A stretch of DNA of 43,944 bases from Exiguobacterium sp. GTDB lineage: Bacteria > Bacillota > Bacilli > Exiguobacteriales > Exiguobacteriaceae. The stretch is from positions 1-43,944 of the forward strand of contig NZ_JAFIFD010000001.1 of the NCBI RefSeq assembly GCF_020832205.1, given 5' to 3'. Shown here piece by piece: positions 1 through 43,944 of this stretch. Numbering within the stretch: position 1 is the stretch's first letter; every line of letters begins with the position of its first letter. Both the position numbers and the translations under genes were made by a program. Below the pieces are notes generated by a model, which saw only the letters and a program-made list of their open reading frames with translations, was not told the origin of the DNA and ran no database searches.

Positions 1-67
1 TGTGTAGTGCAAAATAGGAGTGCAGAAGTGTGCAACGGAAACGTACACAACTCTGCACTCCTATTTT
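1..67. repeat. IS left end: terminal inverted repeat and 16-bp hairpin
   Basis: Besides the terminal repeat, bases 11-26 (AAAATAGGAGTGCAGA) are perfectly complementary to 52-67. This gives a 16-bp stem whose spacer has a smaller imperfect stem (GTGT at 28, ACAC at 45). IS21 elements carry several copies of a transposase-binding repeat at each end; here two lie in inverted orientation. The stem ends in TTTTT and could also block incoming transcription. That second role is inference. Confidence 0.7.
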
Positions 68-150
68 TGAAAAGAAAAAGGACTTGCCAGCAATCATAAT
101 CTCACCCTAACGTTTAAGTTGCGACACAAGAACGTTAGGAGATGGAAGGA

Positions 151-1587
151 ATGCTAGCAATGTCCGATATCAATTGTATCAAATTTCTCAGAAACCACAA
201 ATCACATTCGATCAATCGAATCGCTAAAAATCTAGACCTCAATTGGAGGACAGTAAAAAAATACGCGGATTCAGCTCAATTGCCGAGTGAAACCATTCGC
301 CCCAAGAGGGGCATGATGTACGGAACGAGATGGGGCGAGATGGTCGAGGATTGGTTGACCGAGGATCAGATGCTTCAGAAAAAGTTGAGACGAACGAATA
401 AAAAGATTTATGAAACGCTGGTGGCAAACGGATTCGAGGGCTCTTATCGAACGGTCTGCAATTTCATCAAGAGCTGGCATATGACAAGCGAAGAGGAAAA
501 CGACACAAGGCATGAACGACTGCAGCACCCTCCGGGTGAGGCGCAGGTGGATTTCGGGACGATGGAAGTCGTCAAAGATAGTCATGCGGTCGATGTGAAG
601 TGCCTCGTCATGAGTCTGCCCTTCAGCAACCGCACGGCAGCCGTCGTTCTCCCCGCTGAAAACCAAGAGTGCTTCCTTACGGGACTCAAAATGCTTTTTG
701 AAGAAATCGGCGGTGTGCCGCAACAACTCAGAATCGATAATCTCCCTGCCGCAGTCATCCAACCGCGAACGACGAAAGAAGAGGCGATCTATACTGATGC
801 TTTCCTGCAGTTCATGGCTCATTATGGCTTCCAAGTCCAAAGCTGTAATCCTTACAGTGGGAACGAGAAAGGAAGTGTCGAGAACAAGGTGGGATACGTT
901 CGATACAACTTTCTTGTCCCGGCCCCTGTCATGCATGATTACGATTCGATGAACAGACAACTCGCAGTTTCCCTACGGGACGACATGGAGAGAGTGCATT
1001 ACGAAAAGCATGTGCTGATCCGTGAGCTGTTCGAAGAAGAGCAGAGACATCTATTGCGATTGCCCCAAGAAGACTTCCCTGTCTTCAAAGTAGAACTGTT
1101 CAAGGTGAACAAGTACGGCGAAATAACGATCGATAAGACGAAAGTCTTGATCCCCTCTGGAGCTCGTCATGGGCAAGTACGCGCCATACTAAGATGGGAT
1201 TCGATGAAGATTCTCTCACTTTACGGAGAAATCCTCTACGAAGAAAAACGTCCCTACATGATGACAAAACGTGCGCTCCCGTGGGAAAACATCATCAGCA
1301 CTTGGCACAAGAAACCGAGAAGCTTCGGTCACTCCCGTTATTCCGAATACCTGCCGGGTAGAATCAAAGAGTACCTGGGCGTACCGAACTTACTCGTCCG
1401 GCAAGAAAGACTGGCCTGGATCCGAGCCAAGCTCGCACTGTATCCGATCCTCGAGGTCAATGAACGCCTATACGAACTACTGAGCGAGGACGATGATCCA
1501 GCCGTGGTTGAGGACCATCCTTATGATGTGGACTGGAGCAAATATGATAGCCTAAACCGGCCGTGGGGAGAAGGTGGCACTGCATGA
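151..1587 (+). CDS. istA: IS21 transposase IstA
   Basis: DDE/RNase H-fold transposase that joins the element ends to target DNA together with IstB. An N-terminal helix-turn-helix (about residues 12-40, ending WRTVKKY) precedes the catalytic core. With the ATG at 151 the acidic triad reads D134 (AQVDFG), D196 (LRIDN) and E244 (GSVENK), all present. The C-terminal part is the usual end-binding region. The protein of about 478 residues is full length for IS21. Start choices are ATG at 142, 151 or 160; AGGAG at 137-141 sits nine bases before 151, while the ATG at 142 directly abuts it. The stop overlaps the istB start, implying coupled translation. Confidence 0.92.
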   Translation: MLAMSDINCIKFLRNHKSHSINRIAKNLDLNWRTVKKYADSAQLPSETIRPKRGMMYGTRWGEMVEDWLTEDQMLQKKLRRTNKKIYETLVANGFEGSYRTVCNFIKSWHMTSEEENDTRHERLQHPPGEAQVDFGTMEVVKDSHAVDVKCLVMSLPFSNRTAAVVLPAENQECFLTGLKMLFEEIGGVPQQLRIDNLPAAVIQPRTTKEEAIYTDAFLQFMAHYGFQVQSCNPYSGNEKGSVENKVGYVRYNFLVPAPVMHDYDSMNRQLAVSLRDDMERVHYEKHVLIRELFEEEQRHLLRLPQEDFPVFKVELFKVNKYGEITIDKTKVLIPSGARHGQVRAILRWDSMKILSLYGEILYEEKRPYMMTKRALPWENIISTWHKKPRSFGHSRYSEYLPGRIKEYLGVPNLLVRQERLAWIRAKLALYPILEVNERLYELLSEDDDPAVVEDHPYDVDWSKYDSLNRPWGEGGTA

Positions 1588-2300
1588 GCCTAAAAGAAAT
1601 GTGCAAGTCGCTCCGCCTTGCCTACGTCGCCGAAATCTATGAATCGATTCCAACGGAATCTCCTGAAAAATTTCTTATGGAACTTTTCTCTATGGAAATG
1701 CGCCTCCGCGAAGAAGCGAAGGCGCAACGATTTATCAAAAAGGCGAAATTCATCAACAACAAGTCACTCGACGACTATCACTGGGGCAATCACATCTACT
1801 TCCCGAAACATTTGGATAAGGACGAACTGACCTCACTGAATTTCGTAGAGCATTCACAGAACGTCGTTCTGACAGGGTCCCCGGGAACGGGAAAGACCCA
1901 CTTGGCCATCGGACTCGGGAGAGAAGCTTGCCACAAAGGTTATGAGGTGAGGTTCTTCCGGGTCTCCGAGCTCGTAGAGCAACTCAACAAGGCCTGGAGG
2001 GATGGGAAACTGAGCAGCTTCCATTCACGTCTCGAATCGGCAGACCTTATCATTTTGGACGAGATGGGATACATCCCTCTCACAAAAGAATCTGCGGAAC
2101 TCCTGTTCCATCTCATCACCGACTGGTATGAGCGAAAGAGCCTGATCATCACATCCAACCTTGAGTTCAGCCAGTGGAATCGTATCTTTGGCGACGCGCG
2201 CCTGACGGCGGCACTCGTCGATCGCGTCATCCATCACGCTCACATATTAAATTTCACAGGTGACAGTTATCGTGTCACGCATGCGTTGTCGAAACACTAA
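1584..2300 (+). CDS. istB: IS21 helper ATPase IstB
   Basis: AAA+ ATPase of the DnaC/IstB group that selects target DNA and stimulates IstA. The Walker A motif GSPGTGKTH has its lysine near residue 104, and Walker B (LIILDEMGY) has its aspartate near 159. The length of 238 residues is typical. The ATG at 1584 overlaps the istA stop by 4 bp (ATGA) and is preceded by AAGGTGG; the open frame extends further upstream, but those bases lie within istA. The gene is intact and ends 65 bp before the right IS tip. Confidence 0.93.
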   Translation: MSLKEMCKSLRLAYVAEIYESIPTESPEKFLMELFSMEMRLREEAKAQRFIKKAKFINNKSLDDYHWGNHIYFPKHLDKDELTSLNFVEHSQNVVLTGSPGTGKTHLAIGLGREACHKGYEVRFFRVSELVEQLNKAWRDGKLSSFHSRLESADLIILDEMGYIPLTKESAELLFHLITDWYERKSLIITSNLEFSQWNRIFGDARLTAALVDRVIHHAHILNFTGDSYRVTHALSKH

Positions 2301-2365
2301 AACCTAGCTGGCAAAGTTCTGTACTTTTCGTTGCATTATTGTGCACATTTGTATTGCAAAATACA
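2301..2365. repeat. IS right end with terminal inverted repeat
   Basis: The reverse complement of this stretch begins TGTATTTTGCAA and then repeats TGCAACG, GTACA, AACT and TTTGCCAGC in the same order as the left end. The last base of the element is placed at 2365 by aligning the two TGT tips. Confidence 0.75.
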
Positions 2366-2665
2366 TTAATTATCTTCAAGCAAAAAATTAAATTTTCCGA
2401 TCAAATCAAAGGTGACGCTGAATCAGCTAAACAAGTTAGATCAAAAAAGCAAGAAAGTATTAACCATTATTTACGAACAAGTGGATATGACATTAATGAC
2501 AAGTCGAATGAATTGTATCTAGGTATGTATGATGTTAAAAACGATTCTTTTATTGATACTTCGGGAGAAAAACTGATTCACGACCTCCTTGCCATCTCAA
2601 TACTCAAAGGTCATTACATGGGTAACAAAGGTTATCAACTTGATACTATACCTACAATAAGTTAG
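2366..2665 (+). pseudogene. 3' remnant of an unknown AT-rich gene cut by the IS
   Basis: An open frame runs out of the IS right end and stops at 2665. The 99 residues after the IS boundary are hydrophilic and rich in K, D, N and S (for example SAKQVRSKKQES), with no motif I recognise and no signal or membrane segment. The stretch is clearly richer in A+T than the genes after it. There is no start codon with a ribosome binding site in the non-IS part; only a TTG inside the IS could start it. I read it as the tail of a longer gene whose 5' part lies left of the element, outside the window. A short independent protein is less likely. Confidence 0.55.
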
Positions 2666-2712
2666 AAATTAGGAAGCTCATCCATAAGCAGATGAACTGC
2701 CTAATTTCTAAC
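2661..2712. terminator. Bidirectional terminator-like hairpin
   Basis: Bases 2661-2682 pair with 2691-2712, a 22-bp stem with three mismatches and an 8-base loop. It sits between two convergent coding ends: the AT-rich remnant stops within the left arm, and the reductase on the minus strand stops at 2713. Confidence 0.7.
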
Positions 2713-3231
2713 TTACCGCTCATACGTCACCATGACGAACTGTCCGGACGCGCGCTGACTCGTCAGTTTCAACTTCGTCTCGTTCGTTCCTTCCGGGAAG
2801 AGCGGGATGCCTTCCCCTAATACGACCGGGGCGATGGCGATCTCATAGCGGTCGATCAAGTCGTGTGCCATCGCAGCTTTGATGACTTCGCCTCCCCCGA
2901 CGAGCCAGATGTCACCATCGATGTCTTGCTTCAACCGTTCGATGAGCTGTTCGATCGGCTCGTCCGTGAACGTGACGTGCTCGGCTTCCCGGTCCGGACT
3001 GCGTGTGAGAATATAGTTCGGGATGTCTTTGTACGGGTAACCGTCCGGCTCTAACACGAGTACTTCCTCATACGTCTTCCGTCCCATGATGACGGCGCCG
3101 ACCGTCTTGAAGAAGTCGGCATAGCCGTTGTCCCCTTCCCCTTTGATTTCGAACAACCAATCGAGTTGATCGTTCGTGCGGGAAATTTTCCCATCTAAAC
3201 TCGCCGCGATATATAAGACGACGTTTGCCAT
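2713..3231 (-). CDS. Dihydrofolate reductase-like protein (RibD C-terminal domain)
   Basis: Predicted NADPH-dependent reductase of the RibD C-terminal/DHFR-like fold, the group that includes B. subtilis YwjB and YyaP. Visible marks are the N-terminal strand VVLYIAASLDGKI, MGRKTYEEVL in the cofactor-binding region, and DIWLVGGGEVIKAAM, the glycine-rich nucleotide loop near residues 115-130. At 172 residues it is normal for the group. The start MANVVLY at 3231 is chosen because AAGGAGG precedes it at a good distance; the upstream in-frame ATGs lack one. The true substrate of these stand-alone proteins is unknown. It is divergent from a WYL regulator. Confidence 0.85.
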   Translation of the reverse strand: MANVVLYIAASLDGKISRTNDQLDWLFEIKGEGDNGYADFFKTVGAVIMGRKTYEEVLVLEPDGYPYKDIPNYILTRSPDREAEHVTFTDEPIEQLIERLKQDIDGDIWLVGGGEVIKAAMAHDLIDRYEIAIAPVVLGEGIPLFPEGTNETKLKLTSQRASGQFVMVTYER

Positions 3232-3306
3232 GATGAATTCCTCCTTCATTCGTGATAAGTTCATTGTAGACGATAACCACGACAAAACATGACGGGAATG
3301 GATGAC

Positions 3307-4197
3307 ATGAAAAAACGACACCTACACTTGATTCGCCTGTTGAACCGGAGACGTCGATTTACGGCGGACGAACTCTCACAAGAGACGGGTGCCTCGATCC
3401 GAACGATCCAACGCGACATGCTGACGCTTGAAGAACTCGGCTATCCGATTTGGAGCGTCCCTGGCACAGGCGGCGGCTATGAGATGTTGCCGAACCGCTT
3501 GCTCCCGCCGCTCCAACTCCGGGAGCAAGAAGCGGTCGCGCTCTACCTTACGCTCAAATGGATGGAACAGATCCCGGACGTGCCGTTCGGCGACATGCGG
3601 GACACGTTGTCCGATTGGTACGTGAACGAGTTTCCGCACGATCTCGAAGAAAAGATTAGCCGGCTCGAGAAGAATATCCTTTGGCTCGGCAACAAGACCG
3701 TTCCACCGGCCCCATTCACAAAAGACGTCTATCATGCCGTCGAACAACGACGGAAGAGTGAGCTGACGTACGCGACGACGAAAGGAAGCCGCACCTTCAC
3801 CGTCGCACCGGTCGGGATGGCTCTCCTCGGGATGCGGTGGTACGTGTTCGGGCAGTCAGAGTATGGACTGCGACAATATCGGGTCGACCGAATTGAAGCG
3901 ATACAGTTGCTCGATGAGACGTTCGAAGCGACTGACTTAAAGACGCTTCTGCAGGCGAGTGATGAGCGAAGCGGTGTGACCGTCCGGCTCAAGCTCACGC
4001 CGCTCGGCCGCCGTCTGCTTGAAGACGCATTACCCGATATCGGCGAAAAGAATGAGTGGGTTGTCCCTGATGCCGAGCTTCCATTCTTGTCGCGGCAGTT
4101 GCTTGCGTCCGGAGCAGAAGTCGAGGTGTTGGCGCCGCTTAAATTGCGGGAGATGATGCGGGAGCACGCGGAGCGGTTGTGGACCGTGTATCGGTGA
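3307..4197 (+). CDS. YafY-type transcriptional regulator with HTH and WYL domains
   Basis: DNA-binding regulator. Residues 1-55 form a DeoR/HTH_11-type winged helix (FTADELSQETGASIRTIQRDMLTLEELGYPI), followed by a linker and a WYL ligand-sensing domain about residues 130-205, with the diagnostic triplet as WYV (MRWYVFGQ) and the conserved YRVDRI. A WCX-like C-terminal part follows. The 296-residue length fits the family. The start is uncertain: ATGs at 3289, 3298 and 3307 are in frame, none with a strong ribosome site; family alignment favours 3307. Being divergent from the reductase, it may regulate that gene and itself, which is inference. Confidence 0.88.
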   Translation: MKKRHLHLIRLLNRRRRFTADELSQETGASIRTIQRDMLTLEELGYPIWSVPGTGGGYEMLPNRLLPPLQLREQEAVALYLTLKWMEQIPDVPFGDMRDTLSDWYVNEFPHDLEEKISRLEKNILWLGNKTVPPAPFTKDVYHAVEQRRKSELTYATTKGSRTFTVAPVGMALLGMRWYVFGQSEYGLRQYRVDRIEAIQLLDETFEATDLKTLLQASDERSGVTVRLKLTPLGRRLLEDALPDIGEKNEWVVPDAELPFLSRQLLASGAEVEVLAPLKLREMMREHAERLWTVYR

Positions 4198-4280
4198 CCG
4201 AATCGATGCTTTCGCCTCATGAATCAATTGTCTTAATATGGTAATCTAAGCACATCTAACAATTCAAAAGGAGCGCCACG
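4198..4280. other. Short gap with no clear site except the downstream ribosome binding site
   Basis: This 83-bp gap holds AAAGGAG just before the small membrane protein. I see no convincing terminator for the WYL regulator, so the two genes may share a transcript. Confidence 0.3.
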
Positions 4281-4553
4281 ATGACTATAAAGCTATCATT
4301 CTCTACCTTGTTCACCTCTATCAGTATCATCTCACTGTTCGCCATCATGGTGTATCTCAACGTCTCAACGCTCGAACTGAACGAGACGATCGGTTCAGGG
4401 CTGTTCTACTTGAGGGGCTACTATGAGGAAGGCAACATGATCGTCACCGAGCAAGGCATCGGCGTCATCACGTTGCCGCTCGCCATCGGTCTCGTCGTCT
4501 CGACGCTCATCAAAGTCGTTCAACACTACAAGACCCCGTCGTTGACGAACTGA
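4281..4553 (+). CDS. Small two-helix membrane protein, unknown function
   Basis: A 90-residue hydrophobic protein I do not recognise. Residues about 5-27 (FSTLFTSISIISLFAIMVYL) form one membrane helix and residues about 58-78 (GVITLPLAIGLVVSTLIKVV) a second, separated by a polar loop containing YYEEGN. It begins with ATG eight bases after AAAGGAG, a strong ribosome site, which supports real translation. It lies between a regulator and an acetyltransferase on the same strand. Nothing visible points to a function. Confidence 0.65.
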   Translation: MTIKLSFSTLFTSISIISLFAIMVYLNVSTLELNETIGSGLFYLRGYYEEGNMIVTEQGIGVITLPLAIGLVVSTLIKVVQHYKTPSLTN

Positions 4554-4699
4554 CGAAGTGCCCTTCTCCCTTTGTGGTGGAGGGCTTGTTCGCGCCTGAA
4601 CTTTAGAAAGATTGTTGTGTTCCGAACCGAACCTGAAATAATGGAAAGAGACAGTCCGTTTCTTGATCCCCATCCTCCTACTCGAAAGGTGTGCCCGCC

Positions 4700-5170
4700 A
4701 TGACGTTCGAAACGACCCGTTGCCTCATCCGTCCATTCCAAGAACGAGACCTCGTTGCCTTCATGAACTATCGAAACGATTTGGAGTGGATGCAGCATCA
4801 ATCATTCAAAGGCTTAACCGTCGAACAATATAAGCGTTCCTTGTTAAGTGAGCCCTCGATTGTGAACGGGATGCAGCTCGCCATCATCTCGAAGGAGACG
4901 AACGTGTTAATCGGTGACCTGTATATTCATCAAGAAGACGCGACGTATTGGATCGGCTACACGATCACGCCTCAACAATCTCGCCAAGGTTATGCCGTTG
5001 AAGTCGTATCCGGACTGATCGCGCAGTTGACGGCGCGAGGTGCGAAGACCATCAAAGCGGGTGCGCTCGCGGCGAACGAGGCGTCCATCGCCCTCTTGCA
5101 AAAACTCCATTTCGTCTACATTGCGACAGAAGACGACGAACAGATTTATCAGCTCGCTGTCTCCAAGTGA
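4700..5170 (+). CDS. GNAT-family N-acetyltransferase (RimJ/RimL-like)
   Basis: Acetyl-CoA-dependent N-acyltransferase of the Acetyltransf_3 type. It opens with the typical FETTRCLIRPFQERDL strand, and the acetyl-CoA loop region reads YTITPQQSRQGYAVEVVSGL (about residues 90-110), followed by NEASIALLQKLHF, the conserved C-terminal helix. The 156-residue length is normal. The ATG at 4700 is preceded by GAAAGGTG; the in-frame GTG at 4691 lies inside that site and is rejected. The substrate (protein N-terminus, antibiotic or metabolite) cannot be told from sequence. Confidence 0.85.
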   Translation: MTFETTRCLIRPFQERDLVAFMNYRNDLEWMQHQSFKGLTVEQYKRSLLSEPSIVNGMQLAIISKETNVLIGDLYIHQEDATYWIGYTITPQQSRQGYAVEVVSGLIAQLTARGAKTIKAGALAANEASIALLQKLHFVYIATEDDEQIYQLAVSK

Positions 5171-5182
5171 GGTGATTCAATG

Positions 5183-5221
5183 AACAAGAGCCTAACCGCA
5201 TACCCGGTTAGGCTCTTTGTT
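5183..5221. terminator. Bidirectional intrinsic terminator
   Basis: GAGCCTAACCG (5188-5198) pairs with CGGTTAGGCTC (5205-5215), flanked by AACAA on the left and TTTGTT on the right. It separates the acetyltransferase from the convergent PTS gene. Confidence 0.85.
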
Positions 5222-6774
5222 CAATTCGCTTGATCCATCTCTTTATGCAGTTTTAGCAACTCATTCTTATACAAGTCTGAGCGTCCCCCGAAGATGGCTT
5301 GAATATTATTTTTCACTTTGACGACCCCAGCCGCACCGAGCGCCTTCAACTCGTCCTCATCAATTTGGGACACGTCTTTCAGTTCGACACGAAGCCGCGT
5401 GAAACACGCATCGATGTCGACGATATTGTCTCGACCGCCGAGCGCTTCTTGAATGGCGAGCGCCGTCGTTTGGATCGATGTCTTCCCTGCTTTCTTCTCG
5501 TTATAATCTTTGCGGGTGAACAGTTTCGTCTCTTGTCCCCCGCGACCTGGCGTCGCCAAGTTCCACTTTTTAATCGCGAACGTGAAAATGCCGTAATAGA
5601 CGATGAAGAAGCCTGCCCCGACGACGAGGTTCATCCACCAGCGCGGTGTCCCCGGCAACACGTTCACCAATACATAGTCGATCAATCCCGATCCGCCGGC
5701 CCAGCCGATATGGGCATCGAGCGCGTACATGAGGGCGAACGACACCCCTGTTAGAATGCTGTGGACGACGTAGAGGAGTGGCGCGATGAACAAGAACGTG
5801 AACTCGATCGGTTCCGTGATCCCCGTCAAGAACGCCGTCCCTGCCGCAGCGAGCAAGAGCCCACGGACGACGGGACGCTTGTCCGGATCAGCCTGACGGT
5901 ACATGGCGAACGCCGCACCGAGGAGACCGAACATGACGATCGGGAACTTCCCGGCCATGAAACGACCGGCCGTGACGTCGACGCCTTCAGCGATTTGAGC
6001 GAGGAAGATGTATTGGTCCCCACTCACGATCGATCCGCCGACCGTTGCCGTTCCACCGAGCGACGTCCAAAGGAAAGGTGCATACCAGATATGGTGCAGT
6101 CCGGTCGGGATTAACAGCCGTTCGAGCATCCCGTAAAGTCCGACGTAGGCCGGATTCGTCGCATCGCTCGCGATAACGTTCGCCATCGCTGTGAGTCCGC
6201 CCTGAATCGGTGGCCAGATGAGCATCATGACAAACCCGAGCAAAATCGAGAAGAACACCATGACGATCCCGACCGAACGATCCCCGGCGAAGAAACCGAG
6301 CATTTCCGGCGGGTTGAACGTATGGAACTTCTTATACACCCAGACGGCGAGCAAGCCGACCGCGATTCCGCCGAGCACACCCGTCTCAAGCGACGGGATA
6401 CCGAGTAACATGCCGTACTCCCCGCTCTCGGCCGCCATCTCCGGCGTGATTCCAAGCGCAATCGAGATCGTCGTGTTCATGATGACGTAGCCGACGAGCG
6501 CGGCGAGTGCCGCAATCCCTGACCCTCCGGATAGACCGACGGCGACGCCGATGGCAAAGATGATCGGCAAGTTGGCGAAGATACTCAACCCGATTTGCAG
6601 CATCCCGGCACTGATCGCCTCGACCGTCCCATTCTGTAGAAACGTCCAACTCTCGGCGAGCGGACCGGTCAGCGCCGCGCCGAGACCAAGCAAGATCCCG
6701 GCCGCTGGTAAGAGCGCCACCGGCACCATGAGCGCCTTCCCGAACTTTTGAAATACCCCGAACCATTGACTCAT
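5221..6774 (-). CDS. malP: PTS alpha-glucoside (maltose) transporter, EIICB
   Basis: Membrane permease and phosphocarrier that imports and phosphorylates a sugar. The EIIC domain (about residues 1-400) has many hydrophobic helices and the family signature ITEPIEFTFLFIAPLLY; the EIIB domain (about 440-517) has the phosphocysteine C457 in ACFTRLR. No EIIA domain is present, so phosphate must come from an EIIA encoded elsewhere. The next gene upstream encodes a GH4 6-phospho-glucosidase, which makes maltose or a related alpha-glucoside the likely substrate; PtsG-like glucose uptake is the alternative. The ATG at 6774 is chosen, with GAGGAG eight bases upstream; the in-frame GTG at 6783 abuts that site. 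A cre-like site lies just upstream. Confidence 0.85.
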   Translation of the reverse strand: MSQWFGVFQKFGKALMVPVALLPAAGILLGLGAALTGPLAESWTFLQNGTVEAISAGMLQIGLSIFANLPIIFAIGVAVGLSGGSGIAALAALVGYVIMNTTISIALGITPEMAAESGEYGMLLGIPSLETGVLGGIAVGLLAVWVYKKFHTFNPPEMLGFFAGDRSVGIVMVFFSILLGFVMMLIWPPIQGGLTAMANVIASDATNPAYVGLYGMLERLLIPTGLHHIWYAPFLWTSLGGTATVGGSIVSGDQYIFLAQIAEGVDVTAGRFMAGKFPIVMFGLLGAAFAMYRQADPDKRPVVRGLLLAAAGTAFLTGITEPIEFTFLFIAPLLYVVHSILTGVSFALMYALDAHIGWAGGSGLIDYVLVNVLPGTPRWWMNLVVGAGFFIVYYGIFTFAIKKWNLATPGRGGQETKLFTRKDYNEKKAGKTSIQTTALAIQEALGGRDNIVDIDACFTRLRVELKDVSQIDEDELKALGAAGVVKVKNNIQAIFGGRSDLYKNELLKLHKEMDQAN

Positions 6775-6790
6775 CTGATTCACTCCTCAT

Positions 6791-6806
6791 GTGTAAGCGT
6801 TATCAA
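6791..6806 (+). promoter_or_regulatory. cre-like site (CcpA) between malA and malP
   Basis: GTGTAAGCGTTATCAA matches the cre consensus WTGNAANCGNWNNCAW at all but the first position. It lies in the leader of malP, 17 bp from its start, downstream of malA. CcpA bound here would block elongation into malP; this is inference. Confidence 0.55.
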
Positions 6807-6821
6807 TTCACAAAACGAACA

Positions 6822-6840
6822 AAGGGGAAAATCTCCCCTT
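6822..6840 (-). terminator. Weak hairpin between malA and malP
   Basis: AAGGGGA (6822-6828) pairs with TCCCCTT (6834-6840). On the minus strand it follows the malA stop by only a few bases but has no long T run. It is more likely a partial attenuator or mRNA end protector than a full stop. Confidence 0.45.
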
Positions 6841-6845
6841 CGTCT

Positions 6846-8195
6846 TTAGCGCGTGACCGTCTCCCGTTGTTTAAGGGAAGGCCAATAGTTCTCGTTCTCA
6901 TTGATCAAGTCGTCAAGGATTTGACGGGCGACCGGCGCGTCGACGACGGTCCGGTTGAGCGTGAGCGCCTGGAGCGCCTTCTCATAGCTGTTCTCGAAGT
7001 AGGCGTCGACGACGAGCTGTTCGTAGGCGAGCTGTCCTTCAATCATCCCTTTGTAGAAACGCGGGATGTGGCCGACGGCGAACGGCTTCGGTCCACGGTT
7101 CGTGAGCATCGCCGGCACTTCGACCATCGCATCGTCCGGCAAGTTGGCGATGATGCCGTCGTTTTTGACCATGACGATAAAGATGTCCCCGTTGTTGTAA
7201 GCGAGTGACGCCGCGACGCGGATCATGTAGCAACCGTGGATGTCGACTTCCAAGTGCGCGTTCTCGAGTGAGTCGTCAGCGATGATTTGATCGCACATCG
7301 AGAAGACGCGCTGTTGGCGGCCATTGATGACTTGACGGGCCCGCGTGTTCTCCACGTCTTCCTTCTCCGCCATGTCGGACGGATACAAGTAGTACTGGAG
7401 GTACGTGTTCGGCAAGTATTCCGGGAAGTCGGTGAGCATCTTCTCGACTTGCTTGAACGTCTTGATCCACGACGGATCGTTGGCGATCTCCGAGTCTTCC
7501 GGGATGAAACCGTCCTCTAAGATGGCGCGCTTGATGTCTTCCGTCAACTCGTTGCCTTCTTTGTCATAGATGCCTGTGAACCAGCCGAAGTGGTTGAGCC
7601 CGAAGTATTCCGGCACGAGATCCCAAATCTCTTTCCCGAGAATCTTCGCGTAACTGACCATGATCGCGGCCGGCATGTCACAGATGTTCAAAATCTTTTT
7701 GTCATTCGGGTAGGCACGCTTCAACGCCTCGGCGACGATGGCGGCCGGATTCGTGTAGTTCAAGATCCAACCGTCCGGCGAACCTTGACGGATGTCCGAG
7801 ACGAGGTCGATCATATCCCCGATCGAACGCATCCCGTACGACATCCCGCCCGGTCCACACGTCTCTTGTCCAACCACGCCGTGACGGAGCGGGATCTGCT
7901 CATCTTTTTCGCGCATCTCCAGGCCACCTGTCCGAATCTGGACGAAGAAGAAATCTTTGTCGCGGAAGGCGTACTCTTTGTCCGTCGTGTACTCGAACAG
8001 CTCGAGCTCTGGATAATGCTCACGCAAGATGACTTCAGTCGCTTTGGCGACACGCGCTTGACGCTCACCATCCGTATCGTAAAACGTGATTGAACGTAGT
8101 GGGAAGTGAGCCTTCTCTTCGATCAAGCTCATGATCATACCGATTGTGTACGTGCTGCCGCCACCAACGACGACGAGGCGTTGTCCTTGTTTCAT
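6846..8195 (-). CDS. malA: 6-phospho-alpha-glucosidase, GH4 family (maltose-6'-phosphate glucosidase)
   Basis: Cytoplasmic NAD+- and Mn2+-dependent hydrolase that splits PTS-imported phosphorylated maltose-type disaccharides into glucose and glucose 6-phosphate. The N-terminal Rossmann loop is VVVGGGSTYTIGM (residues 8-20). The GH4 metal-binding region is seen in NICDMP (Cys near 172) and GLNHFGW (His near 202). VVGQETCGPGGMSYGMRSI and NYTNPAAIV are conserved blocks of the alpha-glucoside branch. At 449 residues it is full length. AAAGGGG precedes the ATG. It is the first gene of the malA-malP pair and divergent from a GntR regulator. Cellobiose- or melibiose-type GH4 activity is less likely because of the MalP partner. 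Confidence 0.9.
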   Translation of the reverse strand: MKQGQRLVVVGGGSTYTIGMIMSLIEEKAHFPLRSITFYDTDGERQARVAKATEVILREHYPELELFEYTTDKEYAFRDKDFFFVQIRTGGLEMREKDEQIPLRHGVVGQETCGPGGMSYGMRSIGDMIDLVSDIRQGSPDGWILNYTNPAAIVAEALKRAYPNDKKILNICDMPAAIMVSYAKILGKEIWDLVPEYFGLNHFGWFTGIYDKEGNELTEDIKRAILEDGFIPEDSEIANDPSWIKTFKQVEKMLTDFPEYLPNTYLQYYLYPSDMAEKEDVENTRARQVINGRQQRVFSMCDQIIADDSLENAHLEVDIHGCYMIRVAASLAYNNGDIFIVMVKNDGIIANLPDDAMVEVPAMLTNRGPKPFAVGHIPRFYKGMIEGQLAYEQLVVDAYFENSYEKALQALTLNRTVVDAPVARQILDDLINENENYWPSLKQRETVTR

Positions 8196-8213
8196 GTGTG
8201 CGTTCCCCTTTCA

Positions 8214-8256
8214 AATACATATCTCATTGATTACAATACAAATCTAATACATATTT
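8214..8256. promoter_or_regulatory. Three 11-bp operator-like repeats upstream of malA
   Basis: AATACATATCT (8214-8224), AATACAAATCT (8235-8245) and AATACATATTT (8246-8256) are near-identical direct repeats starting 21 and 11 bp apart. The last two also contain the dyad TCTAA-N7-TTAGA (8243-8259). They cover the -10 region and the start of the malA transcript, so they are candidate binding sites for the divergent GntR/HutC regulator. Confidence 0.55.
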
Positions 8257-8269
8257 AGATAATCGTCAA
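8241..8269 (-). promoter_or_regulatory. Predicted sigma-A promoter of malA-malP
   Basis: On the minus strand, TTGACG (8264-8269) and TAGATT (8241-8246) are separated by 17 bp. The -10 overlaps the operator-like repeats. Confidence 0.5.
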
Positions 8270-8277
8270 CACCATTT

Positions 8278-8293
8278 TTGAAAACGTTTTATT
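8278..8293. promoter_or_regulatory. cre-like site in the malA/gntR divergent region
   Basis: TTGAAAACGTTTTATT matches the cre consensus except at two positions near the 3' end. It lies upstream of the malA -35 and overlaps the likely gntR -35 (TATACT -10 at 8299-8304). Confidence 0.4.
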
Positions 8294-8341
8294 TTGTGTA
8301 TACTTGAAGTATGAGTTTACGTTGAAATCGGAGGGTCATCC

Positions 8342-9061
8342 ATGAAAGCAAAATCACCGTTATATCAGCAAGTCGCCCAACAAATGCGCTCGTTCATCGA
8401 GTCCGGCACGTGGGCACCCGGCGAGGCGATTCCAACGGAGGCACAGCTTGTCGAAGAGTTCGGAGTCAGTCGGGTCACCGTCCGTCAGGCGGTCAAACTG
8501 CTCCAGGAGGAAGGGCTGCTATGGAAACGCCAAGGCAGCGGCACGTACGTCCAGTCCGAGAAGATCGAGCACAATATGTATGAGCTGAAAAGTTTCACCG
8601 AGGATATGAAGCGTGAAGGAAAAGACGTAACGAATAAAGTGCTCACGTTCACGCTCCAGCCACCGAGCGAGAAAGTCCGGGAAGCGCTCGAGCTTGAAGA
8701 AGGCGAACTCGTCTTCTACGTGCGCCGTCAACGCTTCGCCGATGGTGAACCACTCATCGTCGAAGACACGTACCTTCCGCTCAAGCTCTTCCCTGACTTG
8801 ACGTATGAAGTGATGACGCAGTCGAAATACGCCTATATCGAAGAAGTGAAACAGCTCAAGATCGCGGACAGCGTCCAAGAGTTCATCCCGGTGCTGCCGA
8901 CAAAAGATATCGCCGAGATGCTCGGCGTGAGTGAACGGACGCCGGTGCTCAAAGTCGAACTCTACTCGTTTCTCATGGACGGCAGCCGCTTCGAATTCAC
9001 GGAGACGTATTTCAAGAGTGAGGAGTACCGCTTTATTATCCGGGCTGGGCGAAGACATTGA
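8342..9061 (+). CDS. GntR/HutC-family repressor of the mal locus
   Basis: Sugar-responsive repressor. Residues 1-75 form the GntR winged helix (YQQVAQQMRSFIESGTWAPGEAIPTEAQLVEEFGVSRVTVRQAVKLLQEEGLLWKRQGSGTYV); residues about 95-235 are a UTRA effector domain, recognisable from VRRQRFADGEPLIVEDTYLP. The effector is probably a sugar phosphate, as in TreR and NagR. GGAGGG precedes the ATG. It is divergent from malA and next to the repeated boxes, so malA-malP is the likely target. B. subtilis uses an RpiR-type MalR for the equivalent genes, so the control differs. A role in trehalose control cannot be excluded. Confidence 0.88.
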   Translation: MKAKSPLYQQVAQQMRSFIESGTWAPGEAIPTEAQLVEEFGVSRVTVRQAVKLLQEEGLLWKRQGSGTYVQSEKIEHNMYELKSFTEDMKREGKDVTNKVLTFTLQPPSEKVREALELEEGELVFYVRRQRFADGEPLIVEDTYLPLKLFPDLTYEVMTQSKYAYIEEVKQLKIADSVQEFIPVLPTKDIAEMLGVSERTPVLKVELYSFLMDGSRFEFTETYFKSEEYRFIIRAGRRH

Positions 9062-9079
9062 CCGTCCCCTATCTGCTAG

Positions 9080-9109
9080 CCGACATCGAACGATTCGATG
9101 TCGGTTTTT
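9080..9109 (+). terminator. Intrinsic terminator of the gntR gene
   Basis: CCGACATCGA (9080-9089) pairs perfectly with TCGATGTCGG (9095-9104), followed by TTTTT. Confidence 0.93.
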
Positions 9110-9199
9110 GATTGCAGACACTTTAATCGGGTAAAGGGTAACGTATGTTTCACGCCGGCACCGTCCCCTCATCGCTTCCACGTTAGGAGGGTATGTACG

Positions 9200-9907
9200 A
9201 TGAAGAAAAGTTTCCTCTTGTTCGCGCTCGTCTGTCTGTTGCTCAGCCCGCTGTCCCATGCCGCCGCGTCGACTCCGAAAGCGTACAACGACCGCAGCCT
9301 CATCTATTTGACGTTCGACGACGGACCGCACCGGCAGACGGGCGCGTTGCTTGACGTGTTGAAGAAGCATAAAGTCAAAGCCACGTTCTTCATCCTCGGC
9401 AACAACATACAAGGCAACGAAAGAATGCTCCAACGCATCGTCGCCGAAGGCCACCTCATCGCCTTGCACGGGATGACACACGACCGACACAAGTTTTACC
9501 GGACACCGACGACGGCCGTGCGCGAGATGCAGGCGGTCCAAAAGCTCGTGCTCCAAGTGACTGGCGTCAAGACGAACATCGTCCGCACCCCGTATGGCAG
9601 CGACCCGTACATGACAGCGGCGCACCGGCAAGCGATGACGAAGGCCGGCTTTCAAATGTGGGACTGGAACGTCGACAGTCTCGACTATCGGTACAAGACG
9701 GACAACCGCCGCGTCCAAAACCAAGTGTTCGCCCGCCTGAACGCGAACTACAAAGCGAATGTCGCCTCAATCATCTTGACGCACGACCACTCGATCACCC
9801 CGACCGCGCTCGACTACATCCTCCGCCATTCCAAAAAACGCGGCTACGAGTTCCGGACGTTAACAGGCATCAAAAACCCGCACAACTTCTTCAACAAATG
9901 GCGCTAA
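9200..9907 (+). CDS. Secreted polysaccharide deacetylase (CE4/NodB domain)
   Basis: Metal-dependent deacetylase of peptidoglycan or another N-acetylated glycan, acting outside the membrane. Residues 1-23 are a signal peptide (MKKSFLLFALVCLLLSPLSHAAA). NodB motifs follow in order: TFDDGP (D40 base, D41 metal), H90GMTH94 metal ligands, RTPYGS, WDWNVDS and LTHDHS. At 235 residues it is a minimal single-domain form. The ATG at 9200 follows TAGGAGGG; a longer frame upstream is discarded because it has no such site and would lose the signal peptide. A close paralog lies at 38068. Substrate unknown. Confidence 0.92.
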   Translation: MKKSFLLFALVCLLLSPLSHAAASTPKAYNDRSLIYLTFDDGPHRQTGALLDVLKKHKVKATFFILGNNIQGNERMLQRIVAEGHLIALHGMTHDRHKFYRTPTTAVREMQAVQKLVLQVTGVKTNIVRTPYGSDPYMTAAHRQAMTKAGFQMWDWNVDSLDYRYKTDNRRVQNQVFARLNANYKANVASIILTHDHSITPTALDYILRHSKKRGYEFRTLTGIKNPHNFFNKWR

Positions 9908-9908
9908 C

Positions 9909-9935
9909 AAAAAAACCTTGCCACGAATGGCAAGG
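9909..9935. terminator. Terminator between deacetylase and cdd
   Basis: CCTTGCCA (9916-9923) pairs with TGGCAAGG (9928-9935). A run of seven A on the left becomes a T run for minus-strand transcripts, so it mainly ends cdd transcription. Confidence 0.85.
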
Positions 9936-9944
9936 TCTGGTGAA

Positions 9945-10343
9945 TCACATTTCAAGTTCAGTAAAAGCGAGCGGGACGAGTTCGTCGAGCGTCACTTCTT
10001 TCACGTCGGCGTTGCCGTTCGTGAGCAACACTTTGAAGTCCGGGTCGCCGAACTCGACGAGCACTTGACGGCAAATGCTGCATGGCGGCAAGAAGTCGAC
10101 CGTGTCACCCGACACCGCGACCGCTTCGAAGTCGCCTTTCTTATAACCTTGCGCGACCGCCGTGAAGATGGCCGTGCGCTCGGCACAGTTCGTCGCACCG
10201 AACGAGACGTTCTCGACGTTGACACCGTCGATGACCGTTCCGTCCTTCATGAGAAGTGCCGCTCCGACGCGGAAGTTCGAATATGGTGAGTAGGCGTTCT
10301 CTTTCACTTGGCGGGCGCGTTCGACTAATTGTTGTTGGTTCAT
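9945..10343 (-). CDS. cdd: Cytidine deaminase
   Basis: Zinc enzyme of pyrimidine salvage that deaminates cytidine and deoxycytidine to uridine and deoxyuridine. The zinc site has three cysteines as in the small tetrameric form: C53 with catalytic E55 (NCAERTAIF), and C88 and C91 (PCSICRQV). FRVGAALLMKDG is the conserved N-terminal block. It has 132 residues, as expected. The start at MNQQQL (10343) is preceded by GAGAGGA; an ATG at 10352 lies too close to it. It appears monocistronic, with a good promoter upstream. Confidence 0.96.
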   Translation of the reverse strand: MNQQQLVERARQVKENAYSPYSNFRVGAALLMKDGTVIDGVNVENVSFGATNCAERTAIFTAVAQGYKKGDFEAVAVSGDTVDFLPPCSICRQVLVEFGDPDFKVLLTNGNADVKEVTLDELVPLAFTELEM

Positions 10344-10415
10344 AGGGATCATGTCCTCTCGAATCGAAATGAACTGATGCCAGTTCCCGGCCTCTCTTTT
10401 TTGGGCAGGATTTTT

Positions 10416-10444
10416 AGCATACACTCCCCGCCAAGCAAAGTCAA
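10416..10444 (-). promoter_or_regulatory. Sigma-A promoter of cdd
   Basis: On the minus strand, TTGACT (10439-10444) and TATGCT (10416-10421) are spaced by 17 bp. Confidence 0.7.
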
Positions 10445-10451
10445 CGACTTT

Positions 10452-10467
10452 TTGATGGCGCTTTCAC
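10452..10467. promoter_or_regulatory. Possible cre site upstream of cdd
   Basis: On the minus strand, GTGAAAGCGCCATCAA fits the cre consensus with two mismatches. It lies just upstream of the cdd -35, so the role, if any, is unclear. Confidence 0.3.
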
Positions 10468-10469
10468 AT

Positions 10470-10503
10470 AAAAAGAGTCACATCAAATGACGTGACTCTT
10501 TTT
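10470..10503. terminator. Bidirectional terminator at the end of the siderophore operon
   Basis: AAAAAGAGTCAC (10470-10481) pairs with GTGACTCTTTTT (10492-10503). It overlaps the stop codon of the last permease gene. Confidence 0.9.
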
Positions 10504-11533
10504 ATAGTTCACCCTTTTGATTCATCCGAATCAAGAGGAAAATCAAATACGGTGCCCCGACCATGCCGGTGATGACACCGACCGGGTAGCGCGCCGTGAA
10601 GGCGAACTGGCCGATGAGGTCAGCAGCGAGTACTAAAACGACACCGACGAGCCCCGCCGGAATGATCGTCGAACGCCCGTCCCCGACGAGCCGCTTCGCG
10701 ATCGGTCCCGCGAGAAAGGCGATGAAAGCGATCGGTCCCGTCGTCGCCGTGGCGAGTGCGAGCATGAGCACCGAGGCGATAATGAGAAGTACCCGCGTCT
10801 GGTTCGTCCGCACGCCGAGCGACGTCGCCGTCATCTCCCCGAGCTCTAAAATCTGAAGCTGACGGCTGAGCCAAATGATGACCGGCAGACAGAGTGCGAC
10901 CGTGATCATGAGCGGCGGGAGCGACTCCATTTTGGCGCCGTTCAAACTGCCGCTCAACCAGCGCATCGCCGTCCCGACGTCATTTTGGCGACTGATGAGT
11001 AAAAGATAGTTGATGACCGCCGTCAGCATCGCCTGGATGCCAATCCCGACCAAGACGAGGCGGCCGATCGAGAACATGGCGCTCTTCGACAAGAAATAGA
11101 TGGCAAGCACCGTCACGAGTCCCCCGATGACGGAAATGACCGACACGAACGTATTACTCGCCTGCAAGACGACGATGCCGAATACGGCCGCCGCACTCGA
11201 CCCGGTCGTGATACCGATGACGTTCGGGTTGGCGAGCGGGTTTCTTAGCATCGTCTGGAACACCGTCCCGGCGACACCGAAGGCGATTCCGGCGAACACG
11301 CCGGCGAGCATGCGCGGCAGGCGGATCGTATTGACGGCGAACGAGGCGCCCGGTACGTCAGCCCCGAACAAGACGCGGACGACATCTATGGCCGGATAGA
11401 TCGTGTTGCCGAGCATGAGCATCAACGCGCTCAAAGCGAGCGCGAGCAGGCTGAGGACGAGCGTCACGACGACGGTCCGTTGCCGGCGTCGTCTACTGTT
11501 TTGAATCATCGGTTGGAATGGTTTTTGCATCAT
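10502..11533 (-). CDS. Iron-siderophore ABC transporter permease (FecCD family)
   Basis: Integral membrane half of an importer for ferric siderophore. About nine to ten hydrophobic helices follow a basic N-terminus (SRRRRQR). Family blocks are RLPRMLAGVFAGIAFGVAGTVFQTMLRNPLANPNVIGITTGSS and the C-terminal GPIAFIAFLAGPIAKRLVG, where the ATPase docks. It has 343 residues. The start ATG at 11533 overlaps the stop of the preceding permease (ATGA), showing coupled translation. It pairs with the other FecCD protein as a heterodimer, like YfiZ/YfhA or FeuB/FeuC in B. subtilis. No ATPase gene follows. Confidence 0.92.
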   Translation of the reverse strand: MMQKPFQPMIQNSRRRRQRTVVVTLVLSLLALALSALMLMLGNTIYPAIDVVRVLFGADVPGASFAVNTIRLPRMLAGVFAGIAFGVAGTVFQTMLRNPLANPNVIGITTGSSAAAVFGIVVLQASNTFVSVISVIGGLVTVLAIYFLSKSAMFSIGRLVLVGIGIQAMLTAVINYLLLISRQNDVGTAMRWLSGSLNGAKMESLPPLMITVALCLPVIIWLSRQLQILELGEMTATSLGVRTNQTRVLLIIASVLMLALATATTGPIAFIAFLAGPIAKRLVGDGRSTIIPAGLVGVVLVLAADLIGQFAFTARYPVGVITGMVGAPYLIFLLIRMNQKGEL

Positions 11534-12549
11534 AAGTCACGCACCTTCACTTTCATCGTCAAGGCAATCAAAATCGGGGCCCCGATAAAGGCGGTGACGA
11601 TGCCGACTTCGAGTTCCCCCGGGCTACCGAGCAGGCGTCCCGTCACGTCGGCGAACGTGAGCAGGATCGCCCCCGCGAGCGCCGACATCGGGATGACGAA
11701 TCGTTCGTCCGGCCCGATCGTCAAGCGGATCAAGTGCGGTGCGAGGAGCCCGATGAAGCCGATCGGCCCCGCGAGCGCCGTCGCCGCCCCGCAAAGAATC
11801 ACGCCGGCGAACGAGGCGATCAGTTTGAGCGTCCCGATCCGGACGCCGAGTCCTTTGGCGAGCTCTTCCCCGAGCCCTAAAATGTTCAACGACGGTGCCG
11901 CAAGGATGGCGATGACGATTCCCCCGATAAAGAACGGCAAGAACGTCATGATCGCATCCATGTTGCCGGCGCCGACGCTCCCGACTTGCCAGAACCGGAA
12001 CTGGTCCATGACGTTCGAGCGCGGGATCATGATCGCCATGACGAGAGACGACAACGCCGCACTCGTCGCCGCTCCGGCGAGGACGAGTTTGAGCGGAGTC
12101 GCACCGCCCCGTCCGAGCGAGCCGATGCCGAACACGAAGACGGCCGTGAGGAGCGCCCCGACGAGCGCGAACCAGATGTAGTCCGACGACGACGAGATGT
12201 TGAAGAACGCGATCCCGACGACGACGAACAACGCCGCCCCCGTATTGACCCCGAGAATGCTCGGGTCGGCGATCGGATTTCTTGTGACCGACTGCATCAA
12301 CGCACCCGAGACACCGAGCGCCGCCCCGCACATGAGACTAAAGATCGTCCGGACGACCCGCTGCCGGATGATGTCCGCTTCATACGACTGAACAGCCGGA
12401 CGGAATAAACCGTCAAGCAGTTCATTCCATCCGACTGTCCGTGAGCCGAAAGCAAGTGAAGCGAGCATGCAGACGACGAGCAAGACGAGCGCCCCCATCA
12501 AGATGAGAGGAAACCGTTTCGGCGTTTGCAACTTCTTCAGCTTATTCAT
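11530..12549 (-). CDS. Iron-siderophore ABC transporter permease (FecCD family), second subunit
   Basis: Partner membrane subunit of the same importer. Blocks seen: RVVRTIFSLMCGAALGVSGALMQSVTRNPIADPSILGVNTGAA near residues 63-105 and GPIGFIGLLAPHLIRLTIGPDERF near 265-290, the latter being the coupling region that contacts the ATPase. It has 339 residues and starts 4 bp after the lipoprotein stop, overlapping the next permease at its end. The two permeases are paralogous but not close, as is usual for heterodimeric siderophore systems. Confidence 0.93.
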   Translation of the reverse strand: MNKLKKLQTPKRFPLILMGALVLLVVCMLASLAFGSRTVGWNELLDGLFRPAVQSYEADIIRQRVVRTIFSLMCGAALGVSGALMQSVTRNPIADPSILGVNTGAALFVVVGIAFFNISSSSDYIWFALVGALLTAVFVFGIGSLGRGGATPLKLVLAGAATSAALSSLVMAIMIPRSNVMDQFRFWQVGSVGAGNMDAIMTFLPFFIGGIVIAILAAPSLNILGLGEELAKGLGVRIGTLKLIASFAGVILCGAATALAGPIGFIGLLAPHLIRLTIGPDERFVIPMSALAGAILLTFADVTGRLLGSPGELEVGIVTAFIGAPILIALTMKVKVRDL

Positions 12550-12553
12550 TTGT

Positions 12554-13588
12554 TCACTCGACTTTCTCGAGTGCTTCCGAGACGAGTTTCACGTACTCAT
12601 CGATCGTGTATTCAATCGAGAGCGGTGACGGTGTCCCGGCTGCAGCGAGCGGCGTGTTGTCTTCGATCAAGACGACCGATCCGCGTTCGATGGCCGGTAC
12701 TTTGCCGTAGAGCGGGTCCGCTTGCAGTTCTTTGAGCGTCTGTTCGTTTCCGTACACGACGAACAAGTCAAGATCGTTCAAGATGTCGGCGTTCTCTGAG
12801 CTGAGCTCGAGGTAGAAGCTGCCTTCTTCGAGTTGATCTTTAATGTTTTGCGGGTATTCCATGCCGAGCTCTTCGATGAAGGCACCGCGCGGGTCACCGG
12901 TCGTGTAGATGTAGAACTTCGACAAATCGCCAGGGCTCAAAGCGACGAACGCCGCTTTCTTCCCTTGCATGTCCGGCACTTCCGCCGCTTTATCCGCGAT
13001 GAGTTTTTCTGTGTCGGCAATCAACTGCTTGCCTTCTGCTTCCATGCCCATCGCCATCGCGTCGTAAAGGACCGTGTCTTGCCAAGATGATACCCAAGGC
13101 GTCTCTTGGTAAGCGACGACCGGAGCGATTTGCGTCAACGTATCGTAGTCTTCTTGCGTGATGCCTGAGTAAGCGGCCAAGATGACGTCTGGCTCTGAAT
13201 CGGCGATCGCTTCAAAGTCGAGGCCGTCTGTGTCTTGGTAGACGTTCGGGTTGTCTTCGCCGAGTTCTTTCAACTTCTCAGCTGTCCATGGCAATACGCC
13301 GCTGCCGTCTTGGACGCCGTAGTTCGCAGCCGAGAAACCGACCGGCACGACGCCTAAAGCGAGTGCGACGTCTTGGTTCGACCAACCGACCGTCGCGACG
13401 CGTTCTGGCTTCTTGTCGATGACCGTCTCGCCTAGCGCATGCTTAATCGTGATCGGATACCCTTCCGCCGTCTCTTCGTTCTCATCTGTCGTGGCTGCAT
13501 CTTCATTGTTCGTGCCGCAACCGGCGAGCACGAGCACGAAGGCAGACAGGACGATGAACATATGTAGCAATTTCTTATAGCTTTTCAT
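12554..13588 (-). CDS. Iron-siderophore-binding lipoprotein of an ABC transporter
   Basis: Extracellular receptor tethered by lipid. The signal peptide ends in a lipobox, VLAGC with Cys at 24, followed by an acidic linker (EDAATTDENEE). The mature part has the two-lobed Peripla_BP_2 fold: PERVATVGWSNQDVALALGVVPVG, then DFEAIADSEPDVILAAYSGIT and the C-terminal helix region. At 344 residues the length fits. The ATG at 13588 follows AAGGGGA; the longer frame upstream runs through the Fur box and is not used. First gene of the three-gene operon. The exact siderophore cannot be told. Confidence 0.92.
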   Translation of the reverse strand: MKSYKKLLHMFIVLSAFVLVLAGCGTNNEDAATTDENEETAEGYPITIKHALGETVIDKKPERVATVGWSNQDVALALGVVPVGFSAANYGVQDGSGVLPWTAEKLKELGEDNPNVYQDTDGLDFEAIADSEPDVILAAYSGITQEDYDTLTQIAPVVAYQETPWVSSWQDTVLYDAMAMGMEAEGKQLIADTEKLIADKAAEVPDMQGKKAAFVALSPGDLSKFYIYTTGDPRGAFIEELGMEYPQNIKDQLEEGSFYLELSSENADILNDLDLFVVYGNEQTLKELQADPLYGKVPAIERGSVVLIEDNTPLAAAGTPSPLSIEYTIDEYVKLVSEALEKVE

Positions 13589-13638
13589 ATTCGAATCCCC
13601 TTTTTTTCTCTCATATGACGATGTGTTATCATCGACAC

Positions 13639-13653
13639 TGATAATCATTATCA
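13639..13653. promoter_or_regulatory. Fur box
   Basis: TGATAATCATTATCA is a perfect 7-1-7 Fur box (TGATAATNATTATCA). It lies immediately downstream of the predicted -10, so Fur with iron should repress the siderophore operon. Confidence 0.95.
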
Positions 13654-13659
13654 TTTATG

Positions 13660-13689
13660 AGTATAGGATGAATGTCTTGAACTTGTCAA
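13660..13689 (-). promoter_or_regulatory. Sigma-A promoter of the siderophore operon
   Basis: On the minus strand, TTGACA (13684-13689, perfect -35) and TATACT (13660-13665) are 18 bp apart, with the Fur box at the start site. Confidence 0.8.
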
Positions 13690-13734
13690 TGTGAAGTTTG
13701 AGGAATTCATACGTTGAATCATTGAAAACTCCAG

Positions 13735-13767
13735 AAAAAACGCCCCTCTCCGCTTTTAGAGAAGGGC
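13735..13767 (-). terminator. Intrinsic terminator of the araB-led operon
   Basis: GCCCCTCTC (13742-13750) pairs with GAGAAGGGC (13759-13767) with one mismatch. On the minus strand the stem is followed by a run of six or more T. It ends the long arabinose operon. Confidence 0.88.
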
Positions 13768-13790
13768 AGGTTGAAATCAACGCGTTTTAT

Positions 13791-14735
13791 TTAATGCGGC
13801 TTCCCGAATTCCGGGCGCCCTTCTTCATTCCACGTAAACACTTGCGCACGCGTATGACGGTTCGGGTCGTAAAGGGGATCCCCTTCGATTTCTGTATACG
13901 TCCGAACATGATAGACGAGGATGTCTTCTCCCTTTTCGTTCACTGTAAAGCTGTTGTGACCCGGACCGAATTGACTCACGTCGGCATTCGTCTCGAAAAC
14001 CGGCCGGAACGACTTCGACCACGCCGCCGAGTTCAACACGTCGGCGTCGTCTGAAGCACACAACATGCCCAAACAATAGTTCTCATCGGTCGCACTCGCC
14101 GAGTACGTGATGAAGATATGGCCGTTCCGCTTCAACACGGCCGGTCCCTCATTGACGAGGAAACCGCGAGTCTCCCAGTCATACTCCGGCTTCGTCAGCA
14201 TGATTTGTGGCAATTTGATCGTCCATGGATTTTCGAGTTCGGCGATATATAAATTTGAGTTCCCGTCGATAGCCGGGTCTTTCTGGGCCCATACCAAATA
14301 GTGGGTTTCTTTATGTTCAAGCACGGTTGCATCAAGGGCGAACGAGTCCCATGCCGTCTTGACTTGTCCTTTTTCGGTCCACTCACCTTCGAGCGGATTT
14401 TCCGAGTCATTCTCTAACACAAACATGCGGTGGTCGAACAGACCGTTGACGATGTCCCGTGATTTCGCGGCCGCAAAATAGAGATACCACTTGCCGTGAA
14501 TATAGTGCAGTTCAGGCGCCCAAATCAAGTCGCTCATCGGACCCGTTTCGTGCTTCACCCATGCGGTCACCGGCTCGGCCGTCCGAAGCGCCTGAAGCGA
14601 CTTGGCGCGTCGTAGCTCGATCAAATCATACTCAGGCACTGACGCCGTGAAGTAATAGTAGCCGTCCGTATGCAAGTATACCCACGGGTCGGCCCGTTGT
14701 TCTAATAGCAAATGTCGATCTTCTACTTGCTTCAT
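13791..14735 (-). CDS. GH43 glycoside hydrolase, likely exo-acting alpha-L-arabinofuranosidase (copy A)
   Basis: Cytoplasmic five-bladed beta-propeller hydrolase; no signal peptide. The three GH43 acids are visible: base D16 (QRADPWVY), the pKa-modulating Asp in SFALDATV and the acid Glu in LVNEGPAVLKRNG. The pattern resembles the single-domain exo-1,5-arabinofuranosidases, inferred from memory of that subfamily and from context; xylosidase activity is not excluded. It has 314 residues. The ATG at 14735 overlaps the stop of the preceding GH43 by 4 bp, with GGAGG upstream. Last gene of the operon, closely related to copy B beside it. Confidence 0.85.
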   Translation of the reverse strand: MKQVEDRHLLLEQRADPWVYLHTDGYYYFTASVPEYDLIELRRAKSLQALRTAEPVTAWVKHETGPMSDLIWAPELHYIHGKWYLYFAAAKSRDIVNGLFDHRMFVLENDSENPLEGEWTEKGQVKTAWDSFALDATVLEHKETHYLVWAQKDPAIDGNSNLYIAELENPWTIKLPQIMLTKPEYDWETRGFLVNEGPAVLKRNGHIFITYSASATDENYCLGMLCASDDADVLNSAAWSKSFRPVFETNADVSQFGPGHNSFTVNEKGEDILVYHVRTYTEIEGDPLYDPNRHTRAQVFTWNEEGRPEFGKPH

Positions 14736-15679
14736 CGTACTGCCTCCTCGTCGCGAATCGGTCGGCCGAACACTGGGCCAGATTCGTCCCACGTGAACGT
14801 CTGGACACGTGTATGACGATTCGGGTCCCAAAGTGGATCCCCTTCGATTTCTTTATAGTTACGAGCATGGTAAACGAGAACATCTGTCCCGTCTTCTAGC
14901 GTCGTGAAGCTGTTATGCCCAGGTCCAAATTGGCTGGCTGCTTCGTCCGTTTGAAATACCGGTTCAGGACGTTTAGTCCAACTGTCAGCATCCAACAAAT
15001 CACTTGATTCATCAGCAACGAGCAAGCCCATGCAATAATGATGATTTGTCGCACTTCCTGAGTAGCTTATATAAATTTTACCGTTCCGTTTTAAAACAGC
15101 TGGTCCTTCATTCACGAGGAAGCCAATTGTTTCCCATTCAAGGTGAGGGGTTGCAATCATCGTTTGAGGACCGATTAACGTCCACGGGTTCTCCATTTCA
15201 GAAATATAGAGGTTTGAGTTCCCTTCGATGTCCGGGTCTTTTTGCGCCCACACATAGTACAAGCGTCCCTCATGCTCGAATGTTGTTGCGTCAAGGGCGA
15301 ACGACTCGCACCATGTACGCACCTGTCCTTTTTCAATCCACTCACCTTCCAATGGATTCGGTGAACTGTTTTCTAACACATACATTCGATGATCGAAAAT
15401 ATGATCTTCCCGAGCTGCCGCAAAATAGAGGTACCACTTCTCCTGAATATGGTGTAACTCAGGCGCCCAAATATTTGCGCTCATAATACCTGTCTCACGT
15501 TTCTTCCAAACGACTTTTTCTTCGGCTTCTTTCAAAACGAAGAGTGATGTCGCCCGTCGCAACGGAATTCCGCTAAAGTCTGGCAAAGAAGCAGTGAAAT
15601 AGTAATAGCCGTCCGTATGACGCATGATCCACGGATCCGCTCGCTGTTCAATTAACGGATTTGATAATGTTTCTCTCAT
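14732..15679 (-). CDS. GH43 glycoside hydrolase, likely exo-acting alpha-L-arabinofuranosidase (copy B)
   Basis: Close paralog of copy A, aligning almost end to end: QRADPWIM (base D15), SFALDATT, FLVNEGPAVLKRNGKI, then QFGPGHNSFT and EGDPLWDPNRHTR. It has 315 residues and no signal peptide, so it works in the cytoplasm on imported arabino-oligosaccharides. The start overlaps the araM stop by 4 bp (ATGA) and AAGGAGC precedes it. Its DNA looks richer in A+T than copy A although the proteins are similar, which argues against a very recent local duplication. Confidence 0.85.
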   Translation of the reverse strand: MRETLSNPLIEQRADPWIMRHTDGYYYFTASLPDFSGIPLRRATSLFVLKEAEEKVVWKKRETGIMSANIWAPELHHIQEKWYLYFAAAREDHIFDHRMYVLENSSPNPLEGEWIEKGQVRTWCESFALDATTFEHEGRLYYVWAQKDPDIEGNSNLYISEMENPWTLIGPQTMIATPHLEWETIGFLVNEGPAVLKRNGKIYISYSGSATNHHYCMGLLVADESSDLLDADSWTKRPEPVFQTDEAASQFGPGHNSFTTLEDGTDVLVYHARNYKEIEGDPLWDPNRHTRVQTFTWDESGPVFGRPIRDEEAVR

Positions 15680-16848
15680 AAGGAACGCTCCTTCATTTCA
15701 ATAGGATGTGTTCGGCTTAAACTCTTATGTTTTAAAATCGTGTGGCGGTTTCTCAAGCGATAGGCTTCTCTTAAGCTACTTGCTAAAAGAAGCGATGAGA
15801 CACCGATGTCTTCCGGTTTAATTGGTGCATGGAGCGCCGTAAAAATCGTTTCAAGTTCTTGTTTGCTCGGCATTTGCTGGGCCCATTCTCGTAATGAAGC
15901 CGGTGTCTTTGGCCAATGAAGAATGGTCTGCTTATAGTCGTCAACGAGTTGCATCATGGCGACTGCCACTTTTGTTCCGTGTAGAACGGCAGGTCGTTCA
16001 TTCGCGATGAAGTCCATCTCCCAGTAGTGTGAAAGATGGTGCTCACCTCCTGATGCCGGATGCGAATGTCCAAAAATCAGCATCGCGACGCCGGATAATA
16101 GAAGAGACTCCATCAATTGATCTAACCCCTCTGCTTCACGTCTATAAATAGCAGGTAAAGCATCCACGCAAGAAAGTAACGCTTCTTCCGTAAGTGAAAC
16201 AGCAACAGGACAGAACGGTTCACCGCCATCGAATTCGCCGAAACGCCAATCTAATAATGAGGTGTACTTGCCAAGCATATCGCCGACACCGGCAGCGATT
16301 AATGCCTCAGGTGCTTCTCGAACAATAAGGCTTGGGACGAAGACCGCAACCGGGGAAACGAGCTGATATGTGATTTTCTTCCCTCGTATGATGAGAGGTG
16401 CGCCTTTCGATGTGAATCCATCAACAGATGGCGCTGTCGGTACGGAGATGAATGGCACTTTTGTTTTGGCCGCACAGAAACGGGTGACGTCATGAATCGT
16501 GCCAGCACCTAGCGCAATGAGCACGTCGACGGCTTCTTCTTGGCGAAGTAGTACTTGTACGACTGAACGTTCATCTGCCAAGACGTCACCGCGCTCATCT
16601 GGTTGTAGCGAAACCAAATTTACTTGGATACCGATTCGAGTCATGGCTTCTCGTAGCGGGAGAAACCCGACACGCTCGGTATTGTCATCGGCAACGACGA
16701 GCAGATGCTTCCATCCTTTTTCTTGCACGAACTCAGCTAGGTGCTCCCAAACTTGTTCAGAAGCCACCATACGTTCAATTGTGATGGCGTGATGGGGATT
16801 CCCGCAACCACAGGCTTGTACGTCCTGATTGATTTGTTCGAGATTCAT
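15676..16848 (-). CDS. araM: AraM, sn-glycerol-1-phosphate dehydrogenase
   Basis: NAD(P)H-dependent, metal-dependent dehydrogenase of the iron-containing alcohol dehydrogenase superfamily that reduces dihydroxyacetone phosphate to sn-glycerol 1-phosphate, the backbone stereochemistry of archaeal lipids. The N-terminal half binds the nucleotide (DVLIALGAGTIHDVTRF, FISVPTAPSVDGFTSKGAPL); metal ligands are in GVGDMLGKY, FGHSHPASGGEHHLSHYWEM and the later HGTKVAVAMM. It has 390 residues. The ATG at 16848 overlaps the mutarotase stop by 4 bp and has AGGAG seven bases before it; an upstream ATG would overlap that gene by 43 bp and is rejected. It sits in the ara operon as in B. subtilis, though its link to arabinose is unexplained. 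Confidence 0.9.
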   Translation of the reverse strand: MNLEQINQDVQACGCGNPHHAITIERMVASEQVWEHLAEFVQEKGWKHLLVVADDNTERVGFLPLREAMTRIGIQVNLVSLQPDERGDVLADERSVVQVLLRQEEAVDVLIALGAGTIHDVTRFCAAKTKVPFISVPTAPSVDGFTSKGAPLIIRGKKITYQLVSPVAVFVPSLIVREAPEALIAAGVGDMLGKYTSLLDWRFGEFDGGEPFCPVAVSLTEEALLSCVDALPAIYRREAEGLDQLMESLLLSGVAMLIFGHSHPASGGEHHLSHYWEMDFIANERPAVLHGTKVAVAMMQLVDDYKQTILHWPKTPASLREWAQQMPSKQELETIFTALHAPIKPEDIGVSSLLLASSLREAYRLRNRHTILKHKSLSRTHPIEMKERSL

Positions 16849-17849
16849 CGACTGACTCCTGTCTCGACTCGGTAAGTCGTTTGCCATTTATACGTTTCCC
16901 CTGCACGTAACACGATTGAAGGAAACGCATCTTGATGAACCGCATTCGGGAGATGTTGCGGCTCTAAACAAAGACCGTAGTAAGTTCTTGATGTACCTTC
17001 ACGCAATGGCGTGTGATTGTTTATTTGATTACCTGAATACAAAACGATAGCGGGGGCTGTCGTTGATAACGTCAATTGTCTACGTGTATCCGGATCATAT
17101 AAAATTGCTTCGTTTTTATCTTTGAACACAAATGGATGATCGTACCCATTGACCAACTGATTTTGGGGATGGTGTGAAGATGGACCGTCTGCCAAGACTC
17201 GACCGGATCTAAAGTCAAATGGCGTCCCGTCTACCGCACTCAATTGGCCGGTTGGAATTAAATCGTCTTTTAATTCAGCATATCTATCAGCTGACAGCGT
17301 AAGTTCGTGATTTAAAATATCACGTTCGCCACCACTTAAATTGAAGTACGTATGATTCGTCATATCGCAGACTGTATCTTGATCAGTCGTCGCTTCGTAC
17401 GTAATGCTGACGTCTTGATCAGTTAGTTCAAAAGTTGCCCGCACATGGAGTGTTCCGGCATAGCCGTTCTCCCCATCAGGACTGATATAACGAAGCGTCA
17501 AGCAATCGGGCGTGACTTGATCGACCGTCCAAATACGACAGTGCAAGCCGTCTCCGCCATGGAGATGATGATCGCCTTCGTTAGCAGGAAGAGTATATGT
17601 CTCTCCTCCAAGGTCAAACGTACTATTTTCAATACGACCAGCTACCCGGCCAATCGTTGCTCCTAAATAGTAAGAGTCTTGCACATATTCCTCAACTGAG
17701 TCATAAGACAAGACGATATTTTGCCAACCGTCTTCCTGGATGGAGAGCTCTTGCAGTGTCGCCCCGTAGGTCAACACTTTCAGTCGATACAGGTCGTTCT
17801 GAAGTGTGATCGTTGAATTTTTTATATACTCTTCCGTTTGCCGCTTCAT
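16845..17849 (-). CDS. Aldose 1-epimerase (mutarotase)
   Basis: Cytoplasmic enzyme interconverting alpha and beta anomers of aldoses, here probably L-arabinose released by the hydrolases. Conserved parts: GATLQELSIQEDGWQNIVL, GRVAGRIENSTFDLGG, HHLHGGDGLH, TNHTYFNLSG with the catalytic-type His, NGYDHPFVF with substrate Asp, and CLEPQHLPNAVH with the catalytic Glu. It has 334 residues, typical of GalM-like proteins. The ATG at 17849 has AAGGAG eight bases upstream, and the longer frame is ignored. It lies between the DUF6171 gene and araM. Confidence 0.92.
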   Translation of the reverse strand: MKRQTEEYIKNSTITLQNDLYRLKVLTYGATLQELSIQEDGWQNIVLSYDSVEEYVQDSYYLGATIGRVAGRIENSTFDLGGETYTLPANEGDHHLHGGDGLHCRIWTVDQVTPDCLTLRYISPDGENGYAGTLHVRATFELTDQDVSITYEATTDQDTVCDMTNHTYFNLSGGERDILNHELTLSADRYAELKDDLIPTGQLSAVDGTPFDFRSGRVLADGPSSHHPQNQLVNGYDHPFVFKDKNEAILYDPDTRRQLTLSTTAPAIVLYSGNQINNHTPLREGTSRTYYGLCLEPQHLPNAVHQDAFPSIVLRAGETYKWQTTYRVETGVSR

Positions 17850-17863
17850 TCTATCTACTCCTT

Positions 17864-18109
17864 TTACCAAACGTTCAGCGGGCAATGCTTCGTCGCTAAT
17901 TTTGCTCGATAAGAGACGAAACACCCACATTTCAAACAAGTATCTTTTTGATGAAACTCACATGTTGCACATTGTTGTAGACGTGCTTTATATTCAGCCG
18001 CTGTGACTTGATCCATTAGGTCCGAATCGAGTGCTAAGAGCCAATGCGCGTCCGCATCCGCCTCGTGAGGCGGACAGGTCCGGCATCGTCGCGTCTCGGT
18101 TGGACTCAT
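17864..18109 (-). CDS. Small Cys-rich DUF6171-like protein in the ara operon
   Basis: An 81-residue protein of unknown function that I place in the DUF6171 group from its pattern. Eight cysteines: C9-x2-C12, C47-x2-C50, C58-x2-C61-x-C63 and C76 (KHCP), with nearby histidines. This suggests two small zinc sites or an Fe-S site. The middle (WLLALDSDLMDQVTAAEYKARLQQC) looks helical. There is no signal peptide. The start lies 2 bp from the abfA stop and the stop 15 bp from the next start, so it is embedded in the operon. The ribosome site is weak, suggesting translation coupled to abfA. A regulatory, chaperone or metal-sensing role is only a guess. Confidence 0.75.
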   Translation of the reverse strand: MSPTETRRCRTCPPHEADADAHWLLALDSDLMDQVTAAEYKARLQQCATCEFHQKDTCLKCGCFVSYRAKLATKHCPLNVW

Positions 18110-18110
18110 T

Positions 18111-19634
18111 TTAACGGACCGCGATTGTGATGACGCTCATCGCTGGCACGTCGAAGATGAGCTTTCCGTCTTCCGTGACCGTCACGTCATGGTCCCGTGG
18201 CGTGACGAGGTCAGGCTGTTCGAATGTGTTATGGGCGTTCAAGTGATCTGCCGTCAAAATCCGGGCCGACACGCCAGAGATGGCGCCGATTCCCCGTAAG
18301 TCGATTTCGACCGTATCGCCTTGTTCGTGGTCGAGTTGGCAGAGGCTGATGTGGAGCACACCTTCCGCATTTCGTGAAGCAGTGGCGTTCACGGCCGGAA
18401 TGGCTTCATTTTTGGCCACATAATCGCGTGTATGCGCGGCGAGTTCGACACGTTCGGCGTCTTGGTGGACGCTGTACATCTCAAACACATGATATGTCGG
18501 CGTGAGGATGAATTGGTCTCCTTCTGTCAAAATCATCGCCTGCAACACGTTGACCATTTGAGCGATGTTCGCCATATGAACGCGGTCGTTATGGTTATGG
18601 AAGATGTTGAAGTGGATTGCGGCCACGAGTGCGTCCCGAATCGAGTTTTGCTGATACAAGAAACCTGGGTTCGTCCCTGGCTCCACATCGAACCACGTGC
18701 CCCACTCGTCGACGATCAAGCCGACGCGTTTCTCTGGATCATACTGATCCATGATTTGACCGTGTTTCGTGATCAACTCGTCCATATGAAGGGCACGCTT
18801 CAATGTGATGAACCATTCGTCCTCTGTGAAATCGAGAGCCGACCCTTTGCCCAACCAGAAATCGCCTGGGATCGTGTAGTAATGAAGGCTGAGTCCATCC
18901 ATCATCGTCCCAGCTTCCCGCATCAGTACCTCTGTCCATTTATAGTCATCGATGTTCGCCCCACCGGCGATTTTATAGAGTTTATTGCCGTCATAGTTAC
19001 GGACGTATGTCTGGTAGCGACGATACAGATCTGCATAATATTCTGGGCGCATGTTTCCGCCGCATCCCCAGTTCTCATTTCCGACGCCGAAGTAAGTGAG
19101 TTCCCACGGTTCGGTGCGGCCGTTCTCTTGTCGCCAGTTCGACATCGGTGACTCGCCACCGAACGTCATGTATTCCACCCATTCTGACATCTCTTGCACC
19201 GTCCCGCTTCCGACGTTCCCGCAGATGTACGGTTCACACTCGAGCAGTTCACAGAGGCGCATGAATTCGTGTGTACCGAAGTGGTTGTTTTCGACGACCC
19301 CGCCCCAGTGAGTATTGACCATCCGTTTTCGGTTCTCGTTCGGACCGATCCCGTCCTTCCAATGATACTCGTCGGCAAAACAGCCGCCCGGCCAACGGAG
19401 GACCGGGATGTTCAATTTCTTCAAAGCGGCGAGCACGTCGTTGCGAATACCATCCGTGTTTGGAATCGGTGACTCGGGACCGACCCACAGCCCTTCATAA
19501 ATGCAACGACCTAAATGCTCCGCGAAGTGACCATAAATGTGCTTGCTAATCGTCCCTTTCGACAAGTCGGCATTGACGATGAGTTGTGTCGTTCCTGTCG
19601 CCGTGTGCGTCGGTTTGATGAGTTGGTTGTTCAT
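18111..19634 (-). CDS. abfA: Intracellular alpha-L-arabinofuranosidase, GH51
   Basis: Retaining exo-hydrolase releasing L-arabinose from arabino-oligosaccharides. A (beta/alpha)8 barrel carries the acid/base E187 (FGVGNENWG) and nucleophile E310 (LIVDEWGTW); [19 protein letters not shown] is a family hallmark. A beta-sandwich C-terminal domain ends in [11 protein letters not shown]. The protein has 507 residues and no signal peptide, as in Geobacillus and Bacillus AbfA. The ATG at 19634 is preceded by GGAGGAG; three or more residues upstream in frame have no site. Located between araA and the DUF6171 gene. Confidence 0.96.
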
Positions 19635-19652
19635 TGTATCTCCTCCATGAAG

Positions 19653-19674
19653 AAGGGCCAACGAAGTGGCCCTT
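19653..19674 (-). terminator. Hairpin between araA and abfA
   Basis: AAGGGCCA (19653-19660) pairs with TGGCCCTT (19667-19674). No T run follows on the minus strand, so it probably protects or processes the mRNA rather than ending it. Confidence 0.5.
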
Positions 19675-19678
19675 TAGA

Positions 19679-21166
19679 TTATGGTCGATAGTAAAGTTCG
19701 TTCCACCGTAGTTCGTTGTTGAATTGGACAGTCTCCGTCTTGGCGTCAATGACCGCGATTTCAACGTCGAGCAGTTCCGCGAAGTCCCTCAGTTGGTCGG
19801 GCGTCACTTCATACGAATAACAGGTGTGGTGCGCCCCACCGGCTTGAATCCAGTTTTCGACTGCTTGCGCCATCGAAGGTTCTGTTTTCCAAAGAACGCG
19901 TGCGACCGGCAAGTTCGGCATAGCCTCTTCCGGCTGGATGCCTTCGACCGTGTTGACGAGGAGACGGAAGCGATGGCCGAGATCAATGATACTCGCGTTC
20001 AGCGCCTTGCCGCTCTGTCCTTCAAAGACAATCCGGGCCGGCGCTTCCCGGTCGCCGATACCGAGCGGATGGACTTCGATTCTTGGCTTATCGACCGCAA
20101 TCGTCGGACAAATCTCCAACATGTGGGCACCAAGCACCATCTCGTTGCCCGGCTCGAAGTGGTACGTATAATCTTCCATAAACGAAGTCCGTTCGTTGTT
20201 CGCCATAATTTTCATGAGACGGACGAGCGCTGCGGTCTTCCAGTCCCCTTCTCCGGCAAAACCGTAACCTTGCTCCATCAAGCGTTGGACGGCGAGACCT
20301 GGCAACTGCTTCATGCCGTACAAGTCTTCGAACGTCGTCGTGAAAGCGGTATAGCCGCCTGCCTCGAGGAAGGCTTTCATGCCGAGTTCAATCCGGCCTT
20401 GGTAACGAACCGAGTCGAGGAACTCTTCTTCAGCCATTCCGTTGTTCGTCAGCTCGTAACGAGACGCGTACTCGTTCATCAGTGTATCGAGATCCGTATC
20501 TGTTACGGCGTCCATATATGCGACGAGGTCGCCGATCCCATACCCGTCCACCGTCCAACCGAGGCGAATCTGCGCTTCGACTTTATCACCTTCCGTCACG
20601 GCGACGTTGCGCATGTTGTCACCGAAACGAGCCACTTTTAACACTTTGCTTTCGGCCAATGCATGAGCGACTTTCATCCAGCTCGCCATCTTGCCACGTG
20701 TCGTCTCGTCTTCCCAGTGCCCGACGAGCACTTTGCGTTTGACATTCATCCGGCTCGTGATGAAGCCGTGCTCCCGGTCGCCGTGCGCCGATTGATTCAA
20801 GTTCATGAAGTCCATATCGATCGCATCCCACGGGATGTCACGATTGAACTGTGTCCCAAAATGGAGCAACGGTTTTTGCAGGACGCGCATACCACTGATC
20901 CACATCTTCGATGGTGAGAACGTGTGCATCCAGGTGATCACGCCTGCACATGAGTCGTCCGCATTCGCCTGAAGCATCATTTGACGGATTTCGTCTGCGT
21001 TTTTGACGACGCCCTTGAAGACGATCCGGTCGCTGAAGACGTCGGCTGCATCGAGTCCGGCCACCATCTCTTTTGAATGCTCCTCCACTTGTCGAAGCAC
21101 GTCTTCGCCGTAAAGCATTTGGCTCCCTGTCACGAACCAAAATTCATATGTTTTCGCTGTCAACAT
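19679..21166 (-). CDS. araA: L-arabinose isomerase
   Basis: Mn2+-dependent isomerase turning L-arabinose into L-ribulose, the first cytoplasmic step. Recognised from YEFWFVTGSQMLYGEDVLRQVEEHS at the start, GVITWMHTFSPSKMWI, LLHFGTQFNRDIPWDAIDMDFMNLNQSAHGDREHGFI, and the active-site parts TTFEDLYG, GYGFAGEGDWKTAAL, EDYTYHFEPG and GGAHHTCYSY. The length of 495 residues is standard. The start MLTAKTYEF at 21166 follows GGGGGA; the extra 22 upstream residues in frame are not conserved in the family. It follows araD by 34 bp. Confidence 0.98.
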   Translation of the reverse strand: MLTAKTYEFWFVTGSQMLYGEDVLRQVEEHSKEMVAGLDAADVFSDRIVFKGVVKNADEIRQMMLQANADDSCAGVITWMHTFSPSKMWISGMRVLQKPLLHFGTQFNRDIPWDAIDMDFMNLNQSAHGDREHGFITSRMNVKRKVLVGHWEDETTRGKMASWMKVAHALAESKVLKVARFGDNMRNVAVTEGDKVEAQIRLGWTVDGYGIGDLVAYMDAVTDTDLDTLMNEYASRYELTNNGMAEEEFLDSVRYQGRIELGMKAFLEAGGYTAFTTTFEDLYGMKQLPGLAVQRLMEQGYGFAGEGDWKTAALVRLMKIMANNERTSFMEDYTYHFEPGNEMVLGAHMLEICPTIAVDKPRIEVHPLGIGDREAPARIVFEGQSGKALNASIIDLGHRFRLLVNTVEGIQPEEAMPNLPVARVLWKTEPSMAQAVENWIQAGGAHHTCYSYEVTPDQLRDFAELLDVEIAVIDAKTETVQFNNELRWNELYYRP

Positions 21167-21200
21167 CCAAAGTCCCCCTAATGTGAGGGCGAAGTGCCGG

Positions 21201-21899
21201 TCATTTTTGGCCGTAGTACGCGTTCGCCCCATGTTTTCGCAAATAGTGTTTATCTAAGATGCTCTGTTTAATCGGTGTCAGGCCAGGGTTCAAGTTCAAG
21301 GCGTGAAGTCCCATCTTGGCGACTTCCTCGAGGACGACCGCGTTATGGACGGCCTCATTCGCGTCTTTGCCCCAGCAGAAAGGTGCGTGGTTAGCCACGA
21401 GCACACCAGGTACGGCGACCGCTTCGAGCATTAACTCATCGAGCGTCTCTAAAATGACATGTCCCGTCTCAAGCTCATACGCCGTTGCGATTTCTTCGTC
21501 TGTCAATTCTCGAGTGCACGGGATCTCTCCATAAAAGTAATCGGCGTGTGTCGTTCCAAACGCCGGGATCGCCCGCTTCGCCTGGGCCCAGCTCGTCGCC
21601 CATGGCGAATGGGTATGCACGACCCCGCCAATCTCAGGGAGAGACCGATAGAGTGCAAGATGGGTCGGTGTGTCTGATGAGGGACGAAGCTCGCCTTCGA
21701 CGACGTTACCTTCCAAATCGACGACGACCATGTCTTCCACGGTCAATCGTTCGTAAGGGACACCGCTCGGCTTAATGATGACCAAGCCGACGTTACGGTC
21801 GATACCGCTGACGTTGCCCCATGTGAATGTGACCAAGCCGTGTTGCGGGAGAGCCAAGTTCGCTTCGAGCACAGCTTCCTTCAAGCGACGACTTACCAT
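21201..21899 (-). CDS. araD: L-ribulose-5-phosphate 4-epimerase
   Basis: Class II aldolase-fold zinc enzyme that epimerises L-ribulose 5-phosphate to D-xylulose 5-phosphate, feeding the pentose phosphate pathway. Marks: [11 protein letters not shown] and [12 protein letters not shown] (phosphate binding), [13 protein letters not shown], and the zinc histidines in [13 protein letters not shown] and later [10 protein letters not shown]. It has 232 residues. Its ATG at 21899 overlaps the end of araB (GTATGGTAA) and has AAGGAGG seven bases upstream. Confidence 0.97.
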
Positions 21900-23584
21900 A
21901 CCGGTTCCTCCTTCACGCGTGACGCTTCAGCTTTGATTTTTTTCAAGCGTTTCATCACATCGTTTTCACCGCGACCGAAGTAATCGTATAGTTTTGTGTA
22001 TTCGGCGAACAAAGCGTCATACGTCGCAACATTTTCCGGGATCGGCTTGTACGTCTCTTCTTTGACGCGGCCCATCTTCGCTGCAGCTTCCGTGATTGTG
22101 GCGTAACCGCCTCGCTCCGCACCGGCGGCCACCGCTCCGAACATGGCTGACCCGAGGGCAGGCGTTTGCGAGGAGGCCGAAATTTTGATTTCCATGTTCA
22201 AGACGTCCGCATAGATTTGCATCATGAGGGCATTCTTCTCGGCGATCCCGCCAGCTGCATATACTTCATGGACAGGGACTCCGCTGTTACGGAACGCTTC
22301 CACAATCGTCCGCGTCCCGTAAGCTGTCGCTTCAATCAATGCCCGGTAAATGTCTTCTGGTTTCGTGAGCAACGTCGCCCCGAGCAGGACGCCCGTCAAA
22401 TTCGTATCGACGAGTGTCGATCGGTTCCCGTTCCACCAGTCAAGGGCGACGAGACCACTCTCCCCGACTCGTTGCCGGGCTGCTTTCTCCGTCAATAATT
22501 GATGAATACCGATGCCTTTCAAGGCGGCCTCTTCCACGTAATGTCCAGGGACACACATCTCGGTGAACCATTCAAAATGATCCCCGACACACGATTGACC
22601 AGCTTCATAGCCCATCAAACCTGGAATGACGCCGTCTTCGACGACACCGCACATGCCTGGGACAACCTGTTCGCCTTCACCGAGTAGGATGTGGCACGTC
22701 GAGGTGCCCATGACCATCAGCATCTTACCGGGTTCGGCAATCCCGACGGCCGGCACCGCCACGTGGGCGTCGACGTTCGCGACCGCGACGGCCGTACCTG
22801 GAAGGAGCCCAATCCGTGCGGCGAACGCTTCTGTCAGCTCACCTGCCTTGGCTCCGATCGGTGCGATATCACGCGATAACTTCTCTTCGACGACGTTCTC
22901 TAGCCGCGGGTCGAGCGCTTTGAAGAACTCGTTTGACGGGTAACCGTCTTGTTTATGCCAAATGGCTTTATAGCCAGCGGTACAACTGTTCCGAACGACA
23001 TGACCTGTCATCTGGGAGACGACCCAATCCGTCGCTTCTAGAATCTGATCCGCCGCTTCATAAATCGCCGGCGCCTCGTTCAGGATTTGCCACACTTTCG
23101 GGATCATCCATTCCGATGAGATTTTCCCACCGTATCGCTTCAAGAAATCTTCGCCCCGCTCGGCCGCGATGCGGTTCAACTCGTCCGCCTCGTCTTGCGC
23201 AGCATGATGCTTCCAAAGCTTCACATAACTATGTGGATTTTGTTGATGTTCCTCGCGGAAACAGAGCGGGTTCAGTTGTTCGTCAATCGGTAAGATTGTG
23301 CAGGCTGTGAAATCGATGCCGAGCCCCACGACTTGGTCCGGCGTGATCCCCGCTTCTTTCACGACAGCCGGGATCGTAAGTTCTAACACTTCTAAATAGT
23401 CTTGCGGATGTTGGAGCGCCCAGTCATGCTCGAGACGCGTCACCCCGTCCGGTAAATATTCATCCATGACGCCATGTGTGTACGGTTTGACCGCAGTCGC
23501 CACTTCTCGACCTGTCGCTACGTCGACGAGGACCGCACGTCCTGATTGCGTCCCATAGTCGACGCCGATTGTATAGTTGGCCAT
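21893..23584 (-). CDS. araB: Ribulokinase
   Basis: FGGY-family kinase phosphorylating L-ribulose with ATP. The N-terminus carries the actin-fold phosphate loop [47 protein letters not shown] and the C-terminal [24 protein letters not shown] are typical of AraB. It is about 563 residues. Starts at 23584 (MANYTIG) and 23590 (MNMANYT) are both plausible; AGGGTG lies six bases before the first. It leads the nine-gene operon araB-araD-araA-abfA-DUF6171-mutarotase-araM-GH43-GH43, with stop/start overlaps at several joints. Confidence 0.97.
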
Positions 23585-23604
23585 ATTCATCACCCTACCT
23601 TCAA

Positions 23605-23620
23605 AAGAATGCGCTTACAT
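23605..23620 (-). promoter_or_regulatory. cre site upstream of araB
   Basis: On the minus strand, ATGTAAGCGCATTCTT matches the cre consensus at 15 of 16 positions. It lies 20 bp upstream of the araB start, a roadblock position for CcpA repression. Confidence 0.65.
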
Positions 23621-23663
23621 ATAGGATGAAAAAAATAAAGTGTGTGGGCACTCCTATCCCTTT

Positions 23664-23677
23664 CATCCGTACAACTA
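23664..23677 (-). promoter_or_regulatory. AraR-like operator upstream of araB, proximal
   Basis: On the minus strand it reads TAGTTGTACGGATG, sharing AGTTGTACG with the box at 23723. B. subtilis AraR binds ATTTGTACGTACAAAT-like sites. Confidence 0.55.
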
Positions 23678-23706
23678 TTCGAATATCGTGCCTGTTTCAT
23701 ACAGAA

Positions 23707-23755
23707 AACAAAAAATACAATCAAGTTGTACGTATAACTTACACCTTGATTGTAT
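23707..23755 (-). terminator. Terminator of the arabinan import operon with an AraR operator in its loop
   Basis: ATACAATCAAG (23715-23725) pairs perfectly with CTTGATTGTAT (23745-23755). On the minus strand the stem is followed by TTTTTTGTTTTC, so it ends transcription arriving from the GH43 gene at 23871. The loop holds most of the AraR-like palindrome. Confidence 0.8.
23723..23740. promoter_or_regulatory. AraR-like operator upstream of araB, distal
   Basis: AAGTTGTACGTATAACTT is an 18-bp near-palindrome with a TGTACGTA core. It lies 59 bp from the proximal site, a spacing allowing cooperative binding. A possible araB promoter (-35 TTGATT, -10 TATGAA, 17-bp spacer) overlaps this region. 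Confidence 0.7.
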
Positions 23756-23855
23756 CAACTATTTTAAATTAATCAACTGTTTTCAACATTTTATTTCAAC
23801 ATTTCCGTAATGTTTCTGAGCAATCTGTGACCATTTCACGAAAATAAACCGAGAG

Positions 23856-23868
23856 AAGTTGTACGTAT
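23856..23868. promoter_or_regulatory. Third AraR-like box beside the GH43 stop codon
   Basis: AAGTTGTACGTAT is identical to the left 13 bases of the box at 23723, 133 bp away, and ends just before the GH43 stop. It could be an auxiliary site for looping. Confidence 0.45.
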
Positions 23869-23870
23869 CT

Positions 23871-25181
23871 TTATAGTTTCTTACCGATGAAGACATGACC
23901 TCGATCAGACAGTCCCGCGAACACGACCGTCTCTCGCCAACGCTCCCAGTCCCAGCCCGGCAACATGTACCAGGTGATTTCTTCTGACCCGTAGAGTTTG
24001 ACGCTCGTATCCGTTAATTTTTCAAAACGGCCTCGTTTGCCGTATTCCGTTACAAACGTCCCATCAGCCATGAGTTGAATCTTACTCGAAGGTAGGACGC
24101 CATGGTTCGTTCGGTCCATATAAATCCACTCCCACTCGCCGATGAGCTCTTCCATCCCGACGGACCGCTCCGCTTCTCCGGCGTATCGTTCCGGAGAGAC
24201 GAGCGGCCACCCCGACTCCGTCCAGATGATCTTTCGGATATGCAGCTCGTGCCAGTGCGGATCTTTCTCACCTCTGACGTGATGGACTAGATAATCCTTG
24301 TCCCCGTCCTGCAAGACGGAGTTATGACCAGGTCCGACCCAGCCCTCATCGTCCCCAAACCGATAACCGCCTAGTATCTTCATGCCGACCTGTTGCGGAT
24401 CGAGCACGAGGTCGGTCATGACGTTCCCGTCAAAATCGACGTATGGTCCAGTAATTGAAGTCGATCGAGCCACACGAATATGATAATCCTTGAAAAGGGA
24501 GTCGTAGGAGACGAACAAGTAATAATGTCGATCCGTCTCGCGATAGACGATGTATGGTCCCTCAATCGCCCCTTCGACACTTTGATGCCGTTTCGCGATC
24601 AACGTTTCTACACTGCCCGGACGTTTCTTGCCGGTTTCCGGGTCGACCGGGAATACATACAGTCCACCGAAAAAACTGCCGTAGACGAGCCAAGGCTCTC
24701 CGTGCGCATCGAACGTAATATTCGGATCAATCGCGTTCGGTCCAGACGTCCCGGCCTCACTCTTCACAACGAGCCCGTGATCCTGCCACGGTCCGGCTAT
24801 CGTTTCCGCGCTGGCGACACCGATATAGGACTGCGTCTGTCCAAACTGTGAAGCTGCATAGTACATGAGATAGCGACCACCCATAAACACGACTTCCGGC
24901 GCCCAAAGCCCCGGCGCCCCGGTCCATTCCACAGCCTCGTGCGGAAGTTCCTTCAACGCCAAACCGACAAACTCCCAATGGATTAAATCCTTCGAGCGGC
25001 GCACTTGAATCCCACCGTTAATGTGATGCCCGTGGGCGGCGTCCGTCGAGAACACGTAATACCAATCCCCGACTTTGATTGAAGCCGGGTCGTGGGCGTT
25101 GTGTGTGCCCCACATCGTTTCGTTCGTCAATCGCTCTAACACATAACGTTCTTCTCGTTTCGGACTGTTCAGCTTTTGCAT
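23871..25181 (-). CDS. GH43 arabinanase with C-terminal domain, cytoplasmic
   Basis: Likely arabinan endo- or exo-1,5-alpha-L-arabinosidase. The N-terminal propeller (about residues 20-330) has the acids in NAHDPASI, NAIDPNIT and GAIEGPYIV; LWAPEVVFMGGRYLMYYAAS and GPGHNSVLQDG are family blocks. About residues 335-436 form a beta-rich C-terminal domain (ELIGEWEWIY...LPGWDWERWRETVVFAGL), as in two-domain endo-arabinanases such as YxiA/Abn2. There is no signal peptide, unlike its upstream neighbour. Its ATG lies 16 bp after that gene's stop, with AGAGGAG upstream. The cytoplasmic placement suggests action on imported oligomers. Confidence 0.85.
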   Translation of the reverse strand: MQKLNSPKREERYVLERLTNETMWGTHNAHDPASIKVGDWYYVFSTDAAHGHHINGGIQVRRSKDLIHWEFVGLALKELPHEAVEWTGAPGLWAPEVVFMGGRYLMYYAASQFGQTQSYIGVASAETIAGPWQDHGLVVKSEAGTSGPNAIDPNITFDAHGEPWLVYGSFFGGLYVFPVDPETGKKRPGSVETLIAKRHQSVEGAIEGPYIVYRETDRHYYLFVSYDSLFKDYHIRVARSTSITGPYVDFDGNVMTDLVLDPQQVGMKILGGYRFGDDEGWVGPGHNSVLQDGDKDYLVHHVRGEKDPHWHELHIRKIIWTESGWPLVSPERYAGEAERSVGMEELIGEWEWIYMDRTNHGVLPSSKIQLMADGTFVTEYGKRGRFEKLTDTSVKLYGSEEITWYMLPGWDWERWRETVVFAGLSDRGHVFIGKKL

Positions 25182-25197
25182 GTTCCCGTTTCTCCTC

Positions 25198-26598
25198 TTA
25201 TCGTTTTTTTCCCCATACGGCGGTGCCGTCCTCGATCAGGCCTGTGAAGATGATCGTCGGTTGCCAAGTCTCCCAGTCCCAAGCCGCTCCGACTTGCGTC
25301 TCATACGTTTCTTGCCCGACTTGGATCTCGAGGACTGAGCCGGTCAATCGCCAAGATCCGTCCCCGTTTCCGAGCTTCCCGTCTCGTTTGAGCGTCAATT
25401 TACTCGAAGCTTGCTGTCCGTCATCGAATCGCGGGAACGTGATAACGTCCCAGTCCCCGACCAGATGGGCGTCGTCGACCTTAACGTCTCCTTCGCCTGC
25501 ATAGCGCTCGGGCGAGACGACCGGCCAACCGTCTTTCGTCCAATACACTTTCCGGACGTGCAGCTGTGACCAATAGATGTCTTCACTCGGCCGCGCCTGA
25601 TGTAGCACGAACGTATCAGTCCCGTCTTGTAAGAATGCCGAGTGTCCGGTCCCGACATATCCGTCATCTCCTTCGAACTGGTACGAGCCCACGATTTTCA
25701 CACCCGTATCAAATGACTCATCCGATTCGTCGCGTAAGTCACGGCCACGCGAGTCGACGAACGGTCCAGTGATCGACTTCGAGCGACCGATTCGGACGTT
25801 GTACGTATCTTCTAACCAACCGTACGACACCATCAAGTAGTAATAGCCGGTCTCGTCGTTATATAAGATTTCCGGTCCTTCGATGCCCATCGACACGTCT
25901 TTCCGCTTGGCGAGCAGCGTTCCTTCTGACGATTCGTCCACTCGCTTCCCGGTGTCCGCGTCAATCTCCGTCAAAAAGATTCCACCAAAGTATGACCCAT
26001 ATGTCATCCACCATTTCCCTTCTGCATCCTGTGTCACGTGAGGGTCAATCGCGTTGGCGACACCTCCGTCCCCGTCTTTAGACGCCACGACGGCACCCTC
26101 GTCTTCCCAAGGTCCTTCGATTGTTGACGCGGTCGCTAGCCCGATGTACGATGTTCGGCTCCCGACCCCTGATACGGAATAGTACAAGTGGAAACGGTCT
26201 CCAATTTTTGTGATCGCCGGAGCCCAGAACGTATTCCCACCGGCCCAAGCGAACGCCTCTTCAGACACTTGATCGAACACACGGCCAACGAACTCCCAAT
26301 GAACGAGGTCGGTCGATTGTCGGATTTGAATGCCGGGCGTCGGGGGGCTACCCACCATGTAATCCGTCGAGAAGACGTAGTACGTGTCACCATCTTTAAA
26401 GATTGCCCCGTCATGCGTGAAGTTCGTCGTCCACTCGCTTTCTTTGTTGAGCACATCCGGCGTCACATCTTCCACCTTTTGATCAAACGGCGCTTTCGGG
26501 AGCGCCAACTCATCGATTGACGCACTCGTCGTCTGCCAGAAAAAGATTCCTCCGATTGCTACGGCGAGTAGTGTTAGCCATACCATCATTTTTCTCAT
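25198..26598 (-). CDS. Exported, membrane-anchored GH43 endo-arabinanase
   Basis: Extracellular arabinan endo-1,5-alpha-L-arabinosidase. Residues about 4-24 (MMVWLTLLAVAIGGIFFWQTT) are a signal or anchor segment without a lipobox. The propeller acids are in FTHDGAIFKDG, NAIDPHVTQD and MGIEGPEIL. A C-terminal domain of about 110 residues (HLVGDWDVITF...AAWDWETWQPTIIFTGL) matches the one in the next gene and in B. subtilis YxiA/Abn2. It has 466 residues. AAAGGAG precedes the ATG. It follows the importer genes after a terminator-like hairpin, so its expression may be lower than theirs. Confidence 0.87.
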   Translation of the reverse strand: MRKMMVWLTLLAVAIGGIFFWQTTSASIDELALPKAPFDQKVEDVTPDVLNKESEWTTNFTHDGAIFKDGDTYYVFSTDYMVGSPPTPGIQIRQSTDLVHWEFVGRVFDQVSEEAFAWAGGNTFWAPAITKIGDRFHLYYSVSGVGSRTSYIGLATASTIEGPWEDEGAVVASKDGDGGVANAIDPHVTQDAEGKWWMTYGSYFGGIFLTEIDADTGKRVDESSEGTLLAKRKDVSMGIEGPEILYNDETGYYYLMVSYGWLEDTYNVRIGRSKSITGPFVDSRGRDLRDESDESFDTGVKIVGSYQFEGDDGYVGTGHSAFLQDGTDTFVLHQARPSEDIYWSQLHVRKVYWTKDGWPVVSPERYAGEGDVKVDDAHLVGDWDVITFPRFDDGQQASSKLTLKRDGKLGNGDGSWRLTGSVLEIQVGQETYETQVGAAWDWETWQPTIIFTGLIEDGTAVWGKKR

Positions 26599-26619
26599 GC
26601 CAAATCTCCTTTCTCCGTC

Positions 26620-26654
26620 AAAAAGGCACCCGCCTTAAAAAGACGGGTGCCTTT
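26620..26654 (-). terminator. Intrinsic terminator between importer genes and GH43
   Basis: AAAGGCACCCG (26622-26632) pairs perfectly with CGGGTGCCTTT (26644-26654), followed on the minus strand by five T. The downstream GH43 pair needs read-through, or a promoter I do not see. Confidence 0.85.
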
Positions 26655-26667
26655 GTCCTGTCACACC

Positions 26668-27552
26668 TCAGCCCTTCACACCAGAAATCGCAATCGACTC
26701 GATGATCTGTTTTTGGAAGATCATGAAGACAATCAACATCGGGAGTAACGCCACGACGGACGCGGCCATGATTAACGGATAATCACTTTGAATTGCATAA
26801 GATGCGTTAAAGTTCGCGATGACAAGTTGAAGCGTCTGTTTCTCCGGCGAGTTCAAATACAGAATCGGCCCGAGATAGTCGTTCCAGATTGCCATAAACC
26901 AAAGAATCAACTGCGCAGCCACGGCCGGCTTGATCAATGGGAAGATAATCTTGTAGAAGATTTGGAAGTACGAGCAGCCATCAATCTTCGCTGCTTCGAT
27001 AATCGAGTTCGGGATGCTGTTCAAAAACTGACGCAAGAAGAAAATCATGAAAATATTTCCGAACAGTCCAGGCACAATCAACGGCAACAGCGTGTCCACC
27101 CAGCCGATGCTCGAAAACATCATGAACTGAGGAATCATGAGTACCGGATACGGGATCATGACGGAAGCGAACAAAAGCAGGAAGATTTTATTCTTGCCTC
27201 TGAAGTTCAACTTCGCAAACGCGAACGCCGCCAAGCTCGACGTGAACGTCCCGACGATTGTGACCGATAAGGCGACAATCAAACTGTTTGATATCCCGGA
27301 CAGTAGCGGACCCATACTCCAAATTTCCGTATATTTGCTAAACGAAATATCGGTTGGGATCCACACCGGCGGGAGCGCAAATACATCCTCTTTTGATTTT
27401 AGCGACGTCGACACCATCCAGAGTAGCGGCGCAATCATGACGACAGCTCCGATGGACAGGAAGATAAAGATGAAGAAATCTGTAATTCGATCCTTCTTCT
27501 TAACCGACATCGTTTCCACGTTCTCTTTTTTCCGCGAGAGAGCTAATTGCAT
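26668..27552 (-). CDS. araQ: ABC sugar permease, AraQ/MalG type
   Basis: Inner-membrane subunit of a carbohydrate uptake transporter. Six hydrophobic helices; the EAA loop reads SIIEAAKIDGCSYFQIFYKIIFPLIKPA (about residues 185-212) and docks the ATPase. The C-terminus ending in the GVKG motif is typical of MalG-type proteins. It has 294 residues. The ATG at 27552 has AAAGGAG seven bases upstream; the ATG at 27558 abuts that site. The name is by position in an arabinose regulon and family, by analogy with B. subtilis AraNPQ, which imports arabino-oligosaccharides. Confidence 0.85.
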   Translation of the reverse strand: MQLALSRKKENVETMSVKKKDRITDFFIFIFLSIGAVVMIAPLLWMVSTSLKSKEDVFALPPVWIPTDISFSKYTEIWSMGPLLSGISNSLIVALSVTIVGTFTSSLAAFAFAKLNFRGKNKIFLLLFASVMIPYPVLMIPQFMMFSSIGWVDTLLPLIVPGLFGNIFMIFFLRQFLNSIPNSIIEAAKIDGCSYFQIFYKIIFPLIKPAVAAQLILWFMAIWNDYLGPILYLNSPEKQTLQLVIANFNASYAIQSDYPLIMAASVVALLPMLIVFMIFQKQIIESIAISGVKG

Positions 27553-27582
27553 GGTCATTCTCCTTTCATATACACGAGTCGC

Positions 27583-28479
27583 TCAATCAAGATCGAACGA
27601 TGATTTTTCATTCATCCGGAATTGGAGCAACGTGACGATGAAAATGAAGAGCCCGAGGACGAGCGCCATCGCCGAAGCGTAACCGAGTTGGAAATTCCCG
27701 AACGATTTTTGCCAAATATAGAAGACCGCAGAGGCAGACGAGTATTCCGGTCCTCCGGTCGGTGTCATGACGTTAATTTCCGTGAAAATCTGTGCCCCAC
27801 CGATGATGTTCGTTACAATAATGAAGAATGTGACTGGTTTGACCATCGGGAGCGTGATGTGCCAAAAGCTTTGCCACGCGTTCGCCCCGTCCAATTTTGC
27901 TGCTTCATAAAATGATTTTGGCACACTTTGTAACGCCGCAAGATAGAGGAGCATCGTGTAGCCGAGCCCTTTCCAAATCGCCATGAGAATGAGCGCCGGT
28001 TTGACGGTATCGGTGTTTTGAAGCCAGTTCGGCCCATCGATCCCGATCAATGCCAAGAATTGGTTCACCAACCCATAGTCCCCGTTGTACGCCCATTGCC
28101 ACAAGATCGACACGGCAGCAATCGACGAGATTACGGGAATGTAGTAAATCACGCGGAATGTGTCCGTCCCAAAAATCTTTCGATTCAACGCGAGGGCGAG
28201 CAGGAGCGCGAGAACGATGCCAATCGGAATCCCAATCATCATAAAGAGCGTGTTGTACATCGATTTATAAAAATATTCATCTTGGAACAAGTTAACGAAG
28301 TTCTCAAACCCGATAAATTTCATTTGACCGAGGCCGTTCCAATTCGTGAAGGCGCCGTAAACAGAGTACATCAACGGTACGAACGCGAAGAGGAAGAATC
28401 CAATGACCGGTGCCGCAACGAACAAGTAAGCGTAACGCTGTTCAGTTCGATATAACTTGGAAATCGATTTTGTCTTCAT
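27583..28479 (-). CDS. araP: ABC sugar permease, AraP/MalF type
   Basis: Partner membrane subunit of the oligosaccharide importer. An N-terminal helix (YAYLFVAAPVIGFFLFAFVPLMYSVYGAF) is followed by five more helices; the EAA loop is SFYEAAKLDGANAWQSFWHITLPMVKPV (about residues 190-217). It has 298 residues. It comes after the binding protein and before the AraQ-type subunit, the standard order of CUT1 systems. Specificity for arabino-oligosaccharides is inferred from the operon. Confidence 0.87.
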   Translation of the reverse strand: MKTKSISKLYRTEQRYAYLFVAAPVIGFFLFAFVPLMYSVYGAFTNWNGLGQMKFIGFENFVNLFQDEYFYKSMYNTLFMMIGIPIGIVLALLLALALNRKIFGTDTFRVIYYIPVISSIAAVSILWQWAYNGDYGLVNQFLALIGIDGPNWLQNTDTVKPALILMAIWKGLGYTMLLYLAALQSVPKSFYEAAKLDGANAWQSFWHITLPMVKPVTFFIIVTNIIGGAQIFTEINVMTPTGGPEYSSASAVFYIWQKSFGNFQLGYASAMALVLGLFIFIVTLLQFRMNEKSSFDLD

Positions 28480-28500
28480 TGTCCTTCCATCCTTTCAACG

Positions 28501-28547
28501 TCAGAGACGCGGGTGGCGAACATCGCCACCCCCGTTTCGACTCTCTG
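28501..28547 (-). terminator. Nested hairpin between binding protein and permeases
   Basis: GGGTGGCG (28511-28518) pairs with CGCCACCC (28524-28531), inside an outer TCAGAGA/TCTCTGA pair. There is no T run. Such hairpins often keep binding-protein mRNA more abundant than permease mRNA. Confidence 0.5.
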
Positions 28548-28548
28548 A

Positions 28549-29898
28549 TCAGTTCGCCTGTTCCTCTTGTGCGATTGCCGCATCGAGCAATTTCTGCATC
28601 TTCGGCTGCGCCGTCTTCACATAGTCTTCGACCGATGTCTTGCCGTCGAGGACAGGCTGGATGTTTTTGAAGAACTCGTCATACCATTCTGCCGTGTATG
28701 TTTTCTCAGCCGGGAAACCACGGCCATAGTCGTTGATCAAATCAAGGAATTCTTGTTTGTTTTCTGGTTTGATTGACGTGTCAGCCGCCCAGTTGTCGGC
28801 GATTTCCATACTGTTTGGCAATTGGACTTGTGCGTCTACGAGCGCTTGTTGACCTTCTTGGTCAGCAGACAAGTACATGGCTAACTCTGCTGCTTCCTCT
28901 TTATGTTTCGTCGTCGAACCGACTCCAATCCCGAGCGAGCCAACCCATCCTGACGCTTTACCTGTCGAACCGGCTGGCCATGGGAGTAAGTCGTACTCGA
29001 ATTTCAATTGTTCTTTAAATGCCGCCATATCCCAAGGACCGACCGGGAAGAAAGCGAGCTGCCCTTTCAACCAACGTTGGTACGTGTCGAGCGTCTGCGT
29101 TTCCCCGATCGACGGTGTAATACCATGTTTCAACTGTTGATCGACAAAGAACTGTAACGCTTCGATGAACTTCGGATCATCGATTGTCACTTTTGTTCCG
29201 TCTTCGTTAATCCAGTCCGCCCCGTTACTCCAAACGAACGGCTGAAGGGCCCAGTTCACGTTGAAACCAGTACCGTACTGATCCATCTTCCCGTCACCGT
29301 TCGTATCTTTCGTCAACTGTTTAGCGACGTCCACGAATTCATCCCATGTATATGGTTTGTCTTTATCTGGAAGCGGGATGCCCGCGTCTTCAAACATCGT
29401 CTTGTTATAACCGAGAGCGAACGGACCTAGGTCTTTCGGCAGTCCGTAAATCGCTCCTTCTCCGAGCGTCTCACCATCGAAACGATACTTATCGACACCC
29501 TTCTCCCAAATGTCGTCCAACTTGACGTCTTCCGAATTTTCGACCGCCTCTGTGATATCGAGTAACACACCCGAGTTTACGTATGCTTTTACTTGGGCAG
29601 GATTATAGAAGAAGACGTCTGGGATTTTCCGACCTGCGATGGCCGATTTGAGTTTTGTATCGTACTGATCTGGCGCCGTTTGGACCATCGTTACCTTCAC
29701 ATCTTTGTTCGCTTCTTCAAAACGTTTTACCGTTGCTTGATAGGCTTTTAACTCTTCTGGATTTCCACGGAACATAAATGTCAGTTCAACTTTCCCGTCA
29801 GCGCCTGCCTCATCTCCCGAACAACCGGCGAGCGCCAAAGAAGTTGTCATGAGTGCTGACATCGTTAACGCAAACATTTTTTTCGATTTACGATTCAT
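28549..29898 (-). CDS. araN: Sugar-binding lipoprotein of the arabino-oligosaccharide ABC importer
   Basis: Extracellular solute-binding protein, family 1. The signal peptide ends in the lipobox LALAGC (Cys26). The mature part shows [33 protein letters not shown], then [28 protein letters not shown] and [28 protein letters not shown], all usual for CUT1 receptors. It has 449 residues. GGAGGA precedes the ATG at 29898; the longer frame upstream runs through the operator. It is the first gene of the importer operon. The name is by analogy with B. subtilis AraN. Confidence 0.87.
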
Positions 29899-29945
29899 TG
29901 TGAATTCCTCCGTCAATTTATATTCATGCTTAATGCACGATGAAG

Positions 29946-29957
29946 ATGTACGTACAT
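29946..29957. promoter_or_regulatory. AraR-like operator upstream of the importer operon
   Basis: ATGTACGTACAT is a perfect 12-bp palindrome with the TGTACGTACA core of AraR sites. It lies about 50 bp downstream of the predicted -10 and 48 bp before the start codon. Confidence 0.72.
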
Positions 29958-30003
29958 GTTGAGTTAAATAAAAAAGCATCCTGCATAATGAAGCCCACAC
30001 AAC

Positions 30004-30031
30004 ACTATACATTTCCTAGCCATTAAACCAA
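30004..30031 (-). promoter_or_regulatory. Predicted promoter of the importer operon
   Basis: On the minus strand, TTGGTT (30026-30031) and TATAGT (30004-30009) are 16 bp apart. Confidence 0.5.
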
Positions 30032-30042
30032 TACGATAAGTA

Positions 30043-30058
30043 ATGAAAGCGTTTTCTG
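30043..30058. promoter_or_regulatory. cre-like site in the araN/araR intergenic region
   Basis: ATGAAAGCGTTTTCTG contains the strong cre core TGAAAGCGTTTTC, with two mismatches at the 3' edge. It lies just upstream of the predicted importer -35. Confidence 0.6.
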
Positions 30059-30120
30059 TACAATTCGAGTCTATTACACACGTTCGGACATGTCAATTTG
30101 ATTTTTATGTATTTTTTACA

Positions 30121-30136
30121 TTTCGTCCGTACATAT
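30121..30136. promoter_or_regulatory. Possible AraR half-palindromic site in the araN/araR region
   Basis: TTTCGTCCGTACATAT shares CCGTACA with the proximal araB box. It is the weakest of the set. Confidence 0.4.
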
Positions 30137-30215
30137 TCATAGAAAATTCAGATGCTTTTTTTGCTTATTCATAGTAAACGGCACATTTGTTTGTTAATAT
30201 GGAGATAAGATCATA

Positions 30216-30247
30216 TCTTGTACGTATGAGTTGTTCGACGTACACGA
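30216..30247. promoter_or_regulatory. AraR-like boxes in the araR leader
   Basis: TCTTGTACGTATGAG (30216-30230) and GTTCGACGTACACGA (30233-30247) lie side by side just before the araR ribosome binding site. They suggest autoregulation. Confidence 0.55.
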
Positions 30248-30266
30248 GAGAAAGCAGGGACGCCAA

Positions 30267-31391
30267 ATGGCACAACGCACAAAGTACAATATGGTCAAAG
30301 ATCATATTCTTGAATGGATAAAAGATGGAACGGTAAGACCAGGTGAAAAAATTCCGTCTGAAAATGAATTGGTCCAATCATTTGGAGTGAGCCGTCATAC
30401 GATTCGGCAAGCTGTTGGAGAATTAGTGAATGAAGGCTATCTGTACCGCGAACAAGGATCGGGCACATACTGTTCCCCTGTCCTTCCGACCTCTACTTCC
30501 CAAACGATGGAACGTTCTGGAAACGGTAAAAATATCGGGGTCATCACGACTTACATGTCTGACTATATCTTCCCGTCTATCATCCGGGGGATTGAATCCC
30601 ACTTGGCTTCGAAAGGATATACGTTGACACTGTCTTGTACGGATAACAACGTCGAGAAAGAGCGACAATGCCTCGAGATGATGTTAGATCGTCAAATTGA
30701 TGGATTGATTGTCGAGCCGACGAAGAGCAGCAGCTACAATCCGAATATCAAATATTATTTAGAACTCGAACAACAACATACTCCTTATTTGATGATTAAC
30801 CAATACTATTCGCAGTTGACGCCTCCTTATTTGATCATGGATGACGAGAAGGGTGGATTCTTAGCGGCAGAACATCTCATCAAACTTGGCCATGAGCGCA
30901 TCATGGGACTCTTTAAAACAGATGACCTTCAAGGGGTCCATCGGATGCGCGGCTTCATACGCGCGTTCCGGGAATACAATCTTCCTTTAGAACCAGAATT
31001 AATTATAACGTATACGACAGAAGAACTTGTGCCCTCTTTTTATGACGTGATTCATCGCGTGTTCAAGAACGCGGACGAACGGCCGAGCGCAATCGTCTGT
31101 TACAACGACCAACTTGCCCTCAATGTGTTAGACCAGTTGAGAAGTCTGCGTCTCTCTGTCCCCCAAGACGTCTCACTCGTCGGATACGACGATTCGGTGC
31201 TCGCCGTCGCGACAGAAGTAAAACTGACTTCCATCATCCACCCGAAGCAAGAACTGGGCCGTGCCGCGGCCGAATGGATCATCGCAGCTGTTGAGAAAAA
31301 GGACACGCCACCGTCACACACGTATGAACCAGAATTGATCGTCCGCAACTCGACCGCACCTTATAACCGTCTCGAATCTAAATTAGGCTGA
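30267..31391 (+). CDS. araR: AraR, arabinose-responsive repressor (GntR HTH fused to LacI-type sensor)
   Basis: Repressor of the arabinose regulon, released by L-arabinose. Residues 1-72 are a GntR winged helix (YNMVKDHILEWIKDGTVRPGEKIPSENELVQSFGVSRHTIRQAVGELVNEGYLYREQGSGTY). Residues about 90-374 are a periplasmic-binding-protein-like LacI/GalR sensor (NIGVITTYMSDYIFPSIIRGIE, DERPSAIVCYNDQLALNVLDQL, VPQDVSLVGYDDS). This chimera defines AraR. It has 374 residues. The ATG at 30267 follows AGGGA; the longer frame overlaps the operators. It is divergent from the importer operon it should control. Confidence 0.95.
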   Translation: MAQRTKYNMVKDHILEWIKDGTVRPGEKIPSENELVQSFGVSRHTIRQAVGELVNEGYLYREQGSGTYCSPVLPTSTSQTMERSGNGKNIGVITTYMSDYIFPSIIRGIESHLASKGYTLTLSCTDNNVEKERQCLEMMLDRQIDGLIVEPTKSSSYNPNIKYYLELEQQHTPYLMINQYYSQLTPPYLIMDDEKGGFLAAEHLIKLGHERIMGLFKTDDLQGVHRMRGFIRAFREYNLPLEPELIITYTTEELVPSFYDVIHRVFKNADERPSAIVCYNDQLALNVLDQLRSLRLSVPQDVSLVGYDDSVLAVATEVKLTSIIHPKQELGRAAAEWIIAAVEKKDTPPSHTYEPELIVRNSTAPYNRLESKLG

Positions 31392-31418
31392 TTCATCCCT
31401 AACTTCTTGGAGGTCCTC

Positions 31419-32039
31419 ATGAATTTAAAACATGAACATAACAAACTATTCCAAGCGCTCGAATTTGTCACTAGCCTGGTTCAACTGAACGTGGTCTTCT
31501 TACTGACCATTTTGCCTCTCATCACGCTGTTCCCTGGCTTGTACGCCTTGAGTGCCGTCACACGGCAATGGTCGATCAATCAAGATTATAGCGTATTCCA
31601 CGCTTACTTCCGCTTTTTTAATGAAGGAGTACGCCGTCATTATAAACTCGGTGTAGCTTGGACCTTGTTTTTATCCGTCTTGTTGATCGACTTTTTACTC
31701 ATTCGTCAAATCGATACCGGCCAGACGATTCTCTTCACAAGCCTATTCGTGATCGGGTTTATCTTCCTTGCCCTTTCGTTATTTCTGTTTCCGGTTTTGA
31801 CGCATTATGAGATGAAGACGATGGACGCCTTGAAGTTGGCGCTATTCAGCATCATGCGATATGGCTATATCGTCGTGCTCGCGCTCTTATTGTTCACAGC
31901 ACTCGGCATGCTCGCGTACCGGTCACCACTCTATCTGTTGTTCGGCTTTTCATTCATCGTTTTTTTAACGACGAAATTGTATCTTCACCAGATAGACCGC
32001 ACCATCACGAGCCAACATGCCGACGTCGAATCGTCATGA
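31419..32039 (+). CDS. YesL-like DUF624 membrane protein
   Basis: Integral membrane protein of 206 residues with about five hydrophobic helices (VVFLLTILPLITLFPGLYAL, LGVAWTLFLSVLLIDFLLI, ILFTSLFVIGFIFLALSLFLF and two more). LPLITLFPGLYAL plus an early aromatic/TRQW motif place it in DUF624 (YesL). These proteins commonly sit beside carbohydrate ABC importers in Bacillota, but their function is not established. The ATG at 31419 follows GGAGG. It lies 27 bp after araR on the same strand, probably cotranscribed and thus tied to the arabinan importer. Confidence 0.82.
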   Translation: MNLKHEHNKLFQALEFVTSLVQLNVVFLLTILPLITLFPGLYALSAVTRQWSINQDYSVFHAYFRFFNEGVRRHYKLGVAWTLFLSVLLIDFLLIRQIDTGQTILFTSLFVIGFIFLALSLFLFPVLTHYEMKTMDALKLALFSIMRYGYIVVLALLLFTALGMLAYRSPLYLLFGFSFIVFLTTKLYLHQIDRTITSQHADVESS

Positions 32040-32043
32040 AACA

Positions 32044-32098
32044 AACCCTTCCCCCATCTGCGTTTTCGGTCGCGCAGACGAGGTCAGGGTTATTTTTT
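32044..32098 (+). terminator. Intrinsic terminator after the araR-DUF624 pair
   Basis: AACCCT (32044-32049) pairs with AGGGTT (32086-32091) around an inner TCTGCG/CGCAGA stem, followed by T6. It overlaps the end of the convergent paiB. Confidence 0.75.
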
Positions 32099-32686
32099 AT
32101 GTCCTCGCATCACGTCCGCCATCGGACACCCTGCTTGCTCGAGCTCAGAGACAATTCGCGTATAATCCGTTTCGTTTCGATTTTGACTCAACTTGAACGC
32201 CGCCTGCATCTCTGAGACGTCGATGCGGAATCCTACGACACCGTATTTTTGTCGTTGGACCGGCTCGGATAGTTCTTCCCAGACGACGGCGTCATTACGG
32301 TCTCCTTCATGATCCCGCAGCAGTCCCGCTAGGTCTTCCTCGAGTTGTTCCGCGTTCAGGATAGTCGCCTGTCCATATGCATGGACGGCCTGATAGTTCC
32401 ACGTTGACACGTCTTCATGCCCGTACCACGACGCCGACACATAAGCATCCGGTCCTTGGACGATGACGAGCACCGTCTGGTCTTCAATCGTCTGCCACTG
32501 TGGATTGTTCTTGGCGACGTGCGTCGTGAACCAAGTCTTTCCCGCCTCATGGTGAAACCGGAGCGGCACGTGCGTCGCGATCGGCTTTCGTCCGTCATAC
32601 GTGACGACGGTGCCGAACGGATGAGCCTTCAAAAAGGCGTAGACTTCTTCAGGTTGATTGACGGCGTATAGTTTCGGGACGTACAT
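32090..32686 (-). CDS. paiB: PaiB-like FMN-binding regulator
   Basis: Member of the FMN-binding split-barrel PaiB family. It opens MYVPKLYAVNQPEEVYAFLKAHPFGTVVT, followed by ATHVPL, THVAKNNPQW and VSASWYGHEDVSTWNYQAVHAYG, the characteristic flavin-pocket regions, and ends GVVGFRIDVSEMQAAFKLSQNR. It has 198 residues. In B. subtilis PaiB is encoded with PaiA and was described as a negative regulator of degradative enzymes and sporulation. GGGAGGA precedes the ATG at 32686. Here it is separated from paiA by a HAD gene on the opposite strand. Confidence 0.92.
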   Translation of the reverse strand: MYVPKLYAVNQPEEVYAFLKAHPFGTVVTYDGRKPIATHVPLRFHHEAGKTWFTTHVAKNNPQWQTIEDQTVLVIVQGPDAYVSASWYGHEDVSTWNYQAVHAYGQATILNAEQLEEDLAGLLRDHEGDRNDAVVWEELSEPVQRQKYGVVGFRIDVSEMQAAFKLSQNRNETDYTRIVSELEQAGCPMADVMRGHKK

Positions 32687-32811
32687 CGAATTCCTCCCAT
32701 CTATGACTTTGGTGACTGCCTTTAGCTTATCGGATATCGCGTTCATTCGTCTAATCCTCATCAAGTCGGGTAAAGACTAGAGGATGCTATACCACATAGG
32801 AGGGATTTCTC

Positions 32812-33498
32812 ATGAAACCGACGATTCAAGCGTTCGTGTTCGACGTGTACGGGACGCTATTCGACGTCCATTCCGTCAAGACGGCATGTGACGAACAGTT
32901 TCCGGGGAAAGGCGAACAAATCAGCCAAACGTGGCGGACGAAACAACTCGACTATTTCTTCACGCGGTACATGATGGGCCGTTATGAGGACTTTTCTGTC
33001 GTCACCCGTGACGCCTTGCGTTACGCATTGGCCGCGGCCGACGTGACATGGACCATCGATATCGAAGACGCACTGATTGCCACGTATGCCGAGTTGACCC
33101 CTTATGACGAAGTCGAGGAAGTGTTGAAACAGCTCCACCATAAGCGAACCGTCGTCTTATCGAACGGGACGGATGCGATGCTCGAAGCGTTGATCGAGAA
33201 TGCCGGATTCACGGAACTGTTCGATGAACTCGTCAGCATCGACGGCGTCAAACAGGCCAAACCGTCACCGGCCGCCTACTTGCACTGGTTCAAGAACAGC
33301 GGGTTGAAGCGAGACGAGGTGCTGTTCCTCTCTTCGAACGGTTGGGACATCGCTGGCGCGAAAAGCTTCGGCTTCCACACCGCCTGGATCAATCGCGAGG
33401 GCAAGCCGATCGACATGCCCGACTTGGCACCGGACGCCGTCTATGACGACTTGTCCGGCTTACTCGAATGGGTCACGGACGAAGCGGCTTGGCCATAA
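32812..33498 (+). CDS. HAD-superfamily hydrolase, haloacid dehalogenase type II-like
   Basis: Hydrolase with the L-2-haloacid dehalogenase signature. Motif I is FVFDVYGTLFDVHS with the nucleophile Asp near residue 10, motif II is VVLSNGTDAML, the Lys is in DGVKQAKPSPAAY, and motif III reads LFLSSNGWDIAGAKSFGFHTAWINR, which is diagnostic of the type II group. It has 228 residues. AGGAGGG precedes the ATG. Its 3' end overlaps paiA by 26 bp in convergent orientation. The real substrate may be a haloacid or another small compound; a phosphatase role cannot be excluded. Confidence 0.9.
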   Translation: MKPTIQAFVFDVYGTLFDVHSVKTACDEQFPGKGEQISQTWRTKQLDYFFTRYMMGRYEDFSVVTRDALRYALAAADVTWTIDIEDALIATYAELTPYDEVEEVLKQLHHKRTVVLSNGTDAMLEALIENAGFTELFDELVSIDGVKQAKPSPAAYLHWFKNSGLKRDEVLFLSSNGWDIAGAKSFGFHTAWINREGKPIDMPDLAPDAVYDDLSGLLEWVTDEAAWP

Positions 33499-33979
33499 TC
33501 AAATCGACTTGGGCGTCATCGCCCATATAAAACGTGTGCGCCCCGGTCTGGACGAAGCCGTGCTTCTTATAGAAGACGAGCGCTTTGTGGTTATGTTCCC
33601 ACACACCGAGCCAAATCTCCCGTTTGTCCAGCTCGTTCGCACATCGGATGGCCTGGTCGTACAGCGCCTTGCCGACGCCACTCCCTTGGAACGCCCTTCG
33701 CACGTAAATCCGTTCGAGCTCGAACGCGTCCTCGCCCAAGGCCTCGGTCTGGGCGTCTTTCGCGTTCACTTTCAAATACCCGGCGACTTCCCCGTCGAGC
33801 ATGGCGAAGAAGAATTGCGAGTCCGGGTTTGCTAGCTCGGACTCGAGCTGCGGCACGTTGTACGCCCGCTCGAGATAAGCAGCGAGATGTGTCGGGTCGT
33901 TCTCGGCCTCGAACGTCTCGATGCTGATGGTACGAAGTACGTCGATGTCTGCGATTGTACAAGGTTTGATGGTAATCAT
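33473..33979 (-). CDS. paiA: PaiA-like polyamine N-acetyltransferase (GNAT)
   Basis: GNAT enzyme very similar to B. subtilis PaiA, which acetylates spermidine and spermine. Shared features: an early SIETFEAENDPTHLAAYLERAYN segment, SQFFFAMLDGEVAGYLKVN, the acetyl-CoA loop LERIYVRRAFQGSGVGKAL (about residues 89-107), REIWLGVWEHNHKALVFYKKHGFVQTGAHTFYMGD, and the C-terminal DLIMAKPL. It has 168 residues. GGGGGA precedes the ATG. It lies 12 bp after the MarR gene on the same strand, so they are likely one transcript. The link to paiB is by family and proximity only. Confidence 0.92.
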   Translation of the reverse strand: MITIKPCTIADIDVLRTISIETFEAENDPTHLAAYLERAYNVPQLESELANPDSQFFFAMLDGEVAGYLKVNAKDAQTEALGEDAFELERIYVRRAFQGSGVGKALYDQAIRCANELDKREIWLGVWEHNHKALVFYKKHGFVQTGAHTFYMGDDAQVDLIMAKPLRP

Positions 33980-33991
33980 CTCGGTTCCCCC

Positions 33992-34444
33992 TCAGTAGTC
34001 TCGTTTCTTGCCTTTCTTCACCGACTCCCAGTCGCCTTCGATATTGTGGCGGACCCGCTTCAACAAGCGTAGCAACTGTTCGGCTTCTTGATCACTCAGC
34101 CCGGTGAGCGCGATGTCCGTCGAGTGCTCGTGCTCGCGGATGATGATCGGGTACAGCTCCTGGCCCCGTTCGGTCGGGACGAGCCGTTTAATTTTCTTGT
34201 TGTGCGGGTCTTCCTGTTTTGTGATCAACCCGTTCGTCTCCAACTTTTGGATTGCCCGCGCTGCTGTCGTCCGATCAACTTTAATCAATTCGGCGAGCTT
34301 CTCTTGAATGATGCCCGGCTCTTCACAAATCCGCACCAAATAGAGATATTGTCCTTTCGTCAGCGCAAGCTCCTTGAACTCGATGTTGCTGATTGAATCG
34401 AGGGCGCGGGCAATCATCCCGATTTCACGTAACTGGTCTCTCAT
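33992..34444 (-). CDS. MarR-family transcriptional regulator (upstream of paiA)
   Basis: Winged-helix dimeric repressor. The HTH spans about residues 28-95 (LTKGQYLYLVRICEEPGIIQEKLAELIKVDRTTAARAIQKLETNGLITKQEDPHNKKIKRLVPTERG) with the beta wing at DPHNKKIKRL. It has 150 residues. The ATG at 34444 follows AGGAGG; the in-frame TTG just before it is not needed. Two near-identical 12-bp palindromes lie in its promoter. It should regulate itself, paiA and possibly the divergent DUF2200-DUF1801 pair. Confidence 0.92.
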   Translation of the reverse strand: MRDQLREIGMIARALDSISNIEFKELALTKGQYLYLVRICEEPGIIQEKLAELIKVDRTTAARAIQKLETNGLITKQEDPHNKKIKRLVPTERGQELYPIIIREHEHSTDIALTGLSDQEAEQLLRLLKRVRHNIEGDWESVKKGKKRDY

Positions 34445-34460
34445 CAAATCCTCCTGATTG

Positions 34461-34512
34461 TTGTATTTGCAATACGTTACGTTCAGTATAATTCATTTAG
34501 TTGCATTTGCAA
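34461..34512. promoter_or_regulatory. Paired MarR operator candidates and divergent promoters
   Basis: TTGTATTTGCAA (34461-34472) and TTGCATTTGCAA (34501-34512) differ by one base and are 40 bp apart. Between them, minus-strand -35 TTGCAA (34507-34512) and -10 TATACT (34485-34490), 16 bp apart, fit a marR promoter. Plus-strand TATAAT at 34487-34492 may serve the DUF2200 gene. Confidence 0.65.
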
Positions 34513-34587
34513 CAAAAAATGTTTTTAGATATGAATTTTGATTGTATGAGAAAATGGAGGTATCATTCCACGAAACGAGGGGATTTC

Positions 34588-34944
34588 ATGGCACACCGCA
34601 TCTACACGACGAGCTTCGCGAGCGTCTATCCGCTCTACGTCGCGAAAGCTGAACGGAAAGGCCGGACGAAAGAAGAAGTCGATACGATCATCAAATGGTT
34701 GACCGGCTATGACGAGGCCGGGCTCGACCGACAACTCAAAGATGAAGTCGACTTCGAGACGTTCTTCGCTGCCGCACCACGCATGAATGAAGACCGCGCC
34801 TTGATTAAAGGCGTCGTCTGCGGCGTCCGTGTCGAGAACGTCGAAGAGCCACTCATGCGCGAAATCCGCTATTTGGACAAGCTTGTCGATGAACTCGCCA
34901 AAGGCAAGGCGATGACGAAGATTTTACGGGGCGGTGACGCATGA
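34588..34944 (+). CDS. DUF2200 domain protein
   Basis: A 118-residue protein matching the DUF2200 pattern: [41 protein letters not shown] at the start, then [29 protein letters not shown] and a helical C-terminus. It is a soluble protein of unknown function. AGGGGA precedes the ATG at 34588; the longer upstream frame crosses the operator. Its stop overlaps the DUF1801 start (ATGA), so the two are translationally coupled. It is divergent from a MarR regulator that may control it. Confidence 0.85.
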
Positions 34945-35366
34945 TGGACTACACGACACTCGTTGACGACAAACGGCTCGACGCTTTCATCCGCTTGATC
35001 GAAGTCATCGACGCGAATCTGCCGGACGGTTTCGAGAAGATGAACGACGGCAAAGGCATCCACTACGTCGTCCCGCTGTCGACGTATCCGAACGGGTATC
35101 ACGTCACGCCCGGCACTCCGCTCCCGTTTTTGAGCGTCATCGCCCAGAAGCGGCACATCGCGCTGTACCATATGGGTGTCTACAGCGACCCAAATTTACT
35201 CCGCTGGTTCGAGGAAGCGTACGCTAAAGAAGTGCCGACGAAGCTCGACATGGGCAAGAGCTGTATCCGCTTCGGCAACGTCAAGCATATCCCGTACGAG
35301 CTGATCGGCGAGCTCGTCTCGAAGATGACACCGGCGGAATGGGTCCACGCCTACGAACAACGCTAA
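34941..35366 (+). CDS. DUF1801 domain protein (YdhG-like)
   Basis: A 141-residue soluble protein of the DUF1801 type, recognised from [18 protein letters not shown], the [15 protein letters not shown] strand, [19 protein letters not shown] and [19 protein letters not shown] near the C-terminus. Relatives form a compact fold related to SCP2/YdhG proteins, with uncertain ligands. Its start overlaps the DUF2200 stop by 4 bp. It ends in a strong terminator shared with the convergent chemoreceptor gene. Confidence 0.85.
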
Positions 35367-35367
35367 A

Positions 35368-35400
35368 GAAGAGACAAGTCGCGCGCGACTTGTCTCTTTT
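35368..35400. terminator. Bidirectional intrinsic terminator
   Basis: A perfect palindrome centred on GCGCGC: AAGAGACAAGTCG pairs with CGACTTGTCTCTT, flanked by A and T runs. It separates the DUF1801 gene and the chemoreceptor. Confidence 0.92.
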
Positions 35401-35401
35401 G

Positions 35402-37111
35402 TCATACGTTGAATTTTTTCGTCATCTGACGCATCTCGTCCGCCATGTTCGACAGTTCTTGAGCCGATGCCGTGATTTCTTCCATCGACGCCATCTGTTC
35501 TTCCGTCGCCGCCGACGTGTTCTCTGTCTCGGTCGCGGTCGTCTCGGTGATGCCTTGGATCTCGTTCACAGACGTCAAAATCTCGGTCGCACCGGCTGCC
35601 ATCTCTTGGACGGCACCTGATACTTCTTCGACGTTTTGTCCGACTTCTTCGATGGCGCGCTTGATGTCTTCGAACGCCACGCCTGCCTGTTGGACGTTCG
35701 TGACGCTATGGCCCATCTCGCTCTCGACGACATGCATCGTTTGGACCGCTTGTTTCGTCTCCGTCTGCGTGTCCCCGATCAAGCCGGAGATCCGTTTCGT
35801 CGCGACGGCCGATTCTTCAGCGAGCTTTCGGACCTCCGAGGCGACGACGGCGAAACCGCGTCCGTGATCGCCGGCCCGTGCCGCTTCGATCGCCGCGTTC
35901 AAGGCGAGCAAATTCGTCTGTTCGGCGATGCCGGAAATCGTACCGGTGATCGTGCCGATTTCTTGCGAGCGGACGTCGAGCTGCCCGATGACCGTTTGCA
36001 ATGCTTTCACTTTCTCGTTCATCGCTTCGAGCTGTGACTCGAGCGTGTCAATCAAGTCGTTGCCGGTCCCGACTTTTTGAAGCGCACCGTCCGAGAGCTC
36101 GGTCATGTGTTGCGCACTGTTCGAGACGTGATGAATCCCTCGCGTCAACTCGGTAATCGTTCCGTTCGACTCCTTCACTCGCGTCAATTGACGCATCGAG
36201 CCCGACGCGATCTCTTCCATCGTGACGGCGACCATCTCCGTCGCTTTTGTCGTCTCTTCGACGTTGTTCTTCAAATCGTCAGACGAGACGGCGACACGGC
36301 CTGACGTCTGTGTCACTTGCTGGATCAGTTCGCGCAAGTTGTCTTTCATTTGATTGAACGACACGGCGAGCGAACCGAGCTCGTCCCGTGACGAATACGC
36401 GCTCTCGACCGTCAAGTCACCGGCACCGGCCCGGCTCATGAGCGCATTCAGCTCACGGACGGGACTTACGACGAGCCGCGTGATGTAGACACCGAGCCCG
36501 ATCGAGGCCAACGCTCCGATGGCGACGAGCACCCAAAACGTAAGCACTGACCGGTTTCGGTCATCTTGCATCGCGACGCTTGCCGCTTCGGCTTCTTGAT
36601 TGATGCCGTCCATGACGGCCGCTGCCGTGTTGACGAGGTTCAACCGGATTGGCCGCAAATCATCCAAATAGACGCGGTACGCCGCTGCGTTTTCGTTGCG
36701 CAACGCCGGGAGCAAGACGACTTCCGTCCCTTCTAGATAGGCGCTGATTTCTCGGTTCAACTTCTCGACTTGTTGCGTCACCGTCTCATCCGTCGATGAG
36801 AACGTCTCATTGAACACCTTCAAGTTCGTGCCGATACTGTTGCGTCGTTCTGAGATGTCGGCTTGCAACTCCTCGTTCCGGGTCGCATCGGTTGTCAACA
36901 TCAGTTCGAGCAAATACCCGTCTAGCGCCCGGTTGTCCGTGCGAATCTGACCGAGCGCGCGAATCGGCACTAGCCGGTTCTCATAGATTGCCTGTCCCTC
37001 GTCGGCCATCCGTACGATGAGTGTGTGGCTGAGTGCGGCGATGACGACGAGCGTCGTAATGAAAACGGTGAGCAGCACCGTAAACTTTTTGAACATACTT
37101 AAATTTTTCAC
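35402..37111 (-). CDS. Methyl-accepting chemotaxis protein, 4HB sensor with HAMP
   Basis: Transmembrane chemoreceptor. TM1 is about residues 10-34, followed by an extracytoplasmic four-helix-bundle-type domain of about 155 residues, TM2 about 190-212 ([22 protein letters not shown]), HAMP about 213-265, then the long coiled-coil signalling domain with the conserved tip [41 protein letters not shown]. It has 569 residues. The start is GTG with AGGAGGG seven bases upstream; the downstream ATG lacks such a site. The ligand is unknown. No other chemotaxis genes lie nearby, usual for scattered receptors. Confidence 0.93.
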
Positions 37112-37310
37112 TGTAATCCCTCCTACTTGCTTTATCGTAGGAAAGGATAGGTGAATGAAGCGGTTTTACACATCCGTTGACCTAAGTTTCCACTTTCAAG
37201 GTCCATCATCGAATTCGGGACACATCGCGAGCATATTCTGTAAGCCGGCTCACCGTCATCGTGAGGGAAAATAAGATACGCTTAGTGAAAGAATAAAGGA
37301 ACGGAAAGGA
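37112..37310. other. Divergent intergenic region, no firm promoter seen
   Basis: 199 bp between the chemoreceptor and the TVP38 gene. On the minus strand TACGATAA (37132-37139) resembles a sigma-D -10, but there is no TAAA-like -35 at the right distance. Nothing else stands out. Confidence 0.3.
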
Positions 37311-37961
37311 ATGATTCTCGTGCCACGTTGGCTCAAACTCAGTCTTCTGCTCACTTTGTTCGGAAGCCTGTTTTATCTCACGCACTTCCATTACGAGTTG
37401 CGGCCGTCTGACGTGCGTGACGTCGTCTTGTCGTTCGGCTGGTGGGGACCGCTCGTGTTCATCCTCATCTATGCGGTCGGCCCGCTCATCTTCTTGCCGA
37501 CGTCCGTCCTCTCGCTCGGGGCCGGGCTCGCGTTCGGCGTCTGGCCCGGTGTGTTATACATCATCGTCGGCGCGACCGCTGCCGCCGTGACCGGGTACGT
37601 CATGGCCCGCTTGTTCGGGCGTTCGGTACTCAACGTCGATCGTTACCCATGGTCGGAAAAACTGTTCACGCAAATGGAACAACGCGGCTTCCTCTACGTG
37701 TTCGTGTTACGGCTCATCCCGCTCGTCAGTTTCGATTTGCTCAGTTATGCGGCCGGCATCGCAAAAGTCCGGTTCCGATCGTTTCTCTTCGCGACCGTGC
37801 TTGGGATGATTCCCGGGACGCTCGCCTACAGCTTTTTAGGAGCGAGCCTCGCCTCGGGGAGCGTGACGACGATCTTCATCGCCGCCCTCGTCTTCGTGAG
37901 TCTGCTCGGGGTGACCTACTACTTCCGTGAGCCCGTTCAAAAGTGGCTCGGCCTGACGTGA
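37311..37961 (+). CDS. TVP38/TMEM64 (DedA-like, SNARE-associated) membrane protein
   Basis: Integral membrane protein of the VTT/SNARE_assoc family, relatives of which act in lipid scrambling and membrane homeostasis. After an N-terminal helix, the conserved block VGPLIFLPTSVLSLGAGLAFGVWPGVLYIIVGATAAAVTGYVMARLFGR (about residues 58-105) and the later RLIPLVSFDLLSYAAGIAKVRFRSFLFATVLGMIPGTLAYSFLGAS are diagnostic. It has 216 residues. The ATG at 37311 has AAAGGA ten bases upstream; GTG at 37320 is an alternative. Monocistronic. Confidence 0.9.
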   Translation: MILVPRWLKLSLLLTLFGSLFYLTHFHYELRPSDVRDVVLSFGWWGPLVFILIYAVGPLIFLPTSVLSLGAGLAFGVWPGVLYIIVGATAAAVTGYVMARLFGRSVLNVDRYPWSEKLFTQMEQRGFLYVFVLRLIPLVSFDLLSYAAGIAKVRFRSFLFATVLGMIPGTLAYSFLGASLASGSVTTIFIAALVFVSLLGVTYYFREPVQKWLGLT

Positions 37962-37984
37962 ATCTGATTCCCTCATCGTGAAAA

Positions 37985-38003
37985 GAAGCGATTGAATCGC
38001 TTC
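37985..38003 (+). terminator. Weak hairpin after the TVP38 gene
   Basis: GAAGCGATT (37985-37993) pairs with AATCGCTTC (37995-38003), with the innermost pairs opening to a loop. Only a pyrimidine run follows (CCTTCCTT). Confidence 0.45.
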
Positions 38004-38067
38004 CCTTCCTTGCCGTACAATCGAAAATGGAAATGAGAACCAATACGGATGAGGAGACACGATCACA

Positions 38068-38787
38068 TTGAGAAAATGGCTAATATCCTGCCTGTTGCTT
38101 TGTCTACTCGTCAGCTTGACGCCGTCTGTTTCAGCTGCGGAAAAAGCGGTGCGTCACGACGACAAGCGACTCGTCTATATGACGTTTGACGACGGCCCCC
38201 GTCCCGAGACGCTGTTATTGCTCGACGTGTTAAGGAAGCATCAAGTGAAAGCGACATTTTTCATTCTCGGTAAACAGATCAAAGCCAATGAGGCGACGTT
38301 GAAACGGATCGTCGCCGAAGGACACGTGCTCGGCCTGCACAGCATGACCCATGACAAGAAACAGTTTTACAAATCGCCCCACACCGCCGTCGAGGAAATG
38401 AAGCGCGTCCAACAGCTCATCTTTGAGACGACCGGTGTGAAGACGAACGTCATGCGCGTGCCGTACGGAAGCGTCCCGCATATGACGAAACCTCACCGCG
38501 ACGCGATGACAAAGGCCGGGTTCCACATGTGGGACTGGAACGTCGACAGTCTCGATTGGAAACGAAAAAATGAGCCGCGCCTCTTGCAGTACGAGACGAT
38601 TCGTCACGTCCGGGCGAACGCGATCGCCTCGGTCGTGTTGATGCACGACCAATCGATTTCCCCGGCCTCACTTGACTACATCCTTCGTCATTTGAAGAGA
38701 GAGCAATACGTGTTCACGACGATCGCTGACACCACGCCACCGTATCACTTCTACAACAAATGGAAAACGAATACGTCACGAAAATGA
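38068..38787 (+). CDS. Secreted polysaccharide deacetylase (CE4), second copy
   Basis: Exported metal-dependent deacetylase, a close paralog of the one at 9200. Residues 1-24 are a signal peptide (LISCLLLCLLVSLTPSVSAA). NodB motifs: YMTFDDGP (D41, D42), LHSMTHD with both metal histidines, MRVPYGS, HMWDWNVDSLDW and LMHDQS. It has 239 residues. The start is TTG at 38068, eleven bases after GAGGAG; no ATG is available that would keep the signal peptide. Peptidoglycan deacetylation is plausible but unproven. Confidence 0.92.
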   Translation: MRKWLISCLLLCLLVSLTPSVSAAEKAVRHDDKRLVYMTFDDGPRPETLLLLDVLRKHQVKATFFILGKQIKANEATLKRIVAEGHVLGLHSMTHDKKQFYKSPHTAVEEMKRVQQLIFETTGVKTNVMRVPYGSVPHMTKPHRDAMTKAGFHMWDWNVDSLDWKRKNEPRLLQYETIRHVRANAIASVVLMHDQSISPASLDYILRHLKREQYVFTTIADTTPPYHFYNKWKTNTSRK

Positions 38788-38819
38788 GCGAGGGACATCG
38801 AGCCCTTCGCTCATTTTTT
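38781..38819 (+). terminator. Intrinsic terminator of the deacetylase gene
   Basis: AAAATGAGCGAGGG (38781-38794) pairs with CCCTTCGCTCATTTT, one bulge, followed by T run to 38819. It overlaps the stop codon. Confidence 0.9.
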
Positions 38820-38850
38820 GCTTCCCGTTTCATCGAATATGCAAATTCAA

Positions 38851-38877
38851 TCAACATTCGGGACGTCCGTCCGATAA
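38851..38877 (+). promoter_or_regulatory. Sigma-D-like promoter of the second chemoreceptor
   Basis: TCAA (38851-38854), a 15-bp spacer and TCCGATAA (38870-38877) resemble the motility sigma factor consensus TAAA-N15-GCCGATAA (three of four and seven of eight). It lies 45 bp upstream of the start codon. Confidence 0.55.
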
Positions 38878-38921
38878 TAAAGTAGCCATATCGAACTAGA
38901 AAACGAATGTGAGGAATCCGA

Positions 38922-40454
38922 ATGAGTTCAACGAAACGCAATCAATTGATGCTCGTCACGACGCTCGTCATCGTCTTGACGTCCATCGCCGTCCACCTGC
39001 TCCACCGCTTCACCGATTTTGCTTACGCCTATACCGTCCTGCGAAACGGTGCCACGGGTTACCCGTACCCGGTCGCGGCATGGGTCTTGTTCGCCGTCCC
39101 GGTCGTCTTCTTCATCCTTATGCTCGTCAGCGAACGGAAACATCCCCGCTCGTTCCCATACTGGATGATGCTGACACTCACGTTCGCGAGCATCTCGACC
39201 GTCGCCGGCGGTCAAGGACTCGTCGAGTATCACTTCTCGATTTTCGTCGTCTTGGCGATCTTGTCGTTCATGCGCCAAATCGACTTGATCCTGTACAGCA
39301 CCGTCTTGTTCGCGGTGCAACATTTGGCCGGATACTTCTTGTTCCCAGAAATCATCTGCGGCACGAGCGACTATCCGTTCAGTCTGCTCCTCGTACATGC
39401 CATCTACCTCGTGCTGTTGAGCGCTGTCCTCGTCGCGCAGATCCATTTCCGCAACGTCGAATCGACCCGGGTGAAAGCGATTGAGGCCGAGACGCGCCGT
39501 CTGCTCGAACATGCCGTCACAGACGCGAGCGGTCTCGTCGCGTCATTGAAAGCCCACGCCGCCGAACTCGAAACGGTCGCCAATCACTCCCTCGAATCGG
39601 GCGAACAAATCGCTGTCACCGTTGATCCAATCGTCACGCACGCGAGCGATCAACAGACGTCAATGAACCGCGGGGCTGACGAACTTCAGTCGATTCGCTC
39701 TCTCACCGCCCTCATCCAAGACCGGATGGGGCAGACGGCCAACGCCGCTTCCCGCATTGCAAGCGACGCCCGGTCAGGAAATCGCGACATGCAGCGCATG
39801 GAAACAAAAGTCGAGGAGATCATCGGTGAATCGACGCGTCTCGAAGCCGTCGTCACAACGATGTCGAACCGATCGACCGAGATCCAAGCGATCCTGCAAC
39901 AAGTCGGTACAATCAGTGAACAAACGAACATGCTCGCCTTGAACGCTTCGATCGAAGCGGCACGCGCCGGGGAAGCCGGACGCGGTTTCGCCGTCGTCGC
40001 TTCCGAAGTCGGCAAGCTCGCCGTCCAGTCCCGGGAATATGCGTCCGAGATGACACGCGTCCTCGGCGGGCTCATGGACGACACGTCGGTCGTACGCGAA
40101 TCGGCCCACTTGTTCAAGCAGGCGACCGAGAACTGCCAAACCGTATCCGCTGACGTCACGGCTGTCTTCCACCGCTTGACGGAAGACGTGTCTGAAATCG
40201 ATACGCAAATCGGCTCGATCCAAGAGACACGTCAGCACGTGACGGCCCAGATGGAAGCGCTCGAGACGCGTCTCGCCTCGACAAAACAAGCGGCGAGCGT
40301 TTTGCAGCAACAAATCCAACACGTCGCCGCTGCGACCGAGGAACAAGTCGCCGTCCAAAAAGAGTTGAGCCACATGTCCGACCGTCTCGCCTCGACCGCG
40401 AACACGCTCGAAACCGTGACCACCCAGCTAGAGGAACGATCAAAGACAACCTAA
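38922..40454 (+). CDS. Chemoreceptor with multi-helix membrane sensor and no HAMP domain
   Basis: Methyl-accepting chemotaxis protein of unusual layout. Residues about 8-190 contain roughly six membrane helices with short loops and no extracellular domain. There are histidines at H25 and H28 in helix 1, H104 ([13 protein letters not shown]) and H134 (AVQHLAGYF). This EYHF...QHL pattern recurs in membrane sensors of other receptors and kinases. No HAMP is seen; a helical linker leads to the signalling hairpin ([36 protein letters not shown], about 330-365). It has 510 residues. GTGAGGA precedes the ATG. The ligand may be a metal, heme-bound gas or hydrophobic molecule; this is speculation. Confidence 0.9.
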
Positions 40455-40492
40455 AAACAGGCCGTGAACATATCAATGTTCGCGGCCTGTTT
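40455..40492. terminator. Bidirectional intrinsic terminator
   Basis: AAACAGGCCG (40455-40464) pairs with CGGCCTGTTT (40483-40492), extended inward by TGAACAT/ATGTTCG. It separates the chemoreceptor from the convergent reductase. Confidence 0.92.
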
Positions 40493-40493
40493 C

Positions 40494-41357
40494 TTATAAC
40501 GTCTCAATCAGCTGTTTCAACGCGTCTTTCAGCGGCGTCACTGGACGCCCGAGCAAGAGCTCGAAGTCGTTCGATTCGACTTCAAGCGAGCCGTTGCGGA
40601 TGCTCTCTTGAATCCCGACGACGAGCGGGATGACTTCTTCCGGCACACCGGCACCGCGCATGACGTTGGCGTAAGCGTCCGCACTCACTTCCTGGAGTTC
40701 GACTTCGCGGCCGAGCACTTCCCCGAGCGCTTTGACGAGTTCTGCTTGTGTGTGGAGCGGGCCGGACAGTTCGAAGACGTCTTGCTCAAAGTCGTCTGCC
40801 ATGAGAACGTTCGCCGCGGCTTCGGCGTAGTCTTGTTGCAACGCCCAACCGACTTTCCCATCACGGGCAGCCGTCACCCACGGGGCACCGGCAAGGACGC
40901 CTTGAATGCTGCCGAGTTCGTTCTCTAAGTACCAGTTGTTGCGCAAGAACGCGTGTGGGATGCCGGTACGCTCGATCGCCCCTTCCGTCTCGACGTGCGG
41001 CGGCGCCATGAGGTTTTGACTGTTCGTCGCATCGGCGAGACTCGTGTAGGCGATGAACTTGACCCCCGCCGCTTCCGCCGCTTCGACGACGCTCGCGTGT
41101 TGACGGATGCGCGTGTCGTTGTCCCCGTCCGCCGAGATGATGAGCAGACGCTCAACACCTTTGAACGCCGTTTCGAGCGTCTCTGGCTTGTCGAAGTCGC
41201 CGTGACGCACGTCGACGCCTTTCTCTTTCAACAGCGTCGCTTTCTCCGGGTTGCGGACGCTGACCGCCACTTCACTTGCCGGCACCGCTTCGAGTAAGGT
41301 GTTGACGATTTTCGAACCGAGTTTCCCCGTTGCACCTGTGATTAAGTATTTCATCAT
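40494..41357 (-). CDS. NmrA-like NAD(P)H-binding reductase (QOR2/YtfG-like)
   Basis: Atypical short-chain dehydrogenase. The N-terminal nucleotide loop is YLITGATGKLGSKIVNTLLE (residues 4-23), followed by VSVRNPEKATLLKEKGVDVRHGDFDKPETLETAFKGVERLLIIS and the FIAYTSLADA strand. LRNNWYLEN replaces the classical YxxxK. Members such as E. coli YtfG reduce quinones with NADPH. It has 287 residues. AAGGAGG precedes the ATG at 41357; a second ATG follows directly. It is divergent from an Rrf2 regulator and has two operator copies over its promoter, so it is probably induced by an electrophile or redox signal. Confidence 0.9.
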   Translation of the reverse strand: MMKYLITGATGKLGSKIVNTLLEAVPASEVAVSVRNPEKATLLKEKGVDVRHGDFDKPETLETAFKGVERLLIISADGDNDTRIRQHASVVEAAEAAGVKFIAYTSLADATNSQNLMAPPHVETEGAIERTGIPHAFLRNNWYLENELGSIQGVLAGAPWVTAARDGKVGWALQQDYAEAAANVLMADDFEQDVFELSGPLHTQAELVKALGEVLGREVELQEVSADAYANVMRGAGVPEEVIPLVVGIQESIRNGSLEVESNDFELLLGRPVTPLKDALKQLIETL

Positions 41358-41376
41358 TTTTTTCCTCCTTCAAACC

Positions 41377-41395
41377 TGTAATTTAATCAGTTACA
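41377..41395. promoter_or_regulatory. Rrf2 operator candidate 1
   Basis: TGTAATTTAATCAGTTACA has the form TGTAA(T/C)-N7-(G/C)TTACA, shared by three sites here. It lies at the transcript start of the reductase gene. Confidence 0.7.
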
Positions 41396-41414
41396 TGTAA
41401 TCATCATAGTTACA
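41396..41414. promoter_or_regulatory. Rrf2 operator candidate 2
   Basis: TGTAATCATCATAGTTACA directly abuts site 1 and covers the -10 of the reductase promoter. Confidence 0.72.
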
Positions 41415-41431
41415 GCATCTTCGTTTGTCAA
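41403..41431 (-). promoter_or_regulatory. Sigma-A promoter of the NmrA-like reductase
   Basis: On the minus strand, TTGACA (41426-41431, perfect) and TATGAT (41403-41408) are 17 bp apart. Confidence 0.78.
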
Positions 41432-41452
41432 TTGCTTGTTCCCTGTTATACT
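41425..41452 (+). promoter_or_regulatory. Sigma-A promoter of the rrf2 gene
   Basis: TTGTCA (41425-41430) and TATACT (41447-41452) are 16 bp apart, back to back with the reductase promoter. Confidence 0.65.
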
Positions 41453-41457
41453 GAAGA

Positions 41458-41476
41458 TGTAACCAATTCGCTTACA
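41458..41476. promoter_or_regulatory. Rrf2 operator candidate 3
   Basis: TGTAACCAATTCGCTTACA, the same 19-bp pattern, lies at the transcript start of rrf2 and implies autorepression. Confidence 0.65.
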
Positions 41477-41500
41477 CGACTGTTCAGAAAGGGGTGGCTT

Positions 41501-41932
41501 ATGTCCATCAGTAGCCGTTTCGCGGTCGGCATTCACATTTTGACGTTGATCGAGGTCAATCAGGACGGCGTCACCTCGTCTAACTTTTTGGCTGGTAGCG
41601 TCAACACGAATCCCGCCCTTATCCGAAAAATCATGGCGATGTTGAAGAAAGCCGATTTGATTGAAGTGACGCCCGGCGTTGCCGGTGCCAAGCTCGCCAA
41701 AAACTTGAACGAGATCTCGCTCTATGACGTCTATCGCGCCGTCAGCGTCGTCGAGGAGAACGAGCTGTTCAGCATCCATGATAATCCGAACCCGGCGTGT
41801 CCCGTCGGCCAACAGATCCAAGCAACAATCGAGCCAATTTTTATCCATGCCCAATCGGCGATGGAATCCGTTTTAAAGCAAGTGACCCTCGCCGATGTCG
41901 TGAACGACATGGCTAACAACTCGAGCACGTAA
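41501..41932 (+). CDS. Rrf2-family transcriptional regulator (YwnA-like)
   Basis: Winged-helix regulator. It starts SISSRFAVGIHILTLIEVNQDG, with the recognition region NPALIRKIMAMLKKADLIEVTPGVAGAKLAKNLNEISLYDVYRAVSVVEE (about residues 38-90). It lacks the three-cysteine Fe-S cluster motif of IscR or NsrR and has one cysteine, in NPACPVG near residue 106, which might act as a redox switch. It has 143 residues. The ATG at 41501 follows AAAGGGGTGG. In B. subtilis the related YwnA is also next to an NAD(P)-binding protein, YwnB, so the pairing seems conserved. Confidence 0.9.
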   Translation: MSISSRFAVGIHILTLIEVNQDGVTSSNFLAGSVNTNPALIRKIMAMLKKADLIEVTPGVAGAKLAKNLNEISLYDVYRAVSVVEENELFSIHDNPNPACPVGQQIQATIEPIFIHAQSAMESVLKQVTLADVVNDMANNSST

Positions 41933-41967
41933 AACAAGGGAAACCCGACGCGGGCTTCCCTTGTTTT
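41931..41967. terminator. Bidirectional intrinsic terminator
   Basis: AAAACAAGGGAA pairs with TTCCCTTGTTTT around an inner CCCG/CGGG stem. It lies between rrf2 and the convergent tyrS and overlaps the tyrS stop. Confidence 0.92.
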
Positions 41968-43216
41968 AGTCTTTCAGTTGAATGAATTTACGTTTGCCGA
42001 CCTGTAGAATCATACCCGCTTTGAGTAGGATTGGCGCATCGCTATCCGTCTGTTTGTCCCCGTTGATGCGGACGCCGCCACCGGCAATCATGCGCTTCGC
42101 TTCGCTCTTTGAAGCGAATAAATCGAATTTCATGACTGCCTCAAGTAACGTCACAGATTCCCCGTTTGGAATTTTTCGTTGTTCCATATCCTCTGGCAAT
42201 AATCGGAGCTGAAACACTCGTTTGAAACCTTGTTCGGCTTGATCTGCCGCTTCTTCACCATGGTATAGCTCGACGAACCGTTTAGCGAGTCGCATTTTCG
42301 CATCTCGTGGGTGTAAGTTCCCTGACGAGAGTGCGCGCAGCGTCGCTTCAATCGTTTCTTGCGGGAACCCGGTCGCCAACGTGAAAAACTTTGGCATGAG
42401 CTCATCAGGAAGCGACATCGTCTTCCCATACATGTCCGCAGGTGACTCATCGATCCCGATGTAGTTGTGTTTTGACTTCGACATCTTCTCGACCCCATCG
42501 AGTCCTTCTAAAAGCGGCATCAAGATTGCGACTTGTTTTTCTCGTCCGAACTTTTCTTGGAAATGTCGTCCCATCAAGATGTTGAAGTGCTGATCGGTTC
42601 CACCGATTTCAATATCACTCTCGAGATGAATCGAGTCATAGCCTTGTAACAGAGGGTAGAAGAACTCATGGAGGGAAATCGGTTTACCGAGGGCGAGCCG
42701 TTCCTCAAAATCATCCCGTTCGATCATACGAGCGACCGTGATTTTACCAGCTAGGCCGATGACATCCTCTAGGCTGAGTCCTTTCAACCATTTTGAATTA
42801 TAATGCAGGACGACACGGTCCATATCTATCAGTTTGCCGAATTGATCAAAATACGTTTGCGCATTTTGTTTGACTACTTCATCCGTCAACTGGACCCGCG
42901 CCGTTGACTTCCCAGTCGGGTCTCCAATCTTTCCAGTGAAGTCACCAATAATCAAGTGGATCTCATGACCGTTCTCTTGAAATTGGCGGATCTTGTTTAA
43001 CACGACAGTGTGTCCTAAGTGGATATCAGGCGCCGAAGGATCTAGGCCGAGCTTGACCTTGAGCGGACGCTTATCGATCATCGATTTCGCTACTTTCATC
43101 TTTAGCTCTTCGGTCGGAATGATGTCATCCACCCCTTGCGTGTACTCAGCCATCTGCCTCTCGACTTCCCGTAATTGCTCATCGGTCAGTGTCATCTCTT
43201 CAAACGTCGGTTTCAT
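41966..43216 (-). CDS. tyrS: Tyrosyl-tRNA synthetase, TyrZ type
   Basis: Class I aminoacyl-tRNA synthetase charging tRNA-Tyr. The HIGH motif is HLGH at 66-69 ([27 protein letters not shown]), and KMSKS is exact ([18 protein letters not shown]). A C-terminal S4 RNA-binding domain covers about the last 65 residues ([21 protein letters not shown]). The [15 protein letters not shown] sequence marks the TyrZ branch rather than the main TyrS branch. It has 416 residues. ATG at 43216 is twelve bases from AAAGGAG, while GTG at 43225 is only three bases from it; either may be used. It overlaps the end of the MarR gene, so both share a transcript. Confidence 0.95.
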
Positions 43217-43709
43217 TCGACTCACTCTCTCCTTTGTCGTTCATTTTGTTTAATAACCGAAGCAATGTTTTCTTCTCACTCGTGTCCAAATGGCGGACAA
43301 GTCGGCGTTCCTCCGCATGGAACCGTGGGTATAGTGTCGCTACGGTCTCTTCACCGGATTCGGTCAAAAATAGTCGTGTCATGCGGCGGTCTTTTTGATC
43401 GCTCTCACGTCCGCAATAGCCGTTCTTCTCAAGCGTCTTTGACACATTGCTGACCGTGGCCTTACTTATGCCGACTTTGCCCGCCAAATCACGCACTTCT
43501 AGCTTTCCGTGGACGAATAGTTCGTACAGAATCGCGAAAGCGGTCCAAGATAAACGATAATGAACGAGCACTTGATTCTCAAAGTGACTTCTCATCGTGT
43601 GGGCAAAATGATCAATCGATGTCAAAATCGCAATGGCATCCCGATCGAGTTCATCCACAAAAAGTTTGAATCGATCATCCAAAACTGGTTCTCGCTCGTC
43701 GTGTCTCAT
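43200..43709 (-). CDS. MarR-family regulator upstream of tyrS
   Basis: Winged-helix regulator of 169 residues. An N-terminal extension of about 35 residues precedes the HTH ([67 protein letters not shown], about 53-120), with the [10 protein letters not shown] wing typical of MarR. The ATG at 43709 follows AAGGAGG by six bases; the ATG at 43715 abuts that site. It is the first gene of a two-gene operon with tyrS, an arrangement I also recall for B. subtilis ywaE and tyrZ. An inverted repeat lies at its promoter. Confidence 0.9.
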
Positions 43710-43723
43710 TTCCATCCTCCTTA

Positions 43724-43743
43724 ATCGTTAGCTATGAAACGAT
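43724..43743. promoter_or_regulatory. MarR operator candidate
   Basis: ATCGTT (43724-43729) and AACGAT (43738-43743) form an inverted repeat overlapping the -10 and start site of the marR-tyrS promoter. Confidence 0.5.
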
Positions 43744-43770
43744 ATTAATTGAAGTCTCCCTAAAATGCAA
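43742..43770 (-). promoter_or_regulatory. Sigma-A promoter of marR-tyrS
   Basis: On the minus strand, TTGCAT (43765-43770) and TAATAT (43742-43747) are 17 bp apart. Confidence 0.7.
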
Positions 43771-43772
43771 CC

Positions 43773-43804
43773 AAAAAAAAGAGACCGTCTCCAAAGACGG
43801 CCTC
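43773..43804 (-). terminator. Intrinsic terminator for a minus-strand gene beyond the window
   Basis: GAGACCGTCT (43781-43790) pairs with AGACGGCCTC (43795-43804), one mismatch. On the minus strand a run of eight T follows. Confidence 0.85.
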
Positions 43805-43806
43805 AC

Positions 43807-43841
43807 AGACTGTAGACAAAACATTGTCTGCAGTCTTTTTT
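43807..43841 (+). terminator. Second hairpin with plus-strand T run
   Basis: AGACTGTAGACAA (43807-43819) pairs with TTGTCTGCAGTCT (43824-43836), one G-T or mismatch position, followed by T. No plus-strand gene is close upstream, so it may be part of a repeat rather than a simple terminator. Confidence 0.65.
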
Positions 43842-43871
43842 ATTTGCCCGACCGGGCACAGCTCGCTTTTC

Positions 43872-43940
43872 TGGGGGCAAGCAGGGAGCCGCATCGCGAC
43901 TTTGTCGCTGCTGGGTCTCCCTTCGCTTGCTGATCCCCTG
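43872..43940. repeat. Large GC-rich hairpin at the window end
   Basis: Nested complementary segments: GGGG/CCCC, GCAAGC (43877-43882) with GCTTGC (43925-43930), GGGAG (43884-43888) with CTCCC (43917-43921), and GCGAC (43896-43900) with GTCGC (43904-43908). This makes a stem-loop of about 70 bases. It resembles dispersed intergenic repeats of Bacillaceae from memory, but no second copy is in this window. Confidence 0.5.
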
Positions 43941-43944
43941 GAAG

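Follow-up and report, generated by a model that had tools for sequence, protein, structure and literature searches.

Single-cysteine Rrf2 regulators form a large group, the founding studied member of which is SifR of Streptococcus pneumoniae. In those parts of PMC9218516 that are drawn on here, SifR is reported to recognise the operator TGTAA-N9-TTACA and to leave the DNA when a quinone adds to its cysteine, and its targets include the quinone reductase YwnB. The same source characterises SSN cluster 6 by one conserved cysteine, located in the motif HxxPNPxC at the helix 5 N-cap (PMC9218516).

The window analysed here, by which we mean the whole stretch of 43,944 nucleotides from a contig of Exiguobacterium sp. 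(NZ_JAFIFD010000001.1), contains a divergent gene pair, an Rrf2 regulator and an NmrA-type reductase, with three operators in the intergenic region. Judged from its sequence, the regulator is a member of the known YwnA/SifR monothiol Rrf2 group (SSN cluster 6), a class that was missed in the original prediction. The locus is very probably a quinone- or electrophile-responsive switch of the YwnA/SifR kind. What is new is a subclade of YwnA-type regulators, spread over many genera of Bacilli, in which the operators of the reductase abut at 19 bp; a description of such an abutting pair was not found in the open-licence PMC literature.

Layout of the locus

All three operators match TGTAAY-N7-STTACA without a mismatch. 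Operators 1 and 2 abut, 19 bp apart, across the -10 box and the predicted start of the reductase, and the end of operator 3 is 24 bp from the rrf2 ATG. The features are as follows.

40494-41357, minus strand: NmrA-type NAD(P)H-dependent reductase (YtfG/QorB-like, triphenylmethane-reductase-like), 287 aa, from the ORF and homology
41377-41395, no strand assigned: operator 1, TGTAATTTAATCAGTTACA, exact match, running downstream from about the predicted reductase transcription start
41396-41414, no strand assigned: operator 2, TGTAATCATCATAGTTACA, exact match, the reductase -10 lying inside it (minus-strand operator positions 7-12)
41403-41408, minus strand: reductase -10, TATGAT, from the consensus scan
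41425-41430, plus strand: rrf2 -35, TTGTCA, from the consensus scan
41426-41431, minus strand: reductase -35, TTGACA, with a 17-bp spacer, from the consensus scan; overlaps the rrf2 -35
41447-41452, plus strand: rrf2 extended -10, TGtTATACT, from the consensus scan
41458-41476, no strand assigned: operator 3, TGTAACCAATTCGCTTACA, exact match, over the predicted rrf2 transcription start
41501-41932, plus strand: YwnA/SifR-type Rrf2 repressor, 143 aa, from the ORF, Pfam, PDB relatives and an AlphaFold model
41798-41800, plus strand: codon of Cys100, the sole cysteine, in HDNPNPACPVG, from the translation

The original prediction had described three matching 19-bp operators, two of them abutting over the -10 and start of the reductase and the third at the rrf2 start; all three proved exact, and the layout is borne out by the coordinates together with the promoter scan. 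The next-best matches in the window have two mismatches, if the same sites read on the opposite strand are set aside; no further exact copy of TGTAA-N9-TTACA was found in the window, and an Rfam scan of the window gave no match. Scanned for the motif, as had been suggested, the genome (2.78 Mb) holds five exact TGTAA-N9-TTACA sites, three of them at this locus, as against none for a reversed-pattern control. Composition predicts about two such sites per genome, or about 7e-5 per 100 bp, so that the occurrence of three within 100 bp is not a matter of chance.

The consensus scan, run over 41300-42000, found two promoters where shuffled sequences gave 0.6. Both are near consensus, as had been claimed: that of the reductase, TTGACA-17-TATGAT, agrees at 11 of 12 positions and that of rrf2, TTGTCA-16-TATACT with its extended -10, at 10 of 12. 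The divergent -35 boxes share the seven bases TTGTCAA (41425-41431), a detail absent from the earlier description, and because of this overlap RNA polymerase probably does not occupy the two promoters simultaneously.

The regulator matches Pfam PF02082 over residues 3-136 (E 1.3e-31, 109.9 bits against a cut-off of 30). It is identical to 1YLF at 70 of 135 aligned residues and to B. subtilis YwnA (1XD7) at 66 of 137 aligned columns (48-52%). Its translation confirms that it lacks Fe-S cysteines and has one cysteine, C100, whose surroundings, HDNPNPAC, fit HxxPNPxC. In an AlphaFold model built with 11 homologues (mean pLDDT 84), Cys100 lies immediately before helix 101-127 (helix 5), the loop that precedes it being less certain, and the cysteine is invariant across the 11 aligned homologues. 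Among the 104 proteins of the locus survey described below, the strict HxxPNPxC motif is found in 80 and a single cysteine in 61. Residue 33 is a serine, leaving no second HypR-type cysteine, and the protein scores 51.7 with the HypR model (cut-off 180). Two other Rrf2 proteins of the genome exceed the Pfam cut-off; they are nearest to CymR and NsrR and, as trimmed segments, score below the curated cut-offs (193 against 195 and 139 against 182, respectively).

The proposal that the single cysteine senses quinones or electrophiles through its thiol gains support from homology to SifR, which extends to the motif, the position of the cysteine, the operator and the kind of target. As SifR leaves the DNA upon addition of a quinone to the equivalent cysteine, the quinone-sensing reading holds by homology, and by analogy a quinone adduct on Cys100 would release the regulator from its operators. 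An Fe-S switch would be a different reading of the locus: the RsrR/NmrA system of Streptomyces venezuelae has the same kind of divergent gene pair and two near-adjacent sites, as presented in the portion of PMC5015018 used here. However, the present regulator has one cysteine only, it scores far below the cut-offs of the IscR model (22 bits against 207.55) and the RirA model (32 against 193), and the operator is unlike the 11-3-11 repeat; we consider an Fe-S switch highly improbable, the least credible of the readings weighed here.

The reductase matches the NmrA family (PF05368, E 2e-22). Its homology to E. coli YtfG (2ZCU, E 8e-53), of the NmrA-like family, is full-length, and triphenylmethane reductase (2VRC, E 3e-53) is equally close in the PDB. 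QorB is another name of E. coli YtfG. The substrate of the present reductase would presumably be a quinone, by analogy with relatives for which the activity is known. Further along the window a gene that by eye appears to encode a MarR-like regulator (43200-43715, minus strand) lies directly upstream of, and overlaps, a tyrS-like gene (41966-43225).

When one mismatch was allowed the genome scan gave 14 sites, compared with 10 for the reversed control, which is no clear excess, and a regulon beyond the locus was rejected on these grounds. One of the other exact sites (C41:65137, at L005:1501-1519 in G000) precedes an RHH (DUF6290) gene; it was rejected as a target since its counterpart persists in G014, a genome without the regulator, where a ParE-type toxin gene adjoins it (a toxin-antitoxin pair). 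The other (C11:21751) adjoins an ORF that by eye resembles a membrane transporter subunit, with no support as a target. The term self-contained, which had been applied to the switch, thus fits, no other genomic site being supported as a target.

Joint presence and absence within the genus

The genus provides a natural comparison, the reductase occurring in some genomes together with the repressor and its sites and in others without them. The reductase is present in all 19 genomes and the regulator in 11; G013, where no more than two weak, partial hits to other Rrf2 proteins were obtained, is counted among those lacking it. Every regulator-bearing genome has all three operators (one site in G006 carrying one mismatch), with operator 1 abutting operator 2 in 11 of 11 loci. 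TTGTCAA is likewise found upstream of the reductase in these 11 genomes and in none of the eight others. In the eight regulator-free genomes the 300 bp ahead of the reductase contain no site with up to one mismatch, G004 having one with two mismatches. The association between regulator and operators gives a Fisher p of 1.3e-5 if relatedness is ignored. On the reductase tree, which does not distinguish gain of the regulator from loss, its state changes five times on the best tree, four of these changes being forced by well-supported branches; in a tree-aware sign test all four independent pairs agree (p 0.125, four pairs being too few to reach 0.05). The reductases of G009 and G014 are nearly identical, and the regulator and sites are present in G009 only, a genome that is flagged as 8% contaminated.

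These patterns bear on whether the repeats might belong to a different regulator, with rrf2 merely adjacent. The palindrome at the RHH gene, retained in G014 where there is no regulator, would be in keeping with this, but at the locus itself regulator and operators either occur jointly or are both missing in each of the 19 genomes, and an operator lies near the rrf2 start in all 30 homologue loci (29 exact and L025 with one mismatch). We therefore regard a different regulator as highly improbable.

A SigB-like element, GTTNNN-N14-GGGAAN, was observed 5' of the reductase in regulator-free genomes, matching at 12 of 12 positions in G001 and G004 and at 10 in G013 and G014; in these four it stands at -58 to -60. 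G010 has only a weak GTGTGA-N14-GGGAAG, at about -57, which inspection by eye also shows in G003 and G012; none was seen near -57 in G005. In the 11 regulated species a version matching at 10-11 of 12 positions is located at -107 to -110, overlapping operator 3 and the rrf2 -10; its minus-strand position in the window is about 41440-41466. SigB itself is encoded in the genome. With a background in which matches of at least 10 to the consensus occur in 19% per 200 nt, a SigB-like promoter for the reductase is only suggestive.

The abutting operator pair across the Bacilli

The survey comprised 104 YwnA-type loci from 47 genera (30 + 15 + 59), drawn from the matches listed and picked for genus spread, with some start codons approximate. 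Partner genes were identified in short flanks with phmmer, a single example standing for each kind, a scope outside which most downstream partners of non-divergent loci fall. A divergent reductase is found beside rrf2 in 38 of the 104 loci (13 genera), 24 with YwnB and 14 with QorB. In 31 of these 38, representing 12 of the 13 genera, a pair of operators with no more than one mismatch apiece is spaced at exactly 19 bp; the seven without the tandem pair are L118 and six g2 loci that belong to a second regulator group. When offsets of 12-40 bp from operator 2 were scanned, the mean number of mismatches per 10, averaged by genus, dipped at 19 only (0.67, against 5.8-8.5 elsewhere), with one locus also having a match with up to two mismatches at 25. 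The distance from operator 2 to operator 3, where a third exists, takes seven values between 62 and 89 bp. Scored on two hexamers, that at operator positions 7-12 and another lying 17 bp further upstream, the promoter agrees with TTGACA/TATAAT at 9 or more of 12 positions in 36 of the 38 loci, the exceptions being L112 and L018, in which the site scored is not operator 2 of its tandem pair.

If up to one mismatch is allowed, 54 of the 66 non-divergent loci have an operator near the rrf2 start (a single one in 51, a tandem pair in one), and none was found there in the other 12. The sole tandem locus of this class, L153, has an FMN azoreductase-like gene as its divergent neighbour; its product falls below the curated cut-off of the azoreductase model and above that of Flavodoxin_2. 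In the regulator tree, which was made by a quick method from 145 columns and has many weak forks, every tandem locus falls within a single subclade (support 89, not starred), whose 34 rows comprise 32 tandem loci together with L117 and L118, which are not tandem. On the best tree the tandem pair requires three changes, and the partner type of the divergent loci four, one of them forced by well-supported branches. Residues specific to the regulators with tandem operators include Gly10, Ala61 and Pro112, a list that cannot separate function from descent.

The exact abutting pair was also used as a query on DNA alone. Against genome_contigs (one genome per species, 84,980 species) it returned 111 stretches in a search run without a shuffled control, and 80 of these were examined. 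In 75 of the 80 a YwnB (46), QorB (28, L256 weakly) or azoreductase-like (1) gene is near the pair, and in 60 of the 75 the regulator is also nearby. L236 has the pair with a regulator in a locus cut at the edge, and four loci (L207, L222, L224 and L252) have neither reductase nor regulator near the pair; L224 and L252, which come from bins labelled proteobacterial, are probably chance pairs. The abutting double operator can serve as a DNA signature that locates quinone reductase genes across the Bacilli without protein evidence. In Priestia taiwanensis (L210:1949-2005) three operators of 19 bp each stand end to end. In L199 and L220 genes that by eye resemble DsbB- and DsbA-type thiol oxidoreductases lie beside tandem operators, in L199 between the reductase and rrf2.

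A gapped pair pattern applied to 398 Bacilli genomes found 49 pairs in 48 genomes, compared with 12 genomes for the reversed control over the whole gap range. Twenty-seven pairs have a gap of 0 (8 genera), four a gap of 5-10 (g69), one a gap of 10 (g28), 16 a gap of 16-29 (g29) and one a gap of 20 (g44). A universal 19-bp spacing was rejected given the pairs at other gaps in g69, g28, g29 and g44, and the lock at 19 bp therefore belongs to one clade. The four g69 genomes have a spacing of 24-29 bp, ahead of a glyoxalase/dioxygenase-superfamily gene (labelled catE-like) in the three loci read, and in g29 the spacing is 35-48 bp, ahead of FMN-reductase-like or YwnB-like genes (three loci read). 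Three loci (L114, L116 and L125) have rrf2 followed by the catE-like gene, the promoter of which carries the two operators at 24-29 bp, and in L114 YwnB comes after it. L323, L324 and L325 have their pairs, 35-48 bp apart, before the FMN-reductase-like and YwnB-like genes; the g29 spacing is 42 bp in 11 of 16 pairs, and in several pairs of this type TTGACA falls within one operator, with the stretch between the operators containing a TATAAT-like box.

What the pair does is open to two readings. It may be a phase-locked double operator, of two or once three palindromes, one of them round the -10, on which touching dimers load together to give a sharp threshold switch for quinones that is portable among YwnB, QorB and azoreductase-like partners; we put this forward tentatively. 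With a helical repeat of 10.5 bp, a 19-bp step falls about 69 degrees short of two complete turns. We propose that dimers lie side by side on the abutting pair; contact or cooperation between them is put forward with less confidence than the rest. The pair may instead have no joint function and descend from one old duplication, each half being kept as a separate roadblock. This is a serious contender that we would still place somewhat below an even chance: the pair has few origins, with three changes on the best regulator tree, spacings in other lineages are 24-48 bp, and 51 of 66 non-divergent loci have a single site, whereas the 19-bp spacing shows no drift in 31 loci of 12 genera, within which operator 3 varies in spacing.

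The proposed switch and its relation to known systems

In the quinone switch that we favour, the reduced Rrf2 dimer would bind TGTAA-N9-TTACA. Neighbouring dimers on operators 1 and 2 would cover the -10, start point and first transcribed bases of the reductase, and a third dimer on operator 3 would cover the rrf2 start point and lead to autorepression. Once Cys100, where helix 5 begins, has formed an adduct with a quinone or a related electrophile, the dimers would dissociate from the DNA, so that the NAD(P)H-dependent QorB-like reductase could be produced and remove the quinone. In this scheme DNA binding, the direction of regulation, the quinone as signal and the reductase substrate are all inferred. 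Points against it are that the QorB-like enzyme is not the YwnB controlled by SifR, that 12 of the 66 non-divergent loci showed no operator within one mismatch at the rrf2 start, and that the relaxed genome scan gave no clear excess of sites.

The same repressor and operators could serve a signal other than quinones, some other thiol-reactive species (hypochlorite, aldehydes, disulfide stress or triphenylmethane dyes) on which the reductase would act. The hypochlorite-sensing relative HypR is reported, in the text of PMC9218516 used here, with the same TGTAA-N9-TTACA core, and triphenylmethane reductase and YtfG are equally close relatives of the reductase. On the other hand, HypR reportedly uses two cysteines (PMC9218516) where this regulator has one, the partners within the clade are YwnB, QorB and azoreductase-like proteins, and the paired operators of other lineages precede dioxygenase-superfamily, FMN reductase and YwnB genes, though few loci were read. 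The partner genes in the clade and in other lineages therefore point to quinones and catechols, and a different signal seems unlikely. Should dimers on the abutting pair touch and load together, a one-cysteine sensor, which has no disulfide switch, would gain a threshold-like response to quinones. The locus and its relatives provide a simple way of testing whether operator arrays sharpen the response of monothiol sensors.

Several described systems share parts of this arrangement. E. coli YtfG (2ZCU) and triphenylmethane reductase (2VRC) are full-length homologues of the reductase (E about 1e-53), and no link of YtfG to an Rrf2 regulator was found in open-licence PMC papers. MerA, the target of HypR in Staphylococcus aureus, is a disulfide reductase. 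HypR is likewise an Rrf2 thiol sensor reported with the same operator core, but has two redox cysteines, C33 and C99, according to the sections of PMC9218516 consulted. The RsrR/Sven6562 (NmrA) pair of S. venezuelae is also a divergent rrf2-nmrA arrangement, with two sites one base pair apart and repression of both genes proposed; it differs in that RsrR senses redox state with a [2Fe-2S] cluster and has an 11-3-11 operator, and in that its NmrA partner is described, in the part of PMC5015018 used, as a regulator.

The closest parallels are YwnA/YwnB and SifR. B. subtilis YwnA (1XD7) is a close homologue of the regulator and stands side by side with an NAD(P)-binding reductase, but ywnAB is presented as an operon in the relevant part of PMC9218516, whereas here the genes are divergent, a QorB-like protein replaces YwnB and the operator is doubled. 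With SifR the locus has in common the Rrf2 fold, the single cysteine in HxxPNPxC, the operator TGTAA-N9-TTACA, a quinone reductase as target and action as a repressor, here by homology. The SifR regulon, as set out in the portion of PMC9218516 available, comprises catE, ywnB, yhdA and fre, with sifR not adjoining ywnB in S. pneumoniae, whereas the present regulator has one local QorB/NmrA target with three operators, two of them abutting.
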